A DNA stretch of 64,000 nucleotides from Chryseobacterium indologenes (GTDB taxonomy: Bacteria; Bacteroidota; Bacteroidia; Flavobacteriales; Weeksellaceae), in assembly GCF_018362995.1 (NCBI RefSeq), contig NZ_CP074372.1:4588001-4652000 (forward strand), read 5' to 3'. Of the stretch, positions 1 through 64,000 are shown in pieces; the stretch's first letter is position 1; each line of letters begins with the position of its first letter. Both the position numbers and the translations under genes were made by a program. A model generated the notes under the pieces. The model was not told the origin of the DNA. It ran no database searches and was given only the letters and a program-made list of their open reading frames with translations.

Positions 1-1
1 A

Positions 2-439
2 GCCAGAGATATTAAAGAAACTTTACCAGGTGCTCAGGTAGAAAGAGTAGGAGACGGTATTAAAGTAACAATGAATGAAAGCATAGTTAACTTTGCATTT
101 GACTCTTCAAACCTTACTTCTCTTGCACAGACTAACCTTGATAAGCTGGCTCAGGTATTAGCAAATAACCCGGATACTAATATCAATATCTACGGATATA
201 CAGACAGCGTAGGTAAAGATGCTTACAATTTGTCGCTTTCTCAAAGAAGAGCAGATGCGGTAAAAGCTTATTTAGTAGGGAAAGGAATTGCTTCAGGCAG
301 AATGTTCACAAAAGGTGAAGGTAAAAATATGCCGGTTGCAAGCAACGATACTGATGAAGGAAGAGCTAAAAACAGAAGAGTTGAGTTTGCGATCACTGCA
401 AATGAAAAAATGATTAATGATGCCAAGCAAGGGCAGTAA
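2..439 (+). CDS. OmpA family outer membrane protein, C-terminal part (5' truncated by window)
   Basis: The reading frame is open from base 2 through the ATG at 71 with no stop, so the 71 ATG is probably internal and the gene begins before the window. The visible 145 residues are an OmpA-like peptidoglycan-binding domain: a beta strand (VNFAFDSSNLT), then GYTDSVG, the SQRRADAVKAYL helix, GEGK and the closing NRRVEF motif. In this family the Asp of TD and the Arg of NRRV contact diaminopimelate of peptidoglycan. The protein likely links outer membrane to cell wall; the N-terminal part (barrel, TPR or lipoprotein) cannot be seen. A hairpin terminator follows. Confidence 0.93.
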   Translation, partial: ARDIKETLPGAQVERVGDGIKVTMNESIVNFAFDSSNLTSLAQTNLDKLAQVLANNPDTNINIYGYTDSVGKDAYNLSLSQRRADAVKAYLVGKGIASGRMFTKGEGKNMPVASNDTDEGRAKNRRVEFAITANEKMINDAKQGQ

Positions 440-470
440 TTAATTTTACATATAAATATTTTCGTAAAAG

Positions 471-491
471 ACCGCCCCGGCGGTTTTTTTT
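471..491 (+). terminator. Rho-independent terminator after the OmpA-like gene
   Basis: A GC-rich hairpin (ACCGC/GCGGT, loop CCCG) is followed directly by a run of T. It lies 32 bases after the stop codon and separates this gene from the downstream operon. Confidence 0.85.
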
Positions 492-546
492 GTATTTTTA
501 TGCTAGAAATTTTGAATTTATTATTTTTGTACTTGAAATAACATAA

Positions 547-1434
547 ATGAAGAAATATTTAAAGCTGCTCCGTGTAGAGCAATGGGTGAAAAACCTTTTT
601 GTATTTGTCCCTCTTTTCTTTTCAGGTAATATTACCAACATAGATCTGCTTACCAAAAGCATTTTCGCATTTGTTATATTTTCGCTTGCGGCCAGTGTTG
701 TGTATATCCTGAATGATTACAATGATATTGAAGCAGACAGAAAACATCCTGAAAAAAGGAGAAGACCTTTAGCCAGTGGGGCTATTTCAAAAGCAACAGC
801 TATAGGAATCCTTATCGGTCTGGTTATTACAGATATTGTTCTTGTATTTTTCACACAGCTCTACTTCCATGAGTTGCTTTGGAAGTTTGCTATCATCATC
901 GGTTTCTATGTGATGATGAATCTGGCATATACATTTAGACTGAAACATGTTCCGATTATCGATATCTTTATTATCGCTATAGGATTTGTACTTCGTGTAT
1001 TGGCTGGAGGTTATATTACAGGTATCAGTATTTCACAATGGGCTATTCTCTTAACATTTGTACTGGCACTCGTGCTTGCAATTGGAAAAAGAAGGGGAGA
1101 GCTGATCAACGCACAGGTTTCAGGAAAAACAAGAAAGGCATTGGATGGATATAATGTTCAGTTTGCAGACATTGCATTATCCATTTCTATTACACTGGCT
1201 ATTGTGTGTTACCTGATGTTTACTCTGTCACCGGAAGTTCAGGAAAGATTCCATGAAAGAGTTTTTTATACGGTAATCTTCGTGGTTTTTGCCTTATTAA
1301 GATACCTTCAGCAGACTTTGGTCTACAACAGAACAGAATCTCCCACAAAAATTGTGTACAGAGACCGCTATATACAGGTTACCCTGGTACTTTGGGTGGC
1401 TGCATTTTTAATTCAAATTTATTTTAAGAAATGA
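547..1434 (+). CDS. UbiA-type prenyltransferase, decaprenyl-phosphate phosphoribosyltransferase-like
   Basis: A 295-residue polytopic membrane protein of the UbiA superfamily with about eight or nine hydrophobic segments. The first Asp-rich motif is at residues 56-65 (NDYNDIEADR), followed by HPEKRRRP, the pattern seen in decaprenyl-phosphate 5-phosphoribosyltransferases (mycobacterial Rv3806c) that join phosphoribosyl pyrophosphate to a polyprenyl phosphate. It heads a tightly packed operon with DprE1- and DprE2-like genes (4-base overlap with the next gene), which supports the phosphoribosyl role rather than quinone or heme prenylation. A TATTTTTG -7-like box lies at 522-529, without a clear -33 box. 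The substrate lipid (probably undecaprenyl phosphate here) is inference. Confidence 0.85.
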   Translation: MKKYLKLLRVEQWVKNLFVFVPLFFSGNITNIDLLTKSIFAFVIFSLAASVVYILNDYNDIEADRKHPEKRRRPLASGAISKATAIGILIGLVITDIVLVFFTQLYFHELLWKFAIIIGFYVMMNLAYTFRLKHVPIIDIFIIAIGFVLRVLAGGYITGISISQWAILLTFVLALVLAIGKRRGELINAQVSGKTRKALDGYNVQFADIALSISITLAIVCYLMFTLSPEVQERFHERVFYTVIFVVFALLRYLQQTLVYNRTESPTKIVYRDRYIQVTLVLWVAAFLIQIYFKK

Positions 1435-2750
1435 AGCCGAATTTCACACAGAAAGTTACAAACTGGGGTAATTTCCCGGTAGTGGAGAAAGAAATGAGAT
1501 CAGAGGAAAGTTTCAAAAAAATAAAAGAATTTGTACTCAATCACAACGAAATTATTGCCAGAGGAAACGGAAGATGTTATGGAGATGCTTCGTTGGGAGA
1601 ATCTATATTTTCAACAAAAAAATTAAATAAGTTTATCAATTTTGACCGTTTAAACGGAGTGATAGAATGTGAATCCGGAGTGCTGCTTTCAGATGTTCTG
1701 GAAATTGCTGTTCCACAGGGATATTTTCTGTATGTTACTCCGGGTACAAAATTTGTATCAGTAGGAGGCGCAATAGCTTCTGATGTTCATGGAAAAAACC
1801 ATCATGCAGAAGGATGTTTCTCAGAATATGTGATTGAATTTAAACTCATGACAGAGAGCGGGGAGATCATTACCTGTTCCAGAGAAGAAAATTCAGAGAA
1901 ATTCTGGGCTACCATTGGTGGAATGGGACTTACAGGGATTATTCTTACGGCAAAATTTAAGCTTAAAAATATAGAATCCGCATACATTCGTCAGGAAAGC
2001 ATCAAAGCGGAAAATCTGGATGAAATATTTAAACTGTTTGATGAAAGTGAAAACTGGACTTATACCGTTGCATGGATCGATTGTCTTCAGAAAGGGAAAA
2101 ACATTGGAAGAAGTATCCTGATGAGAGGTGAACATGCTTTTCAACATGAACTTCCCCAGAAATTTTCGAAAACTCCTTTGAGATTAAAGAAAAAATTATC
2201 GCCTACAGTTCCTTTTTATTTTCCGGGATTTGTGCTGAATGCCCTAACGGTAAAAGTTTTCAACTGGCTATACTATAAAAAACAGTCTAAGAAAGAAGTT
2301 AAAAACTTTATTGATTACGAAACATTTTTCTATCCTTTGGATGCTATTAATGATTGGAACAAAATCTACGGAAAATCCGGTTTTATACAATATCAGATGG
2401 TAATTCCTAAAGAAGCGGGAAAAGAAGGGATGAAAAGAATCCTTGAAACAATCGCGAAAAGTGGAAACGGATCATTCCTGGCAGTTTTAAAGCTCTTTGG
2501 AAAACACAATCCGGATGCTTACAACTCATTCCCTGTTGAAGGGTATACACTGGCACTGGATTTTAAAGTCAATTCAAAACTGAAAAAACTGGTAGACCAG
2601 CTTGATGCAATTGTTCAGGAGTTCGGAGGAAGAATTTACCTCACCAAAGACAGTATGAGCAGATCATCGCTTACCAATTATCTGAAAAATATTCAAAATC
2701 CTAAATTTGTGTCTTTACAGCACAAAAGAATCATAAACAACAACTCATAA
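1431..2750 (+). CDS. FAD-linked oxidase, DprE1-like (polyprenylphospho-ribose 2-oxidase)
   Basis: 439 residues, close to mycobacterial DprE1 in length. The FAD-binding part shows GNGRCYGDAS (45-54) and GGAIASDVHGKNHH (112-125); the substrate part shows GFIQYQMVIP (317-326), SFLAVLKLFG (348-357) and GGRIYLTKDS (399-408), whose Lys406 matches the catalytic Lys of TKDS/AKDS. From my memory of the M. tuberculosis sequence these blocks align well. The family oxidises the 2' hydroxyl of polyprenyl-phosphoryl ribose. The position of the benzothiazinone-reactive Cys387 is occupied by Ala375. The start overlaps the UbiA stop (ATGA) and the stop overlaps the next ATG, so the three proteins are translationally coupled. 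Confidence 0.87.
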   Translation: MKPNFTQKVTNWGNFPVVEKEMRSEESFKKIKEFVLNHNEIIARGNGRCYGDASLGESIFSTKKLNKFINFDRLNGVIECESGVLLSDVLEIAVPQGYFLYVTPGTKFVSVGGAIASDVHGKNHHAEGCFSEYVIEFKLMTESGEIITCSREENSEKFWATIGGMGLTGIILTAKFKLKNIESAYIRQESIKAENLDEIFKLFDESENWTYTVAWIDCLQKGKNIGRSILMRGEHAFQHELPQKFSKTPLRLKKKLSPTVPFYFPGFVLNALTVKVFNWLYYKKQSKKEVKNFIDYETFFYPLDAINDWNKIYGKSGFIQYQMVIPKEAGKEGMKRILETIAKSGNGSFLAVLKLFGKHNPDAYNSFPVEGYTLALDFKVNSKLKKLVDQLDAIVQEFGGRIYLTKDSMSRSSLTNYLKNIQNPKFVSLQHKRIINNNS

Positions 2751-3475
2751 TGATAGTTCTGGGAAGTACATCTGAAGTGGCACAGGCTTTTGTGGAAAAA
2801 GCACTTCAGGAAGGAGAAAAGTTTGAAAAAATCTATCTTTTTACCTCAAATAAAGAAACTACAGAACGCTTCGCAAGACATATTGATGTGAAGTTTCTGC
2901 AGCAGGCAGAAGTTATTGAACTGGATCTGACCAAAGAAATTGATTACAACAGATTTGATAATATCAATTCAAATGTATTATTTTGTGCCGTAGGATATTT
3001 GGGGGAAGGAACGGAAGAAGGACTGTATGACAACAGGAATACGGAACGGATCATAGACATTAATTATTCAAAACTGGTTCCTGTGATGAACTATTTTGCT
3101 CATAAATTTGAAAGCAGAAGATCCGGAACGATCATTGGGCTTTCATCAGTGGCAGGAGACAGGGGAAGACAGAGTAATTTTATTTATGGAAGTGCAAAAG
3201 CAGCATTTACAGCCTATTTGAGCGGTTTGAGAAACTATCTTTTTGATAAAAAAGTACATGTTCTTACGATAAAACCTGGGTTTATGGCAACTAAAATGAC
3301 AGAAGGCCTGCCTTTGAACCCGAAACTGACAGCAACACCGAAACAGGCAGCTGCCTGTATTTATAAAGCCTTCAAAAAGGAGAGAAACGTGGCATATGTT
3401 TTGCCGGTTTGGAGTATTATTATGATGATTATCAGGAATATACCTGAGTTTATATTCAAGAAATTAAAGCTTTAA
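2750..3475 (+). CDS. Short-chain dehydrogenase, DprE2-like 2-keto reductase
   Basis: 241 residues with an SDR fold: a glycine-rich cofactor loop at the very N-terminus (VLGSTSEVAQ), catalytic Ser near 132-133 (GLSSVAGDRG) and the YxxxK pair Tyr146/Lys150 (IYGSAK). A hydrophobic tail (SIIMMIIRNIPEFIF) suggests membrane association. The start codon overlaps the stop of the DprE1-like gene by one base. In actinobacteria DprE2 reduces the 2-keto intermediate made by DprE1, giving polyprenyl-phosphoryl arabinose. The assignment to that step rests on operon context; an SDR alone would be non-specific. Confidence 0.82.
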   Translation: MIVLGSTSEVAQAFVEKALQEGEKFEKIYLFTSNKETTERFARHIDVKFLQQAEVIELDLTKEIDYNRFDNINSNVLFCAVGYLGEGTEEGLYDNRNTERIIDINYSKLVPVMNYFAHKFESRRSGTIIGLSSVAGDRGRQSNFIYGSAKAAFTAYLSGLRNYLFDKKVHVLTIKPGFMATKMTEGLPLNPKLTATPKQAAACIYKAFKKERNVAYVLPVWSIIMMIIRNIPEFIFKKLKL

Positions 3476-3481
3476 GAAAAA

Positions 3482-4069
3482 ATGAAAAAGTTGTATTGTT
3501 TTGATTTTGACGGAACTTTGACCTATAAGGATACTATGTTTATGTATCTTAAATTCTATGATTCTACAAAATACCGGATACAATTTTTAAGACATGTGCC
3601 GCTTTTTATTCTGTTGAAGTTAAAGCTTGCCGAAACAGAAAAAGTGAAAAAAAGTTTTATAGGGTCTATTTTGAAAGGACAGACCCAGGAAAAGATCGAA
3701 ATGAAGTCTAAACAATTTTTTGAACTTCACTATCCTAAAATTGTAAGGGAAAATGCATTAGACTTTATAAAAAATATCGATAGGAATAATACACAAAGTT
3801 TATTGGTAACCGCGTCCTTAGATATTTGGGTAAAGCCTTTCGCTGAGGAACTTAAAATGGAGCTTGTTTCTACGCGGGCAGAGTTTAAGAACGGAATTTT
3901 CACTGGAAATTTTGTAGGAAAAAACTGCAATGGAAAAGAAAAACTGGTAAGAATTAAAGAAGAAATTAACGATTCCAGGTACGATAAAATTATTGCATTT
4001 GGAGATACTTCAGGAGATCGGCCAATGTTGAAATGGGCAAATGAGGGACATTACCAATTTTTTCATTAA
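3482..4069 (+). CDS. HAD superfamily phosphatase (subfamily IB)
   Basis: 195 residues, HAD-IB type: nucleophile motif DFDGTLT (Asp8, general acid Asp10), a helical cap around 25-95, motif II in LVTASLD, and motif IV FGDTSGDRPML near the C-terminus. It lies 6 bases after the DprE2-like gene. Mycobacteria need a phosphatase to remove the 5-phosphate of polyprenyl-phosphoryl-5-phosphoribose (a PAP2 protein, Rv3807c, is the usual candidate). This HAD protein may fill that step here; that is inference from position. Phosphoserine phosphatase-like activity on another substrate is the alternative. Confidence 0.8.
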   Translation: MKKLYCFDFDGTLTYKDTMFMYLKFYDSTKYRIQFLRHVPLFILLKLKLAETEKVKKSFIGSILKGQTQEKIEMKSKQFFELHYPKIVRENALDFIKNIDRNNTQSLLVTASLDIWVKPFAEELKMELVSTRAEFKNGIFTGNFVGKNCNGKEKLVRIKEEINDSRYDKIIAFGDTSGDRPMLKWANEGHYQFFH

Positions 4070-4093
4070 TTTTGGGAGATAAAATTGTAAAAA

Positions 4094-4561
4094 ATGAAAA
4101 GCCTGTTAATTGCATGTGCGGTAATCTTCACGAGCTGTGCCAATGCACCATCTCAGAAGTCTGCTGCCGTACAGGAAAATGCGGAACTCCTTGTTTCTGA
4201 ATCTCAGGGAGGAACTGATAAACCTGGCTTTAAGATCATTGAAAACGAAAAAGAGTTTCGTAACATTATCCAGGGAAGTTTTGGTATTGTAGATCTTGGA
4301 AAAGAATCTTACATCAAATATCCTCAGTTTCCGAAAAATAAGAAAGTCGTTTTATACAATTTGGGACCCTTTAGATCAGGAAGCCACAAAATTGAAGAAA
4401 TCAAAGGAGTATCTGTGAAAAATCAGATTCTCTATGTAGAAGTTCCGGCCGGAGAACCTTCCGGTGGAATGGAAATTCAGGTGATCTCCAGCCCATGGTT
4501 TATTTTTACTGTTCCCACAGATTACAAGTTTACCTCCGTAGAATTAAAATATTCAAAATAA
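4094..4561 (+). CDS. Putative lipoprotein with PrcB-like C-terminal domain
   Basis: 155 residues. A short hydrophobic N-terminus ends in FTSC with Cys15, a plausible signal peptidase II site. The remainder (residues 40-155) has the feel of the PrcB C-terminal domain seen in many Bacteroidota exported proteins: KKVVLYNLGPFRSGSH, then a strand and the SGGMEIQVISSPWFIFTVP stretch. Function is unknown. It is followed after 2 bases by the cysteine desulfurase, so the two are probably co-transcribed. A TAATTTTG box at 4067-4074, overlapping the HAD stop codon, could be an internal promoter, but no -33 box is evident. Confidence 0.7.
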   Translation: MKSLLIACAVIFTSCANAPSQKSAAVQENAELLVSESQGGTDKPGFKIIENEKEFRNIIQGSFGIVDLGKESYIKYPQFPKNKKVVLYNLGPFRSGSHKIEEIKGVSVKNQILYVEVPAGEPSGGMEIQVISSPWFIFTVPTDYKFTSVELKYSK

Positions 4562-4563
4562 TA

Positions 4564-5739
4564 ATGGATAAAGTATATTTAGATAATGCCGCAACCACGC
4601 CGCTTGCAGAAGAAGTTATAGATGCAATGGTAGGCACTATGAAGATGAATTTCGGAAATCCGTCTTCAACGCACAGCTTTGGCCAGGAAGCAAAAATACT
4701 TATTGAAAATGTAAGAAGACAGGTTGCAGACTATCTTCATGTAACTCCTGCTGAAATCATTTTTACTTCTTGTGGAACCGAATCCAACAATATGATCATC
4801 AAATCCTCGGTAGAACACCTTGGAGTAGAAAGAATCATCAGCTCTCCTCTGGAACATAAATGTGTTTCTGAAAGTATTCTGGACATGAAAAGCAGAAAAG
4901 GAGTAGAAGTAAACTACATCCGTCCGAATGAAAAAGGAGATATTGATCTTACGAAATTAGAAGAGCTGTTAAAAGCTTCAGATAAAAAAACATTGGTAAG
5001 CTTAATGCATGCCAATAACGAAATCGGAAATATCATCAATCTTAAACAAGTTGCCCAGCTTTGCAAAGAGTATAATGCACTTTTCCACTCGGATACTGTA
5101 CAGACAATGGCTCATATGAATCTTGATTTTTCTGATATTCCTGTAGACTTCGCTTCCTGTAGTGCCCATAAGTTTCACGGGCCAAAAGGAGCTGGATTTG
5201 CGTTTATCAGAAAAGCAACAGGTTTAAAAGGGATTATTACCGGAGGACCTCAGGAAAGAAGTCTTAGAGCAGGAACGGAAAATGTGAGTGGTATTGTAGG
5301 ATTGGGTAAAGCACTAGAGCTTTCTCTGAATCATATGGATGAGTATACGAACCATATGCAGGATATTAAAAATTATGCAATCGAAAGACTTTCTGCTGAA
5401 ATTGAAGGAATTAAATTCAATGGAAGAAGTGCTGAAAAAGAAAACAGTCTTTATACAGTTTTAAGTGCGTTATTGCCATACAAAAATCCACTGATAGGGC
5501 TTCAGCTGGATATGAAAGGAATTGCAATCTCTCAGGGAAGTGCATGCTCATCAGGAGCTTCAAAACCTTCAATGGTGATGATGATGGTACTTTCTGAAGA
5601 CGAAATGGATCATTGTACGCCATTGAGAATCTCTTTCAGCCATATGACGACTAAAGCGGATATCGATAGATTGGTGAATGCTTTGAAAGAAATTTCAAGT
5701 GACTACACTATAGAAAAAACTAATGTTGAGCATAGATAG
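4564..5739 (+). CDS. Cysteine desulfurase (NifS/IscS family)
   Basis: 391 residues from the ATG at 4564; an in-frame start at 4495 would overlap the lipoprotein gene by 67 bases and adds a non-conserved extension, so it was not used. It is a class V PLP aminotransferase: N-terminal YLDNAATTPL, PLP-binding His in MHANNEIG, Schiff-base Lys203 in CSAHKFHGPKGAG, and the persulfide Cys328 in GSACSSGASKP. The enzyme takes sulfur from cysteine for Fe-S clusters or tRNA thiolation. No isc or suf scaffold gene lies next to it, so its pathway partner cannot be told from context. Confidence 0.94.
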   Translation: MDKVYLDNAATTPLAEEVIDAMVGTMKMNFGNPSSTHSFGQEAKILIENVRRQVADYLHVTPAEIIFTSCGTESNNMIIKSSVEHLGVERIISSPLEHKCVSESILDMKSRKGVEVNYIRPNEKGDIDLTKLEELLKASDKKTLVSLMHANNEIGNIINLKQVAQLCKEYNALFHSDTVQTMAHMNLDFSDIPVDFASCSAHKFHGPKGAGFAFIRKATGLKGIITGGPQERSLRAGTENVSGIVGLGKALELSLNHMDEYTNHMQDIKNYAIERLSAEIEGIKFNGRSAEKENSLYTVLSALLPYKNPLIGLQLDMKGIAISQGSACSSGASKPSMVMMMVLSEDEMDHCTPLRISFSHMTTKADIDRLVNALKEISSDYTIEKTNVEHR

Positions 5740-5758
5740 TCTTGTGCGCTAAATATCG

Positions 5759-5766
5759 TAATTTTG
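5759..5766 (+). promoter_or_regulatory. Candidate -7 box for the thioredoxin gene
   Basis: TAATTTTG fits the Bacteroidota -7 consensus TAnnTTTG, 57 bases before the thioredoxin ATG. The nearest upstream TTG (5742-5744) gives a short 14-base spacing, so the -33 element is doubtful. Confidence 0.45.
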
Positions 5767-5823
5767 AACATCCAATAAAGGATTAAAAGAAAAATAATAT
5801 TAATTAAAATAAAAGAAACAAAA

Positions 5824-6141
5824 ATGGCTTTAGAAATTACAGACAGCTCATTTCAGGATACGGTTTTAAAATCAGACAAACCGGTATTAGTAGACTTCTG
5901 GGCAGTATGGTGTGGACCATGCAGAACTTTAGGACCAATCATCGAAGAAGTTGCTTCAGATTTTGAAGGAAAAGCAATCGTTGGGAAAGTGGATGTAGAT
6001 AACAACCAGGAGATTTCTATGCAGTATGGTATCAGAAATATCCCTACAGTTCTTATTTTTAAGAACGGAGAAGTAGTAGATAAATTAGTAGGTGTAGCTC
6101 CAAAAGAGGTAATCGCTGAAAAATTAAGCGCTCACTTATAA
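5824..6141 (+). CDS. trxA: Thioredoxin
   Basis: 105 residues, the standard length for cytosolic thioredoxin, without a signal peptide. The redox motif WCGPC has Cys30 and Cys33; the preceding VDFWA strand and the cis-proline in RNIPTVLIF are typical. It reduces protein disulfides and is itself reduced by thioredoxin reductase (not in the window). It appears to be a single-gene transcript with its own -7 box upstream and a strong hairpin terminator downstream. Confidence 0.96.
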   Translation: MALEITDSSFQDTVLKSDKPVLVDFWAVWCGPCRTLGPIIEEVASDFEGKAIVGKVDVDNNQEISMQYGIRNIPTVLIFKNGEVVDKLVGVAPKEVIAEKLSAHL

Positions 6142-6160
6142 AAAAATAAGTTTGATAATG

Positions 6161-6190
6161 AATGCCTTCCAGTATTGGGAGGCATTTTTT
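6161..6190 (+). terminator. Terminator after thioredoxin
   Basis: AATGCCTTCC pairs with GGGAGGCATT (one G-T pair) around a 6-base loop and is followed by six T. It begins 20 bases after the stop codon. Confidence 0.88.
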
Positions 6191-6199
6191 CTAAAATAA

Positions 6200-6230
6200 T
6201 TTGCAGATAACAAAAAAAGGTGTAATTTTG
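6200..6230 (+). promoter_or_regulatory. Promoter of the tRNA-Asp array
   Basis: TTTG at 6200-6203, exactly 19 bases, then TAATTTTG at 6223-6230. This is a full match to the Bacteroidota housekeeping promoter (TTTG-N19-TAnnTTTG). It lies 36 bases before the first tRNA. Confidence 0.75.
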
Positions 6231-6266
6231 CAACCACGAAAAAGAAACGACGTTCTTTAAAAAAAT

Positions 6267-6340
6267 GATCCGGTAGTTCAGCTGGTTAGAATGCCGCCCT
6301 GTCACGGCGGAGGTCGCGGGTTCGAGTCCCGTCCGGATCG
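6267..6340 (+). tRNA. tRNA-Asp (GTC), copy 1
   Basis: A complete 74-base cloverleaf: acceptor GATCCGG/CCGGATC, D arm, anticodon stem CCGCC/GGCGG around CTGTCAC (anticodon GTC), T arm GCGGG TTCGAGT CCCGT and discriminator G. The CCA end is not encoded (CA follows). First of four identical tandem copies with a 106-107 base period. Confidence 0.97.
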
Positions 6341-6372
6341 CAGAAGTTTTCTCAATTTCTTTTAAAAAAATT

Positions 6373-6446
6373 GATCCGGTAGTTCAGCTGGTTAGAATGC
6401 CGCCCTGTCACGGCGGAGGTCGCGGGTTCGAGTCCCGTCCGGATCG
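6373..6446 (+). tRNA. tRNA-Asp (GTC), copy 2
   Basis: Identical in sequence to copy 1. The 32-base spacer after copy 1 is nearly the same as the later 33-base spacers, so the array arose by tandem duplication. Confidence 0.97.
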
Positions 6447-6479
6447 CAGAAGTTTTCTCAATTTACTTTTAAAAAAATT

Positions 6480-6553
6480 GATCCGGTAGTTCAGCTGGTT
6501 AGAATGCCGCCCTGTCACGGCGGAGGTCGCGGGTTCGAGTCCCGTCCGGATCG
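6480..6553 (+). tRNA. tRNA-Asp (GTC), copy 3
   Basis: Identical in sequence to copies 1 and 2, with the same anticodon loop CTGTCAC; 33-base spacers on both sides. Confidence 0.97.
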
Positions 6554-6586
6554 CAGAAGTTTTCTCAATTTACTTTTAAAAAAATT

Positions 6587-6660
6587 GATCCGGTAGTTCA
6601 GCTGGTTAGAATGCCGCCCTGTCACGGCGGAGGTCGCGGGTTCGAGTCCCGTCCGGATCG
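6587..6660 (+). tRNA. tRNA-Asp (GTC), copy 4 (left border of polysaccharide locus)
   Basis: Identical to the other copies. The sequence after its 3' end (caactgcaatagg) is unlike the spacer that follows copies 1-3, so the array structure stops exactly at the tRNA 3' end. This matters for the insertion model of the polysaccharide locus. Confidence 0.97.
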
Positions 6661-6980
6661 CAACTGCAATAGGAAAGTAGTATAAAATACTGTAAAATAT
6701 ATGTTTTACAGTATTTTTTTTGTTTTGCATGGTTCCAAAAAGAGTGGAAAATTGTTCAGATGCAAAAGTGGGATAGGAGATAATATCTGTATATGGCGGT
6801 TGGTTTACGGACCTTTTTAATAATTTTACTTTTGGAATTTTGTTTTAAAATGTTAATTTATATTTTAAATAAAATTAACTTGTAGCACTAAAAATATTAA
6901 TAATAATTATTACCTTCGTCCAATAATAAAAGCCACTGAATGTTGAATTAATGAAAATGGTATTTTAGGTTTATTTCTAT
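6661..6980. other. Intergenic stretch between tRNA array and polysaccharide locus
   Basis: 320 bases without a gene. It holds the array terminator (6684-6721) and an AT-rich leader. A TACTTTTG box at 6827-6834 matches the -7 consensus and could start the polysaccharide operon; the nearest TTG (6800-6802) is 24 bases upstream, longer than usual. No other element was seen. Confidence 0.5.
6684..6721 (+). terminator. Terminator of the tRNA-Asp array
   Basis: A long AT-rich stem (AATACTGTAAAA pairing with TTTTACAGTATT, loop TATATG) followed by a T run. Confidence 0.88.
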
Positions 6981-8894
6981 ATGGGGGACATTTTTAAAAT
7001 CAGGGATTTAAGGTATATACCCAGATGGTCGGTATTTTTTATCGACATTTCAGTTATTTTCTTTTCTGTATTAGTCACATATTTGTTATTAAAAAGTCTG
7101 GGGGTAAAACTTAATTTTATTGAATATCAAAATGAAAAAATATTTTCAGTACTTATTGTTAATATTCTGTTTATACTCCTGTTCAAAACATATGCGGGAA
7201 TTATAAGGCACTCTACTTTTTTTGATTTTTGTAAAATTTTGTGGTCTTCGGGTAGTGCTCTTATTACATTGCTGGGAATGAATTTTATATCTGGACTGGC
7301 ATTAGGTAAACCTCTCTTTTTATATCCGGTTCTGTTTTTATTTTTCTTGATTTCTATTTTTCTGATGTTCTTTTTCAGAATGATAACCAAGCAGTTTTTT
7401 TCTGTATTTATGAATCCTAAGGATGTTTCGTCCAAGGAAAGGGTTGCTGTTGTAGGGATAGGGGGTGCTTCTGTTTCATTAGCCAATGCTATTATTCATA
7501 ATCCCGATCATCCATACCAGCTGGCAGGATTTCTTAGTGCAAGATCAGATTCTAAGAAAGCAATGCTGCTAGGTCATAAGATCTATAATAAACAACAGTT
7601 TCTTAAAAGCAATAATCTTAGAGAACAGTTTGATGCGGTTTTGATTAAAGATATGATGACAAAGCGGGAAATGGAAGAATGGACGGCTCTCGCATTGGAT
7701 AATGGATTGAAAGTATTGAAAGCACCTGTAGCCAGTATAATAAAGGAAGATGATGTTGTAAGAGGTATTCGCCCGCTTAAGATTGAAGATTTACTCAATC
7801 GTCCGGCCATTAAAATAGAAGGGGAAGAGGTAAGGAGTTTCCATGTTAATAAAACTATTTTAGTAACCGGAGGTGCCGGGTCTATAGGAAGTGAAATAGT
7901 AAGACAGGTTGCACAATTGAATTCATCGCTTATTGTGGTAGTTGATCAGGCAGAATCTCCTTTATATGAATTGCAGCTTGAGTTAGTGGAGAAATTCCCG
8001 AACCAAAAATTCAAATTTGTACTGGCGGATATTTCAAATTATTCCAGAATCGAAAAACTTTTTGATAACTATCAGTTTTCAATAGTTTATCATGCTGCGG
8101 CATACAAACACGTACCTTTAATAGAAGATAATCCTCATGAAGCTATTTTTGTGAACATTGGAGGAACTAAGAATTTAGCTCTTTTATCAAAAAAATATAA
8201 CGTTAAGCGTTTTGTGATGGTCTCTACCGATAAAGCTGTAAACCCAACCAACGTAATGGGAGCTTCCAAAAGAGCTGCTGAACTCTTTGTACAGTCCTTA
8301 CAAAATTCTCCGGAGAACACAACAAAATTTATTACTACACGTTTTGGAAATGTACTAGGTTCAAATGGTTCTGTAATACCACATTTCAAAAAACAAATTG
8401 AAAAAGGAGGTCCGGTTACAATTACTCATCCTGATATTATTCGTTATTTTATGACTATTCCGGAAGCCTGCGAACTGGTACTTCAGGCAGGAACAATGGG
8501 ACAAGGCGGTGAGATTTATGTTTTTGATATGGGCAAACCGGTTAAAATCCTGGATCTGGCAGAAAGAATGATCAAATTATCAGGGTATACACCGGGTGTT
8601 GATATTAAAATTGATTTTATAGGCTTACGACCTGGTGAAAAGTTGTATGAAGAGCTTTTAACTGATCACTCCACAACTATTCCTACTCATCATGAGAAAA
8701 TTATGATATCCAGAGACCCTTTGATGGAGTTTGAAGATATAGATACTTTGTGTCAACAGATTATTATGTCAGCAATGAATAAGGATAATTTACAGATCGT
8801 GAAAATATTAAAAATCATTGTACCGGAATTTATAAGCAATAATTCGGAATTTGAAGTTTTGGATAAAATATCTGAGCATGAAGTATATAAGTAA
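6981..8894 (+). CDS. Membrane-bound nucleotide-sugar 4,6-dehydratase (PglF/WbpM/CapD family)
   Basis: 637 residues. Four hydrophobic segments fill the first ~140 residues, then a CoA-binding-like Rossmann domain (about 145-270), then the catalytic SDR domain beginning with TGGAGSIGSE near 297 and the STDKAVNPTNVMGASKR motif near 415-431. Family members dehydrate UDP-GlcNAc at C4/C6 to the 4-keto-6-deoxy sugar. First gene of the polysaccharide locus. No matching aminotransferase or second epimerase is found nearby, so the final sugar (for example QuiNAc or FucNAc) cannot be named. The ATG at 6981 gives a charged N-terminus before the first membrane segment. Confidence 0.9.
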   Translation: MGDIFKIRDLRYIPRWSVFFIDISVIFFSVLVTYLLLKSLGVKLNFIEYQNEKIFSVLIVNILFILLFKTYAGIIRHSTFFDFCKILWSSGSALITLLGMNFISGLALGKPLFLYPVLFLFFLISIFLMFFFRMITKQFFSVFMNPKDVSSKERVAVVGIGGASVSLANAIIHNPDHPYQLAGFLSARSDSKKAMLLGHKIYNKQQFLKSNNLREQFDAVLIKDMMTKREMEEWTALALDNGLKVLKAPVASIIKEDDVVRGIRPLKIEDLLNRPAIKIEGEEVRSFHVNKTILVTGGAGSIGSEIVRQVAQLNSSLIVVVDQAESPLYELQLELVEKFPNQKFKFVLADISNYSRIEKLFDNYQFSIVYHAAAYKHVPLIEDNPHEAIFVNIGGTKNLALLSKKYNVKRFVMVSTDKAVNPTNVMGASKRAAELFVQSLQNSPENTTKFITTRFGNVLGSNGSVIPHFKKQIEKGGPVTITHPDIIRYFMTIPEACELVLQAGTMGQGGEIYVFDMGKPVKILDLAERMIKLSGYTPGVDIKIDFIGLRPGEKLYEELLTDHSTTIPTHHEKIMISRDPLMEFEDIDTLCQQIIMSAMNKDNLQIVKILKIIVPEFISNNSEFEVLDKISEHEVYK

Positions 8895-9093
8895 AGTATA
8901 TAAATGAAATTGATGAAAAAAATAGTGGAAAATAATATTTTTCGTTATTTTATTTTCAAACGGAATGAAAATTGCTAGAAAAAGAATTGATTTAAATATA
9001 GGTGTAGAAATACACTTAACATCAGTAAAAACTAATAATATAGAATCTTAAATAAAATTGAAGTTAACTCAAGTGGACTTAGAACAAAAACAT

Positions 9094-9885
9094 ATGAATA
9101 AAACTATTATTGCATATATATTATTGTTGTCGGTTACTTTACTATCATGTAGACCGAAGCAAAATATGGTATATATATCGAAACATAATATGGAAGAGGA
9201 AGTTGCAAAAGCAAAGTTTCAGGGCTTACATATTCAGGAAGGAGATGTACTTTTAATTCTTGTTTCTGCACTGGATGAAGTTGCAGTAAAACCATTTAAT
9301 CTTAACACTACAAATAAGGTAGGAAGCACTTCAAATACAGGAATAAATCAATATGCGCAACCGAGTGAGTATTTGGTAAATGAGGAAGGAAATATATATT
9401 TTCCTGTAATAGGGAATGTATATGCTAAAGGAATGACACAGATACAGCTGAAAAATGACTTGGAGGCCCGACTTAAGAGGTATCTTACAGATCCTATGGT
9501 AAGCATTACTCTGAAAAATTTCAATGTAAGTATCTTAGGTGAAGTTAAAAATCCGGGACAGAAAGAGAGTGTTTCCCAAAAAATTAACATCTTTCAGGCA
9601 TTAGGTCTTGCTGGTGATATGACAGATTTCGGAGACCGTACCAATGTAAAGCTAATCCGTACGGGAGAGGATGGTACTGATCAGATTGCTAATGTTGACC
9701 TTACCAGATCTGATATTGTAAGTTCTCCGTACTATTATATGAAACAAAATGACATATTATATGTACAGCCGGACAAAAACAAACAGGTTCAGGCTAACTC
9801 GAATCCAAACAGAGCTCTTACATTTCAGATTATTGGTGCATTATTAACGGCGGGTACGCTTATTATTGCCTTAACACGAAGATAG
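9094..9885 (+). CDS. Polysaccharide export outer-membrane lipoprotein (Wza-like)
   Basis: 263 residues from the ATG at 9094; a longer frame from a TTG at 9058 only adds a charged stretch before the signal sequence. The signal ends LLSC (Cys19), so it should be lipidated. A polysaccharide export domain (LHIQEGDVLLILV, about 47-130) precedes an SLBB-type domain (VSILGEVKNPGQ, about 150-225), and a hydrophobic helix lies at the very C-terminus (FQIIGALLTAGTLIIAL). Wza-like proteins form the outer-membrane channel for capsule or EPS. It is 3 bases upstream of the Wzc-like gene, as in most such loci. Confidence 0.92.
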   Translation: MNKTIIAYILLLSVTLLSCRPKQNMVYISKHNMEEEVAKAKFQGLHIQEGDVLLILVSALDEVAVKPFNLNTTNKVGSTSNTGINQYAQPSEYLVNEEGNIYFPVIGNVYAKGMTQIQLKNDLEARLKRYLTDPMVSITLKNFNVSILGEVKNPGQKESVSQKINIFQALGLAGDMTDFGDRTNVKLIRTGEDGTDQIANVDLTRSDIVSSPYYYMKQNDILYVQPDKNKQVQANSNPNRALTFQIIGALLTAGTLIIALTRR

Positions 9886-9888
9886 AAT

Positions 9889-12228
9889 ATGCAGAAGATA
9901 GAATTTCAGGAAAAAGAAGATAGTTTGAATCTAAGAAAAGTCATCTCTCAATACCTATATAAATGGCCATGGTTTGTTGCCTCTATTTTAGTTTTTGTCA
10001 TTGGAGCTTACATTTATCTTAGGTATAGTATACCTCAATATCAGTCAACAACTACCCTTAAGTTTGATAAAAAAGAAAATAATCTTTCCTCGGCATTGTC
10101 TGATCTGGAGAATCTCGGGATGGGCTTAGGTAATGCTGATGAGTTGAAAAGTGAAGGAGCTGTTGTTACTTCACGGCCTATTCTCATGGAGGTTGTGAAA
10201 AATCTTAATCTTAGTGTAGAATATTTCAATACAGGAGAAATTAAAGATTCACAACTGTTTAGTAAAATCCCAGTTGTTGCAAAAGTATTATCATATAATA
10301 ATAATGAGAATTTTAAATTTTCAGAATATACAATGATAGACTTAAAGGGGGATGAGTTTACGCTTCAGAATGAAAAAAAAGCGACCTTTAAAGGTAAGTT
10401 CAATATTCCTCTGAATTTAGATTTTGGAATAGTGATGTTTCAGAGAAATTCAGCTTTTCCTTTTAAATCAAAGTATAAAATAATTTTTTGGAATCCTATT
10501 GAGAAAGTAAAAAAATTAGAGAAAAAGATTGAGATAAATTTACCAGACGAAAAAGCCATGTTAATGGAGATAAACCTGATAGGATCTCTTCCTGAAAAAT
10601 CGGAGGCTATTCTTAATGAGGTGACTAAGCAATATAATCTGGATGGTCAGAAAGATAAAAATTTACAAGCTCAGAATACTCAGGAATTCATCGATAAAAG
10701 ACTGGAAGTGATTACCAAAGACCTTTCAGGGGTAGAAAATCAAAAAGAAGATTTTGAGAACCGTAATCGTATTGTAGACATTCAGGCACAGGCAGAACTG
10801 GCATTACAGAATACAAGTGACAATACCAAAGTTCTCCTTCAGCAGCAGGCTCAGTTGGATCTTCTGAATTCACTTTCAGGAGAGGCTTCAAAAGGTAATA
10901 ACCAACTTATGCCATCCAACCTTGGGTTGAATCCTTCACTGGAACAAACAATATCTCAGTACAATTCATTGATTATCAGTAGAAATAAAACCCTTAAGCA
11001 AGCAACCAACGAAAATCCTGCTGTTATAGAAATGAACAGGGAAATTGCTTCTTTAAAGGAAGTAATACGTGATAATATCCGTGAGCAGAAGCAAACGGTG
11101 CAGACAGGTATTTCTCAGCTGCAGAACCAGATCAATACTAACAACAGTATGATTGAAAAAGTTCCGGGACAGTCTAAAGTCTATAGAGGAATTGAACGTC
11201 AGCAAAATCTTAAAGAGCAGTTATTTTTATTTCTCCTTCAGAAAAGAGAAGAAAATGCAATTAATCTATCAGTAAATGTACCGAAAGCTAAAATTGTAAA
11301 TCCTGCATTTACAGAGGATATTCCTGTATCTCCTAAAAAAGATATTATCCTTTTGGGAGCGTTATTGCTTGGTGTATTATTTCCTTTTGCCGTTTTATAT
11401 TTCCTTTTCATGCTGGATGATAAGATTTATACAAGAGATGATATTAAAGAACGTTCAGAATTGGGTGTATTGGTAGATATTCCTTCCCTTAAGGATAATG
11501 AAAACCATTTGATACAGAAAAACGATTTTTCTGAGTTGGCTGAAGCCTTCAGGGTACTCGTTTCGAATTTGAAATTTGTATTACCGGTAAAAGATACAGC
11601 TAAAGTGGTTATGGTAACTTCTTCGGTAAAAGGGGAGGGGAAAACCCTGGTTTCTGTAAATCTTGCGCTTACTATTGCCAATAAAAATTCAAGAGCACTT
11701 CTGATAGGTTCTGATATCCGTAACCCGCAGATCCAGCGATATGACAGTGAGCCAACCAAAAGAAAAGGTCTTACAGAATATTTATATGATAATTCTGTAA
11801 ATGTTGAAGAACTTATCCATACATCTACTACCAATCCATCATGTGATGTCATTTATGCCGGAGCAATTCCTCCTAACCCTCAGGAGCTGCTTTCTAACGG
11901 AAGATATCAAAAACTTATTGAGGAAATGTCATCTCAATATGCTTATATCATTATAGACTCTGCACCGCTTATGCTGGTATCGGATACTCTTAGTATTGTT
12001 GATACGGCAGATGCAACATTGTATGTTGTAAGATCCGGAGTATCAAGAAATATTTTGATAGATTTTGCTAATGATCTGGTGAGAGACTCTAAGTTGAAGA
12101 ATGTATCTTTTGTCGTTAATGATGTTTCAAAACGTGCAGGAGGTTACGGATACAACTATAGTTATGGATATGGCTACAGTCAAACAAATGATAAAAAAAG
12201 TTGGTGGAGGAGAATTTTCAAATCATAA
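9889..12228 (+). CDS. Polysaccharide co-polymerase with tyrosine autokinase domain (Wzc-like)
   Basis: 779 residues, a fused inner-membrane PCP-2a protein. A Wzz-type segment with a membrane helix near 30-48 is followed by a long coiled-coil periplasmic region (about 250-460), the second membrane helix near 485-507 preceded by the proline-containing EDIPVSPKK, and a cytosolic BY-kinase domain with Walker A SSVKGEGKT near 577 and Walker A' GSDIRNPQ. The C-terminal tail has six tyrosines alternating with glycine and other residues, the usual autophosphorylation cluster. It controls chain length and export together with the Wza-like protein and Wzy. Confidence 0.94.
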   Translation: MQKIEFQEKEDSLNLRKVISQYLYKWPWFVASILVFVIGAYIYLRYSIPQYQSTTTLKFDKKENNLSSALSDLENLGMGLGNADELKSEGAVVTSRPILMEVVKNLNLSVEYFNTGEIKDSQLFSKIPVVAKVLSYNNNENFKFSEYTMIDLKGDEFTLQNEKKATFKGKFNIPLNLDFGIVMFQRNSAFPFKSKYKIIFWNPIEKVKKLEKKIEINLPDEKAMLMEINLIGSLPEKSEAILNEVTKQYNLDGQKDKNLQAQNTQEFIDKRLEVITKDLSGVENQKEDFENRNRIVDIQAQAELALQNTSDNTKVLLQQQAQLDLLNSLSGEASKGNNQLMPSNLGLNPSLEQTISQYNSLIISRNKTLKQATNENPAVIEMNREIASLKEVIRDNIREQKQTVQTGISQLQNQINTNNSMIEKVPGQSKVYRGIERQQNLKEQLFLFLLQKREENAINLSVNVPKAKIVNPAFTEDIPVSPKKDIILLGALLLGVLFPFAVLYFLFMLDDKIYTRDDIKERSELGVLVDIPSLKDNENHLIQKNDFSELAEAFRVLVSNLKFVLPVKDTAKVVMVTSSVKGEGKTLVSVNLALTIANKNSRALLIGSDIRNPQIQRYDSEPTKRKGLTEYLYDNSVNVEELIHTSTTNPSCDVIYAGAIPPNPQELLSNGRYQKLIEEMSSQYAYIIIDSAPLMLVSDTLSIVDTADATLYVVRSGVSRNILIDFANDLVRDSKLKNVSFVVNDVSKRAGGYGYNYSYGYGYSQTNDKKSWWRRIFKS

Positions 12229-12230
12229 AA

Positions 12231-13199
12231 ATGAATAAAATTTTAATTACAGGTGGAGCAGGTTTTATCGGTTCTAACTTAACAGAGTATTTTTTAAATA
12301 AAGGTTACTATGTAGTGTGCTTGGACAATTTTGCAACTGGCCACCGTCATAATATTGAACCTTTCCTTGAAAATCCAAACTATCAGCTTATCGAAGGAGA
12401 TATCCGTGATTTGGAAGTTTGTCAGAAGGCAGTGGAAAATGTAGATTATATTCTGCACCAGGCCGCACTCGGTTCAGTTCCCAGATCTATTAAGGATCCT
12501 ATTACAAGTAATGATGTGAATGTTTCAGGATTTTTAAATATGCTGACTGCTGCACGCGATGCCAAAGTAAAACGCTTTGTATATGCTGCTTCCTCATCCA
12601 CCTATGGTGATTCTACATCATTACCTAAAGTGGAAGATGTTATCGGAAGACCATTATCACCATACGCTATTACCAAATATGTGAATGAATTGTATGCAGA
12701 TGTATTCGGAAAAACTTACGGATTGGAATGCATTGGTTTGAGATATTTTAATGTATTTGGAAGGAGACAGGACCCTAACGGAGCTTATGCTGCTGTGATT
12801 CCTTTATTCATAAAACAACTAATCAATCATGAATCACCGAAAATTAACGGTACAGGAGATTTTTCCCGTGATTTTACATACATCGACAACGTAATTCAGA
12901 TGAATGAGCTGGCCATGCTTACTGAAAATCCGGATGCCGTGAATACAGTTTATAATACGGCAGTGGGTGATCGTACAACATTGAATGATCTGATTGGATA
13001 TCTTAAAAAATATCTTAGTGAATTTGATGGAGAGATTGCCAACATTGATGCTGTTCATGGTCCGAACCGTGTAGGGGATATTCCACACTCACTGGCATCA
13101 GTTGAAAAAGCAGAAAAATTGTTAGGATATAAACCTAGCCATAATATAGATAAAGGTTTAAAAGAAGCTATTAACTGGTATTGGACAAATTTAAAGTAA
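12231..13199 (+). CDS. UDP-N-acetylglucosamine 4-epimerase (WbpP/TviC-like)
   Basis: 322 residues from the ATG at 12231; an upstream in-frame TTG at 12201 would run back into the Wzc gene. It is an extended SDR: TGGAGFIGSN at the N-terminus, the AASSSTYGDS strand, catalytic Tyr/Lys in SPYAITKYVNE, and the RYFNVFGRRQDPNGAYAAVIP block typical of WbpP-type epimerases acting on UDP-GlcNAc/UDP-GalNAc. It lies directly before a UDP-HexNAc dehydrogenase, so the pair should make UDP-GalNAc and then UDP-GalNAcA. Confidence 0.9.
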   Translation: MNKILITGGAGFIGSNLTEYFLNKGYYVVCLDNFATGHRHNIEPFLENPNYQLIEGDIRDLEVCQKAVENVDYILHQAALGSVPRSIKDPITSNDVNVSGFLNMLTAARDAKVKRFVYAASSSTYGDSTSLPKVEDVIGRPLSPYAITKYVNELYADVFGKTYGLECIGLRYFNVFGRRQDPNGAYAAVIPLFIKQLINHESPKINGTGDFSRDFTYIDNVIQMNELAMLTENPDAVNTVYNTAVGDRTTLNDLIGYLKKYLSEFDGEIANIDAVHGPNRVGDIPHSLASVEKAEKLLGYKPSHNIDKGLKEAINWYWTNLK

Positions 13200-13220
13200 A
13201 CATTTTTTAATTGAATCTTT

Positions 13221-14513
13221 ATGAAGAAAGAACATAAAATTGCTATTATAGGGCTAGGATACGTAGGATTGCCTTTAGCCCGCTTGTTTGCCACTCAATA
13301 TCCGGTTGTAGGTTTTGATATCAATCAGAAAAGGATTGCAGAATTGAATACGGGGGTAGACAGTACCCTGGAAGTGGAAAATGAAGTATTAGAATCTGTA
13401 TTAATTCAGAATAATCCTTTTAATCAGGGAGTTGAAAAAGGATTATATTGTTCAGCTGATATCAATGATATTCAGGATGCAGACATTTACGTTATTACTG
13501 TCCCAACTCCGGTGGATCAACATAACCGACCTGACCTTACTCCGCTGTATAAAGCCTCAGAAACTGTAGGAAAAGTATTATCTGCAGGTGATATAGTGAT
13601 TTATGAATCAACGGTATATCCCGGAGCTACTGAAGAGGAATGTATCCCTGTTCTGGAAAAAGTTTCAGGAATGGTGTTTAACAAGGACTTCTTTGCAGGA
13701 TATTCTCCTGAACGTATTAATCCCGGTGATAAGGAACATACTGTTGAAAAGATCTTAAAAGTTACCTCGGGATCAACACCTGAAATCGGGGAAATAGTAA
13801 ATAATTTATACCAGTCTGTAATCGTTGCTGGGACTCATTTGGCTCCAACAATCAAAGTTGCAGAAGCTGCCAAAGTAATTGAAAATTCACAAAGGGATAT
13901 TAATATTGCCTTTGTAAACGAATTGGCAAAAATATTCAATCTTTTAGATATTGATACTCATGCAGTATTGGAAGCAGCAGGAACCAAATGGAACTTTTTA
14001 CCTTTCAAACCAGGATTGGTAGGAGGGCACTGTATTGGTGTAGACCCTTATTACCTGGCTCAGAAAGCGCAGGAAAAAGGATATCATCCTGAAATTATAT
14101 TAGCAGGACGTCGTCTTAATGATTCCATGGGACAATATGTAGCTTCTCAGTTATTGAAAACCATGATTAAAAACAAGGTAACGATTAATGGAGCCACAGT
14201 TTTGAATTTAGGAATAACTTTTAAGGAAAATTGCCCTGATGTACGTAATACGAAAGCGGTAGATGTGATTCATGGGCTTGAAGACTATGCTTTACAGGTA
14301 ACTACTTTTGACCCGTGGGCTAATCCTGATGAAGTAAAACATGAATACGGATTGGAGGTTGTGAATGAAATTCCACAGGAAAAATATGATGCTATTATCC
14401 TTACCGTTGCGCATAAACAATTCAATGATCTGGATTTGAAAAATCACTTGAAAGAAAATGGAATAATTTATGACGTAAAAGGAATCTTAGAAGAAAGTGA
14501 TTCAAGATTATAA
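13221..14513 (+). CDS. UDP-N-acetyl-D-galactosamine 6-dehydrogenase (WbpO/TviB-like)
   Basis: 430 residues of the UDP-glucose/GDP-mannose dehydrogenase family. N-terminal NAD-binding [33 protein letters not shown], the central [15 protein letters not shown] helix and the catalytic Cys near 270 in [16 protein letters not shown]. The family oxidises the C6 hydroxyl to a carboxylate using two NAD. The SPERINPGD variant and pairing with a WbpP-like epimerase point to UDP-GalNAc as substrate. It provides an acidic sugar for the polysaccharide. Confidence 0.91.
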
Positions 14514-14551
14514 ATAAATATGAACTGAAATAAATATTTATTACTATAATA

Positions 14552-15961
14552 ATGAATAGCAATACTTTACTAAAAAGTACGTTAATATATACAGTTGGTA
14601 ATTTTGGATCTAAGATTTTATCTTTTCTATTAATTCCTATTTATTCCTACTACCTTTCCAGAAAAGAATTAGGAGAATATGACTTAGTGCTTACAAGTGT
14701 CAATTTATTAGTCCCTTTTGTCTCTTTGCAGATGAATGAGGCTATTTATCGATGGTTTCTGGATAAAGAAAACGAAAAAGAAAATTATATTGATAATATT
14801 TTTAAGCAATGTAGTGTTCTATTATTAATTTCCTTTATCAGCTTTGAACTGTTGCTTTACCTGGCTGGAATTTTTTATCATATTCCTTACCAGAAAGAAT
14901 TATCACTGTTGATTATAAGCTCATGTTTATTGCCTTTTTTTCAACAAATATTAAGAGGGTTAGGGTTAACGAGATTCTATTCATTTATAGGAATTATAAA
15001 TAGTTTTTTTATATTTTCTTTTAGTTTACTTTTCTTACTTACGGATATATTTCATGATAAGGTACAGGGAATATTTTATGCACTTTTTATCAGTAATTTT
15101 ATTGCAATTTTATTGATGTTGTTTAAGGTAAGCTTCTTATTTAAGAAATATGTTAGTATAAAAATTAATTATCCATTACAAAAGCAGATTCTATTTTACT
15201 CACTTCCATTAATATTGAACTCCATAAGCTGGTGGGTAATCAATGCTTCAGACAGATATATTATCTTAAAATTTCTGACAATAGAGGATAATGGTATTTA
15301 TGCCGTTTCTGCAAGACTTCCCGCTATTCTGACGATCTTTAATACCGTCTTTATGCTGGCCTGGCAGGATATGGCAATCTCCGGAAATGATCCTAATAAC
15401 CCTTTTTTCTCAAAGCTGTTTAATAAATATATCGCTGTAAATATTGGGTTATCAACTATTTTAATAGCTGCGACTCCATTAATTACGGAAGTTTTATTTG
15501 ATTCAAAATTTTATGAATCCTGGAAATATGCTACTATTCTGTATATAGGATCTTGTTTTTCTTCGATTTCCGGCTTTTTAGGTGCTATTTACCTGAAAAC
15601 GAAATCAACGAAGGGCATTTTTATTACAAGTATGATAGGAGCATTGGTGAATGTATTTATTTCAATGGCTTTTATTAAGTATATTGGTCTTTATGCACCT
15701 GCTTTAGGAACATTTGTCAGCTTCTTTGTTATGTTTGTTATAAGATATAGACAAACTGCTGAGATCTTAAAATTGGATATAGATATTAAGTCTTTTATCA
15801 TACAGCTGTTGGTAGTTTTTGGTATAATTATTCTGTTATACGTCAACAGTAGCCATTTAATTTCAATATCATTAACGGTATTGTCGTTGTGTCTGTTCGG
15901 TTATTTTAATAAAGATATTTTTAAGAAAGTCTTTAATAAACTAAATTCTCTAAAAAAATAA
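14552..15961 (+). CDS. Wzx-type polysaccharide flippase
   Basis: 469 residues with about 12-14 hydrophobic segments and few long loops, the pattern of the polysaccharide transporter (MOP) family. The N-terminal NTLLKSTLIYTVGNFGSKIL and the conserved GEYDLVLTSVNLLVP region fit Wzx. It should flip the undecaprenyl-linked repeat unit to the periplasmic face. From here to about 21.4 kb the DNA is clearly more AT-rich than the flanking sugar-nucleotide genes, as is usual for the serotype-specific core. Confidence 0.88.
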   Translation: MNSNTLLKSTLIYTVGNFGSKILSFLLIPIYSYYLSRKELGEYDLVLTSVNLLVPFVSLQMNEAIYRWFLDKENEKENYIDNIFKQCSVLLLISFISFELLLYLAGIFYHIPYQKELSLLIISSCLLPFFQQILRGLGLTRFYSFIGIINSFFIFSFSLLFLLTDIFHDKVQGIFYALFISNFIAILLMLFKVSFLFKKYVSIKINYPLQKQILFYSLPLILNSISWWVINASDRYIILKFLTIEDNGIYAVSARLPAILTIFNTVFMLAWQDMAISGNDPNNPFFSKLFNKYIAVNIGLSTILIAATPLITEVLFDSKFYESWKYATILYIGSCFSSISGFLGAIYLKTKSTKGIFITSMIGALVNVFISMAFIKYIGLYAPALGTFVSFFVMFVIRYRQTAEILKLDIDIKSFIIQLLVVFGIIILLYVNSSHLISISLTVLSLCLFGYFNKDIFKKVFNKLNSLKK

Positions 15962-15963
15962 AT

Positions 15964-16959
15964 ATGAATTCCAATAAAGAAAATATAAGACAATTAAAGA
16001 ATATAATATCTACTCAGCTTACTCCTCTCATTGATAATGATTTTATCCTGTTGGATATACCTAATCACAGAAATATTGGAGATTCTTTAATTTGGAAAGG
16101 AGAACTAGAGTTTTTTAAAACATTAGCCCACAAGTGTATTGGACAGTACAACAGATATACTTTCAAAAAAAGTGACATAAAATCTGAAAAGACTGTTATT
16201 CTGCTGCACGGAGGTGGAAACTTTGGTGATATATATGAATCAAGCCAAAGCTTTAAAAGATATATCATTGAAAACTTTCCCAATAACAGAATTATTGTTC
16301 TGCCTCAAACGGTACATTACAATAGTGAAGCAAATCTAAAAAGAGATTTTGCTATTTTTAACAATCATCGTGATCTTTATGTATTAGTAAGAGATCAGCC
16401 TTCATATGATACTTTAAAGGCGAATTTTAATGAAGAAAAATTAAAATTAGCACCGGATATGGCTTTCTTTTTAGATTTTGATGCTGATATTACAACTAAT
16501 CCTACTGAAAAGAGAAAGAACTTATATTTGAACAGAACCGATGCTGAAGCAAGTAAAGATTCTTTTCAAAATGTTATTGAAGGTGAATATGATATAAAAG
16601 ACTGGCCGACGTATAACTCTTCTTCAAAGAGAATGAATACTATTACCAATTATGTAGAAGCTTTGGATGGTAAGCTTTCAAAAGTCATTAAGTATCTGCC
16701 TGCCTCTTCTTTAATAATTGATAACGCTTATGGGTTGAAAAAGAAGAATGGAATGGATTTGCATATCAACCGCGGAAAGGAGTTTATCAATCAATATGAT
16801 AAAGTATATACAACCCGTTTGCATGGTTTAATCCTTAGTATCTTATTGGATAAAGAGGTGGTTATCCTGGATAATGTTTATGGGAAAAGTAAAAATTTTT
16901 ACGATGCATGGCTGAAGAATTTTAATAATGTTAAACTTTATGTAAAGAATGAGTCCTAA
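15964..16959 (+). CDS. Polysaccharide pyruvyltransferase family protein
   Basis: 331 residues. Characteristic motifs: NHRNIGDSLIWKGE near 25-38, LLHGGGNFGDIY near 80-91, LPQTVHY, VRDQPSYDTL and TTRLHGLILSILL near 280-292. These enzymes put ketal pyruvate from phosphoenolpyruvate on a sugar of the repeat unit, adding negative charge; some members act differently, so the exact reaction is inferred. It starts 2 bases after the flippase and overlaps the next gene by 11 bases. Confidence 0.87.
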   Translation: MNSNKENIRQLKNIISTQLTPLIDNDFILLDIPNHRNIGDSLIWKGELEFFKTLAHKCIGQYNRYTFKKSDIKSEKTVILLHGGGNFGDIYESSQSFKRYIIENFPNNRIIVLPQTVHYNSEANLKRDFAIFNNHRDLYVLVRDQPSYDTLKANFNEEKLKLAPDMAFFLDFDADITTNPTEKRKNLYLNRTDAEASKDSFQNVIEGEYDIKDWPTYNSSSKRMNTITNYVEALDGKLSKVIKYLPASSLIIDNAYGLKKKNGMDLHINRGKEFINQYDKVYTTRLHGLILSILLDKEVVILDNVYGKSKNFYDAWLKNFNNVKLYVKNES

Positions 16960-17965
16960 AATTTCGGTAATTTTACCTGCATATAATGCTGAACAGTATC
17001 TTAGAACAGCTGTAGACAGTATCCTAGCACAAAGTTTTAAAGACTTTGAATTATTGATTATTAATGACGGCTCCACAGATTTTACAAAAGAAATCATATT
17101 AAGCTATAATGATGATAGGATAAGATATATTGAAAATGAAAAGAATTTAGGATTAATAGAAACTTTGAACAAAGGGATCTTATTATCAAAAGGTGAGTAT
17201 ATTGCAAGAATGGATGCTGATGATATATGTCACTCATCCCGTTTCCAGATGCAGATAGATTTCATGGATAAGAATCCGGAATATATCATCTGCAGTTCAT
17301 CCAGAAAGGAATTTGCTCATTCTATTTCTCATTTTCATCTTAGTGTACTTCCGGTTGATGATATATCCATTAGAATACATTCAATTTTCAGTACGCCTTT
17401 TACCCATCCGGCAGTGATGTTCAGGGCTGGTGTAATTAAAGAGAATAAGCTTTTTTTTGAAAAGGATTATAAGTATGCTGAAGATTATCAATTGTGGATT
17501 AAAATTCTGCAATATGGCAAAGGATATAATTTTAGAATGCCTTTGTTGTATTATAGAGATACTCCCAATAGCCAGACCAATATTGGTTCCGGCCAGATAG
17601 AACAGAGAAAGAGAACAATATCTAATATTCAGCAGCTTGCTTTACAGCAGCAGAATATTATTTTAGACCAAAAAGAATTAGATTTTATTTATATTTTGTC
17701 TTTATCGGATAAGATTAGAAATATCAGTTTTGAAGACTTTTCAGTGGATTTTATTCTTTCCTTTTTTAAGAAGCTATCTTTAGATCTGAAATCAAATTAT
17801 CCGAATAATAAATTTAATATTAATTGTGTTTTAGGTAAAAGATATCTTAAAATTTTATTATTTAACTTAAAAAGGTTGCCATTTACTCAGTTAATGAAGT
17901 TAGCATTTAGTAAATTAACTTTTTTTGGAATATATGAATTGATAAATGAAAAGATTAGAAGCTAA
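16949..17965 (+). CDS. Glycosyltransferase family 2
   Basis: 338 residues, GT-A fold: KISVILPAYNAEQYL at the N-terminus, INDGSTD, and the metal-binding RMDADDI motif near 88-94, followed by FTHPAVMFRAG and the acidic EDYQLW motif. It probably adds one sugar of the repeat unit on the cytosolic side. The start lies inside the end of the pyruvyltransferase gene (11-base overlap) and the end overlaps the polymerase gene by 20 bases, a pattern of tight translational coupling. Confidence 0.9.
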   Translation: MSPKISVILPAYNAEQYLRTAVDSILAQSFKDFELLIINDGSTDFTKEIILSYNDDRIRYIENEKNLGLIETLNKGILLSKGEYIARMDADDICHSSRFQMQIDFMDKNPEYIICSSSRKEFAHSISHFHLSVLPVDDISIRIHSIFSTPFTHPAVMFRAGVIKENKLFFEKDYKYAEDYQLWIKILQYGKGYNFRMPLLYYRDTPNSQTNIGSGQIEQRKRTISNIQQLALQQQNIILDQKELDFIYILSLSDKIRNISFEDFSVDFILSFFKKLSLDLKSNYPNNKFNINCVLGKRYLKILLFNLKRLPFTQLMKLAFSKLTFFGIYELINEKIRS

Positions 17966-19211
17966 TAATATTATTAGACATGGTATAAATGTTTTTATAT
18001 ACTTCCTTTTTGTATATAATGTATCGTTTGTTTTTTTGCCATCTATCCTTAGAACCAGAGTGCTTCTTGGGCTTCTTGGGCTTGCTTTTTTTATGAGTCA
18101 GACTAAAATAGCAATTCCTAAATCTTTTAGCCATATAGTCCTTTTATGTTTCGCTTCAATATTACTGATAGTAATTACAACTGTTATTAATAGTTATTTT
18201 GACCCTCGTTTTATTGGAAATACTATACAGAATATTCTCTATTTATTTGGTGCTTATTATATGGTAATTCGAGTAAATATAAATAGGCTTTACGCATTAA
18301 AATTAATTGTTATAGCAATCTTTCTGCACAATTTTTTGGCACTATTGATGTTTTTAAATCCTAGCCTGTTAGAATTTGTTACTTCTATACAATCTACCGG
18401 GGATAAGTTTGAATATGCATTAGGAAATGCTGTGAAATTTGGTACAAGATTTATCGGAATTGGTGCAGGAACATTTTTCTCAGGTGGGATTATTTCATCC
18501 ATTGGAATGCTAATAGCAGCATATATAATTGATTCTTTAAAAAAAGGTAAATTATTATGGATATTATTATATATTTTTATTTGCATTACCGGAATTTATA
18601 TTGCAAGAGTAGCTTTCCTAGGAATCTTTTTATCTTTAGCATACCTAGTTATTAGTTATATTCTAAAAAAGAATTATAATAATTTACCTAAAATTTTTAT
18701 TTACTCAACTTTGTTTGGAATAATTGCTTTTAGCTATTTATTGACAAATTTAGATAGCTTAATGGCTTCAAATTCTTTTCGGCATTCTTTTGAAGTATTT
18801 ATAAACCTTTTTTCTTCTGGAGAATTAAAAACAGATTCTACGGAAGGAGTAAAAGCGATGTTGATATTCCCTTCTGAACTTAAAAGTATATTAATTGGGG
18901 ATGGTCAGTTCTATTATGAGAATGGATCTTTTTATATGCATACGGATATTGGTTATTCCAGACTTGTATACTATTATGGTATTTTTGGTATAATAATTTA
19001 CTTTTCGTTGCATTTTTATATTCTAAGGTATAATTTAAAGAGATTCAAATATGATAAAAGCTTTAAACTTTTACTTTGGGCATTAACTGTTTTATTAATA
19101 ATCGGAAATTTTAAGGGACTTTTAGATATCAACTGGATAATATTCATTTTTTATTGGTTGGCATTATATAAAATTAAAATAGAAAATGAAAATTTATCAT
19201 ATAATAAATAG
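17946..19211 (+). CDS. O-antigen/capsule polymerase (Wzy-like)
   Basis: 421 residues with about 10-12 predicted membrane helices and one larger periplasmic loop (roughly 270-330) that ends in HTDIGYSRLVYYYGIFG. This arrangement is that of Wzy or O-antigen ligase-like proteins; the sequence itself is poorly conserved, as usual for polymerases. Since a flippase and glycosyltransferases surround it, the polymerase role is the best reading. It overlaps the genes on both sides (20 and 26 bases). Confidence 0.82.
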   Translation: MKRLEANNIIRHGINVFIYFLFVYNVSFVFLPSILRTRVLLGLLGLAFFMSQTKIAIPKSFSHIVLLCFASILLIVITTVINSYFDPRFIGNTIQNILYLFGAYYMVIRVNINRLYALKLIVIAIFLHNFLALLMFLNPSLLEFVTSIQSTGDKFEYALGNAVKFGTRFIGIGAGTFFSGGIISSIGMLIAAYIIDSLKKGKLLWILLYIFICITGIYIARVAFLGIFLSLAYLVISYILKKNYNNLPKIFIYSTLFGIIAFSYLLTNLDSLMASNSFRHSFEVFINLFSSGELKTDSTEGVKAMLIFPSELKSILIGDGQFYYENGSFYMHTDIGYSRLVYYYGIFGIIIYFSLHFYILRYNLKRFKYDKSFKLLLWALTVLLIIGNFKGLLDINWIIFIFYWLALYKIKIENENLSYNK

Positions 19212-20268
19212 TTTAAGATTTGGAGGTGCTGAAAGATTAGTAGTTGATCTTTGCACTGAATTATCTGAGGGAGGTTCAGACGAAATACACTTGTTATTAT
19301 TAGACGATATTGATACTTCTCTAAAAAAAGAAGTAGAAAATAATGAAAATATAAAAATTGAAGTAATTCCTTCAAAAAGCCTATACGACATCCGAATACC
19401 TTTTTTTATAAGTAAAATAGTAGCAGATGCGGATGTTATTCATTTACATTTATTTCCTACATTATATTGGGGAGTATTATCCAAACTTTTTTTTTCTGAA
19501 AAACAAAAAGTAGTATTTACTGAACATAGTACTGAAAATAACAGAAGATCTAAATGGTATTTTAAAAGAATAGAAAAATTTATTTACTCCAAATTAAATT
19601 CTATTATCTGCATTTCGGAATCAACAGAAAAAAATCTTATTCACCATTTGGGATCTGGGTTTAAGGCGAAAATGAAGGTCATAAATAATGGAGTCAACCT
19701 TATTAAATTTTATAATTCAGAAGCTTATTCCCGGACTGCTTATAATTTATCTGACAAAGATTTCTTATTAATACAGGTCGCAAGTTTTAGAGCTGCCAAA
19801 GACCAGCCTACCTTGATCAGGGCACTTACATTGTTACCTTCTCATGTAAAAGCAATGTTCGTAGGAGATGGGCCGGAGTTAGAAAACTGCAAAGAACTTG
19901 TTAAGAATAATGGTTTGGAAAGTAGAGCCTTTTTTTTAGGTAACCAGACCAATATTGCTGAGCTCATCAAAATGAGTGATGTAGTAGTTGTATCATCACA
20001 TTATGAAGGATTTGGTATTGTAGCAGTAGAAGGTATGGCTTGTAAAAAACCTGTAGTTGCCTCAAATGTACCAGGGCTTTCAGAAGTTGTTGCAGAATAT
20101 GGAATATTATTTGATAAAGGTAAAGAAAAATGTTTAACAGAAGTAATTAACAAGTTAAATAAGGATGAGGCTTTTTATAAAGAAGTATCAGAAAATTGTT
20201 ATACAAGGTCAAATATTTTTTCTATTAAAGAAATTGCAAATCAATACAGAAAAATATATAAATTATGA
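19186..20268 (+). CDS. Glycosyltransferase family 4 (GT-B fold)
   Basis: 360 residues. The N-terminal domain has INSLRFGGAERLVVDL and HLHLFPTLYW; the C-terminal donor domain has VASFRAAKDQPTL, FVGDGPELEN and the EX7E motif in HYEGFGIVAVEGMACKKPVV. Cytosolic assembly of the repeat unit is the likely role. The start codon lies 26 bases inside the polymerase gene, and the next gene overlaps its stop by 4 bases. Confidence 0.9.
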   Translation: MKIYHIINSLRFGGAERLVVDLCTELSEGGSDEIHLLLLDDIDTSLKKEVENNENIKIEVIPSKSLYDIRIPFFISKIVADADVIHLHLFPTLYWGVLSKLFFSEKQKVVFTEHSTENNRRSKWYFKRIEKFIYSKLNSIICISESTEKNLIHHLGSGFKAKMKVINNGVNLIKFYNSEAYSRTAYNLSDKDFLLIQVASFRAAKDQPTLIRALTLLPSHVKAMFVGDGPELENCKELVKNNGLESRAFFLGNQTNIAELIKMSDVVVVSSHYEGFGIVAVEGMACKKPVVASNVPGLSEVVAEYGILFDKGKEKCLTEVINKLNKDEAFYKEVSENCYTRSNIFSIKEIANQYRKIYKL

Positions 20269-21389
20269 TAAGAACTATGAAGTTATTTTTTTATATAATC
20301 TTTCTATTTTCAATGAATTTATCTTGTGCTCAGGACAAATTCACATATAGAGAAGTACCGGATTCCTTTGTAAAAACAATGGATATTTCTTCATCAGTAA
20401 ATCTTCTTAAAAATAAAGCTTTTAAAGTTGTTGATATTCTTCCTCCAAATTACAAGAAAGATGGTTCTGAAGATTACACAATATATCTGCAGAAAGCAAT
20501 AGACGAAAATACAATTGTATTATTACCAAATTTTCCTCTTTTAGTAAATGATAAAGGGATAAAACTTAACAATAATTCAGTTTTGTTGTTTGACAGTAGT
20601 TCTCAAATTAAGTTAAAGCCGACTGATAAAGGGGGGTATGCAATTATAAGTATTAATAATAAAAAAAATGTAAGCATATATGATGCAAAAATTATAGGTG
20701 ATAGAAATGAACATTTAGGAACAAAAGGTGAATGGGGGATGGGTATCAGCATCAATGATGCCGTTGATGTTAAAATATATAATGCTGTCATTAAAAATTG
20801 CTGGGGCGATGGGATTTATTTAGGAGGTAAGAGTTTTTCAACTAATGTTAATATTATTGGTGGTCTCATTGATAATAATAGGAGAAATGGAATTTCAATT
20901 ATAGGTGGTGATAATATATTATTACAAAATTTAGTGATTTCTAACTCGAACGGGGCAAACCCTCAAACAGGGATTGATCTTGAACCTAATACTCAACAGA
21001 ATAAGACACTAAATGTTACATTAAAATCAATCCTAACATTTAATAATAAATTGAACGGATTGTCCTTTTATTTAGATAATTTGAAGGGTGATATGCAATC
21101 CAACAATGTCCAAATTTTAGTTGACAATTATAAAGATTTATATTCTACAAATGGAATGTCTTATTCCAATCGAAAATCACAAACAAAAAAATCTTTAAAT
21201 GGGAATATTATGCTTAATAATATTGATTTAAAGTACAATGTGAAACCCTTTAGGTATTTATATAATAATTCATCTTTAGATAATATTAATTTAAAGGTAA
21301 ATGATTTCAAATCTGACCATAAAGATAATAAAGGGATCGTAACTGATTTACAAAAGTTTTCACAGCAAAAGATAAAATATAATCAATAA
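20265..21389 (+). CDS. Exported right-handed beta-helix protein of the polysaccharide locus
   Basis: 374 residues. The ATG at 20265 overlaps the previous stop (ATGA); an internal ATG at 20277 gives the same signal sequence with less preceding it. A hydrophobic signal ends near LSCAQD (the Cys could be lipidated but the box is not ideal). After it comes an N-terminal pectate-lyase-like start (FKVVDILPPNYKKDGSEDYT) and repeated short strands (VDVKIYNAVIKN, VNIIGGLIDNN, ILLQNLVISN) forming a parallel beta-helix. Such proteins near Wzy often are lyases or hydrolases that trim the polymer; substrate and activity are unknown. Confidence 0.75.
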   Translation: MIRTMKLFFYIIFLFSMNLSCAQDKFTYREVPDSFVKTMDISSSVNLLKNKAFKVVDILPPNYKKDGSEDYTIYLQKAIDENTIVLLPNFPLLVNDKGIKLNNNSVLLFDSSSQIKLKPTDKGGYAIISINNKKNVSIYDAKIIGDRNEHLGTKGEWGMGISINDAVDVKIYNAVIKNCWGDGIYLGGKSFSTNVNIIGGLIDNNRRNGISIIGGDNILLQNLVISNSNGANPQTGIDLEPNTQQNKTLNVTLKSILTFNNKLNGLSFYLDNLKGDMQSNNVQILVDNYKDLYSTNGMSYSNRKSQTKKSLNGNIMLNNIDLKYNVKPFRYLYNNSSLDNINLKVNDFKSDHKDNKGIVTDLQKFSQQKIKYNQ

Positions 21390-21975
21390 TTACTTTTGTT
21401 TGAAATGAAGAAATGTAAGATGCAAAATATACTTTATTTCATAAATAATAATAATTTTTCCCAAAAAAGTGATAATGGAAAGATTTTTGCTTGTGGTATA
21501 TTACTTGAAATGACTTAAAAATTGAAATAGAAATTTTTTAATATTCCTTAGATGTTAAAAAATATAATGAAATTGCTTATGAAACTTGAAAAACTGAAAT
21601 ATTCTTTAAACAATCAAATCATCTAGCGTGAATAGATGATATCAAGGTATTCAATTACCAATAAATAGCTGGCGAAGATGTGATAATGATGCACGTTTAT
21701 CTCCGCTGCAATAAAGCTATAAAATCTCAAAAAACACGTAAACAAACCGGAAAATTAATGATTTTACCGGACAGTAATGATGCAATGTTAATCCAAAACT
21801 AAGTTCTGTTTGAAACAAGTTTTGGATTAGTAGTGGTTCATAAAGTAGTATATTGTCTTTTTTAAAATCACAAATAAGTGAATTGAAAATAAATGAGTAA
21901 AAACAACAACACACAATAGATTTATGAGAAATTTATTAATTAGTTCTAGATTTTATAGAAATAATAATAATAAAA
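21390..21975. other. 586-bp AT-rich gene-free gap with hairpins inside the polysaccharide locus
   Basis: No reading frame longer than about 65 codons looks real. Two hairpins are visible: CCGG-AAAAT pairing with ATTTTACCGG at 21747-21770, and a perfect 11-bp stem at 21790-21828. The stretch may be a decayed gene or a leader of the following glycosyltransferase; I could not recognise a protein in any frame. Confidence 0.5.
21790..21828. repeat. Perfect inverted repeat (11-bp arms, 17-base loop)
   Basis: AATCCAAAACT at 21790-21800 is the exact reverse complement of AGTTTTGGATT at 21818-21828. No T run follows directly, so it is not a classical terminator. Confidence 0.6.
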
Positions 21976-23160
21976 ATGGAAGAGTTGAAAACTAAATTGG
22001 TACGGATTACAACAGTGCCGCTTTCTTTAAAAATTCTACTGAAAGGGCAGCATCGGTTTATGTCAGAACATTTTGATGTAATAGGCGTTTCATCACCAGG
22101 TAAGGAGCTGGATGAAGTGAAAAAAGATGAAGAAATAGATGTAATAGCGATTGATATGTCCCGTAAGATTACTCCTCTTAAAGACATCAAATCTTTGTGG
22201 AGTACTTATCGATTTTTAAGAAAGGAGAAACCACAAATTGTTCATACCCATACCCCTAAAGCTGGTATTGTAGGTATGTTGGCCGCAAAAATGGCAGGAG
22301 TTCCTCATCGGCTGCATACAGTAGCAGGTTTACCATTGATGGAGGTAACAGGGGTGAAACGTCAGGTTTTAGATTTTGTCGAAAAATTAACCTATGCTTC
22401 TGCAACCCAGGTGTACCCAAATTCAAAAGGGTTGTCTGATTATATCATTGAGCGCAAATATACAAATAAGTATAAGCTTAAAGTAATCGGAAATGGTTCA
22501 TCAAACGGAATTGATACTTCATTCTTTTCACCCGAACAAGTTTCGGAAGATCAGAAAACTCTTCTAAAACAACAATTGAAAATAAAAGACACAGATTTTG
22601 TTTTTGTCTTTGTTGGACGTTTAGTGGGAGACAAAGGAATTAATGAACTGATAAAGGCGTTTTTTGCTTTAAATAGGCAAGAAAATCAGCAGCGTTCAAA
22701 ATTATTGCTGGTAGGTCCTCTGGAACAGGAGCTAGACCCGTTATATCCGGAAACATTAAATGAAATAGAAAATAACCCGAATATTGTCTCTGTAGGTTTT
22801 CAGAAAGATGTTCGTCCTTATTTTGCGATTTCTGATGCCCTGGTTTTTCCAAGCTATCGCGAGGGCTTCCCTAATGTAGTAATGCAAGCCGGAGCAATGG
22901 AATTGCCAAGTATAGTTTCTGATATCAATGGATGCAATGAAATCATTGTAGAAAACGAGAATGGAGTAATTGTTCCTGTAAAAGACAGCGAAAGTCTTAG
23001 AGAGGAAATGGAGAAAATGATCTTAGACAGAGATTATTATCAGAAATTAAAAAAGAATGCGCGACCGATGATTGAAGATCGATTCGAGCAGTCTGTGATT
23101 TGGAACGCTATATTAAGCGAATACAGGAAACTGATTAAAGAAAGTGAATTTCGTGCTTAA
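21976..23160 (+). CDS. Glycosyltransferase family 4 (PglA-like)
   Basis: 394 residues, GT-B fold. N-terminal VRITTVPLSLKILLKGQ is typical of the PglA/CapM-like group that adds the second sugar to an undecaprenyl-PP-linked acetamido sugar; VHTHTPKAGIVGML and RLHTVAGLP follow. In the donor domain VGRLVGDKGINEL is present, and the EX7E motif reads EGFPNVVMQ, with Gln in place of the second Glu. Last gene of the locus; no initiating sugar-phosphate transferase (PglC/WbaP type) is found beside it. The next 380 bases are non-coding. Confidence 0.88.
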   Translation: MEELKTKLVRITTVPLSLKILLKGQHRFMSEHFDVIGVSSPGKELDEVKKDEEIDVIAIDMSRKITPLKDIKSLWSTYRFLRKEKPQIVHTHTPKAGIVGMLAAKMAGVPHRLHTVAGLPLMEVTGVKRQVLDFVEKLTYASATQVYPNSKGLSDYIIERKYTNKYKLKVIGNGSSNGIDTSFFSPEQVSEDQKTLLKQQLKIKDTDFVFVFVGRLVGDKGINELIKAFFALNRQENQQRSKLLLVGPLEQELDPLYPETLNEIENNPNIVSVGFQKDVRPYFAISDALVFPSYREGFPNVVMQAGAMELPSIVSDINGCNEIIVENENGVIVPVKDSESLREEMEKMILDRDYYQKLKKNARPMIEDRFEQSVIWNAILSEYRKLIKESEFRA

Positions 23161-23542
23161 GATTAAATAGAGTAGTGTTTTAGAATTATATTTTAAAATA
23201 ACAAGAATGTTGATTTTGTGTGTGTTTTATAATCGATTTTCTTAAATGTTCTGAGTATAACGTATTAAAGGCTTAGAACTGTTATATCTGAAATTTTTAT
23301 ATTTGAAAACGTGTGTTTTACAAACAGCTTTAAAAGAAAAGGAATAGGTTCCTTTGGAAAAACTAAAAAAAGCTATATATTTGCACCAGTTAAAAACAAA
23401 CGCTCTTAGATTGTTTATGAAAGTGATTTATTTGATCATTTACTAAATAAGAGAGTTGCTTAAAGCAGATGGATAGGGCTTTTCTGAAAATCAAAAGTTC
23501 AGTCCGGATTGTAAAAGTTTTGTCAATTTACCTTGAAAAATT
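23161..23542. other. Non-coding stretch at the right end of the polysaccharide locus
   Basis: 382 AT-rich bases with no credible gene. The last 50 bases contain the tRNA-Asp 3' fragment (around 23502-23509) and a copy of the tRNA array spacer up to the fifth tRNA. Nothing else recognisable was seen. Confidence 0.55.
23497..23542 (+). repeat. tRNA-Asp 3'-end fragment plus array spacer (att-like remnant)
   Basis: GTCCGGAT at 23502-23509 matches the 3' acceptor end of the tRNA-Asp genes, and the following 33 bases (tgtaaaagttttgtcaattt and on) align with the spacers of the 6.3-6.6 kb array with few changes. It is therefore the decayed end of another array copy lying right before the fifth intact tRNA. 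Confidence 0.75.
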
Positions 23543-23616
23543 GATCCGGTAGTTCAGCTGGTTAGAATGCCGCCCTGTCACGGCGGAGGTCGCGGGTTCG
23601 AGTCCCGTCCGGATCG
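23543..23616 (+). tRNA. tRNA-Asp (GTC), copy 5
   Basis: Identical over all 74 bases to copies 1-4, but about 17 kb downstream on the other side of the polysaccharide locus. The upstream 33 bases match the array spacers, so it belongs to the same original array. A terminator follows. Confidence 0.97.
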
Positions 23617-23619
23617 CAA

Positions 23620-23650
23620 AAAGTCTTCTAGAAATAGAGGACTTTTTTTT
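23620..23650 (+). terminator. Terminator after tRNA-Asp copy 5
   Basis: AAAGTCTTCT pairs with AGAGGACTTT (one G-T pair), followed by a run of T. Confidence 0.88.
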
Positions 23651-23722
23651 ATTTATTTATTTTGATAGAAGTTAGGATTACCCGAAAGTAAAAAAGCTTT
23701 ATGCTTTATATATTTAAACATC

Positions 23723-23753
23723 AATAAAAATGGCCGGAAGATATTCCGGCCAT
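23723..23753 (-). terminator. Terminator of the large type IX-secreted protein gene
   Basis: Perfect 10-bp stem (ATGGCCGGAA/TTCCGGCCAT, 4-base loop); on the minus strand it is followed by TTTTTATTG. It sits 28 bases beyond the stop codon. Confidence 0.88.
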
Positions 23754-23780
23754 CATTGTTTTAAAGTAATGTATTTATAT

Positions 23781-26700
23781 TTACTTTTTAATAATTTTTA
23801 CAATAGTTTCAGAATTGTTGATTCTTACCAGATAAGCTCCGGATAATAATGAAGTAACATCTGTTTGTTTATTGATAAATTTACCTTCTTTCACAAGCTG
23901 TCCGGACATATTATAAATCTGATAATAATAATCCTTATCGTCTTTTGCTTCAATATACAGGATATCTTTTACAGGATTAGGGTATAAAACAAGCTTATCG
24001 TCTTTTACTTTTTCCTCAATAGCTGTTTTACTAAAAGTAGTTCTGGCCTGCATACCTGTATTTGGTGTTACAGGAATACCTGGCAGCGGACCTCTCGGAG
24101 TACCGTTGTCTTCTTGTTTCACACATCTACAGTTCATGCCTACATAAGGATCTGCGTCTGTATATTTCACAAGAATTCTGTTAAACCTGTCCAGACTCAT
24201 AAATGTACCTCTTCCGGTAAGGTTTTGGTGCAAGTTTGCATACCAGATTCCACTTGCTGATAATGCATCAATAGTACCATTTAGTTGACCTGCATTGAGA
24301 ACAGATCTCTTACCTCTCATATAACCTTTAGGATAATAACCTACATTATATAGGCTGTTTTCAAATTTAAATCCTACGGTATTGCCGTAAGGACTGATAA
24401 TCCCTGCTGGATAATGAGTAATAACGGCCCCATAATAGCCTTCTTCAGTAAGGTCAACAATCTTACCATCACGTCCTCCACTTGTAAAAAATTCAGGATT
24501 ATTTTTTAAGCTCCAAGGAGATGATTTTATAGGAGTTGTACCAGTCTCGGGAATTCTCCAGCCATCCGGACAAGGGTCGAATACAGATTTTTTAGTGCCT
24601 AAGCCCCATCTTTCATCATATAATCCATGATAATTTGTGTCAAACAACCAATCTGAACCTAGAATATATGTTACATCAGAGCGGGTTGGATAAGCAACAG
24701 TTGGTTTCATGAATTTTAATGGGTTTGCTACAGAATATCCAAGTAGCTTTTCTATTCTTACATCTATTTTATCAGCTGTGTTGATACTGCTTTTGTAGGT
24801 GTTGTAATCCACTACATTAGTTGAATTATATGTAGTTTCAGTTAAAGTAGAATATGTTACAACCCCATTATTAGTAATCCCTGAAAATACATTAAATTTA
24901 GTATTATTAGGAGCTATATTAGTGAATGTAGGTAGAGGATCTTTTCTTCCCCATTGATAATGTAATCCCTGAGAATTATTTAACTGTGCTATATCAGCTG
25001 CTGACTGCGTATAAAGTGCCGGCATCACATCAATAGCTCCTAGATTTCTATCCTGAATTGTTGTTTTCATGATCGTTCCCTGCTGCGTATAATTCGTATA
25101 ATTATCAGTTATGATAGGGTCATCATTGACATAGGTAAGAGAATTAACAGGTGTATTGGTTACCCAGATATGCCAGCTCCAATGCACAGGGTTGCTGATT
25201 GAACCATTATGTAAAGTAACAACAGCATTTCCGGATTGGTTAGCATTTACTTTCACGTCGATAATCGCATCTTTGGAAGAAGGATTATTTACAGTTAATC
25301 GTGTTACTAAAGCCGGATTATCTGTCCAAAGTATATTCGCTTTTAAGTCGTTGAAGCTTGTTGTATTCAAGATTTGGGTATTACCTAAATAATTACTTTG
25401 CACTGAAAAAGCCTTACTTACTGGTATTGAAACAGTCTGGTCAGCAGTTGATTTTGTAACCATATAAGTATTAGGATTGTCTAGTCCTGTTTTGTAAGTT
25501 TCAGTTTCACTAAAGAAAGTAGTTTCAAAGTTGTAGTTATTTTTTACAAATAACGGATCTTTAATACATCGGCAGGCATGTGCATTGTTTGTAGGATAGT
25601 CTTCAGCTGGTCTATAATTATAAAAACCATAAACATTAGGGTAGTTCGTAGGATCTGGCCTGTAATTATTTACAATTTGGTCAGAAGATGGAATTAATCT
25701 TAATGCGCTTGCTATTGATGAATAACCACCGAAACTGGTCATTGTGGATGTCCATAGATATGTTTCAAGCTGGTCAGTAAATTCAGGTTTTCCGTGATAT
25801 CTGGTATCTGTACTAATACCGTTTCCTATCCATCCTGTTCCTGGGAATATTCCAATATTGTTTCCTCCTACATTCGACATATCAAAACCGTATTGAGGAT
25901 ATATCTTTATGCCTGTAAGATAAGTTTTAAGATTTGATAATCCGGGAGGAATCTGATATGTATTCAATGCAGATAAGGGACTATTTATTTTAGTTCCAAA
26001 AGGAGTAAAATCTATTCTCATACTTTTTAATGATGATGCTACCAACAATGAAGGTAATCTCCATCCATTAGGACAAGGGTCATAAGACGATTTATTTCTA
26101 TAGGGCTGTGGAACTGAAATATCTGTTGTTGCCTGCACTCCCAAAGAGTTATCAGACCATAAATTAACCTTACTTAAATCACTAGTTTGCAGTCCTGGTA
26201 CTTGTCCAAACCAATTGTAATAGTATGGTACATTACTAGCAGTGCCATATATAGAAGGATTAGCAGTACCGTCATCATTGACATATAGTAAGCTTAAAGG
26301 ATTTTTTACGGATGTCCTAATATTGTCTGTTATGTTTGCTGTTGATTTATTGATAAAGAGCCTTAAATCATTAAAATTTTTATAATTAAAAGAGTTTGGA
26401 AAATTAAATCTTGGTACTGCTTCATTATAAATAATTTTACCTACACTTCCTGTTACCTGATAAAAACTGGCATCTCTATTTGTCAATGGAGGAAAAGGGT
26501 CTTTTCTTCCCCATTGGTACATAAGGCCTCCGTTTCTGTTCCAACCTTCCCCGTTAAGAGAACTTCCAATTGCACCGAGATTTCTGTCCATCCAACCCCA
26601 CTCAGCATTAGGAATAGTTTCTACAGTTCCGTCGCTTAATTGTCTTTTTACATCATCATAGCTTTTATAGGTAGTACCATTTGTTGGGGCATCCGTTACC

Positions 26701-28949
26701 CAAACGTGCCATGACCAGAATACTTCTCCATTTACCTTAAAAACAACCAATGCATTTCCTTCTTTTACCTTATTAACAGGTACCTTTATTTTTGCATCTT
26801 CCCCTGAGCCTATAATATCCAAAGTATAATTTTCTTTAGATTTTATCAATCCCATATTATCTTCCCACAATACATCAGCGGTTACGGTTCCTGGAGGTAT
26901 GTCAACCCCTTTCATATAATTCCCGTTTCTCCACATTTCGTAGGCTTTTTTTACAGGAATATATAATCCGTCTACATTATTGCCTTCCTTATCTTTGCCT
27001 GTGAAAATGTAGCTGTTGGGAGCCTTAGTCCAGTCTAGTGATTTTACTTCAACTGTTAATGTTGCATTTCCTGCGCACTGTCCTGGCGCCGGAGTAAAGG
27101 TGTAAGTAGTTGTTGTCTGATTGTTTGGAGCAGGTGTCCATGTACCGGTAATCCCTTCATTTGAAGCAATCGGTAAATTAAATACCCCACCTTGATTTAT
27201 AGCTGCAATCTGTGTAAATGTAGGGATTACAGGATTTGGGCATGCATTGCCATTGCATAACTGTTGCACAGGGTTTAACAGCATGTATAATGCAGCATTG
27301 CTTTGGCTGGAAACTTCGGCAATGATATTTTCATTAGTATAAGCATTATAATTAACAGTTAATTTATAGCATAAGAAACCATTATAAATTTCAGTAGCAG
27401 GATTTGTAAATGTATGATTGTACAATACTCCTCCATTTGGATAGTATAATTTTACCCAGACATCCGTTCCGCTCCAGTTATTCTTAGGAATATAAATGGT
27501 ATAAGTTTGCCCGTTACGGTTGATACATACTCCGCTTGCTTTATTTATACAGGCATTTTGAAGTGTAAAGTTATTCCATTCACTTTGTGGCAATACCGGT
27601 AAGGTATAAGATACTGCAGCATCTGATGGGCTGCTCACCTCAAAAACTAGGTCTTCGAAAGGATAGGCTGCAGTTTGTTTGATGTAATAATACTGTGTGC
27701 CGTTTGCGGATGTAACCTTTGGCAGACTAGCTGTATTTAAAGTAATCGGAGATAAAGCCGTTCCTCCTCCGTAACCAAAAGCCCTTACTGTTACAGTATT
27801 TCCATTCCACTGGTTTACAGGAATCAGAATTTCTGCAAAACCACCATGTTGACGATTGAAACAAACGTCTGCCTTGGGAACTCCACAAACATCTGATGTC
27901 CCAGCGGTATTCCATTGATCTTGTAGAATTGCCGGCAAGGTATAAGATACTGCAGCATCTGATGGGCTGCTCACTTCAAAAACAAGATCTTCAGTAGGAT
28001 ATGCAGCTGTTTGTTTGATATAATAGTACTGTGTACCGTTTGCAGAGATTACTTTAGGCAAATCCACTGTATTTAATGTAACGGGAGATAAAGCCGTCCC
28101 TCCTCCGTAACCAAAAGCTTTTACTGTTACAGTATTTCCATTCCATTGATTTACAGGAATTAAGATTTCAGCAAACCCGCCATGTAGACGACTGAAACAA
28201 ACATCAGCTTTAGGAACTTCGCATACATCTGCTGTCCCAGCGGTATTCCATTGATTTGGTGGTATTGCCGGCAAGGTATAAGATACTGCAGCATCTGATT
28301 GACTGCTCACTTCAAAAACAAGATCTTCAGTAGGAGCAGCTGCCGTACGTTTAATATAATAATACTGTGTACCGTTTGCAGAGGTTACTTTAGGTAAATC
28401 CACTGTATTTAATGTAACAGGTGATAATGCCAATCCTCCTGCAATACCATAAGCTGTTAATGTCACACTATTTCCATTCCACTGGTTTACGGGAATTAAT
28501 ATTTCAGCAAAGCCTCCATGCAGACGGTTGAAGCATACATCAGCTTTAGGAACTCCACATACATCAGCCGTCCCAGCGGTATTCCATTGATCTTGTGGTA
28601 ATGCTGGTAAGGTATAGGATATGGCGGGATCTGACTGACTGCTTACTTCGAAAACAAGATCTTCAGTAGGAGCAGCTGCCGTACGTTTAATATAATAATA
28701 CTGTGTATCGCTTGCAGAGGTTACTTTAGGTAAATCCACTGTATTTAATGTAACAGGTGATAATGCCAGTCCTCCTGCGATACCATGAGCTGTTAATGTT
28801 ACGTTATTTCCATTCCATTGGTTTACGGGAATCATGATTTCAGCAAAGCCCCCATGTAAACGCTTAAAGCAAACATTACTTTGAGCAAAGCCTGTAAACC
28901 ATGAAATAAAGAATAGAAAGATAAAAATCTTCAGTAGTTTTTTTTTCAT
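23781..28949 (-). CDS. Large type IX-secreted cell-surface protein with four 112-residue repeats
   Basis: 1722 residues. Signal peptide (1-23, ending GFAQ). Four near-identical 112-residue units follow (about 26-137, 138-249, 250-361, 362-470), each starting VCFxRxHGGFAE and ending QWNTAGTxDVC; a divergent fifth unit lies near 478-575. An Ig/SprB-like segment (about 580-650) precedes two long blocks, each with a MDRNLGAI- or QDRNLGAI-type motif, YQWGRKDP and DPCPxGWRxP, resembling the Fibrobacter succinogenes major-paralog type domain. The C-terminus has LYPNPVKD and the rest of a type A sorting domain (about 1650-1722), so it is exported by the type IX system and anchored or released. Likely an adhesin or surface-layer protein; ligand unknown. 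It has its own terminator. Confidence 0.88.
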   Translation of the reverse strand: MKKKLLKIFIFLFFISWFTGFAQSNVCFKRLHGGFAEIMIPVNQWNGNNVTLTAHGIAGGLALSPVTLNTVDLPKVTSASDTQYYYIKRTAAAPTEDLVFEVSSQSDPAISYTLPALPQDQWNTAGTADVCGVPKADVCFNRLHGGFAEILIPVNQWNGNSVTLTAYGIAGGLALSPVTLNTVDLPKVTSANGTQYYYIKRTAAAPTEDLVFEVSSQSDAAVSYTLPAIPPNQWNTAGTADVCEVPKADVCFSRLHGGFAEILIPVNQWNGNTVTVKAFGYGGGTALSPVTLNTVDLPKVISANGTQYYYIKQTAAYPTEDLVFEVSSPSDAAVSYTLPAILQDQWNTAGTSDVCGVPKADVCFNRQHGGFAEILIPVNQWNGNTVTVRAFGYGGGTALSPITLNTASLPKVTSANGTQYYYIKQTAAYPFEDLVFEVSSPSDAAVSYTLPVLPQSEWNNFTLQNACINKASGVCINRNGQTYTIYIPKNNWSGTDVWVKLYYPNGGVLYNHTFTNPATEIYNGFLCYKLTVNYNAYTNENIIAEVSSQSNAALYMLLNPVQQLCNGNACPNPVIPTFTQIAAINQGGVFNLPIASNEGITGTWTPAPNNQTTTTYTFTPAPGQCAGNATLTVEVKSLDWTKAPNSYIFTGKDKEGNNVDGLYIPVKKAYEMWRNGNYMKGVDIPPGTVTADVLWEDNMGLIKSKENYTLDIIGSGEDAKIKVPVNKVKEGNALVVFKVNGEVFWSWHVWVTDAPTNGTTYKSYDDVKRQLSDGTVETIPNAEWGWMDRNLGAIGSSLNGEGWNRNGGLMYQWGRKDPFPPLTNRDASFYQVTGSVGKIIYNEAVPRFNFPNSFNYKNFNDLRLFINKSTANITDNIRTSVKNPLSLLYVNDDGTANPSIYGTASNVPYYYNWFGQVPGLQTSDLSKVNLWSDNSLGVQATTDISVPQPYRNKSSYDPCPNGWRLPSLLVASSLKSMRIDFTPFGTKINSPLSALNTYQIPPGLSNLKTYLTGIKIYPQYGFDMSNVGGNNIGIFPGTGWIGNGISTDTRYHGKPEFTDQLETYLWTSTMTSFGGYSSIASALRLIPSSDQIVNNYRPDPTNYPNVYGFYNYRPAEDYPTNNAHACRCIKDPLFVKNNYNFETTFFSETETYKTGLDNPNTYMVTKSTADQTVSIPVSKAFSVQSNYLGNTQILNTTSFNDLKANILWTDNPALVTRLTVNNPSSKDAIIDVKVNANQSGNAVVTLHNGSISNPVHWSWHIWVTNTPVNSLTYVNDDPIITDNYTNYTQQGTIMKTTIQDRNLGAIDVMPALYTQSAADIAQLNNSQGLHYQWGRKDPLPTFTNIAPNNTKFNVFSGITNNGVVTYSTLTETTYNSTNVVDYNTYKSSINTADKIDVRIEKLLGYSVANPLKFMKPTVAYPTRSDVTYILGSDWLFDTNYHGLYDERWGLGTKKSVFDPCPDGWRIPETGTTPIKSSPWSLKNNPEFFTSGGRDGKIVDLTEEGYYGAVITHYPAGIISPYGNTVGFKFENSLYNVGYYPKGYMRGKRSVLNAGQLNGTIDALSASGIWYANLHQNLTGRGTFMSLDRFNRILVKYTDADPYVGMNCRCVKQEDNGTPRGPLPGIPVTPNTGMQARTTFSKTAIEEKVKDDKLVLYPNPVKDILYIEAKDDKDYYYQIYNMSGQLVKEGKFINKQTDVTSLLSGAYLVRINNSETIVKIIKK
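27540..28874 (-). repeat. Four tandem 336-bp coding repeats
   Basis: The units occupy 28539-28874, 28203-28538, 27867-28202 and about 27540-27866. Similarity is high at the DNA level too, including silent sites (for example the GTATTCCATTGATCTTG-like stretch at each unit end), pointing to recent duplication or gene conversion. Confidence 0.85.
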
Positions 28950-28970
28950 TATTTAATTTTTTTCATATGT

Positions 28971-29102
28971 TCAATAATTCTTGGGAACCAATAGGTCTGT
29001 TAGCCATATTTTAAATGTTAACCGGTGACAATTAGGTGGTGAGTTTGACGGATACAACCGAGCGTAATACAGCCCAGATTGATAAGGAAGTTTTTTTCTC
29101 AT
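28971..29102 (-). CDS. Possible 43-residue peptide or gene-start remnant (copy A)
   Basis: An ATG frame beginning MRKKLPYQSGLYYARLYPSN and ending at a TGA. It is preceded by CCTAAAAAACATGCAT. Its first ~35 bases match copy B at 29318-29416 apart from small insertions or deletions, which suggests both derive from one gene start. No function known; it may be a decayed 5' end rather than a working gene. Confidence 0.3.
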   Translation of the reverse strand: MRKKLPYQSGLYYARLYPSNSPPNCHRLTFKIWLTDLLVPKNY

Positions 29103-29317
29103 ATGCATGTTTTTTAGGATTTATCTGATTTTATATTATGAATAACCCGTATTCAAGTTCCTAGGTTCCGAATCATAGATTTAGAAGAAGTATAATAAAT
29201 AGCAGACTTGTAGAACAGATTATTTATAACAACCATTTTTTATTGTAAAATCACAATAAAATAATCCAAATCAGATGGGTAAATTGTTAAAATATTACAA
29301 TATTCTGATTTAAATAA

Positions 29318-29416
29318 TTATGGTAGATTTGTTGGAGTCGTGCTATCTTGTAATGGATAATAGGCTGATAATAGAATATAAGCAGCCCGGATTGGGATTA
29401 ACAGTCTTTTTCTCAT
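29318..29416 (-). CDS. Possible 32-residue peptide or gene-start remnant (copy B)
   Basis: An ATG frame beginning MRKRLLIPIRAAYILLSAYY and ending at a TAA. Upstream bases CCTAAAAACACAAAC resemble those before copy A. It could encode a small hydrophobic peptide, or be the remains of an exported protein's signal sequence. Confidence 0.3.
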   Translation of the reverse strand: MRKRLLIPIRAAYILLSAYYPLQDSTTPTNLP

Positions 29417-29599
29417 GTTTGTGTTTTTAGGTTTTTAGTTTTTATAAAAAATAATGGATAATCAATTATACAGTTATATCAATTTACAATCAGGAGGAAC
29501 AAAAAGAAAAAATCATAAAATAAATATTATATTAATGAGAATTTTCTATTATCTTTTTTACGCTTTTTGTAATGTTTTTATATAAATAGGGATATAAAA

Positions 29600-29631
29600 T
29601 TGTATTAATCTACTAATAACCATTATGTTTG
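29600..29631 (+). promoter_or_regulatory. Candidate promoter of the HxlR regulator gene
   Basis: TTG at 29600-29602, 21 bases, then TATGTTTG at 29624-29631 (fits TAnnTTTG). The ATG follows 30 bases later. Confidence 0.55.
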
Positions 29632-29660
29632 CAAAGTTACAATATTAAAAAAAACACACA

Positions 29661-29987
29661 ATGAGTCAAAAAAATCTGACTAATGAAACCTCAACTGAGG
29701 GCAGAGAAATATGCCCTGTTCAGAAACTTTTAAAATCCCTTTCAGGGAAATTAAAACCGGAAATATTGAGTTTGGCATTTAAGTCAACTTTACGTTTTAG
29801 CAGTTTACTGCGCGAGATTGAAGGATCGAATAAACAATCACTATCCATTGCATTAAGAGAACTGGAAGAAATGAATGTATTGGAAAGAGTGGTCGTCAGG
29901 CAGAAACCTTTACACGTAGAATATAATCTTACTGCAAAAGGAAAAGCATTGATCCCCATTTTTCAGCAATTAGAAGCTTTGGTATAA
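29661..29987 (+). CDS. HxlR-family winged-helix transcriptional regulator
   Basis: 108 residues, the normal size for the family. A CPVQKLLKSLSGKLKPEIL start (the conserved Cys near residue 18 and the following helix), a recognition region RFSSLLREIEGSNKQSLSIALRELE and a wing ending HVEYNLTAKGKAL. The usual GKW triad before the helix is GKL here. Such regulators respond to redox or electrophilic stress and often control a neighbouring gene. The nearest neighbours are the divergent large surface protein and the convergent phospholipase gene, so no target is evident. Confidence 0.87.
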   Translation: MSQKNLTNETSTEGREICPVQKLLKSLSGKLKPEILSLAFKSTLRFSSLLREIEGSNKQSLSIALRELEEMNVLERVVVRQKPLHVEYNLTAKGKALIPIFQQLEALV

Positions 29988-30022
29988 AAAGAATACTATT
30001 TTATCTTTAAAATAATTTTAAA

Positions 30023-30053
30023 CTAAAAAGTCGGTTCTGAGCAGAACCGGCTT
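30023..30053 (-). terminator. Terminator of the phospholipase operon
   Basis: GTCGGTTCTG/CAGAACCGGC stem with a 2-base turn; read on the minus strand it is followed by CTTTTTAG. It lies 6 bases after the phospholipase stop and may also end HxlR transcription. Confidence 0.75.
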
Positions 30054-30058
30054 GCTAT

Positions 30059-31240
30059 TTATTTGCATGAAGAATTTAAAGGATTGTTAAGATAATCTTT
30101 CCCCTTCGGAGGTTGTACAAAATAAGACGTTCCATAAGTATTTCCTGAGCGGAAAAAATCCGTAGAGATTACTTGTGCACCACTGCTGAAAGCTGCCTTA
30201 GATCGAGTGAAATCGTTGGTTTTGGCTTCATAGGTTTCAATATCTGATCTGGTTCTGACTATAAAACCCTGTTTTACCAGATCCTGTATCTCTTTCTGTC
30301 TTACAATGGCGTTATCCCGTAGTATAAACCCTGCGAAAGAATCATCAGGCTCACTGTTCAGGAACATCACTCTTTCTTTTAATGAACCGTCTATGAGGTA
30401 AGGATTGTTTTTTGAAGATAAAGTTCCAGCACTTCCGGGAAGCAGCATAAAAATAAATTTTCCTTTGCTGTCGTTCAGTTTAGGCCAGTTATTATGAGTT
30501 ACAGCTTCTTTGAGTGTTTGGTATTTACCCTGAACTTCTTTTGGTGTGATGATTTTGTCTTTCCCAAGGTATTTTACAATTTCTCCATCCAGATCATCAT
30601 AAGCTTTTTTATCGAAAGGAAGGACTTTTGTACTGTTTTCAAGAATCGGGAAACCGGAATCTTTGGCTTCGATCATCATGAAGACCGGAGTGTGATCAGG
30701 ATGTTGATCAGACCAGGTTTTAAGAGCGGTAAGTGCATCTTTCAAAGTGGGATAGTGAGTTCTGAAATCGATATCTGCCATATGCAGTACTTTGAAGCCA
30801 GGCTGATCCAGACCTTTTGTATTGAAAGAAGCCAGATCTGTTACTCCCTTTGCTTTTAATATCTCATACGTGGCAGGATGGCTGAATCTGCTTCCTTCCG
30901 GATCATAGTATACATCTATTTCCAGGCCTCTCAGATTGGCGTTGAGCTGTTCTGTGAAATCAGGGTGATTATAATTCAGTCCTTCTTTCAGGTCCATTCC
31001 ATAAGGGTGGTACTCTTTAAATTTGGCTTTTTGCTCTTCAGACATCATACTGCTGTATTTCTGCATCATTCCGTTGATGATGGGAGTTACCAGATCCAAT
31101 ACTTTAGGATCTGCCGGCTGGGCGTATGAATTATGAGTTCCTACAATCTGCAGTTGATTGATTCTTACATTCTGGCATTTATCCTGTGCCTGCAGCAGGG
31201 CTGTCATACAAAATGCAGCTCCATAAATATACTTTTTCAT
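30059..31240 (-). CDS. Secreted Ca2+-dependent phosphoinositide phospholipase C
   Basis: 393 residues with a signal peptide ending LQAQ (about residue 19). The catalytic core of the Ca-dependent bacterial PI-PLC family is visible: GTHNSY with His36, GLEIDVYYDPEG (acidic metal ligands) near 107, KVLHMADIDFRTHYPT with the second His, and PVFMMIEAKD. These enzymes cleave phosphatidylinositol or related glycerophospholipids to diacylglycerol and a cyclic inositol phosphate. It is the second gene of a two-gene operon, 17 bases after a TonB-dependent receptor, which suggests the released head group or a bound complex is taken up; that link is inference. Confidence 0.87.
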   Translation of the reverse strand: MKKYIYGAAFCMTALLQAQDKCQNVRINQLQIVGTHNSYAQPADPKVLDLVTPIINGMMQKYSSMMSEEQKAKFKEYHPYGMDLKEGLNYNHPDFTEQLNANLRGLEIDVYYDPEGSRFSHPATYEILKAKGVTDLASFNTKGLDQPGFKVLHMADIDFRTHYPTLKDALTALKTWSDQHPDHTPVFMMIEAKDSGFPILENSTKVLPFDKKAYDDLDGEIVKYLGKDKIITPKEVQGKYQTLKEAVTHNNWPKLNDSKGKFIFMLLPGSAGTLSSKNNPYLIDGSLKERVMFLNSEPDDSFAGFILRDNAIVRQKEIQDLVKQGFIVRTRSDIETYEAKTNDFTRSKAAFSSGAQVISTDFFRSGNTYGTSYFVQPPKGKDYLNNPLNSSCK

Positions 31241-31257
31241 ATGAATAAAACTTTTGA

Positions 31258-34104
31258 TTAAAAATTGAAATTGAATCCCAGTTGTCCACGCATTCCTGAA
31301 TAAGAAATATTTTCTACCCGGTCTTTCGTGCCCATATAAAATCGGTTGGGTTCATTAAGAATATTGTTAAGCTCTATAAACAGACGGATTTTCTTTGTAA
31401 GGCTGTAAGAAGTGGAAAGGTCTACTGTAAAGTTTTTATCAAAATACTGATAATGATCTGCACCGGCAGCCGCTCTGATTTCGCTTACATAATTTCCTTT
31501 GTAGTTTCCGGCAATACGCACCATCAGCTTGCTGGTTTCATAGAATAGGATGGTATTGAAAATATGTTTGGCCTGATTAGGGATCGTGGTAGACATTGTT
31601 CCGGTCTGTTTGCCGTTTTCGTATACCGGCATGTTCATTTTGGAAGAGATATAAGTATAGTTCCCTTCAAAACCGATATTTTTCAAAAAGCCGGGAAGGT
31701 TTTCAAAACGTTTAGAGATCCCGAATTCAAAACCGAACAGTTGGGCTCCTTCAAGGTTTTTAGGGGCTGTAAAAGTATACGCTCTTCCTGCCAGATCTAC
31801 TACAGACTGGTCTTTGTAGATAAGATTGGTGATGTCTTTATAGAATACTCCGGCTGTTATCAGATCCAGTTTTCCAAAGTAATTTTCAAACATAATATCA
31901 AAATTATTTGAAAACGTAGGATCCAGTTTGGTATTTCCCTGAGTAATGGTGTTGGTAATGTCATTGACAATGGTTCCGGGATTTAAATCGTTAAAATCTG
32001 GTCTTGCAAAAGATCGGGTGTAGGCAAGTCTCAGGATTCTGTCACTGCTGATATTCCATTTCATATTTACCATAGGAAGTACAACATTGTAAGTTTTATT
32101 GTCTTTAATATCTTCCGTTTTACTGTCTTTATTAGAGGTGACTTTTTTGCCCCAGAAGGTAACGTCATTATATTCATTTCTGAAACCTCCCAATACCTGA
32201 AGCTTGTCCGAAATCTTCCAGGTTCCCATCAGGTAAGCCGCCCATACATTTTCAGTACCTCTATAGGAACTTGTAATATTTGAGTTGCTGTCTTTACCGC
32301 TCACCTGCATCAATCCTAAACTGTTTTGTGTGGCAGGATTGTACATCTGATCAATCTGCGCATTGGTAATCTGATCGATGATCACCGCATTGTAAGGATT
32401 CCCCAATGGATTCATGAAACCTCCTTTATACTGAAAAGCTTCACGCTCAAGCTGATTCAGGTAAGTTACCGGAGTTCCGGGAATTCCTAATGATGATTTG
32501 GGCATCCAGACAAGCAGAGAACTGTTGACGATTTTGTTCTTATTATTGTATTTGGTCCCGAATTTAAGCTCAAAATTATCGGCTGCTTTATATTTAATAT
32601 CAATTTGCCCTCTGAGATCTGTTTCGCTATTACGGTTCTGGCTTAAAATAATCTGATTCAATTTAAGTTTATCCGCTGCAATAGCCTGCTGGTTATAAGG
32701 CAGAGTATATCTTCCGGTATCGCCAATACCGTCCGGAGCGTCCATTGCCATATATTTTCTTCCGTCAGCAGAAAGATTTCCATAAGTCATTGGCTGCATA
32801 AAGTTGACCATAGGATAACCTCTTTCATGAGGATCAAGGTTGTCAGGAGAATTGAATTTAAACTCAGAACGTGCCTTGGATACGGACCAATTGACCTCCA
32901 TACGCTGTCCCACCTGATGATTACCACCCAGCTGCATAGAATACAGATCTGTAAGATAATCTGCATGACGTGCCTGAAGAAGTACATTTTTGCTGTCAAA
33001 ATTAAAATAGGTTTCCCTTACGGACTGGCCGTCTTTGTACTGGCTGTATAATGCTTTGGCGTATAATTTATTCCTGCTGTCTATCTCATAATCCAACCCT
33101 AAATTGAATCCCAAAGTTCGTCGGTTCGCAAGGTAATCGCGAAGCTGAAGCTGATTGATGGAGTAGGAGGCTGTTTTATCTTTCAGCCCATAGTTATAAA
33201 TATTCCTCATCTGGTCAATAGCCGTGGAACGCTCCCAGATTACTGCTGAGGTAATGAATTTCAGCTTATCGGTAATTTTATTTCCATAAACAATGGATGT
33301 ATTGTAAGTAGGGGATTTGGACATATTGACATAGCCTGTAGCCATACTTATAGCCAGAGTTTCTCTATTGGGTGAAGTTTTCGTGATAAAATCCACATTT
33401 CCACCAATGGCATCTCCGTCAAGATCTGGAGTTAAGGCCTTAGACAAACGTACATTCTGAATAAGTTCCGAAGGGAAAATATCCATCTGAATTCCACGGT
33501 TGGCATTGTCACCGCTGGCGCTCGGCATTCTGTTACCATTCAGAGTGGAAGCGGTCCATTGTATAGGCGTTCCCCTTACCGCTACAAAACGTCCTTCACC
33601 CATATCTCTTTCAATGGAAACACCCTGCATACGCTGTACAGCATCTGCGGCATTACGATCCGGCAGTTTCCCGATAGCATCGGCAGACAGTACTTCTGTA
33701 ATCGTGTTGGAGTTTTTCTTCATAGTAATTGCTCTCGCCTGTGATGCTTTATACACACTGGTAACCACTACTTCCTGAAGATTGTTTTCTTTAAACTTGG
33801 CTCCGAATTTAATTAATCCAAGATCTAATTCCTTTTTATCCGTAATGGTGAAAGGAATATAAACATTATCATATCCCTTATATTCTACCACAAGCTTATA
33901 ACTTCCGTCATAAACATTGTTAAGAACAAAAGAACCATCAGTATCGGAAGTTACCTTCTGTGCGCTGTTCTCAATGTAAACCAAGGCATTTGGAAGGTTT
34001 CCCTGACTGTCTACTACAGTTCCGTGTACGGTGGTTTGTGCAAAGGCCAATGGCCCAAGAAGAAAAAATGCTGCTTTTGTTAAAAAAAGTCTTTCTCGTG
34101 ACAT
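31258..34104 (-). CDS. TonB-dependent receptor with N-terminal carboxypeptidase-like domain
   Basis: 948 residues: signal peptide (1-23, ending LAFAQ), a CarboxypepD_reg-like beta domain (about 24-105), a plug with SADAIGKLPDRNAADAVQRM and VAVRG (about 125-240), and a barrel ending GQLGFNFNF with the terminal Phe. The plug wording (LPDRNAADAVQRMQGVSIER) places it in the TonB-Xanth-Caul type rather than the SusC type, and no SusD gene is beside it. Substrate unknown; operon with a PI-PLC suggests inositol phosphate or lipid-derived phosphate. A membrane AraC regulator lies 135 bases upstream in the same direction. Confidence 0.92.
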   Translation of the reverse strand: MSRERLFLTKAAFFLLGPLAFAQTTVHGTVVDSQGNLPNALVYIENSAQKVTSDTDGSFVLNNVYDGSYKLVVEYKGYDNVYIPFTITDKKELDLGLIKFGAKFKENNLQEVVVTSVYKASQARAITMKKNSNTITEVLSADAIGKLPDRNAADAVQRMQGVSIERDMGEGRFVAVRGTPIQWTASTLNGNRMPSASGDNANRGIQMDIFPSELIQNVRLSKALTPDLDGDAIGGNVDFITKTSPNRETLAISMATGYVNMSKSPTYNTSIVYGNKITDKLKFITSAVIWERSTAIDQMRNIYNYGLKDKTASYSINQLQLRDYLANRRTLGFNLGLDYEIDSRNKLYAKALYSQYKDGQSVRETYFNFDSKNVLLQARHADYLTDLYSMQLGGNHQVGQRMEVNWSVSKARSEFKFNSPDNLDPHERGYPMVNFMQPMTYGNLSADGRKYMAMDAPDGIGDTGRYTLPYNQQAIAADKLKLNQIILSQNRNSETDLRGQIDIKYKAADNFELKFGTKYNNKNKIVNSSLLVWMPKSSLGIPGTPVTYLNQLEREAFQYKGGFMNPLGNPYNAVIIDQITNAQIDQMYNPATQNSLGLMQVSGKDSNSNITSSYRGTENVWAAYLMGTWKISDKLQVLGGFRNEYNDVTFWGKKVTSNKDSKTEDIKDNKTYNVVLPMVNMKWNISSDRILRLAYTRSFARPDFNDLNPGTIVNDITNTITQGNTKLDPTFSNNFDIMFENYFGKLDLITAGVFYKDITNLIYKDQSVVDLAGRAYTFTAPKNLEGAQLFGFEFGISKRFENLPGFLKNIGFEGNYTYISSKMNMPVYENGKQTGTMSTTIPNQAKHIFNTILFYETSKLMVRIAGNYKGNYVSEIRAAAGADHYQYFDKNFTVDLSTSYSLTKKIRLFIELNNILNEPNRFYMGTKDRVENISYSGMRGQLGFNFNF

Positions 34105-34239
34105 CCTTATAAAGTTTGGTGCAAAGATGTCAGCTCCCCCAAAAGTTTTCGTTCATTTAAATTTTATGCAACTCCTTCTGTTGAGTTCGAGGTGAACTAT
34201 ATTGTAAATCAGCAAGTTGCTAATATTAAATAATTGTAA

Positions 34240-35289
34240 CTAATGAACAAGCTGAGAAGGAAGACAGTCGAATTCCTTTTTAAAATATTTATAAAAGGTA
34301 GATTTGGATTTAAAACCACATTGAAACGCAAGGTCCGTAACACTTGCTGAAGGATCTTCCGACAAAATCTGTTTAAAATGTTGTATACGGCTTCTATTGG
34401 TATATTCGTGGAAATTGGAATTAAGATGTTTATTAAAAGTGATGCTTAAATCCGCCTTGCTTATTTTCAGATGATGCGAGAGCTGGTCTAAGGTAAATTC
34501 TTCATCCAGATATACATGACTCTCCTGATAGAAGGAAATAATGGCACTTTGTACAGAATCGAAATCTATTTTTGAAAGATCTTTATACTGATAGGTTTCT
34601 TTGGGTGCGGAAGAATGTGATATATTTTGCTGTTCCTGCAGTTTGTGCTGGTACGTTAAAATATAAACGTATAAAATCCACCCGAACTGAAAGAGAAACA
34701 GTAGGCTGTAGATCTTTTGATAGATCAGAGTATCCCAACCCAGCTGGTAGACCATCCAGAAAATTAATACTCCGAATAATACATAACCAACCAGATAGCG
34801 AAAATTACCGGCTACAGGGTGGGTGATGTTTTTGCGGTATCTTGTCAGTAAATAAATACACAAAACAAGACACACGATCCAGTAATAACTGTAATAAACG
34901 AAATAGGATTTGTAAGATGCAATCGCCAGATCCGCCCATGAAAGATCAAGCATTTTGGCAGAAGTTGCAATTGCATGGTGAATAACCACCAAAGTCAGCG
35001 GAATAACGAGATATTTAAGCTTATCTCTCCATTTTGCATGAATTAAATATGTAGTGATATAAAGAAAAATAAGCCCTTTAAAAACCCGAAGGCTTCCCGG
35101 AATTTCATACAAAACAGATTCATAGCCAAATCTTTGGATGATGAAATATTCATACCCCATATCCAGTGCGACCACTCCAATGTACAGGAGCAGCATATTC
35201 AGTACAGATTCCCTGTTTTTGATGAGGGACATCAGCAGCGTAAGGGTGATAAGTGCCTGTAGTACAACTACCATAATGATATATAACAT
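34240..35289 (-). CDS. Membrane-anchored AraC-family transcriptional regulator
   Basis: 349 residues. The first ~215 residues contain about six or seven hydrophobic helices, the rest a linker (about 220-240) and an AraC-type double helix-turn-helix (about 245-349; SKADLSITFNKHLNSNFHEY, DLAFQCGFKSKSTFYKYFKK). This design senses a signal in the membrane and acts directly on DNA. Being just upstream of the receptor-phospholipase operon on the same strand, it is a candidate regulator of it. CAAAATTA at 35307-35314 reads TAATTTTG on the minus strand and may be its -7 box. Confidence 0.85.
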   Translation of the reverse strand: MLYIIMVVVLQALITLTLLMSLIKNRESVLNMLLLYIGVVALDMGYEYFIIQRFGYESVLYEIPGSLRVFKGLIFLYITTYLIHAKWRDKLKYLVIPLTLVVIHHAIATSAKMLDLSWADLAIASYKSYFVYYSYYWIVCLVLCIYLLTRYRKNITHPVAGNFRYLVGYVLFGVLIFWMVYQLGWDTLIYQKIYSLLFLFQFGWILYVYILTYQHKLQEQQNISHSSAPKETYQYKDLSKIDFDSVQSAIISFYQESHVYLDEEFTLDQLSHHLKISKADLSITFNKHLNSNFHEYTNRSRIQHFKQILSEDPSASVTDLAFQCGFKSKSTFYKYFKKEFDCLPSQLVH

Positions 35290-35540
35290 GATAACTGATA
35301 TTTTGCCAAAATTATAGATAATATGGGCATGGCATCTTTAACAAATTATTAAATATGAATTTAGTAATGTAATTAAGAGACAAATTCTGATCAGTTTTTC
35401 AGGGATTCCCACTTTTCTATATTGAGTGGTTATTCCTATTTTAGCTGATAAGAATCTGCCTTGGCTGGCTTTTTGGATGTTTTATTATTCCAGATTCAAT
35501 ATCCGTTTCAATATATCCAACCATTGATACAATATTATTC

Positions 35541-35828
35541 ATGAAAAAACAATTTCAAAACTGGACGCTCTTTTTTGTTGCAGGAATCATTGCAGTAATT
35601 GCCGCGTTGATTGCTTCTGTTATTTTAATGACAGGAGTTTCTGCCGCTGATGGATTGTTCGGCATGTATTTACTATTCAGTCTGGTTCCTGTATTAGTGG
35701 TGATTATCATTGATAGAATCCTGGTATGGAAATTCGGAAATAAAAACGTCAATAAAGTTCAGTTTTCGATACTGTTGTTGATTGTCTTATTATGGATGGT
35801 AAGATTTGTGGTTAATTTGGTTATATAA
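35541..35828 (+). CDS. Small three-helix membrane protein, uncharacterised
   Basis: 95 residues with three hydrophobic segments (about 10-32, 38-60 and 72-94) and basic loops. I do not recognise a family. It is followed after 9 bases by an exported XAC2610-like protein, and both may be one transcript. Confidence 0.65.
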   Translation: MKKQFQNWTLFFVAGIIAVIAALIASVILMTGVSAADGLFGMYLLFSLVPVLVVIIIDRILVWKFGNKNVNKVQFSILLLIVLLWMVRFVVNLVI

Positions 35829-35837
35829 ATTATTCCT

Positions 35838-36674
35838 ATGAGAAAATTGTTGCTATTCTGTATTATTATGCTCTCTGGTGTTTATTCCGCACAGCCTTTT
35901 ATCCTAAAATCTACAGGAGAAGCAAAAGAGTTCAGGCTAACTCTTTATTACGGCGCTCAGGGAAAGGGAGCTTTTGTGCAATATTCCGGAAAGAAAGAAA
36001 TCATTCCTTTACAGGTTAAAAGCTTTAGAGTTGATACGGATGGGAGAAGTGACGGCCAACCGGATATCGAGTATTACAACTGGAATGAAATGATAGGAGG
36101 GAAAATAAACGGAGTATACGAGTTTGAAATCATGCAGCATCAGGCTTCAAACATTACTTATACAAGAGCAAAAGACAATAGAAAGTTTACGCTGGAAATG
36201 GTAGAGGATGAAAAATACGACGGAAGTGGAAAATATTTCCTGCATGGGGCTTTACTTGCGTTTAATCATTTTTATAATAATCATTTCACTATTACTTATC
36301 CTGACGGAAAAAAGACAGCAACCGAACTTCCGGCTCCTGATAAACCTTCTTTTGTAAGACAGAGCATTATCGATGATTATAACTTCGATGGTTATGATGA
36401 TATTGCATTCTCTGTTCCAGATGAAGGAATGGGTGTTTACAGGATGTTTGATATTTATTTATACAATCCGGGAAGCAAACGTTTTGAAAAACTTAAAGAA
36501 CCGGATTATTCCCGCTCAAGCTGTTCATGTCTTTGTGATGTGACTGTAGAAAAAAGTAAGAAACTTTTAAAAACAGGATGCAGAGGTGGGGCAAGATGGC
36601 ATCAGGACGTTTATCGATTTAGTAAAAACGGAACTTTAGAGTGGGTTGCCACGAAAGAACAGCGAGAAGAATAA
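35838..36674 (+). CDS. Exported XAC2610-like protein
   Basis: 278 residues with a signal peptide (1-18, ending VYSAQ). The C-terminal half has DDYNFDGYDDIAF, an FG-GAP/EF-hand-like calcium loop typical of XAC2610-related proteins, followed by YNPGSKRFEK and a Cys-rich stretch (SSCSCLCDV plus one later Cys). Function unknown; periplasmic. The family name rests on these motifs only. Confidence 0.68.
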   Translation: MRKLLLFCIIMLSGVYSAQPFILKSTGEAKEFRLTLYYGAQGKGAFVQYSGKKEIIPLQVKSFRVDTDGRSDGQPDIEYYNWNEMIGGKINGVYEFEIMQHQASNITYTRAKDNRKFTLEMVEDEKYDGSGKYFLHGALLAFNHFYNNHFTITYPDGKKTATELPAPDKPSFVRQSIIDDYNFDGYDDIAFSVPDEGMGVYRMFDIYLYNPGSKRFEKLKEPDYSRSSCSCLCDVTVEKSKKLLKTGCRGGARWHQDVYRFSKNGTLEWVATKEQREE

Positions 36675-36858
36675 TCTTCTTTTAAATATGTGAAAATTCC
36701 TTTGAAATCGGCAAACTTAAGAAATTTATAAGCTATAACTCCTCGTTTACAGTGATAAAACCTCCGTTTTTTTACGGTATTTTAAATAATGTCTTTTGTG
36801 ATTCAATTTTAGGTCTGATATTTGTACTGGGTAGCCAAACTAAATGGCCGATTTATTT

Positions 36859-37902
36859 ATGAAAAACATATCTGTGAAAAAATCCTTTCTTTATGCTTGT
36901 TTATGCGCAGTTTTTCTTGTTTCCTGTAAAAAGGAAATAGATAAAATAAGCGATACGTTTAAAGATACCGTTTCTTCTTCTGAAGTACAGGAGGCAGAAA
37001 AGGATTCTATAAAGAAGGACTCTGTTCCTGTAGTAAAAAAAGAATCTATTCCACCTGCCATGCAGGAGAATGGGTTTTATAATGCTTTTGTTCTTCCAAA
37101 GGATAAAAAGATGCGTGATTCTATCTATGCTGAATACAGTAAGAAATACAGTGTAGAAGAACGTACCGCTATTTTAGCTCTGAACAGACTGGATTCTAAA
37201 AGTAAATGGAATGCTGATACACTGGTAGTTCCAGCGAAAATAGATACAACATTGATGGCATATTCACCATTCCCAATGCAGTTGGATGTATTAAGCGGAG
37301 TGAAAAAGTTTGTCATATTCTCATACCCGATACAAGCTTTTGCGGTATATTCCAATGGGAGTCTTGTGAAATGGGGACCTACAAGTATGGGTAAAAAGGC
37401 TGCTCAGACAACAAGAGGACTTACTTTTGCCAACTGGAAAAAGAAACTGGCTATTTCCACAGTGAGCACTGAATGGAAACTTCCGTATAATTTTAATATT
37501 CATAATATTGGAGGGATCGGATGGCATGAATACACGCTTCCGGGATATCCTGCCTCACACTCATGTCTTCGATTGCTGAGAAAAGATGCGCAATGGCTGT
37601 ATTCTTATGCAGATACCTGGATACTGAATCCTGGTGGTGCTACAACTAAAGCCAAGGGTACAGCGGTAATGGTATTCGGGGACTATAAATGGGGTGGAAG
37701 AAAACCATGGAGAAAGCTTTTAGATGATCCTAATGCCAACAATATATCCGTTGAAGAACTCACCAAGCTTCTTGAGCCTGAGGTTCCGAAAATGTTAAAA
37801 GAACAAAGCAACAGAGAAAAAGTGGTGGATTCTATCAAAACAGCAAAAGCAATGGCTACACCTATTCAGAATGAAAAGCCTGTAGAATCTCCGTCTAATT
37901 AA
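36859..37902 (+). CDS. L,D-transpeptidase (YkuD) lipoprotein
   Basis: 347 residues from the ATG at 36859, which puts the basic start directly before the signal; the ATG at 36844 adds five residues and is also possible. The signal ends LVSC, so it is likely lipidated and periplasmic. The catalytic domain (about 130-275) has HNIGGIGWHEYTLPG and SHSCLRL, the catalytic His and Cys of YkuD enzymes, which form 3-3 peptidoglycan cross-links or attach proteins. The last ~60 residues are a charged tail. A TTTG, 18 bases and GATATTTG form a near-consensus promoter just upstream (about 36797-36823). Confidence 0.88.
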   Translation: MKNISVKKSFLYACLCAVFLVSCKKEIDKISDTFKDTVSSSEVQEAEKDSIKKDSVPVVKKESIPPAMQENGFYNAFVLPKDKKMRDSIYAEYSKKYSVEERTAILALNRLDSKSKWNADTLVVPAKIDTTLMAYSPFPMQLDVLSGVKKFVIFSYPIQAFAVYSNGSLVKWGPTSMGKKAAQTTRGLTFANWKKKLAISTVSTEWKLPYNFNIHNIGGIGWHEYTLPGYPASHSCLRLLRKDAQWLYSYADTWILNPGGATTKAKGTAVMVFGDYKWGGRKPWRKLLDDPNANNISVEELTKLLEPEVPKMLKEQSNREKVVDSIKTAKAMATPIQNEKPVESPSN

Positions 37903-38422
37903 TTTTCTTTTCAAACTGTAAAGTAGATTCTTCAGCAAATTTTCTCAGCTTAAGCATTTCATCTTTACCTTTATGCTGCCCGAATCTTGCAGCAATATAG
38001 GTAAGAAGAATAAAAAATAACATGATAAAAGAAGCGCTTAGTGCCCAAGGGTATTCGGCGCTTTTTATTTGCTTTTCTACGTAATACATCGTGAAGAAAG
38101 TCATCCAGAGAATAGAAAAGGAGAAATACAGAAACATGAAGAATGTCCACACAGCAGAACTGGGACCAAATACTCCGCGTATCGCTGTATGCTCATCTTC
38201 CATTTCTACCCGCAGGGCAAGACATGGTTTCCAGTAGTTGTCGTAATCTGTTTTTATCCAGATGGTAGCAACTTCTTTATTGATATTGCCTGAAAACTCA
38301 TCTTTATGCTCTTCCATATATTTTTTCAGATTTTCTGCGTACTCTTCTTTCGTAAGATGAGTAAACATTTTAAATCTGGGTCTGGTTCTTATCCTATCTA
38401 ATGTAGTCTCTTCGGTATTCAT
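37895..38422 (-). CDS. Uncharacterised protein with two membrane helices
   Basis: 175 residues. A cytosolic N-terminal ~85 residues, two adjacent hydrophobic helices (about 88-112 and 122-145) and a charged C-terminus. I recognise no family. It overlaps the end of the L,D-transpeptidase gene by 8 bases tail to tail, and follows the aspartic protease gene by 4 bases on its own strand, so those two are one operon. Confidence 0.7.
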   Translation of the reverse strand: MNTEETTLDRIRTRPRFKMFTHLTKEEYAENLKKYMEEHKDEFSGNINKEVATIWIKTDYDNYWKPCLALRVEMEDEHTAIRGVFGPSSAVWTFFMFLYFSFSILWMTFFTMYYVEKQIKSAEYPWALSASFIMLFFILLTYIAARFGQHKGKDEMLKLRKFAEESTLQFEKKIN

Positions 38423-38426
38423 AATT

Positions 38427-39746
38427 TTATTCTTGATAAGGAATGGGATCTTGCAAAGTGAAGTTTAAAGTCAGTTTTTCATTTTTTCTTTGAATGATCA
38501 TAATAATTCTTTTCCCTTCATTTGATTTCATGAGTTCAACTATTTTTTCCAGGGTCATATCTGAAGTCTGGTCTCCGTTGATACTGATAATTCTGTCATC
38601 TTTTTTTAAACCTGCTTCATAGGCGGGAGAGTCTTTTCTTACTCCTGCAATGGAGAATATAGGTTTCAGACTGAATTTATATCGAAAAGCTTCTTTATAA
38701 ACTTCATTTATTACTTTTGCTGATTTTTGAGTTTCAATATTTATTCTGTCCTGCTGCCATTCCAGCCCATCCTGTCTGAAATCCAATCCGCTCATATTAA
38801 AATGAAAAGGATCATCAAAGTCTCTGTTTTTCTTTAGATATAGTTTTTTATTAGGATAATCAAAAATAACAGTAAACCGGCGCATAATTTCTCCACCTAT
38901 AGAACCTTTTCTGTTTTCCACTAAATTGACATGCTGGATAGAAAATTCATCCGGCATAGCCGTAAGAGGTTTTTCAAATTTAAAACTTCCAAGATAGAAA
39001 TTATGAATACGGCTTCTTTTACCATAAATATCTCCATTGAAACCACGGCCCAGAAAATCATCAATATTGGGTCTGTTGTAGACAAAGTTTTTAATAAGGG
39101 TAGGGAAAAGCCATACGGCATCACTGTTTCCAAGATCGATCAGTAATTTTGAGTCTTTCTTTTCATTTGTCATTTCTACATCGGCATACAAATAAGGTTT
39201 ATCTTTTTCAATACTAATTGGAAATTCTTCAAACCTTCTGATTTTCTTTTTTAAAAGATCAATATTTTCATACACAGTTATTTTCTTGGACGCATAATCT
39301 ATATAGATGGGATGGTCTTTGAAGAAATGATATCCAACCACTCCATTTACAGGAATTCCTACGTGAGGCGAAATATTAAATTCTTCATCAATAATAATAT
39401 AGAGAGACATGGATGTGTTAACAATTTCATTTCCTATTTTGCCCAAATTACGCTCAGATTTTAAGCCGTCAATACTTAAACTTCCCCCAAGACCTGAAAA
39501 TTTAACTTTTTCAACATTACTCAGTTTCAGTTCTTTATTTTCCAGACTGAAAAGAATAGTCTCCGAAACTCCCGTATCCAGCAGGAAGGTAAGTTCTGCA
39601 CCATTAATATTGATAGGAATAAAGATAAGATTGTTGATAAACTGAAAAGGAATCACCGCTTTTTCCGTATTAATCAACTCAAAAGAGTTCTGGGCATTTA
39701 TAAAAATGCTTAGAAATAATCCCAGTAAAAGCAATTTGAATTTCAT
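38427..39746 (-). CDS. Exported retropepsin-like aspartic protease with PDZ domain
   Basis: 439 residues. Signal peptide 1-18 (ending INAQ). Two pepsin-like half motifs: LLDTGVSETILF near 58 and LLIDLGNSDAVW near 200 (the second has DLG in place of DTG). A C-terminal PDZ domain (about 345-425) contains KDSPAYEAGLKKDDRIISIN. Clan AA proteases with PDZ domains are common in Bacteroidota envelopes; substrates are unknown. Tied to the downstream two-helix membrane protein by a 4-base gap. Confidence 0.83.
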   Translation of the reverse strand: MKFKLLLLGLFLSIFINAQNSFELINTEKAVIPFQFINNLIFIPININGAELTFLLDTGVSETILFSLENKELKLSNVEKVKFSGLGGSLSIDGLKSERNLGKIGNEIVNTSMSLYIIIDEEFNISPHVGIPVNGVVGYHFFKDHPIYIDYASKKITVYENIDLLKKKIRRFEEFPISIEKDKPYLYADVEMTNEKKDSKLLIDLGNSDAVWLFPTLIKNFVYNRPNIDDFLGRGFNGDIYGKRSRIHNFYLGSFKFEKPLTAMPDEFSIQHVNLVENRKGSIGGEIMRRFTVIFDYPNKKLYLKKNRDFDDPFHFNMSGLDFRQDGLEWQQDRINIETQKSAKVINEVYKEAFRYKFSLKPIFSIAGVRKDSPAYEAGLKKDDRIISINGDQTSDMTLEKIVELMKSNEGKRIIMIIQRKNEKLTLNFTLQDPIPYQE

Positions 39747-39780
39747 TTACTGAATTTACTGAAATTATCTATATGTTAAT

Positions 39781-39808
39781 AAAAAAACATTCCAAAAGCT
39801 GGAATGTT
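39781..39808 (-). terminator. Terminator of the esterase gene
   Basis: AACATTCCA/TGGAATGTT stem, 5-base loop, then seven T when read on the minus strand; 58 bases after the stop. Confidence 0.8.
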
Positions 39809-39866
39809 TATATAAACTACAATGAAGTAGGCTTATTCGTTGGATTTATTTTAAATTGGGTCCTAG

Positions 39867-40505
39867 TTATTTTGAAAAGAATTCCATCAGGTCCATATAA
39901 TTTTTCTGATTGACACCATGTCCGCTCATATATTCTCTGAAAGTGAAATAACAGCTAAGATCATACAGAAGGTCAGCCGCTTTTCTTCCCCATTCAAGTG
40001 GAATCACAGCATCATCGGAACCATGTGAAATAAAGAAACGAAGTCCTTCCAGTTTCTTTTTATCTTTTACAATACCGTCCAGAATTTTATCTTCAGGATA
40101 ACTGCTTAGACAGGCAACATAATTAAACAATTCAGGATGTTTTAAAGCCAAAGCATAACATAAAATTCCTCCCTGGCTGAAACCACACAGATGAGCTTTA
40201 CTTTCTGTAAGCCCATAATGGTTGATGATCTTAAGCATACTTTCCAAAACGGCATTTAAAGATTCCTTTGCCTGAGGAACATCAATGAAATTTTCAGGAT
40301 CGTTGAAATTGATATCATACCATGAATATCCTTCAAATTGAGTATCACGCGGAGCTCTGAAACTTACAATGATCCAGTCATTGGGAAGTGTTTCCCTGAA
40401 GCTGAAAAGATCCTGCTCATTACTGCCATAGCCATGAAGCATAAAAAGAATAGGGGTATTGGAGGTAATATTTTCCGGCTCCCTTACTAGATAATCTAAA
40501 TTCAT
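39867..40505 (-). CDS. Alpha/beta hydrolase, carboxylesterase/phospholipase type
   Basis: 212 residues, no signal peptide, cytosolic. The nucleophile elbow is CGFSQGGILCYALA, the catalytic Asp lies in SHGSDDAVIP, and the His in MSGHGVNQKNY. The oxyanion region is MLHGYGSNEQD at the N-terminus. Length and motif order fit the carboxylesterase 2/phospholipase family. Monocistronic with its own terminator. Confidence 0.88.
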   Translation of the reverse strand: MNLDYLVREPENITSNTPILFMLHGYGSNEQDLFSFRETLPNDWIIVSFRAPRDTQFEGYSWYDINFNDPENFIDVPQAKESLNAVLESMLKIINHYGLTESKAHLCGFSQGGILCYALALKHPELFNYVACLSSYPEDKILDGIVKDKKKLEGLRFFISHGSDDAVIPLEWGRKAADLLYDLSCYFTFREYMSGHGVNQKNYMDLMEFFSK

Positions 40506-40751
40506 ACAGCAAAGATAATTAAATTATATGCAGAATCTTAACTTTTATTATTCATACAATGAACTTTAGCCGGATGATGCTTTATGTTTAAAGATTGTTT
40601 CTTTGAAGTATATTTTTTGACTTTAGAGACGGGTTTTTGTTTTTGTTGATTTGATATTATTTGGAAATCTTTGTTGGAAAATTTTCATAAAAGTTATTTT
40701 TATATTAATAAAAAACTTATATTTGAAACATTAAAAAATCTATTTGGAGAA

Positions 40752-41183
40752 ATGAAGCAATTTTACAATTCAAAAAGTTTACTTAGACTTTCTTTTTTAT
40801 TCGTTTTATTATTTTCTGTAATTACCGTTGTCAATTCTTGTAAAAAAGATGACGATGAAGAATTTAAGGATCATGTGGTTCAATTTGAAGTGAAGACCAC
40901 GACAGGAGGGAGCATTATAAGTGTTGTAACACAGGTGGGCACAACTCAGAACACGATATACAATACTCCGCAGTCACCGGTAACTTCACCATGGACAAGT
41001 GGGGAATTCTTTGTGAACTCCAGCCAGGCACAGTTGAATCTTGATGCTAATGCGTCAATGCCGGATGATAATTCTGAGTTAACGATCAATCTTTACATAG
41101 ATGGAGAAGTTGTAAGAACTGTTAAGAAAAAAGGAAAAGGAGTATTAGTTGCTTCTATCGATTACAGTTTCCTGGAACCATAA
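40752..41183 (+). CDS. Small putative lipoprotein, MmpS-like beta-sandwich
   Basis: 143 residues from the ATG at 40752; an upstream TTG in frame (40671) would add a non-signal stretch. A hydrophobic signal ends VNSCKKDDDEE, a typical Bacteroidota lipoprotein site with acidic residues after the Cys that can direct surface export. The rest looks like a single beta-sandwich (VVQFEVKTTTGGSIISVV ... SPWTSGEFF ... LTINLYIDGEVVRT) that reminds me of MmpS-type domains; this is weak. Ends at a strong terminator. Confidence 0.65.
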   Translation: MKQFYNSKSLLRLSFLFVLLFSVITVVNSCKKDDDEEFKDHVVQFEVKTTTGGSIISVVTQVGTTQNTIYNTPQSPVTSPWTSGEFFVNSSQAQLNLDANASMPDDNSELTINLYIDGEVVRTVKKKGKGVLVASIDYSFLEP

Positions 41184-41202
41184 AATATTTCAATATTTAT
41201 AT

Positions 41203-41234
41203 AAAAAAAACCGCTCTAAGGGCGGTTTTTTTTT
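41203..41234. terminator. Bidirectional terminator between lipoprotein and NarL-type regulator genes
   Basis: AAACCGC/GCGGTTT stem with a T run on both strands; it overlaps the last bases of the response regulator gene. Confidence 0.85.
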
Positions 41235-41871
41235 ACTTTTCAATCAATTGTTGCTGTACTGCAAGATTGATCAGTTCTGTTGAGTTTTTTGCCTGGAATT
41301 TCTGAAGCAGATTTTTACGGTGGGTATCTACGGTAAGTGGGCTTAAGAACAGCTCCTCGGCAATTGCATTACTTGTTTTCCCCTGTGCTACCATCTGCAG
41401 GATCTGTTTTTCCCTTTTGGTAAGCCGCGGTATTGGGAGGTCTTGTTGGGAAGGACGGCTGATGATCTGTTTTGTCTCATTACAGAAAACAATATCACCT
41501 GCGAGCGCTCCTCTGATGCATATCACAAGCTCATCAATAGACGTATTTTTGAGAAGATAGCCACTCGCTCCGTTTTGTATAGACTGCATGATGATGCTTC
41601 GTTCAGAACGATTACTGAACATAATCACTGAAGTATTCGGAGAAATTTTCTTTATTTCTCTGCACAGTTCTGTTCCGTTGGCATCGGGCAGAGTAATATC
41701 AAGAAGGATGATATCCACCATCTGCGACCGGATAAAGCTGATCGTTTCTGCACCGGAAGTGAAACTTCCTGCTATATTGAAAAAAGGCTGGCTGTTAAGC
41801 AACATTTTAAGACCTTCGATCACAATAGGGTGATCATCAACGATGGCTATATTTATTTTTTCATTCTCCAT
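41233..41871 (-). CDS. NarL/LuxR-type response regulator
   Basis: 212 residues. Receiver domain with acidic pocket (VDDHP) and phospho-acceptor Asp58 in ILLDITLPDANG, then a LuxR-type helix-turn-helix near 145-205 (LTKREKQILQMVAQGKTSNAIAEELFLSPLTVDTHRKNLLQK). Its start overlaps the end of the kinase gene by 11 bases, so the pair is co-expressed and cognate. Target genes are unknown. Confidence 0.93.
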   Translation of the reverse strand: MENEKINIAIVDDHPIVIEGLKMLLNSQPFFNIAGSFTSGAETISFIRSQMVDIILLDITLPDANGTELCREIKKISPNTSVIMFSNRSERSIIMQSIQNGASGYLLKNTSIDELVICIRGALAGDIVFCNETKQIISRPSQQDLPIPRLTKREKQILQMVAQGKTSNAIAEELFLSPLTVDTHRKNLLQKFQAKNSTELINLAVQQQLIEK

Positions 41872-43882
41872 GGATGTTAAGTTCTATATTAATTGTTGTC
41901 CCTTGATGATCAGAATTGATTTCCATTTTTCCTTTCAGATAATTGACCCTGTTTTTCAGGTTGCGAAGTCCCATACTTTTGGTGGTTTTTTCTATACTTT
42001 TATCAAACCCTTTTCCGTTATCTTCAATTGTAATCAGAAAACTTTCACCGGATTGCGAGCATTGAAGCAAGATGCTGCTTGCTTCAGCGTGTTTTATAGC
42101 ATTAGCCAATAGTTCCTGTACGATTCTGTAGATATTAAGCTGGATATTTAAAGGTAGTGCCTTGTCAATATCAATGACCTGGAAATCAATTTCGAGGTTT
42201 TTTCTGTTATAAAATTCACACAGATCATGTAAAGCGGTTTCCAGACCAAAATTAAGCAATGATTCAGGCATTAAATTCCTGGCTACATGTCGGAGCTCAC
42301 TTACAGAATTGTCCAGTTGTCCTAAAATCTTATAAAATTCCTGATCTTTTTCCGGATTAAGGTGACTGGAAGACCAGACTGAGAAATTAATCTTAACTCC
42401 GGCAAGCATACCGCCAAGACCATCATGAAGATCTCTGGCAATACGCTCTCTTTCTCTTTCTTCACCATCAAGAATTGCTTTGGTAAGCGATAATTCTTCT
42501 TTTTGTTTAATATCTTCTATTTTTTGCTGAAGATTGATTTCCTTTTGTTCAGATAGTTTTTTATTTTTTCTGTAAATAATATATAGAAAAATAAGAAGAC
42601 CGATGAAAGATAATAAAGCTAGACTTAATAACCATAAATACGAGTTTTTTTTGCTTACTTCCATCTGTTTCTTTGCCTTCTCGGTATACAGCCACGCAAT
42701 TTTTTTCTCATCTTCGGCTTTTCTGTATTTAGCTTCCAAAAGTGCAATGTTTTTGTGAATGCTGATATTATTAATGCTATCCAGAGAATTAATATATTCT
42801 GTAGCATAGAGATTGGCTTTAACAGTGTCCTTTAATGCGGTATAATTTTTAAAAAATTCTCTCATAACCTCCTGTTTTGTTCTTTTGTATGAGGTTTTTT
42901 GATAGACTTCTTTTAAAATGTTATTAGATTGTTTGAAATTTTTAAGCTCTTGATAGATTTGATGTTTAAACAGTTTTATCCTTTCCGTAATATTGGTGTT
43001 TTTATATTTTTCTGCATTTTGTAGACCCAAATCAAAAGTTTTAAGAGCTTCAGGATAGTTTTTTTGCTTCATCTGATAATATCCTAAATTGCTTAAATAT
43101 AATGAGTTGAAATTAGATTCCGGATAGTTTTTAATGATAGAGTAGGTTTTATTCAATTCTATTTTTGCCTCCGGTAGTTTATCCTTTCTCATCAGACATT
43201 CTGCTTTCAGTAAAAGAACTTCTCCCCTTATGCCATTAGATTGGGGAGTTTGCTTTTTTAATTTGCCTAAAAATAATTCTGCCAGATTACAGTATTCTAT
43301 TGCTTTTGAAAAGTCCTGGGAGTTATAAAACAGAAGGGCAACATTTTTATACAAACCACCTATAAGTTCATTATCTCCAATGGATATTGCAATAGGAATC
43401 GCTTTGTTAACAATAAGATTCATAGCTTCTGTTTCTTTGGTCTGCATTACTTTTAGCAGAGACAAATTTTGAAACATGATGATTCTTATTCTTTTAGCTT
43501 CAGTACTTTTATATTTTTTTAGGGCAGATTCTGCGGTGACAAAATCTTTTTCAAGAAGAGCAGCAAAATCAGGTTTTGTAAAGTGGATGAGAGCCTGATA
43601 ATATAATCCAATATCTTTGTATATCTGACTTTTAGAAGAGCTCTCCAGACCTTGTTTTAAATATTTATTATAATTATCTAAATCCTGCCTTGTAAAATAA
43701 GTAGCAGCTATCTGGTAGGATTTTATGGCCTTTACGGTATCTGTAGTTTCATGGTTAGCAGCTGTAACCAGACTGTCGAAATTACTGTTCTTTTTTTCAA
43801 GATAATAAAAATATGAGCCTTGAGCATATATGTATTGTGATCCCAAAGTAAATAGAAGTAAAAGCAAATATTTATTTATCAT
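41861..43882 (-). CDS. TPR-containing sensor histidine kinase (HisKA_3 type)
   Basis: 673 residues from the ATG at 43882; a longer frame begins at 43930 but its extra 16 residues precede a clean signal peptide (INKYLLLLLFTLGSQYIYAQ). The periplasmic part (about 25-385) is built of TPR-like helices, one membrane helix lies near 420, followed by a coiled coil and the HisKA_3 motif ERIARDLHDGLGG with His486, then a HATPase with IVQELLANAIKHAEAS and DNGKGFDKS. The signal sensed is unknown. CAAAAATA at 43913-43920 reads TATTTTTG on the minus strand, a possible -7 box. Confidence 0.9.
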   Translation of the reverse strand: MINKYLLLLLFTLGSQYIYAQGSYFYYLEKKNSNFDSLVTAANHETTDTVKAIKSYQIAATYFTRQDLDNYNKYLKQGLESSSKSQIYKDIGLYYQALIHFTKPDFAALLEKDFVTAESALKKYKSTEAKRIRIIMFQNLSLLKVMQTKETEAMNLIVNKAIPIAISIGDNELIGGLYKNVALLFYNSQDFSKAIEYCNLAELFLGKLKKQTPQSNGIRGEVLLLKAECLMRKDKLPEAKIELNKTYSIIKNYPESNFNSLYLSNLGYYQMKQKNYPEALKTFDLGLQNAEKYKNTNITERIKLFKHQIYQELKNFKQSNNILKEVYQKTSYKRTKQEVMREFFKNYTALKDTVKANLYATEYINSLDSINNISIHKNIALLEAKYRKAEDEKKIAWLYTEKAKKQMEVSKKNSYLWLLSLALLSFIGLLIFLYIIYRKNKKLSEQKEINLQQKIEDIKQKEELSLTKAILDGEERERERIARDLHDGLGGMLAGVKINFSVWSSSHLNPEKDQEFYKILGQLDNSVSELRHVARNLMPESLLNFGLETALHDLCEFYNRKNLEIDFQVIDIDKALPLNIQLNIYRIVQELLANAIKHAEASSILLQCSQSGESFLITIEDNGKGFDKSIEKTTKSMGLRNLKNRVNYLKGKMEINSDHQGTTINIELNIHGE

Positions 43883-44137
43883 CTCTTTTTTACAATATAG
43901 TTGTTGATAATTCAAAAATAGAAAGACCACCTAAAATTATAAAATTAAAATCATCAATTATATTATAAACCTAGGAATTACGATTTTGGGTCTGTATCTT
44001 CAAATATACAGGTTTAGCGGATGTTATGATATACCTAAAAATCAGTAGAAAAAAATACACTTTTTTAAGGGTTGTATTCTGTTACGCCCGCTGATAGTTT
44101 TGCAGAACATACAATAACAAAAAATAAACTATTAAGA

Positions 44138-44644
44138 ATGAAAAAGAGAATCTTTATCCTGGGAATGATTTCCCTGTTTGGGAGTATGCATGCACAGAGA
44201 ATACAGAAAGGAGAAGCTCAGATCAATGTGGATATAGGAGTAGCAAACGGATGGGGACTTCCTGTATCAGTAGGAGTAGACTACGCTATACATAATGATA
44301 TCACAGTGGGAATAGAAGGAAGTTATGCTACTGAAAAGTATTCAGGAGACATTAAAGGAAGCTGGTTTGGAGTAGGAGCTAACGGAAACTACCACTTCAA
44401 TACTTTGCTTAAAATTCCAAATAAATGGGACGTATATGCAGGAGCTACCTTAGCCTACAATTCTTTTTCCTATAAATATAACGGATCAGATTTCGATTAT
44501 TTCGATGGGAAGTCTTCAGGAGTTGGTTTTGCAGGACAAATCGGAGGCAGATATTTTTTCACCAAAAATCTTGCAGCTCATATAGAATTGGGTGGAGGAT
44601 CTGTAGCTTCAGGAGGGAAAGCCGGGCTTACTTATAAATTTTAA
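44138..44644 (+). CDS. Small outer-membrane beta-barrel protein
   Basis: 168 residues from the ATG at 44138 (an in-frame alternative start further upstream at 44072 lacks a signal). Signal peptide ends SMHAQ (about 21). The body is alternating strands rich in Gly and aromatic residues (VDIGVANGWGLPVSVGVDYAI, GVGANGNYHFN, GFAGQIGGRYFF) and ends LTYKF with the C-terminal Phe of outer-membrane barrels, about eight strands. Function unknown. Confidence 0.8.
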   Translation: MKKRIFILGMISLFGSMHAQRIQKGEAQINVDIGVANGWGLPVSVGVDYAIHNDITVGIEGSYATEKYSGDIKGSWFGVGANGNYHFNTLLKIPNKWDVYAGATLAYNSFSYKYNGSDFDYFDGKSSGVGFAGQIGGRYFFTKNLAAHIELGGGSVASGGKAGLTYKF

Positions 44645-44739
44645 ACTCTATTATTATTTTCAATACAAATCAGTTTTTTCATAGCCTATACGATGTCAGA
44701 AGTGACAGCAAGTTTTAAAAAATGGTAACTTCTCAACAG

Positions 44740-44766
44740 AGCCGTGAAAATATTTCACGGCTTTTG
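44740..44766 (+). terminator. Terminator after the beta-barrel gene
   Basis: AGCCGTGAAA/TTTCACGGCT stem with a 4-base turn, then TTTTG. Confidence 0.8.
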
Positions 44767-44781
44767 TATGGGTTTTGAAAC

Positions 44782-44812
44782 AAAAAAAGACTGTATAAAA
44801 CAGTCTTTTTTT
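44782..44812. terminator. Terminator of tyrS (works on both strands)
   Basis: AAAAAGACTG/CAGTCTTTTT stem with flanking A and T runs; 23 bases beyond the tyrS stop on the minus strand. Confidence 0.85.
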
Positions 44813-44834
44813 ATTATATGAAGTATTTTTCAAC

Positions 44835-46130
44835 TTATTGAACCTTTACAATAAAGTAGCTTTTCTTACCTTTTTGCAGTAACAAGAACTTACCGTCAAT
44901 AAGATCAGTTTCATTCGCTGTAAAAGTATCATTTACCTTTTGCTTGTTGACAGAGATTGCATTTCCTTTGATCTCTCTTTGAGCTTCACTCTTAGATTTC
45001 AAGAATCCTGATTTTTCAGAAAGAAGATCTATGATATTCACTCCTAAAACATCAGTTTTTGCAATTTCTTTCTGAGGAACTCCATCAAAAACTTCAAGGA
45101 ATATTTCTTCATCAAGGCTTACCAGATCTTCAGCAGTAGAACGTCCGAAAAGAATTTCAGAAGCTTTCAGTGCCTTTTCATATTCTTCTCTTCCATGTAC
45201 CCAAACCGTTACCTCTTCAGCTAATTTCTTTTGCAGCTTTCTTTCGTGCGCCGCTGTTTTATGCTGTTCGATCAAAGCTTCAATCTCTTCTTTTCCAAGG
45301 AAAGTGTAGAACTTGATGAATCTTTCGGCATCATCATCAGTAGCATTCAGCCAGAACTGATAAAATTTATAAGGAGATGTTTTCTTTTTATCCAGCCAAT
45401 AGTTTTCTCCGCTTTCAGACTTCCCGAATTTAGAGCCATCAGCTTTCGTAATCAAAGGAACCGTTAATGCAAACGCTTCACCCTGAGCTTTTCTACGGAT
45501 CAGTTCAGTTCCAGTAGTGATATTTCCCCACTGGTCAGAACCTCCCATCTGTAATTTTACATTGTTGTTTTGGTAAAGGTGAAGGAAATCATATCCCTGA
45601 ATTAACTGGTAGGTAAACTCTGTAAAACTCATTCCGTCAACACCTGCGTCTCCGGATAGTCTTTTCTTTACAGAATCTTTAGCCATCATATAATTGACTG
45701 TGATATTCTTCCCGACATTCTTAGCAAAATCAAGGAAAGAAATGTTCTTCATCCAGTCATAGTTGTTCACCAGTTCAGCTTTATTGGGCTCATTTCCATC
45801 AAAATTTAAGAATTTTGAAAGCTGATTTTTTAAACAGTCAACATAGTGTAAAAGAGTTTCCTCATCCAGAAGATTTCTTTCAGCTGATTTTCCGGAAGGA
45901 TCACCAATCATTCCTGTAGCACCTCCAACCAAAGCAATAGGTTTGTGGCCATGCTGCTGGAAGTGAGCTAAAATTTTTATTTGAATAAGACTTCCGATAT
46001 GTAAAGAATCGGCAGTAGGATCAAAACCAATATATGCAGTAGTTACCTCTTTATTCAGTTGTTCATCGGTTCCAGGCATCATATCGGCAAACAGACCACG
46101 CCATTTCAGTTCTTCTATAAAGGAATTCAT
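44835..46130 (-). CDS. tyrS: Tyrosyl-tRNA synthetase
   Basis: 431 residues, bacterial TyrS length. Class I signatures: HIGS (His44) in [10 protein letters not shown] and KFGKS at 234-238; the Tyr-binding [12 protein letters not shown] region and a C-terminal S4 RNA-binding domain (about 365-431). Charges tRNA-Tyr in the cytosol. No T-box or other leader was recognised in the 187 bases before it. Confidence 0.97.
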
Positions 46131-46317
46131 TGATTGTTAACTTTAAAATTTTAAGAAGCAAAGATAGTAAATTCAGAAGGAAGAGGAAAAGGAGAAACAG
46201 CAAATAAGCAAAATCATAAAAACCTAAAATACCTTGATAATAACTTTGCCAGCGTGAAACAGATTCGATATTTTCCTCTTTTGCATTTATGCCCCAAATA
46301 CGCTATATTTGTTATTA

Positions 46318-46878
46318 ATGAACGACGAACAGCTATTCCTGCTCATACAGAAGGCCAAAGATAAAGATCAGAAGGCCCAGACTAAACTCATCAATGTTTT
46401 TTGGGTGGATGTTTTCTCTTTTGTCATGAAAAAGGTGAGAGATGAAAATGATGCTGATGAAATTACCGTAAATGTTTTTTCAAAAGTATTGTCGAAACTG
46501 GATATGTTTGATCCTCATTTTCAGTTTAAAACCTGGATATTGACCATTGCACAGAATACCGTTATCGATTTCTGGAGAAAAAAGAACCGTGAAAACGAAG
46601 ATGCTGTTGAAAATCTTGATGAAGTCAAAAACCAATATGCCAAATCTCCGGAAGAACTTCTGATTTCTGAAGAAGAACAGAAGAAAATCATCAAAACCAT
46701 AGAATCTCTGGATGCCAATTATCAGGATATTATCAAGTTGAGGTTTTTTGAAGAAAAAAGCATCAAAGAAATTTCTGAAGAGCTGGGGATTTCAGTTGCC
46801 AATACCAAAGTACGGGTAATGCGTGCTAAAAAAGTCTTAGCTGAACTGTTGAAGAATAATGAGTTTGATGATAATTAA
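46318..46878 (+). CDS. ECF-type RNA polymerase sigma factor
   Basis: 186 residues from the ATG at 46318 (the frame extends to a non-ATG start at 46309). Region 2 (about 20-90; MKKVRDENDADEITVNVFSKV, FKTWILTIAQNTVIDFWRKK) and region 4 (about 125-180; YQDIIKLRFFEEKSIKEISEELGISVANTKVRVMRAKK) are clear. No anti-sigma gene lies beside it, so its control is not apparent. Confidence 0.92.
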   Translation: MNDEQLFLLIQKAKDKDQKAQTKLINVFWVDVFSFVMKKVRDENDADEITVNVFSKVLSKLDMFDPHFQFKTWILTIAQNTVIDFWRKKNRENEDAVENLDEVKNQYAKSPEELLISEEEQKKIIKTIESLDANYQDIIKLRFFEEKSIKEISEELGISVANTKVRVMRAKKVLAELLKNNEFDDN

Positions 46879-46908
46879 GTCTGGAACTCAATACAGGATA
46901 TTCAATAG

Positions 46909-46964
46909 AAACGGGCTTTAGCCCGTTTGCTTAAAAAATTAAAATTCAATTGGCTTTAGCCAAA
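46909..46964. repeat. Pair of GGCTTTAGCC hairpin repeats
   Basis: AAACGGGCTTTAGCCCGTTT at 46909-46928 and TTGGCTTTAGCC at about 46950-46962 share the GGCTTTAGCC core. Paired elements like this are scattered in Chryseobacterium-like genomes; here they sit between convergent genes and may serve as terminators. Confidence 0.6.
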
Positions 46965-46986
46965 ACTTAAATTTTAAAACCTTTAT

Positions 46987-47619
46987 TTAAAAATAAACTT
47001 CCTCTTTTGTTTTCGGAAGAACTATTTTTTGCTGCTTTTCCTGATTTCTGTTCTGCAGATTCATCTTTACGCCTTTATTAATATAGGTTTCCTTCAAAGA
47101 TTTACCATATTCAGCGGTATTTTCTACCTCTTTTGAATAGTTCAGCTGCCCTGTTGAAAGGTTGAAATCTATATCTTTCCAGTAATCTCCCGGTCTTCCG
47201 GAAGTAGATGAAGTTCCTATTAATTCAAAATGTCCGTTCTGAAATCTGTACTTGTCTGTAACGTCCCACTTCCAGCTGCTTCCACCCATTTGAGAAATGA
47301 TGAGAATTCCTTTTTCAATTTTAGTTTCTCCGTAAGGATCACCCATCATACCTCCGGCACTGCTTTCCATAACTGCATTTCTTGATTTTTCAAGAACGGT
47401 CCATTTTCCACTGACTTTTTTCAGAATCTGAATCTCACGGATTTTCCCCAGTTCACCTTCATCTGTTGTTGTATAAATGAGTACTTTTTCAGGAATTTGA
47501 TCACCATCAAGATCTCCGTCTACCGTTTCCAGAAGGGTAGAACCTGCTGGCTGAAACTGTTTTTGAGCAAGACAGAATGTCCCGGCTGCCATACATAAAA
47601 GAAATACTGTTTTTCTCAT
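46987..47619 (-). CDS. Exported protein, uncharacterised
   Basis: 210 residues with signal peptide ending FCLAQ (about 19). Contains VDGDLDGDQIPEKVLIY near 34-50, a calcium-loop-like FG-GAP motif, and then a mostly beta sequence; a Gln/Asn/Lys-rich C-terminal tail. Similar in style to the XAC2610-like protein at 35838 but not clearly the same family. Divergent from lipA. Confidence 0.68.
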   Translation of the reverse strand: MRKTVFLLCMAAGTFCLAQKQFQPAGSTLLETVDGDLDGDQIPEKVLIYTTTDEGELGKIREIQILKKVSGKWTVLEKSRNAVMESSAGGMMGDPYGETKIEKGILIISQMGGSSWKWDVTDKYRFQNGHFELIGTSSTSGRPGDYWKDIDFNLSTGQLNYSKEVENTAEYGKSLKETYINKGVKMNLQNRNQEKQQKIVLPKTKEEVYF

Positions 47620-47733
47620 AAAAAATTTTGAAAACTTAAATGTACAATGAAATTTTGAATTATCAGTTTCATCAATATCTCCGGTTGATGGTTTCCATTA
47701 AAAAATCCTTAACTTTGAACTTCAATTTTAGAA

Positions 47734-48600
47734 ATGGAAAATTCAGTTCAAGACACTACCGTTCAAAAACCAAAATGGATCCGCGTAAAACTTCCTACCG
47801 GAAAGAATTACAGAGAGCTGAGAACTTTGGTTGATAAATATAAATTAAATACAATCTGCCAGAGTGGAAGCTGCCCGAACATGGGAGAATGTTGGGGTGA
47901 AGGTACAGCAACTTTCATGATTTTAGGAAATATCTGTACAAGAAGTTGTGGATTCTGTGGCGTAAAAACAGGAAAACCGCTGGATGTAAATTGGGATGAA
48001 CCTGAAAAAGTAGCAAGATCAATCAAATTAATGAAGATCAAACATGCCGTTCTTACTTCGGTAGACCGTGATGATCTGAAAGATATGGGATCTATTCTTT
48101 GGGGTGAAACAGTGAATGCTGTAAGAAGAATCTCTCCGGGAACCACTATGGAAACTCTGATTCCGGATTTCCAGGGGATCACAAAACATCTTGACAGACT
48201 GGTAGATGTAGCTCCGGAAGTAATCTCTCACAATATGGAAACGGTAAAACGTCTGACCAGAGAAGTGAGAATCCAGGCAAAATATGAAAGAAGCCTTGAA
48301 GTATTAAGATATCTGAAAGAAGCCGGACAAAGAAGAACCAAAACCGGGGTAATGCTTGGATTAGGTGAAACTAAAGATGAGGTTTTCCAGACAATCGAGG
48401 ACATTAGAAACGCGAATGTAGATGTTATCACCCTTGGACAATATTTGCAGCCGACTAAAAAACATCTTCCTGTAAAGAAATTCATCACTCCTGAAGAATT
48501 TGATGAGTTTGGAGATTTTGCAAGAAGCTTAGGTTTCAGACACGTTGAAAGTTCTCCTCTTGTAAGAAGTTCTTACCACGCAGAAAAACATATTCATTAA
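47734..48600 (+). CDS. lipA: Lipoyl synthase
   Basis: 288 residues. Both iron-sulfur cluster signatures are intact: the auxiliary cluster CX4CX5C (Cys42, Cys47, Cys53) and the radical-SAM CX3CX2C (Cys68, Cys72, Cys75). C-terminal [13 protein letters not shown] supplies the conserved Ser ligand. The enzyme inserts two sulfurs in octanoyl-protein to make lipoyl groups for 2-oxoacid dehydrogenases. lipB is not adjacent. Monocistronic, with a terminator. Confidence 0.97.
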
Positions 48601-48605
48601 AATAT

Positions 48606-48634
48606 AAACCGTTCAGCAATGAGCGGTTTTGTTT
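48606..48634 (+). terminator. Terminator after lipA
   Basis: ACCGTTCA/TGAGCGGT stem (one G-T pair), loop GCAA, followed by a T-rich tail. Confidence 0.82.
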
Positions 48635-48728
48635 TGGGTAGATTGCAGATGTTAGGACGCAGGTAGCAGATGTTATGCTGCAGGGATAAGAGATTTGAAA
48701 AAACTCCATTTACAATAACGGCTGCCAT

Positions 48729-48784
48729 AATTCCCCTACTCTGGAGGGGTGGCAAAAATTCAAAGAATTTTTGACGGGGTGGTT
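48729..48784. repeat. Dispersed 55-bp repeat, copy 1
   Basis: Starts AATTCCCCT and ends GACGGGGTGGTT, with nested palindromes (CCCCT...AGGGG and AAAAATTC/GAATTTTT). A second copy at 53068-53122 differs at only three positions. Confidence 0.85.
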
Positions 48785-48824
48785 TAGTCGTTCCATCAAT
48801 AACTTACATTACGTCATGTACGTC

Positions 48825-49724
48825 CTACTTATTACAAGCCGTTTCCTTTGTAATCACTCCAATCCGGCCATTGATTTCAATGGGTTTAAAATGTTTCTTT
48901 TTAAATTCGGAAGGCGTTTCTCCTGTATGTTGTTTGAATAGCTTATTAAAGTAAGAAAGACTTTCAAACCCTACCTGAAAGCAAACTTCAGTTACAGAAT
49001 AATCCTTCAGCAGAAATATTTTAGCCTGATTGATTCTGTAATTATTAACAAAATCTGTAAAGGTCATATTAGTCTGCTTTTTAAAATAACGGCAGAAGGC
49101 AGGAGTACTCAGACTTACAATTTGGGCAATTTCATTGACATTGGGTTTCTTGTCATAATTTTCGTGGATATAATCGTAGATGGTTCCCATTCTGATTTTA
49201 TCATTCAAAAACCATTTGATTCTGGTATCTTCCTTGTTAAGTTCCTTTACTTCCGTTGAATCAGCGAGAATCTGCAGAATTTCAATTAATCCTACCAGGG
49301 ATTCAAAGGAGTTTTTATCTTTAATGATCTGTAGTTTTTCAACCACTGTATTTTTGGTTTCTCCTGAAAATGAAAGCCCGAGATATGAACGTTCCAAAAG
49401 TTTTTTAATATTTTCAAATTCCGGAACAGGAAGAATAATATCCTGAAGGAAACTTTCCCGCATCTGCAGCACAAGCTGTTGACACTCTGTCTGAATACCA
49501 TAATCAAAATTAAGGTGGGGAACATTAGATCCAATCAGTAAAAGATCACTGTCTGTAAAGGCAGAAATATCTTTTCCTACATGCCGGATTCCGTTCACCG
49601 CTTCTACATAGACCAGTTCAATTTCCGGATGATAATGCCAGAAAAAACAGTTTTTCAGGGAAGGGGCAAATAGTTTGAATGATTTCCCTTTTTCAAATTC
49701 AATAATTTCTTTCTGGATTTTCAT
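48825..49724 (-). CDS. AraC-family transcriptional regulator with cupin-type sensor
   Basis: 299 residues. The N-terminal half is a cupin-like sensor (FWHYHPEIELVYVE, HVGKDISAF, LLIGSNVPHL), the C-terminal ~100 residues an AraC DNA-binding domain (SLSTPAFCRYFKKQTNMTFTDFVNNYRI and VCFQVGFESLSYFNKLFKQHTGETP). It is divergent from an MFS transporter gene with 182 bases between the starts, the usual layout for a regulator and its efflux target. Confidence 0.9.
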   Translation of the reverse strand: MKIQKEIIEFEKGKSFKLFAPSLKNCFFWHYHPEIELVYVEAVNGIRHVGKDISAFTDSDLLLIGSNVPHLNFDYGIQTECQQLVLQMRESFLQDIILPVPEFENIKKLLERSYLGLSFSGETKNTVVEKLQIIKDKNSFESLVGLIEILQILADSTEVKELNKEDTRIKWFLNDKIRMGTIYDYIHENYDKKPNVNEIAQIVSLSTPAFCRYFKKQTNMTFTDFVNNYRINQAKIFLLKDYSVTEVCFQVGFESLSYFNKLFKQHTGETPSEFKKKHFKPIEINGRIGVITKETACNK

Positions 49725-49906
49725 CTTGTTCTCATTTGATTGTTTCTGAATATAAAATTAAATAAAAAGGTTAATATGGAGCAAATTTTTATCATTCAAA
49801 GAGGAGTGAAATTCAAACTTTCTTGCGATTTTTGCACTTTCAAAATAAAGACACTCAGTATTTTTGATTTGAAAAGAAATTAATTCAGAAAAAAGATTTA
49901 GATATA

Positions 49907-51103
49907 ATGAAGATTGATAAAAGAATAATACCACTGGCTATCGGTGGTTTGGGAATAGGAACTACGGAGTTTACCGTAATGGGACTGTTGCCGGATATTG
50001 CAAAAACATTACAGATTACAATCCCGCAGGCCGGACATTTAATTTCTGCGTATGCGATGGGAGTAGTTATCGGAGCTCCGATTCTCATCGGGTACTCAGT
50101 GAAGTTCCCCCCTAAAAAAGTTTTGATAGCTTTTATGATCCTTTTTACCCTGTTTAATGGCCTTTCTGCAATTGCTCCCGGATATGACAGTATGCTGGTT
50201 ATCCGTTTTCTGTCCGGACTTCCTCATGGCGCATTCTTCGGTGTAGGAACAGTAGTTGCCTCAAGAATGGCAGGAAAAGGGAAAGAAGCATTTTATATAT
50301 CAATGATGTTTACAGGGCTCACGGTTGCCAACCTGGCCATGGTTCCTCTGGTCACCTATATTGGGCATACATTCCACTGGAGACTGTACTTTGCTATTGT
50401 GGCGGTGATTGGTCTTTTTGCCATATTATTTTTGAAACTGTGGCTTCCTGCAATGGAATCCAATCAAAATACCCACTTCATGGAAGAGTTGAAATTCCTT
50501 AAAAATAAACAGTCGTGGCTTGTCCTTGCCATTACAGCGATTGGATTTGGAGGTCTTTTTACATGGTTAAGCTATATTACCCCTTTGATGACTGTTGTTG
50601 CCGGAATCAAAAGCAGCCAAATGGCCTATGTGATGGTTCTTGCCGGAGCCGGAATGGTAGTTGGAAACCTGGTAGGTGGGATTGTCTCAGATAAATTAGG
50701 ACCTGAAAAAACATGTGCCCTTCTGATCTTCCTGATGATGCTGTCTCTTGGAGGTGTTTTCTTCCTTGCAGAGCATAAGAATATTGCTTTGGTATTGACG
50801 TTTATGTGTGGTGCTTTATCTATGTCTATTGCATCACCTATCAATATTATGATGATGAAAGCTGCTCCAAAAAGTGAAATGATGGCCGCTGCTTTTATGC
50901 AGGCTGGTTTTAATATTGCCAATGCAATGGGAGCTTTCTTTGGAGGAATTCCTCTGGAATACGGGTATTCATTCAACTATCCGTCGCTGGTGGGAGTGGG
51001 AATGACTTTTATAGGATTGGTTATAAGTGTAAGGTATATGTATCTGTACGGTTCTAAGACTGAGGAAGAAGTTGCCGCAGAATGTGTATCATGTGATAAG
51101 TAA
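49907..51103 (+). CDS. MFS transporter, AraJ/DHA1-type efflux protein
   Basis: 398 residues, about 12 membrane helices. The first helix ends TEFTVMGLLPDIAKTL, the DHA1/AraJ hallmark; the loop between helices 2 and 3 (KFPPKKV) and motif RFLSGLPHGAFFGVG in helix 4 fit sugar-efflux-like members. Probably exports a sugar or drug; substrate unknown. Expected target of the divergent AraC regulator. Confidence 0.9.
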   Translation: MKIDKRIIPLAIGGLGIGTTEFTVMGLLPDIAKTLQITIPQAGHLISAYAMGVVIGAPILIGYSVKFPPKKVLIAFMILFTLFNGLSAIAPGYDSMLVIRFLSGLPHGAFFGVGTVVASRMAGKGKEAFYISMMFTGLTVANLAMVPLVTYIGHTFHWRLYFAIVAVIGLFAILFLKLWLPAMESNQNTHFMEELKFLKNKQSWLVLAITAIGFGGLFTWLSYITPLMTVVAGIKSSQMAYVMVLAGAGMVVGNLVGGIVSDKLGPEKTCALLIFLMMLSLGGVFFLAEHKNIALVLTFMCGALSMSIASPINIMMMKAAPKSEMMAAAFMQAGFNIANAMGAFFGGIPLEYGYSFNYPSLVGVGMTFIGLVISVRYMYLYGSKTEEEVAAECVSCDK

Positions 51104-51117
51104 TTTACTGTTGAAAT

Positions 51118-51154
51118 AAAAAAAAGAGCCTGTTTCTCATTGAAACAGGCTCTT
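51118..51154 (-). terminator. Terminator between MFS and SpoIIAA-like genes
   Basis: AAGAGCCTGTTTC/GAAACAGGCTCTT 13-bp perfect stem; a long A run on the plus strand gives the U run for minus-strand transcripts. Confidence 0.82.
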
Positions 51155-51172
51155 CTGTATAAAAATAAAGTT

Positions 51173-51553
51173 TTATGCCTCTACTTCATCTCCATTTTTA
51201 CACCAATAGAGGGCATTGTATAAATTTTCTTTGGGGAAAGATTTAAACTCTCCCGGCATCAGAACACTGAAAATACTGGTAAAATCACGTATACCTTCTT
51301 TGTCAGTAACAATGGCTGACCGATTCCAGTTGGTAAGATTTTTCAATCCTAACAGCAGATCCTCAAGCCATGCTCCCATGGTAAAATTATCCAGATCGGT
51401 ATCCAAATACAATAAGTAATTCAGCTCACCGAATTGCTCTACCTTCTCTTTTACGCGCGGAATTACCAGTCTTTCAAAATCCTCTTTCGTTACTTCTCCC
51501 GTTGCATTGAATGCTGCAACATTTTCCGGGGCTTCTGGAATAATTGTTATCAT
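51173..51553 (-). CDS. SpoIIAA/STAS-like small protein
   Basis: 126 residues from the ATG at 51553; an in-frame start at 51679 would add 42 poorly conserved residues and overlap the divergent gene. The fold pattern (VAAFNATGEVTKEDFERLVIP, LNYLLYLDTDLDNFTMGAWLEDL, RSAIVTDKEGIRDF) resembles the SpoIIAA-like STAS/SEC14 family. Cytosolic; role unknown. Confidence 0.78.
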   Translation of the reverse strand: MITIIPEAPENVAAFNATGEVTKEDFERLVIPRVKEKVEQFGELNYLLYLDTDLDNFTMGAWLEDLLLGLKNLTNWNRSAIVTDKEGIRDFTSIFSVLMPGEFKSFPKENLYNALYWCKNGDEVEA

Positions 51554-51668
51554 AATAAATATTTTATGGTGGTTTGAGTTTAAAAGGATAACAATAATTA
51601 CACCATAATTTGATGATAAATTGTTAAAAAAGGTATAAATATTGTTACTTTCAGTGTAAAATATTAAT

Positions 51669-52874
51669 ATGGATCTCAAATCAAATGAACCTTTCTGGCT
51701 TTTAAAAAACGGACTGTTAGCTTCTTATCCTTCTTTACAATCAAATGAAAAATGTGATGTTCTCATTGTTGGAGGCGGCATTACAGGAAGCCTGATTGCC
51801 CATCAGATGATAGAAGATGGGTATGATACGATCCTTATTGATAAAAGAGAACTCTGCAATGGAAGCACTTCTGCTACCACTTCAATGCTGCAGTACGAAA
51901 TAGATGTTCCTCTTTATGAACTGATAGAAAAATTAGGCAAAAAAGGAGCTGTTTTAAGTTATAAAGCCTGTAGTGATGCCATTGATACACTGGAGAAACT
52001 TTCAAAAATGATTAAATCCAATGCAGGGTTTAAAAGAAAGAAATCCTTGTACTTTGCTTCAAAAAAGAAAGATGCAGAATGGCTGAAGAAGGAATATCAG
52101 GCGAGAAAAGAAAACGGATTTGAGGTGCAGTGGCTGGGAGAGGAACAGATTCTGAAGAAATTTGAATTTGAGAACACATATGGCGGAATATTATCCAGGC
52201 AGGGAGCCAGTATTGATGCTTTTCAGTTTGCCCATGAACTTTTTATGTACAATGTAAGGAAAGGACTGAAGATCTTTGATAAGACAGAAATGGTAAAAGT
52301 GGAGGAGCATAAAGGTTTTAATCTGGTTACCGTAGACAGTGGATATCAGATCAAAGCAAAAAAGATCATTTACTGCATTGGTTATGAAAGTAAAAATTTA
52401 CTGAAAGAAAACTTTGTAAATCTGAAAAGTACCTACGCTGTTGTTTCTGAAATAGATAAAGACAAATTTAAAAATATCAGCAATACATTGGTCTGGAATA
52501 CCGATGATCCTTACCTCTACATGCGGACTACTGACGACGGAAGAATCCTGATCGGAGGAGGAGATGAAGACTTTTATGATGCTGAAAAACGGGATGCTCT
52601 CCTCAATAAAAAAGAAAAAGAAATCCTTAAAAATCTGAAGAAAATAAAACCTGATTATCATTTTTACCCTGATTTTGTGTGGGCAGGAACTTTTGGAGAG
52701 ACTAAAGATGGTCTGCCTTACATTGGAGAATATAAAAAATTGAGAAACTCCTACTTTGTATTAGGTTTTGGAGGAAACGGAATTACTTTTTCGGTTACGG
52801 GGATGGAGATGGCCTCTCTATTTATGAAAAACAAAAAGCATCCGTTATCAAGGTATTTTAAATTTGGAAGATAA
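51669..52874 (+). CDS. FAD-dependent oxidoreductase (DAO family)
   Basis: 401 residues. N-terminal dinucleotide motif CDVLIVGGGITGSLIAHQM (29-47) followed by LIDKRELCNGSTSATTSMLQ, and a C-terminal GFGGNGITFSVTGMEMASLF that closes over the FAD. This is the glycine/D-amino acid oxidase group; these oxidise an amine, but the substrate is not evident. Several family members near other genes carry a Rieske domain; this one does not. Confidence 0.88.
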   Translation: MDLKSNEPFWLLKNGLLASYPSLQSNEKCDVLIVGGGITGSLIAHQMIEDGYDTILIDKRELCNGSTSATTSMLQYEIDVPLYELIEKLGKKGAVLSYKACSDAIDTLEKLSKMIKSNAGFKRKKSLYFASKKKDAEWLKKEYQARKENGFEVQWLGEEQILKKFEFENTYGGILSRQGASIDAFQFAHELFMYNVRKGLKIFDKTEMVKVEEHKGFNLVTVDSGYQIKAKKIIYCIGYESKNLLKENFVNLKSTYAVVSEIDKDKFKNISNTLVWNTDDPYLYMRTTDDGRILIGGGDEDFYDAEKRDALLNKKEKEILKNLKKIKPDYHFYPDFVWAGTFGETKDGLPYIGEYKKLRNSYFVLGFGGNGITFSVTGMEMASLFMKNKKHPLSRYFKFGR

Positions 52875-52933
52875 ATTTATGCTCCATTTTAAGCTTCAGG
52901 TTCTGCAGATATCCAGTACACAAAAGTTTATTT

Positions 52934-53002
52934 AGATTCCTACGGAATGACACAATTGAAAAGCTAGTTTATCTAGGCAATTTGTCATTCCATAGAAATC
53001 CT
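52934..53002. repeat. Inverted repeat of a dispersed GGAATGACA element
   Basis: AGATTCCTACGGAATGACA at 52934-52952 is mirrored by TGTCATTCCATAGAAATCCT at 52983-53002 with two mismatches. It could fold to a hairpin after the oxidoreductase gene. Confidence 0.65.
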
Positions 53003-53067
53003 GCTTAAATTATTTGAAAAAATGTAGTAAAAAGATACTTTGCCAAATAGTTCGATAGGAAGGGCTC

Positions 53068-53122
53068 AATTCCCCTCCTCCGGAGGGGTGGCAAAAATTC
53101 AAAGAATTTTGACGGGGTGGTT
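53068..53122. repeat. Dispersed 55-bp repeat, copy 2
   Basis: Near-identical to 48729-48784; here CCCCTCC/GGAGGGG is a perfect palindrome arm. Same orientation as copy 1; both are intergenic and next to a gene end. Confidence 0.85.
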
Positions 53123-53153
53123 AAAAAAACAGGCAGTCACAAAAAGACTGCCT
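53123..53153 (-). terminator. Terminator of the von Willebrand A gene
   Basis: AGGCAGTC/GACTGCCT stem; minus-strand T run at 53123-53129. It begins 6 bases from the stop codon. Confidence 0.82.
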
Positions 53154-53159
53154 ATTTAA

Positions 53160-54350
53160 CTACAAACTATACCCATTCTTTTTGGCCAGTTCAACAATAG
53201 AACTCTCAATTGCTTTTCCCAGATCATCAGAATCATCAGTACCCCGCTTCTTCATTTCTCCGTCAATATAGCTCTGGCGTTTTTTGGAAAGCTCTTCAAT
53301 TTCCTTCTGAATTTTATCACGGGCGGCAGACTTTGCCGTGATCGTTTTTTGAATTTCTTCCTTGCTTTTTCCTTTCAGCTCGGCAGGAAGTTCACTTTCT
53401 TTTACATTGGCAATAAATCCGGCATCCTTTTCAGCTTTATCTACCAGATCCCAGTGGTCATTTTTGTAAGCGTTCTTTTTAGATTTGGCAACAGCTCTTT
53501 CCACTAAGTTAGATGCTGACTGTGATTCAGCATTTTTATCCTGCGTGATCTGCTTTAGTCTGTATTCCGAACCATGGTTTCCATAGTAGATATAAGTATC
53601 ATTCAGCTTTGAATTACATTCGGAAATTTTGCTGTCGTAAGGCGTTTCAATATAGATTACTTTTCTGTCACTGTCGATATTGAAATATTTTCCGCCTCCC
53701 AAAGACGCTCCGTTTTGCCAGAACGTCTGAATTCCTTCTTCCCGGCTTCCACAGAAAATAGTATTGGTATAAATATTTTTATCCTTTGCTTTTGAAACAA
53801 CGTCCTTATAATTTATTTTTCCCTGATTGAAAGCTTCATTTCCTGCAATATAAATCAATTTCATACTTTTATCATTGCTGTCCCAGTTCAGGTTGGCAGA
53901 AGCATCACGAATAACAGCACCGCAATATTCACTGCCGCCATTGGTTCTCAAAGCGAATAATTTTTCTGAAATAAGATCAAGATCCTGAGTGAGAGGGGCA
54001 ACCTGGCGGATGTAATTTTCATCACGGATTCCATCATTTCCATATTCATAGAGGGCAATTTCAATTTGCGGGGCTTTTCCGTTGTACTTTAGAGTGGTCA
54101 ACGTATTCACAATATTCCACAGCCTGGATTTTGCCTGATCAATCAATCCGTCCATACTATTGGAAGTATCCAGTAAAAGAGCGACCTGAATTTTATTGTC
54201 CTTTATGGTCGAGTTCGCCGGAATCAATGTTACTTTTTGTACCGGTAAATGGCTTTCAACATTACTTTTTGTAGAGCGGTTTTCCGGAAAATTACCGGAG
54301 CTTAAAAAAGCTGTTCCCGCTGCAAGTGCTAAGATTTTTAGAGTTGTCAT
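53160..54350 (-). CDS. Exported von Willebrand factor A domain protein
   Basis: 396 residues with a hydrophobic N-terminus (about 1-20) likely to be a signal peptide. The vWA domain (about 53-260) has the MIDAS motif DTSNS (Asp61-Ser65) and NGGSEYCGAVIRDA, a probable metal site. The C-terminal part (about 290-396) is a charged helical region. Role unknown; such proteins mediate metal-dependent protein contacts in the periplasm. Operator A (54457-54487) and a -7 box TAATTTTA lie upstream, as for the SIMPL genes. Confidence 0.87.
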   Translation of the reverse strand: MTTLKILALAAGTAFLSSGNFPENRSTKSNVESHLPVQKVTLIPANSTIKDNKIQVALLLDTSNSMDGLIDQAKSRLWNIVNTLTTLKYNGKAPQIEIALYEYGNDGIRDENYIRQVAPLTQDLDLISEKLFALRTNGGSEYCGAVIRDASANLNWDSNDKSMKLIYIAGNEAFNQGKINYKDVVSKAKDKNIYTNTIFCGSREEGIQTFWQNGASLGGGKYFNIDSDRKVIYIETPYDSKISECNSKLNDTYIYYGNHGSEYRLKQITQDKNAESQSASNLVERAVAKSKKNAYKNDHWDLVDKAEKDAGFIANVKESELPAELKGKSKEEIQKTITAKSAARDKIQKEIEELSKKRQSYIDGEMKKRGTDDSDDLGKAIESSIVELAKKNGYSL

Positions 54351-54421
54351 ATTGTTATTTTTTTATAAGTTGTTTGTTGTAATTAGGTAACGTTCATCGT
54401 TTATTATTTTGAATTCTGAAG

Positions 54422-54429
54422 TAAAATTA
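54422..54429 (-). promoter_or_regulatory. -7-like box of the vWA gene
   Basis: TAATTTTA on the minus strand (one mismatch to TAnnTTTG), 27 bases from operator A. The same box at the same distance occurs before the SIMPL gene at 55393. Confidence 0.55.
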
Positions 54430-54456
54430 TCCCTATTTAAGACTTAAAATTTGGAA

Positions 54457-54487
54457 ACTTGGTGAACTGAAGGTTTCACTTGGTAGA
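54457..54487. promoter_or_regulatory. Predicted regulator-binding site, operator A
   Basis: Direct repeats ACTTGGTGAA (54457) and ACTTGGTAGA (54478), 21 bases apart start to start, with an inner partial dyad GTGAA...TTCAC. It is upstream of the vWA gene and matches operators B and C. Confidence 0.75.
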
Positions 54488-54570
54488 TGATAAAACAAGG
54501 GAAAATCTGATTATATGTTCAGGGCGATAATGCTGGTCTAATGTATAATTTCACTACTGCCACGAGTGTC

Positions 54571-54592
54571 AGGCTGAGCGGAGTCGAAGCCT
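54571..54592. repeat. Dispersed GAGCGGAGTCGAAG-type hairpin repeat
   Basis: AGGCT-GAGCGGAGTCGA-AGCCT, a short hairpin with the GAGCGGAGTCGAAG core known as a scattered intergenic repeat in many bacteria. One copy seen in the window. Confidence 0.55.
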
Positions 54593-54668
54593 TTATCATT
54601 GAACAGATGTTAATAGATCGGCAAGTATTTTTCTTCGGTCAGAAACTTAATAACCGAATAGCATAAAA

Positions 54669-54695
54669 CAAAAAAACAGCTCCCAAAGGAACTGT
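54669..54695 (-). terminator. Terminator of the SIMPL gene at 54713
   Basis: ACAG-TCC/GGA-CTGT stem with one internal mismatch, followed by a T run when read on the minus strand. Confidence 0.65.
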
Positions 54696-54712
54696 CTTTT
54701 AAATCTGTTATT

Positions 54713-55393
54713 TTAAAGTATTTCGTATCTTGTTTTGATGCTGTATTTCAGCTTGATGTTTTCAATATTATCGAAAGAATAATCTACCGGAGCATCAGCC
54801 ATTTCCAGCTGGATATTGCTTGCTCTTCCTTTATAAGCTGCGGGCATGATCATATCGCTGGTGTAGTCTTCTATTTCTACAATTTCAAGAGCATTTCCTG
54901 TCTTTTTACCCATGCTTTCCAATAAATAATCTGCTTTTTCTTTAGCGGCTTTTAAAGCGTTGATCTTAACTGCTTTTCTAAAATCTGCAATTTTGGTATT
55001 CTTTACCTCTGCGATGTTCAGGCTGCTTACCCATTTTTGGTTCAGGTCTTCAAAAATTTTACTCAGACTTGATTTTGTGCTGGCTTTAAACTGATAGCTT
55101 TTAGTAAACTTTGCTGTTTTAGAGTAAATATTCTGATACATTGATTTGAACTTAATGTCTTCGTTCTTTACGCCTGCGTTCTTTAAAGTTTCAAATAACT
55201 TCTTCTCATTATCTGCCAGATCATTTTTGTTGTCTGCTTTTATTCCGATGCTGAAGATGATTTCATCCGGTTCTACTTCCATTTCCGCAACACCTGTTAC
55301 TTCAATTGCATTTTTCTTTACTTCTTGTGTCTGTGCATTTATAAAGCTTCCAAGAGTTAAAATTCCGATTAATAAAAAATGTTTCAATTTCAT
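54713..55393 (-). CDS. SIMPL domain protein (DUF541)
   Basis: 226 residues. Signal peptide ends GSFINAQ (about 21). The SIMPL (DUF541) fold is visible: IEVTGVAEMEVEPDEIIFSIGI, then helices and LNALKAAKEKADYLLE-type segment, closing with the YSIKTRYEI strand. Periplasmic. Family members form oligomeric assemblies and are tied to envelope stress (for example the OMP26/BP26 type), but no activity is certain. Operator B lies 69 bases upstream of its start, right after the stop of the other SIMPL gene. Confidence 0.88.
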   Translation of the reverse strand: MKLKHFLLIGILTLGSFINAQTQEVKKNAIEVTGVAEMEVEPDEIIFSIGIKADNKNDLADNEKKLFETLKNAGVKNEDIKFKSMYQNIYSKTAKFTKSYQFKASTKSSLSKIFEDLNQKWVSSLNIAEVKNTKIADFRKAVKINALKAAKEKADYLLESMGKKTGNALEIVEIEDYTSDMIMPAAYKGRASNIQLEMADAPVDYSFDNIENIKLKYSIKTRYEIL

Positions 55394-55426
55394 AATTTCC
55401 TGTTTTTAAATTTTTAATTACTGATG

Positions 55427-55434
55427 TAAAATTA
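55427..55434 (-). promoter_or_regulatory. -7-like box of the SIMPL gene at 55393
   Basis: TAATTTTA on the minus strand, 27 bases from operator B, the same spacing as at the vWA gene. Confidence 0.55.
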
Positions 55435-55461
55435 CGCCGATCAGAAGCCCGAAACCGGGAG

Positions 55462-55492
55462 ACTTGGTGAAACGGAGCTTTCACTTGGTGAG
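55462..55492. promoter_or_regulatory. Predicted regulator-binding site, operator B
   Basis: ACTTGGTGAA (55462) and ACTTGGTGAG (55483), a 21-base period; the inner bases also form a perfect dyad GTGAAA-N6-TTTCAC (55467-55484). Best-conserved of the three copies. Confidence 0.8.
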
Positions 55493-55505
55493 TTCCGAAA
55501 AATGA

Positions 55506-56423
55506 TTAGTTTCCTTTATTCTTTTTCAGATCATATTTTACGTTGAGGTTCATGATATATTGTATACCCACTTCCGGATCAGCATTATTGATTACTTTAT
55601 CAAAGCCGGTATAATCTGTCCCATCATAATAAAAGGTTTTAGATTTTCTTTCTTCCTTTCTGACATATTTGGAATCATATCCATACGTAACATTGGCACT
55701 TTCAAAAGCTGTATAATTCTGATATTGGCTTTTTGGAAAAACATAAGTAAAGCCTGAAGAAGCGGTGGGATTTCCAATAATTTCCTTTTTAAACAGTTTA
55801 AAATAATTTTCCTTTTTTTTGTCGAAAACCGAATAAGCCTCTTTGAGAAGTTCTTCCTGGATTTTATCAATATCACTATTGATATAATCTACCTTAATAA
55901 CATCATAGATCTGGAAGTCTGAAGCTTCAGAGATCAGTTTTTCAATCATTGAGTGTTTGTTTACCGTAATAATGATGTTTTTCTTGGTTTCAAATCCATC
56001 CATTTTCTGGATGGCAGTCTGTGAATCTTTATTAACGTTGTAGTCATAGATTTTGGTCTGAGAGATAAAGTCTACAAAGATATCATTGTCTTTGATGCCC
56101 ATTGAGGATATTCTTTTCATAAAACCGCTGATTCTCCTGTTGATATTTTCAATGGCAATTTTTGGAGTGGCTGCTTCTTCATTCAAACCCAGTGTAAGTT
56201 TATATTGGTCTGCCGTTTTGTTCATCAATACTTTTACGGTGATAATTAAGGTTGAATCGGTAGCAAAATAGGTATTGGTGTTGATGAATTCAGGTAAATT
56301 TCTGGGAGTGGAATAATCGTTGTTATTTCTGTCTCTGTAGATTTGGTTTCCTCCGACCTGTGCTTTTGAAAGACTTAAAAAAGATACCATAATGAGTAAA
56401 AAAGTAAGAGTTAGTTTTTTCAT
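55506..56423 (-). CDS. Second SIMPL-like exported protein
   Basis: 305 residues from the ATG at 56423; the frame extends to 56471 but the 16 extra residues precede a clean signal peptide (LTLTFLLIMVSFLSLSKAQ). A SIMPL-like core (DSTLIITVKVLMNKTADQYKLTLGL, INRRISGFMKRISSMG) is more divergent than in the neighbour and the protein is longer. Divergent from the LytS-like kinase gene with operator C between them. Perfect -7 box TAAGTTTG (minus strand, 56451-56458). Confidence 0.78.
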   Translation of the reverse strand: MKKLTLTFLLIMVSFLSLSKAQVGGNQIYRDRNNNDYSTPRNLPEFINTNTYFATDSTLIITVKVLMNKTADQYKLTLGLNEEAATPKIAIENINRRISGFMKRISSMGIKDNDIFVDFISQTKIYDYNVNKDSQTAIQKMDGFETKKNIIITVNKHSMIEKLISEASDFQIYDVIKVDYINSDIDKIQEELLKEAYSVFDKKKENYFKLFKKEIIGNPTASSGFTYVFPKSQYQNYTAFESANVTYGYDSKYVRKEERKSKTFYYDGTDYTGFDKVINNADPEVGIQYIMNLNVKYDLKKNKGN

Positions 56424-56450
56424 GATTTTTAAATTTGAATTATTTTGCTC

Positions 56451-56458
56451 CAAACTTA
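56451..56458 (-). promoter_or_regulatory. -7 box of the second SIMPL gene
   Basis: TAAGTTTG on the minus strand, a full match to TAnnTTTG, with 28 bases between it and operator C. Confidence 0.6.
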
Positions 56459-56486
56459 GCCTTACACTCACATTATCAAAGACTAA

Positions 56487-56517
56487 ACTTGGTGAAAGGG
56501 GATTTTCGCTTGGTGAA
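56487..56517. promoter_or_regulatory. Predicted bidirectional regulator-binding site, operator C
   Basis: ACTTGGTGAA (56487) and GCTTGGTGAA (56508), 21-base period, dyad GTGAAA-N6-TTTCGC. It lies 28 bases from the -7 box on each side: TAAGTTTG for the SIMPL gene and TATCTTTG for the kinase gene. Confidence 0.8.
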
Positions 56518-56522
56518 TAGTT

Positions 56523-56553
56523 TTTGAATACACTATATATATGTATATCTTTG
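56523..56553 (+). promoter_or_regulatory. Promoter of the LytS-like kinase gene
   Basis: TTTG (56523-56526), 19 bases, TATCTTTG (56546-56553). Ideal Bacteroidota promoter whose -33 box is 5 bases from operator C. The ATG follows only 4 bases after the -7 box, so the transcript may lack a leader. Confidence 0.75.
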
Positions 56554-56557
56554 TTTT

Positions 56558-58351
56558 ATGAAAATGTTTACACTTCTTTCAATCTTTTTACTGATGTTTT
56601 GGGGAAACACAATGTCTTCCCAAACCACTAATACTACCGCTGCTGCGGTGGAAGATGTACAGGTGGAGACAAAGAAGCTGAAAAAAGCAATGGATACGAA
56701 AAATGAACCTGCCCAGGCAGATTCTTATTATAATATTGGTGAAACCTTTTTTAACAGCGGGAACTTTCCGAAGAGTGAAGAGTATTACACCAAAGCCAAA
56801 AATCTGTATGAAAAACTTAATGACAAGCCTAATATTGAAAAAGCAACCCGCAGATTAGCCCAGTCACAGGAAAAGCAGAATAAAATAACGCCTGCGATCA
56901 GTAACTATGGCAGAGCGGCACAAATGAGTTACAGTGAAAAAAGTAAGGCAGTTAATTCTAATGACGTTACAAGGCTTTCTTCGGCTACACCAGAGCTTAA
57001 GGCAGAAGCTATCCAGAGTAATATTAACTTAAGTAAAAAAGAAAACGAACAGGGTGATCTTGCAGAAAGCTACAGTCAGCTGGCTGATGTAAATCTCAAA
57101 CAGAAAGATGTTTCCAGTGCCGAAGAAAACCTGAATACAGCCTATAAAATTTCTAAAAGAGAAGCTCCGCAGCAAGCTTTGGCCATCAATCAGAAGCTTG
57201 CAGATCTTTACGTTGAAAACAAAAACTTTGAAAAAGCTATTGAAGCTAAAAAGAAAGTTTTGAAGGAAGATTTTGTAAAAGAAAACTCACAGGAAAAGGT
57301 CAATCAAATACAAGAACTGGCGGATATTTATATTAAAAAGAATGATCCGAAAGAAGCGGTAGACCTGTTGAAAAATGCCTATGGAATTGCCTTGGATAAA
57401 GGTCATACGCTGGAAGCTCAAAGAAGCGTAAAAAAACTGGACAGCCTGTATGCCATTTCAGGAAATATTGATGCTTCCGTTCAATTGTACAGAGATTTTC
57501 TGGGGAAACTTCCCAATCTTGTTTCCAAGGATAGAAGTCTCGTAGACAATAAAATCCTGGAAGATACCGAACAACGAATTTCACAGCTGGAAAAAGAAAG
57601 AGAATTGAAAGATGAGCTTATCCGCAAGAAAAATGTATTCAACTATAGTTTGATCGGAGCTTTGGTTCTGCTTACCGGATTAATTGTTTTTATTTTCAGA
57701 ACCCTGAAAAAGGTTCAGACAAAGAATAAAAAAATTGCTCTTCAGTCTTTGCGCAGAGAGATGAACCCGCATTTTATTTTTAACAGCCTGAATAGTGTTA
57801 ATCATTTTATTGCGACCAATAATGAGCTGGAAGCCAATCAGTATCTGACAAAATTCTCCAAGCTGATGCGTGGCGTGATGGAAAATTCTACTGAAGATTT
57901 TATTCCTTTCCAGCAGGAGCTTGATCTTCTCCAAAATTATCTTGCCCTTGAAAAAACACGTTTTGCTGATAAATTTGATTACGAAATCGATGTAGATGAA
58001 AGTCTGAATATGCAAAACCTGCAGATCCCGGGAATGCTCATACAGCCGTTTCTGGAAAATGCAATATGGCACGGACTCCGCTACAGAACAGAAAAAGGAT
58101 TTTTAAAACTGAACTTTGAGAAAAGTGAATCCTACCTTAAAATCCTTATTGAAGACAACGGAATAGGCATCGAAGAAAGCAAAAAGCAGAAAACCCAGCA
58201 TCAGAAAACAAGAGAGGGCAGAGGAATGAAAAATACTTTGGAAAGAATTCAGCTGCTCAACGATTTGTATAAAAAAGATATTACCTGCTCTGTACAGGAT
58301 AAAGAAAATAATACCGGAGTTTTGGTAACGCTCCAGATCAATTTGATCTGA
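56558..58351 (+). CDS. LytS-like sensor histidine kinase with TPR sensor domain
   Basis: 597 residues. Signal or membrane anchor 1-20, a periplasmic series of TPR-like helices (about 30-330; NIGETFFNSGNFPKSEEYYT and similar units), a coiled coil, one membrane helix (about 366-385) and a His_kinase domain with the phospho-acceptor His405 in REMNPHFIFNSLNS, then a HATPase with FLENAIWHGLRY and EDNGIGIEES. This is the LytS/YehU type that pairs with LytTR regulators; the cognate regulator is the next gene (148 bases downstream). Operator C and a perfect promoter lie just upstream. Confidence 0.92.
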   Translation: MKMFTLLSIFLLMFWGNTMSSQTTNTTAAAVEDVQVETKKLKKAMDTKNEPAQADSYYNIGETFFNSGNFPKSEEYYTKAKNLYEKLNDKPNIEKATRRLAQSQEKQNKITPAISNYGRAAQMSYSEKSKAVNSNDVTRLSSATPELKAEAIQSNINLSKKENEQGDLAESYSQLADVNLKQKDVSSAEENLNTAYKISKREAPQQALAINQKLADLYVENKNFEKAIEAKKKVLKEDFVKENSQEKVNQIQELADIYIKKNDPKEAVDLLKNAYGIALDKGHTLEAQRSVKKLDSLYAISGNIDASVQLYRDFLGKLPNLVSKDRSLVDNKILEDTEQRISQLEKERELKDELIRKKNVFNYSLIGALVLLTGLIVFIFRTLKKVQTKNKKIALQSLRREMNPHFIFNSLNSVNHFIATNNELEANQYLTKFSKLMRGVMENSTEDFIPFQQELDLLQNYLALEKTRFADKFDYEIDVDESLNMQNLQIPGMLIQPFLENAIWHGLRYRTEKGFLKLNFEKSESYLKILIEDNGIGIEESKKQKTQHQKTREGRGMKNTLERIQLLNDLYKKDITCSVQDKENNTGVLVTLQINLI

Positions 58352-58499
58352 TCTGAATTCAGGTTAGATCTTCTTTTATAAATTGATGACGATTTAGGGT
58401 AATATAACTCTATAAGCTCTTTGGTCAGATTGTATGATTGATTAAAAATTCTTAATTTGCATCTGCAACCCACTGGCTGCTACCTAATATCTGACCTCA

Positions 58500-59234
58500 A
58501 TGAAAATAAAAGCCGTAATTGTAGACGATGAACTCATCGCAAGAGAAGTTTTACGAAGCTATCTTACCAAATACTGTCCACAGGTGGAAATTCTTGGCGA
58601 GGCTGAAAATATTAAAGAAGCAGTGCCGTTGATTGCTGAAAAGCAACCTCAGCTGGTATTCCTGGATGTAGAAATGCCCTTCGGAAATGCCTTTGACGTA
58701 TTGGAAGCTACCAAAGCGTTTTCCTATGAAACGATTTTCATTACTGCGTTTTCACAATATTCATTACAGGCGTTAAATAAATCGGCAAGTTATTATATTT
58801 TAAAACCTATTGACATTCAGGAGCTGATTCTTGCGGTGAATAAAGTAGTAGAAAGTCTTGAGAAAAAAGAAGAACTCAACCGGAATAAGATACTGCTTGA
58901 AAACCTGAAGCTAAAACCTGAAAAACAGCAGCTGATTCTTCCTACCCTGCAGGGATTTGATGTCGTAAAGACTGAAGATATTGTGAGACTTCAGGCTGAT
59001 GGAAATTTTACGCAGGTTTACCTTACAGATGGTTCAAAAAAGATGGTATGCCGCTTTTTGAAACATTTCGATGATCTGCTGGAAAGCCCGTTTGTGAGAG
59101 TTCACCGTTCCCATATCATCAATACAGGATTTGTGAAATCTTACCATAAAAGCGGAACCGTAATGTTGTCTGATGATACGGAAATTGAAGTTTCAGGAAG
59201 CTTTAAAGATAATTTCCTGAAAGTCTTTTCATAG
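58500..59234 (+). CDS. LytTR-type response regulator
   Basis: 244 residues. Receiver domain (1-120) with VDDE, phospho-acceptor Asp56 in LVFLDVEMP and conserved Lys in YILKPID; C-terminal LytTR DNA-binding domain (about 140-244; IVRLQADGNFTQVYLTDGSKK, FVRVHRSHIIN). Such regulators bind direct repeats spaced by about two helical turns, which fits the three operators found nearby. Same strand as the kinase. Confidence 0.94.
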   Translation: MKIKAVIVDDELIAREVLRSYLTKYCPQVEILGEAENIKEAVPLIAEKQPQLVFLDVEMPFGNAFDVLEATKAFSYETIFITAFSQYSLQALNKSASYYILKPIDIQELILAVNKVVESLEKKEELNRNKILLENLKLKPEKQQLILPTLQGFDVVKTEDIVRLQADGNFTQVYLTDGSKKMVCRFLKHFDDLLESPFVRVHRSHIINTGFVKSYHKSGTVMLSDDTEIEVSGSFKDNFLKVFS

Positions 59235-59306
59235 AATTTATGGGTCCTTAACAGACCAAAGGCATTATTTTTGACGTTTTATTATAACCACCAAAATATT
59301 TCTGTC

Positions 59307-59849
59307 ATGAAAACCATTCATAAAATTATACTTCCCGTTTCATTGGGAGCTTTAGGGCTTATCGTTTTCAATTCATATTCTGTAAGAATTCCCAAGGGTG
59401 CTTCTGCGGTAAAGAATTTTGATCTTAAAAAATATCTTGGCAGATGGTATGAGATCGCCCGTTTTGATTACAGGTTCGAGAAAAATATGGATAATGTTAC
59501 TGCAGAATATACAGAGAATCCGGATGGAACAGTTCAGGTCAGAAATAAAGGGTACGACTACATTAAAAAAGTATGGAATGAATCGATCGGGGAAGCAAAA
59601 TTTGTAAAAGATCCGAAAGAGGCCCGTCTGAAAGTTTCATTTTTTAAACCAATATGGTCTGGTTATAACGTTATAGATATTGATGAAGACTATCAATATG
59701 CTCTGGTGGCAGGAAGCAGTTTAAAATATTTATGGATTCTTTCCCGTACCACTACTATTCCTGAAAGTATCCGCCAGCGTTTCCTTCAGAAGGCAAGAAA
59801 AGTTGGGTACAATACAGATGAACTGATTTGGATAAAACATAATCAATAG
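59307..59849 (+). CDS. Lipocalin family protein (Blc-like)
   Basis: 180 residues from the ATG at 59307 (the frame extends 12 codons up to a non-ATG start at 59271). A signal or membrane anchor (about 5-25) is followed by the lipocalin GxW motif LGRWYEIARFDYRFE near 46-61, the beta-barrel and the YALVAGSSLKYLWILSR block and C-terminal helix. Unlike E. coli Blc, no lipobox Cys is seen. Likely binds lipids in the envelope. Confidence 0.9.
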   Translation: MKTIHKIILPVSLGALGLIVFNSYSVRIPKGASAVKNFDLKKYLGRWYEIARFDYRFEKNMDNVTAEYTENPDGTVQVRNKGYDYIKKVWNESIGEAKFVKDPKEARLKVSFFKPIWSGYNVIDIDEDYQYALVAGSSLKYLWILSRTTTIPESIRQRFLQKARKVGYNTDELIWIKHNQ

Positions 59850-59857
59850 ATAAGGTA

Positions 59858-59913
59858 AAAGGGTAAATTTTCGAAAAATTGATGACTTTCAGTGATTTGC
59901 AAATTTACCCTTT
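59858..59913. terminator. Long-stem hairpin between convergent genes
   Basis: AAAGGGTAAATTT/AAATTTACCCTTT, a perfect 13-bp stem with a 30-base loop; T-rich on both strands' 3' sides. Confidence 0.65.
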
Positions 59914-59919
59914 CGCTTT

Positions 59920-60393
59920 TTAGTCTTTAATATAGTCTTTCCATTCCTCAAAACGGTGATCAATAACCTGTTTCATCAGATCATAGTTTTCGTAGGTATC
60001 TTCAATGTGGTAGAAGGTTTCGTATTCATAGTCACTTTCTTCAGCTTTTGCATCGAAAATATTCACATAATCATCAGCAAATGAGCTGTATCTGTTTCCG
60101 AAATCGGTATCATCCGCATAATAATCCTTTGCAAAAAGATTTCCCAGCTCGTTCAGGTCATATTCAGAAAATTTTCCGTCGCAGGAATCCATAATGAATT
60201 CTGCACCAGTGATTTCTCTGCGCTTTAATTTTTCAATTTCCTCTTCACCATCTTCTTTCAGTTCATCAGAAATCAGATCATTCTGAATGCACCAGTTCAG
60301 GAACATTCCTGTATGCGTTGCTCCGTTTTTCTGAGGAAGTCCTTCAGGAAAATCACCACCATAATGCCATGAAGCATCATCATATTTAGACAT
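59920..60393 (-). CDS. Acidic cytosolic protein, uncharacterised
   Basis: 157 residues, strongly acidic (many D/E and Y). The N-terminal KYDDASWHYGGDFPEGLP is a recurring start I associate with an uncharacterised family (DUF7832-like), often seen in single copy or near immunity-type genes. No catalytic motif. Followed on the other side by cinA in divergent orientation. Confidence 0.72.
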   Translation of the reverse strand: MSKYDDASWHYGGDFPEGLPQKNGATHTGMFLNWCIQNDLISDELKEDGEEEIEKLKRREITGAEFIMDSCDGKFSEYDLNELGNLFAKDYYADDTDFGNRYSSFADDYVNIFDAKAEESDYEYETFYHIEDTYENYDLMKQVIDHRFEEWKDYIKD

Positions 60394-60508
60394 AATTTGT
60401 ATTGTAGTTTTAAATAAATTTCGTCAAAAATAAAAAAAATCAATTTATATTGCTGCAGCCACAGAATTTTCCGTCATTTGCATAGAATTTTTTTCAACAA
60501 AAAAGCAT

Positions 60509-61759
60509 ATGGAAAAAGCTGTTCTGATTACCATTGGTGATGAAATCCTTTCCGGAAACACGGTAGATACCAATTCTAATTTTATTGCTGCTGAACTTAA
60601 AAACATAGGAATAAAAGTTACTCAGATTCTTACAATCTCAGACGAAATTGAAACCATTAAAGAAGCATTGAATGTTGCTTTTGAGGCAGGTGACTTAGTC
60701 ATTACAACGGGAGGGCTTGGGCCAACCAGGGATGACAAAACCAAAAAGGCACTTGCAGAGTATTTCAATGATGAAATTGCTTTGGATGAGGTAACATTCA
60801 ACCACCTTAAAGGGTATATGGAGAGAAGAGGAAGGGCAGATATTCTCGAAAGAAACAGAGAGCAGGCTTTTGTCCCAACCAAATCCATTGTTTTTCAGAA
60901 TCATTACGGAACGGCTCCATGCATGATGATGGAGCTGAATGGTAAACTGTCTTACAGCCTTCCTGGTGTTCCTTACGAGGTAAAACCGCTTATCAAAGAC
61001 CAGATTATTCCTTATTTACAGGAAAGATTCAAACTTCATTATATCCATACCAGGATTGTTTCCGTAGTGGGAATTCCTGAGAGTATCCTTGCAGACAAAA
61101 TTGAAGACTGGGAACTGGCACTTCCGGAAAATATTGCGCTGTCTTACCTTCCGGTAGGAACCCGTGTAAAGCTTCGTCTGACGGCTTCCGGTGATAATGA
61201 AGAACAGCTGAAACAAATCACTGAGGAAGAAATTCAGAAATTACTTCCTTTAGTAGAAGGTCATGTAATTGCTGTATCTGAGGATAAAATCGAGAATATT
61301 CTGGCAGAAATGCTTACCGAAAGAAATCTCACCATTTCCACGGCAGAAAGCTGTACCGGAGGTGAACTGGCAAAAATGATCACTTCAGTCTCCGGCAGTT
61401 CAAAATATTTCCATGGCGGAATAGTACCTTATGCCACTGAAAAGAAGATTAAAATTTTAAATGTTTCTAAAGAGACCGTAGATCAGTTTACGGTGGTAAG
61501 TGAAGAAGTAGCTCAGGAAATGGCAAAAGGCTGCCAGGAATTATTTGAAACCCATATTTCACTTTCTACAACTGGTGTGGCCGGCCCTGGAAAAGGAGAA
61601 GACGGGAAAGATATCGGAACAGTGTATTATACGATAAGGATTAATGACAAAGCAGAAACATTTAAATTATACATGCCGCATCTGGAAAGAGTAGACTTTA
61701 TGAATTTCGTTTCACAAAAGGTGATTCAGGATCTTGTAAGCCTTCTTGTAAACAGTTAG
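60509..61759 (+). CDS. cinA: CinA-like protein (nicotinamide-nucleotide amidase / ADP-ribose pyrophosphatase type)
   Basis: 416 residues with both domains: N-terminal MoCF-like domain (about 1-170; TGGLGPTRDDKTKKALAEYF) and C-terminal CinA amidase (about 255-416; STAESCTGGELAKMITSVSG with the catalytic Ser and STTGVAGPG). The C-terminal domain removes ammonia from nicotinamide mononucleotide; the N-terminal domain acts on ADP-ribose. No recA or competence gene adjoins it here. Confidence 0.95.
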   Translation: MEKAVLITIGDEILSGNTVDTNSNFIAAELKNIGIKVTQILTISDEIETIKEALNVAFEAGDLVITTGGLGPTRDDKTKKALAEYFNDEIALDEVTFNHLKGYMERRGRADILERNREQAFVPTKSIVFQNHYGTAPCMMMELNGKLSYSLPGVPYEVKPLIKDQIIPYLQERFKLHYIHTRIVSVVGIPESILADKIEDWELALPENIALSYLPVGTRVKLRLTASGDNEEQLKQITEEEIQKLLPLVEGHVIAVSEDKIENILAEMLTERNLTISTAESCTGGELAKMITSVSGSSKYFHGGIVPYATEKKIKILNVSKETVDQFTVVSEEVAQEMAKGCQELFETHISLSTTGVAGPGKGEDGKDIGTVYYTIRINDKAETFKLYMPHLERVDFMNFVSQKVIQDLVSLLVNS

Positions 61760-61847
61760 ATACATTTCTATTTTTTAATTTTTTTTTAATTAATTTTAAT
61801 AGAGTTTTTCACACTTTTTGAGAATCATTCAATAAATTTCAAAAATC

Positions 61848-64000
61848 GTGGAAAATTCCAAACAGATCTTTCAGACCAACAGCAAGAAACGCTGGAAAAG
61901 TGTACAGTGGGGAAGCCGTATTTTTATCTTTGTAGGAATATTGCTTTTGCTTGCTTTGGGGCTGATGATGACCCTGGACAGAAGTCCTAAAATTCCTTTT
62001 AAAGAAGATTATAAAGCCGTAATTACTGCCAATAAACCTTATCTTCAGGAAAATAAAATTTCCAAAGAGTATAAAGGTTTCAGAAGCTTTATTTCGGAAA
62101 AAACAATCCATACCAATCTCGACAAAATTCAGAAGGCGAGGGAAGAAAGATATAAAAATCAGAACAGAAACTGGGCTCAGTTTCCTGGGGGAATCCGGTC
62201 TGCATTCTATGTAGCATGGGATCCTCAGTCTCTGATGTCCCTGAAACGAAATATCAGACACGTTAATCTGGTTTTCCCGGAATGGTTTTTCCTTGATCCC
62301 AAAACTGGTGATCTGAAAACCAATGTGGATCCGGAAGGATACAAAGTGATTAAAAGAACAGGAGTTGCCGCAATGCCGATGCTAAGTAACAACTCTAATC
62401 AGGAATTCCATTCAGAAGGATTGGTAAAAGTTCTTAATGATCCTCAGAAAAGAACCCATCTGATCCAAAAAATTACCCAACAGTGTAAAAAATACCATTT
62501 CAAAGGAATCAATATTGACTTTGAGGATATGAACCTGAATTCTGATGAAAACCTGATTGCCTTTATGAAAGAGCTTTCAGAAACTTTCAAAAAGAATCAG
62601 CTGCTGGTGACGATGGATATCATGACGGACAACGATGATTATAACATACCAAGATTAAATCCTTATGTAGATTACTTTGTATTGATGGCTTACGATGAAT
62701 ATTCTGCCGGAAGTGATGCCGGACCGGTTTCTTCTCAAAAATGGATCGAAGAACAGACCGGAAAAATCGTAAAACAAACTTCTCCGCAAAAAATTATTTT
62801 GGGTCTTGGTGCTTATGGCTACGACTGGAGCTCCAATAAAGATGATAATACGTCTGTAACTTATATGCAGGCGATTACCAAAGCCAGTGCCAGTAAAGCG
62901 GTCATTGATTTTAATGATAATACGTTTAATTTAAATTATTCTTATACAGATTCTAAAAACCTCACCCACACCGTATTTTTCAATGATGCGGCTTCTATTT
63001 TCAATACAATGCGTTTCTCCTCAGAATATCCATTGGCAGGAACAGCACTTTGGAGACTGGGAAGTGAAGACAGCAGAGTCTGGAATTTTTATGATAAAGA
63101 CCTTACGTTTGCCGGCCTTTCCAAACTGAATCTGAAAACCCTGGAAAATGTAAAAGGGCAGACCATGGTAGATTATATCGGAGACGGAGAAGTACTGGAT
63201 GTTCTGAATACTCCTCATGACGGAAAAATTGCACTGGAAATTGATCCGAAGGAAAAAATAATTACAGACGAAAACTACATCACTTATCCAAGTTCTTACG
63301 AAGTGAAAAAATATGGAGGCGCTCCCCAAAAAGAACTGGTGCTGACTTTTGATGATGGTCCGGACGAAACGTATACTCCGCAGATATTGGATGTACTTTC
63401 CAAATATCATGTTCCGGCAGCATTCTTTTTGGTAGGATTAAATGCAGAAAAGAATCTTCCGCTTGTTAAACGGATTTACCGTGAAGGACATGAGATCGGA
63501 AACCACACCTTCACCCATGAAAATGTAGCAAAAGTAAGCCCTGAAAGAGCTTTACTGGAACTGAAGCTGACGAGATTACTGATAGAATGTGTAACAGGAC
63601 ACAGTACAATCCTGTTCAGAGCTCCGTACAATGCCGATTCTGAGCCCACAACTTCAGAAGAGATCATTCCGGTAGCATTGGCAAGACAGCAGAACTATCT
63701 TGATATCGGGGAAAATATTGACCCTGAAGACTGGCAGCCGGGAATAAAAGCAGATGAAATTGTAAAACGTGTAATGGCCGGGCTTAAACAAGAGAGAGGA
63801 AATATCATTCTTCTTCACGATGCCGGCGGAGATACCAGAGAAGAAACGGTGAAAGCTTTAAAAATTTTGATCCCTACACTTCAGAAACAAGGCTATCATT
63901 TTACAAACCTGACCAGTATTCTGCATAAAACCAGAAGCGAACTGATGCCTGAAGTTCCGAAAACAAAGTCATACTATATCATGCAGCTCAACCTTGTACT
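61848..64000 (+). CDS. Membrane-anchored GH18-polysaccharide deacetylase fusion (3' end beyond window)
   Basis: Open from a GTG at 61848 to the window end (717 complete codons); a stop at 61833 and no ATG between force GTG as start. One membrane helix near 25-44 (FIFVGILLLLALGLMM). A GH18-like domain (about 110-400) has GINIDFED near 221-227; the last Asp (224) and catalytic Glu (226) of DxxDxDxE are kept. A NodB deacetylase domain (about 490-690) has TFDDGPD with Asp502/503, HEIGNHTFTHE, FRAPYN and IILLHDAGG. In related Bacteroidota proteins a GT2 synthase domain follows; the sequence ending in a Tyr- and Leu-rich stretch could be its start, but is not visible. Likely envelope glycan remodelling. 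Confidence 0.85.
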   Translation, partial: MENSKQIFQTNSKKRWKSVQWGSRIFIFVGILLLLALGLMMTLDRSPKIPFKEDYKAVITANKPYLQENKISKEYKGFRSFISEKTIHTNLDKIQKAREERYKNQNRNWAQFPGGIRSAFYVAWDPQSLMSLKRNIRHVNLVFPEWFFLDPKTGDLKTNVDPEGYKVIKRTGVAAMPMLSNNSNQEFHSEGLVKVLNDPQKRTHLIQKITQQCKKYHFKGINIDFEDMNLNSDENLIAFMKELSETFKKNQLLVTMDIMTDNDDYNIPRLNPYVDYFVLMAYDEYSAGSDAGPVSSQKWIEEQTGKIVKQTSPQKIILGLGAYGYDWSSNKDDNTSVTYMQAITKASASKAVIDFNDNTFNLNYSYTDSKNLTHTVFFNDAASIFNTMRFSSEYPLAGTALWRLGSEDSRVWNFYDKDLTFAGLSKLNLKTLENVKGQTMVDYIGDGEVLDVLNTPHDGKIALEIDPKEKIITDENYITYPSSYEVKKYGGAPQKELVLTFDDGPDETYTPQILDVLSKYHVPAAFFLVGLNAEKNLPLVKRIYREGHEIGNHTFTHENVAKVSPERALLELKLTRLLIECVTGHSTILFRAPYNADSEPTTSEEIIPVALARQQNYLDIGENIDPEDWQPGIKADEIVKRVMAGLKQERGNIILLHDAGGDTREETVKALKILIPTLQKQGYHFTNLTSILHKTRSELMPEVPKTKSYYIMQLNLV

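Follow-up and report, generated by a model that had tools for sequence, protein, structure and literature searches.

A predicted LytTR operator at mirrored distances from two divergent promoters in Chryseobacterium indologenes

Described LytTR systems and the locus in Chryseobacterium indologenes

Published LytTR sites consist of two repeats of 9–11 nt placed 11–13 nt apart, and share no common word (PMC4847170); PMC6193735 places such sites 4–11 bp upstream of the -35 element, with autoactivation. In the YpdAB-type system, a GGCATTTCAT direct repeat precedes yhjX (PMC4847170), and, as in the locus described here, it is a 10-base repeat with 11 bases between and a period of 21. A LytTR-type response regulator is combined with a kinase in both cases. 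However, the word and the targets differ, and in the present locus the operator lies between two promoters and stands in front of the kinase gene as well. YpdA has a LytS-type membrane sensor, whereas the sensor part of the kinase studied here is made of TPR repeats. In HdrRM of Streptococcus mutans, one of the LytTR Regulatory Systems (PMC6193735), direct repeats are found just upstream of the -35 element of its own operon, as here; autoregulation was shown there and would be expected here, and that type joins a LytTR regulator to an inhibitory membrane protein, whereas a kinase and a receiver domain occur in the present locus. AgrA of Staphylococcus aureus activates its own operon and a divergent transcript at agr P2/P3 (PMC4227749), as is proposed here, but one site per promoter is used there (P2 and P3, each at about -60), while here one repeat pair is equidistant from both promoters.

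The window analyzed in this study is a stretch of 64,000 nucleotides of C. indologenes (contig NZ_CP074372.1, positions 4,588,001–4,652,000), and coordinates refer to it unless a locus or contig is named. The features were as follows, with gene products assigned by Pfam.

53160–54350, minus strand: VWA-domain protein, proposed target of operator A
54422–54429, minus strand: VWA promoter, -7-like box TAATTTTA at 27 bases from operator A
54457–54487, plus strand: operator A, 2 mismatches, upstream of the VWA gene (minus strand)
54713–55393, minus strand: SIMPL1 (PF04402), proposed target of operator B
55427–55434, minus strand: SIMPL1 promoter, -7-like box TAATTTTA at 27 bases from operator B
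55462–55492, plus strand: operator B, 1 mismatch, upstream of the SIMPL1 gene (minus strand)
55506–56423, minus strand: SIMPL2 (PF04402), proposed target of operator C
56451–56458, minus strand: -7 box TAAGTTTG of the SIMPL2 promoter (plus strand CAAACTTA), 28 bases from operator C
56477–56480, minus strand: -33-like TTTG of the SIMPL2 promoter (plus-strand CAAA), 6 bases from operator C, N18 to the box
56487–56517, plus strand: operator C, ACTTGGTGAA-N11-GCTTGGTGAA, between the divergent SIMPL2 and kinase promoters
56523–56526, plus strand: -33 TTTG of the kinase promoter, 5 bases from operator C, N19 to the -7 box
56546–56553, plus strand: kinase promoter, -7 box TATCTTTG at 28 bases from operator C
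56558–58351, plus strand: sensor kinase with TPR repeats and a His_kinase domain (PF06580)
58500–59234, plus strand: response regulator with receiver (PF00072) and LytTR (PF04397, over cut-off) domains, proposed operator binder

Direct reading of the window confirmed the two 10-base words with a period of 21 described in the original prediction, ACTTGGTGAA at 56487–56496 and GCTTGGTGAA at 56508–56517, and the kinase TTTG was found where it had been placed, with 5 bases to the operator and N19 to the -7 box. The predicted gap of 28 bases between operator and box held on both sides of operator C, but not at operators A and B, where TAATTTTA stands at 27 bases. The kinase promoter TTTG-N19-TATCTTTG has the Bacteroidetes sigma-A form, in which a TAnnTTTG -7 box is combined with TTTG at -33 (PMC6847099). 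Judged from its letters, operator C is in its build a LytTR-type operator, with 10-mers separated by 11 bases, edges 5 and 6 bases from the TTTG elements of the window, and a co-occurring regulator whose PF04397 match at 58500–59234 exceeds the cut-off. Compared by eye, ACTTGGTGAA fits the general LytTR word consensus poorly. This was not treated as defining, since LytTR sites share no common word according to PMC4847170; the likeness to LytTR repeats two helical turns apart, proposed beforehand, agrees with the published length, spacing and place (PMC4847170, PMC6193735).

The HATPase match of the sensor kinase was under its Pfam cut-off, and its N-terminal part appeared by eye to consist of a signal peptide and one membrane segment. 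The N-termini of both SIMPL proteins and the VWA protein also resembled signal peptides by eye; for SIMPL2, the list of open reading frames permits an upstream GTG start at 56471. The kinase and regulator genes do not always stand side by side, which counts against the proposed pairing; they were separated by no more than 300 bases in 36 of 71 loci (one of the 71, L184, is a paralog) and by up to 2.3 kb in the others. A PF06580 kinase close to a receiver-LytTR regulator is the arrangement of LytS/YpdA-like systems; no LytS-type membrane sensor domain was present among the 16 Pfam hits, and TPR repeats precede the kinase domain. For this reason the pair, which would work like YpdAB, was kept outside that subfamily. 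The NCBIfam model that matched the regulator best was BtsR, of the BtsS/BtsR system of Escherichia coli (E 6e-29), but the regulator scored 101 bits against a cut-off of 246, so it was not filed as BtsR. In two other genomes the regulator ortholog (G272, C1:2877366–2878097; G062, C1:1014816–1015546) carried an internal stop in one case and was split into two overlapping matches in the other.

In the window the regulator is followed by a lipocalin-like gene (PF08212, 59307–59849), and 60 of 71 loci have this gene within 1.5 kb downstream of the regulator; the loci scanned showed no operator between the two genes. Of the other 14 LytTR loci of the same genome, two (L290:2447–2484 and L285:4723–4753) contain non-coding period-21 repeats with TAnnTTTG nearby, and a control scan gave none. 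These repeats are possible, weak candidates for operators of the regulators concerned.

Rarity and fixed spacing of the operator

The spaced pattern occurred three times in the window at up to 3 mismatches, against 0.03 expected from shuffles. The lone 9-mer half-site (up to 1 mismatch) was not enriched in the window, with 22 occurrences against 18.1 expected, and the spaced pair was therefore taken as the signal. Across the 5.0 Mb genome, only operators A, B and C had 2 mismatches or fewer, the farthest lying about 4 kb upstream of the regulator gene; random placement in the genome, which had been named as grounds for abandoning the prediction, was not observed. Eight further sites had exactly 3 mismatches, and by eye none of them carried the TTT[C/G] flank of the operators. 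The backward control pattern gave no site at 2 mismatches in this genome and two at up to 3.

The geometry was evaluated in 73 loci (983,009 bases), namely 60 of the 110 genus loci, chosen by the analysts across the identity range and related by descent, 12 others and the window. Half-site pairs had a period of 21 in 163 cases and of 20 or 22 in none, and an inverted arrangement of half-sites was seen in one pair in the 983,009 bases. Away from locus ends, 177 operators with up to 2 mismatches were scored, 176 of them distinct. With box types that were defined after the alignment had been seen, a -7-like box was located 27–29 bases away on at least one side of all 176 distinct operators and on both sides of 31; at any other gap there were at most 6 boxes, and 0.15–0.43 TAnnTTTG or TAnnTTTA boxes were expected per gap position. 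An earlier scan that barred G inside the -7 box missed TAAGTTTG and returned 7 two-sided operators and 7 without a box, whereas the scan allowing TAnnTTTG returned the 31 two-sided operators and none without a box. The 140 boxes on the left side comprised TAnnTTTA at 27 bases (106), TAnnTTTG at 28 bases (28) and six others. On the right (kinase) side, TAnnTTTG was found at 27 bases in 23 and at 28 bases in 21 promoters, and a TACTTTGC-type box at 29 bases in 23. The TTT before the second half-site, which was outside the search pattern, was 94–99% conserved. The sites could be located upstream of orthologous genes in relatives, as conservation of the predicted operator would require.

The kinase promoters of the 23 operators with the TACTTTGC-type box (L094, L099, L101–L107, L109–L114 and others) differ from that of the window, and their boxes fit the alternative TAnnTTGY box (SM5) of Flavobacterium psychrophilum (PMC9723704).

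The TTTG-N19 arrangement, to which the original prediction had given weight, fared less well, since the -33 box was often missing at the same operators in relatives. It was present in 27 of the 67 promoters on the right and in 4 of the 140 on the left. Its conservation was incomplete at kinase promoters, and the -33-like TTTG of the SIMPL2 type was missing at most comparable promoters. On the kinase side, TTTG at N18–20 preceded 27 of 44 TAnnTTTG boxes and none of the 23 TACTTTGC boxes. The corresponding values on the left were 4 of 28 (gap 28) and 0 of 5 (gap 27) for TAnnTTTG, and 0 of 106 (gap 27) and 0 of 1 (gap 28) for TAnnTTTA. The -33 TTTG was rejected as an element of the conserved design, as it is missing at most left-side and all TACTTTGC promoters. 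Its frequent absence fits dependence on an activator, and this scarcity suggests, at the level of promoter sequence, activation rather than repression.

A chance origin of the repeats was ruled out by the shuffles, the whole-genome scan and the backward control in relatives described below. Close relatives share sequence by descent, which could also leave a functionless inherited remnant; however, the words persist in front of different genes and in further genera while nearby DNA varies, the geometry is retained even with a changed word, and the window count far exceeds its expectation, so that chance and remnant together are hardly credible.

Co-occurrence with the regulator and target genes

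The genome contains 15 LytTR matches, 14 besides the adjacent regulator, and attribution of the operator to the latter needed more than adjacency for that reason. A first draw of 118 genus genomes was searched with a regulator ortholog cut-off of E 1e-60 and an operator match defined as up to 2 mismatches; a match was found in 112 and an ortholog in 110. A second draw of 236 family genomes added 28 genus genomes, 27 of them with the ortholog. Among the 146 distinct genus genomes of both draws, all 137 with the ortholog had at least one operator match, while 7 of the 9 without it had none (Fisher p 1.5e-10, uncorrected for relatedness). The two exceptions could be explained: G055 has SIMPL1 and a kinase gene that is truncated at a contig end, and the sole match in G098 lies inside an 897-aa open frame and is without the usual flank. 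The backward control pattern matched in 43 of the 118 genus genomes (counted by eye), and a match in a single genome is weak evidence for this reason. Among family genomes that lie outside the genus and lack the regulator, a match was present in 45 of 142 against 40 of 142 for the control (counted by eye). This is no enrichment, and these loose matches were taken as background. In G249, which belongs to another genus, the operator period is imitated by a 21-bp minisatellite built on a CTTGTTGAA unit (C12:222528–222724), and its 2-mismatch matches were rejected as operators.

Seven of the eight first-draw genomes without the regulator, all but G055, were also without the kinase (E 1e-60) and SIMPL1 (E 1e-10), which indicates that the parts of the system occur together or not at all. 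Since it is kept or lost as a unit and the operators mostly share the locus with the regulator, the co-occurrence is partly trivial. The unlinked operators and the changed word of G194 matter because they alone break the linkage of operator and regulator. The SIMPL1-VWA and kinase-regulator pairs are 209 kb apart in G052 and about 2 Mb apart along the contig in G286, and in both genomes a perfect operator precedes SIMPL1. Co-occurrence with the adjacent LytTR regulator, which had been set as a check, held even where the target gene had moved away. Five family genomes outside the genus possess the regulator, and four of them have a match with up to 2 mismatches. One of these operators, in G120, precedes, on another contig, a gene resembling the DUF4139 targets; this genome has the kinase and regulator but no such operator upstream of its kinase, which counts against the proposed regulation.

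G194, of another genus, has a regulator that is 65% identical, and the Chryseobacterium operator word is absent from this genome. Its kinase is preceded by AATGGGTAAA twice with a period of 21 (L182:7560–7590), flanked at 28 bases by a minus-side box, TAGCTTTG, and a plus-side box, TTACTTTA; the latter is one base from the TTACTTTG found before other kinases. A scan for perfect 10-mer repeats with periods of 15–30 in L182 gave two others inside the kinase gene, one at 7825 with a period of 21 and one at 8126 with a period of 24. In this one genome, the operator word is changed while the geometry stayed. The G194 regulator also has a two-residue insertion within its LytTR domain.

With 15 LytTR matches in the genome, another LytTR protein, or an unrelated factor, might bind the sites. 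We consider this quite improbable, because genus genomes without this regulator lack the operator, the two explained exceptions aside, no site with up to 2 mismatches occurs near any other LytTR gene of the genome, and word and regulator have both diverged in G194. The attribution to the adjacent regulator over the 14 others is putative and draws on co-occurrence and neighbourhood.

Genes that read against the repeat within 350 bases of it encode SIMPL1, SIMPL2 and relatives, VWA, DUF4139, amidohydrolase and rhodanese-like proteins. The DUF4139 protein was downstream of 28 operators. The DUF4139 and amidohydrolase domains were each confirmed on one member, and the rhodanese-like target was recognized by eye. 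Using first-ATG gene calls, the start codon was mostly 58–68 bases from the operator edge for SIMPL1 and the DUF4139 gene, 72–194 bases for the VWA gene and 35–113 bases for the amidohydrolase gene. The target proteins inspected appear secreted, and a role of the set in the cell envelope is likely. A literature search for SIMPL together with DUF4139 returned nothing useful.

Repeat polarity, the kinase transcript and the proposed regulation

When the loci were oriented by the regulator, all repeats found read in the direction of the kinase. The kinase runs in the same direction as the repeat and the structural genes run opposite to it, at operator-to-box distances of 27–28 bases (29 for TACTTTGC), and the against-polarity was retained at the remote SIMPL1 genes and the G120 gene. 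If the dimer is bound head-to-tail, RNA polymerase would meet opposite faces of it at the two promoters, because the polarity is reversed. This would be unexpected if a single protein surface touches RNA polymerase, and it counts against activation of both promoters. We know of no description of a single LytTR operator used in opposite polarities. A literature search combining LytTR with 'divergent promoters' yielded, among the matches listed, three papers, all on agr.

The -7 box of Flavobacterium johnsoniae promoters has its G at position -5 (PMC6847099); applied here, this gives a predicted start at 56558, the first base of the kinase start codon, and one at 56446 on the minus strand. The codon four bases past the box was ATG in 41 and GTG in 3 of the 44 kinase-side TAnnTTTG promoters, and the frame opened by it matched the kinase in all 44, the L122 frame ending after 159 residues. 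A conserved leaderless kinase mRNA with the start codon at +1 is predicted from this arrangement (window 56546–56560 and 43 other loci, L087–L189). Leaderless mRNAs make up 5.5% in F. psychrophilum (PMC9723704).

It is highly probable, on the comparative evidence, that the adjacent regulator binds operator C and activates both divergent promoters, with operators A and B under the same control. The LytTR regulator (58500–59234), presumed partner of the TPR sensor kinase and possibly dependent on its phosphorylation in response to a signal, would bind operator C as two molecules on the two 10-base words, which at 21 bp, or two turns, share one face of the helix. Bound at about -71 to -41, the regulators would activate both promoters, many counterparts of which are without a -33 element. 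The leftward output would be the SIMPL2 gene and the rightward output the kinase gene, giving positive feedback. Through operators B and A, SIMPL1 and the VWA protein would be controlled likewise, so that in this genome the system may run a compact local regulon whose products appear secreted.

The reversal of polarity between the two sides could alternatively mean that the regulator, bound at operator C, activates one promoter, likeliest that of the structural gene, and represses or spares the kinase. A single ComE site may lie between comC and nlmC in Streptococcus mutans, which would speak for such split action, though a literature check gave no confirmation. Kinase-side promoters also have TTTG at N18–19 before TAnnTTTG in 27 of 44 cases, and 136 of 140 left promoters are without TTTG at N18–20; a LytTR protein may moreover act as a repressor, as AgrA does at bsaA (PMC4227749). 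However, the operator lies wholly upstream of the -33 region whichever promoter is considered, as is usual for activator sites, its spacing to the kinase -7 box is as strict as that on the other side, and the 23 TACTTTGC kinase promoters without TTTG should need help. We regard this alternative as unlikely, and activation of both promoters is preferred.

The broader proposal is that a single, polar LytTR operator activates a pair of divergent promoters from mirrored positions, as a standing design of the Chryseobacterium regulon in which the distance from the operator would set the first base of a leaderless kinase mRNA. It is advanced tentatively, with slightly more doubt than belief. The direct-repeat LytTR operator is already known, and what is new here is the operator word, its mirrored use and a mapped regulon in this phylum. 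Judged by title or the opening of the abstract, none of the matches listed for LytTR with Bacteroidetes, Flavobacterium or Chryseobacterium described an operator of a LytTR regulator from this phylum, subscription papers being mostly outside the search, and this gap contrasts with the 15 LytTR matches in this genome alone. The operator is mapped well enough for a test with one protein and one fragment, and the conserved target set offers a starting point for studying what SIMPL and DUF4139 proteins do. The mirrored geometry raises the question of how LytTR activators touch RNA polymerase. If the proposal is true, the DNA-bound dimer of a LytTR activator would work facing either way, for example through DNA bending or two-fold symmetric receiver domains.
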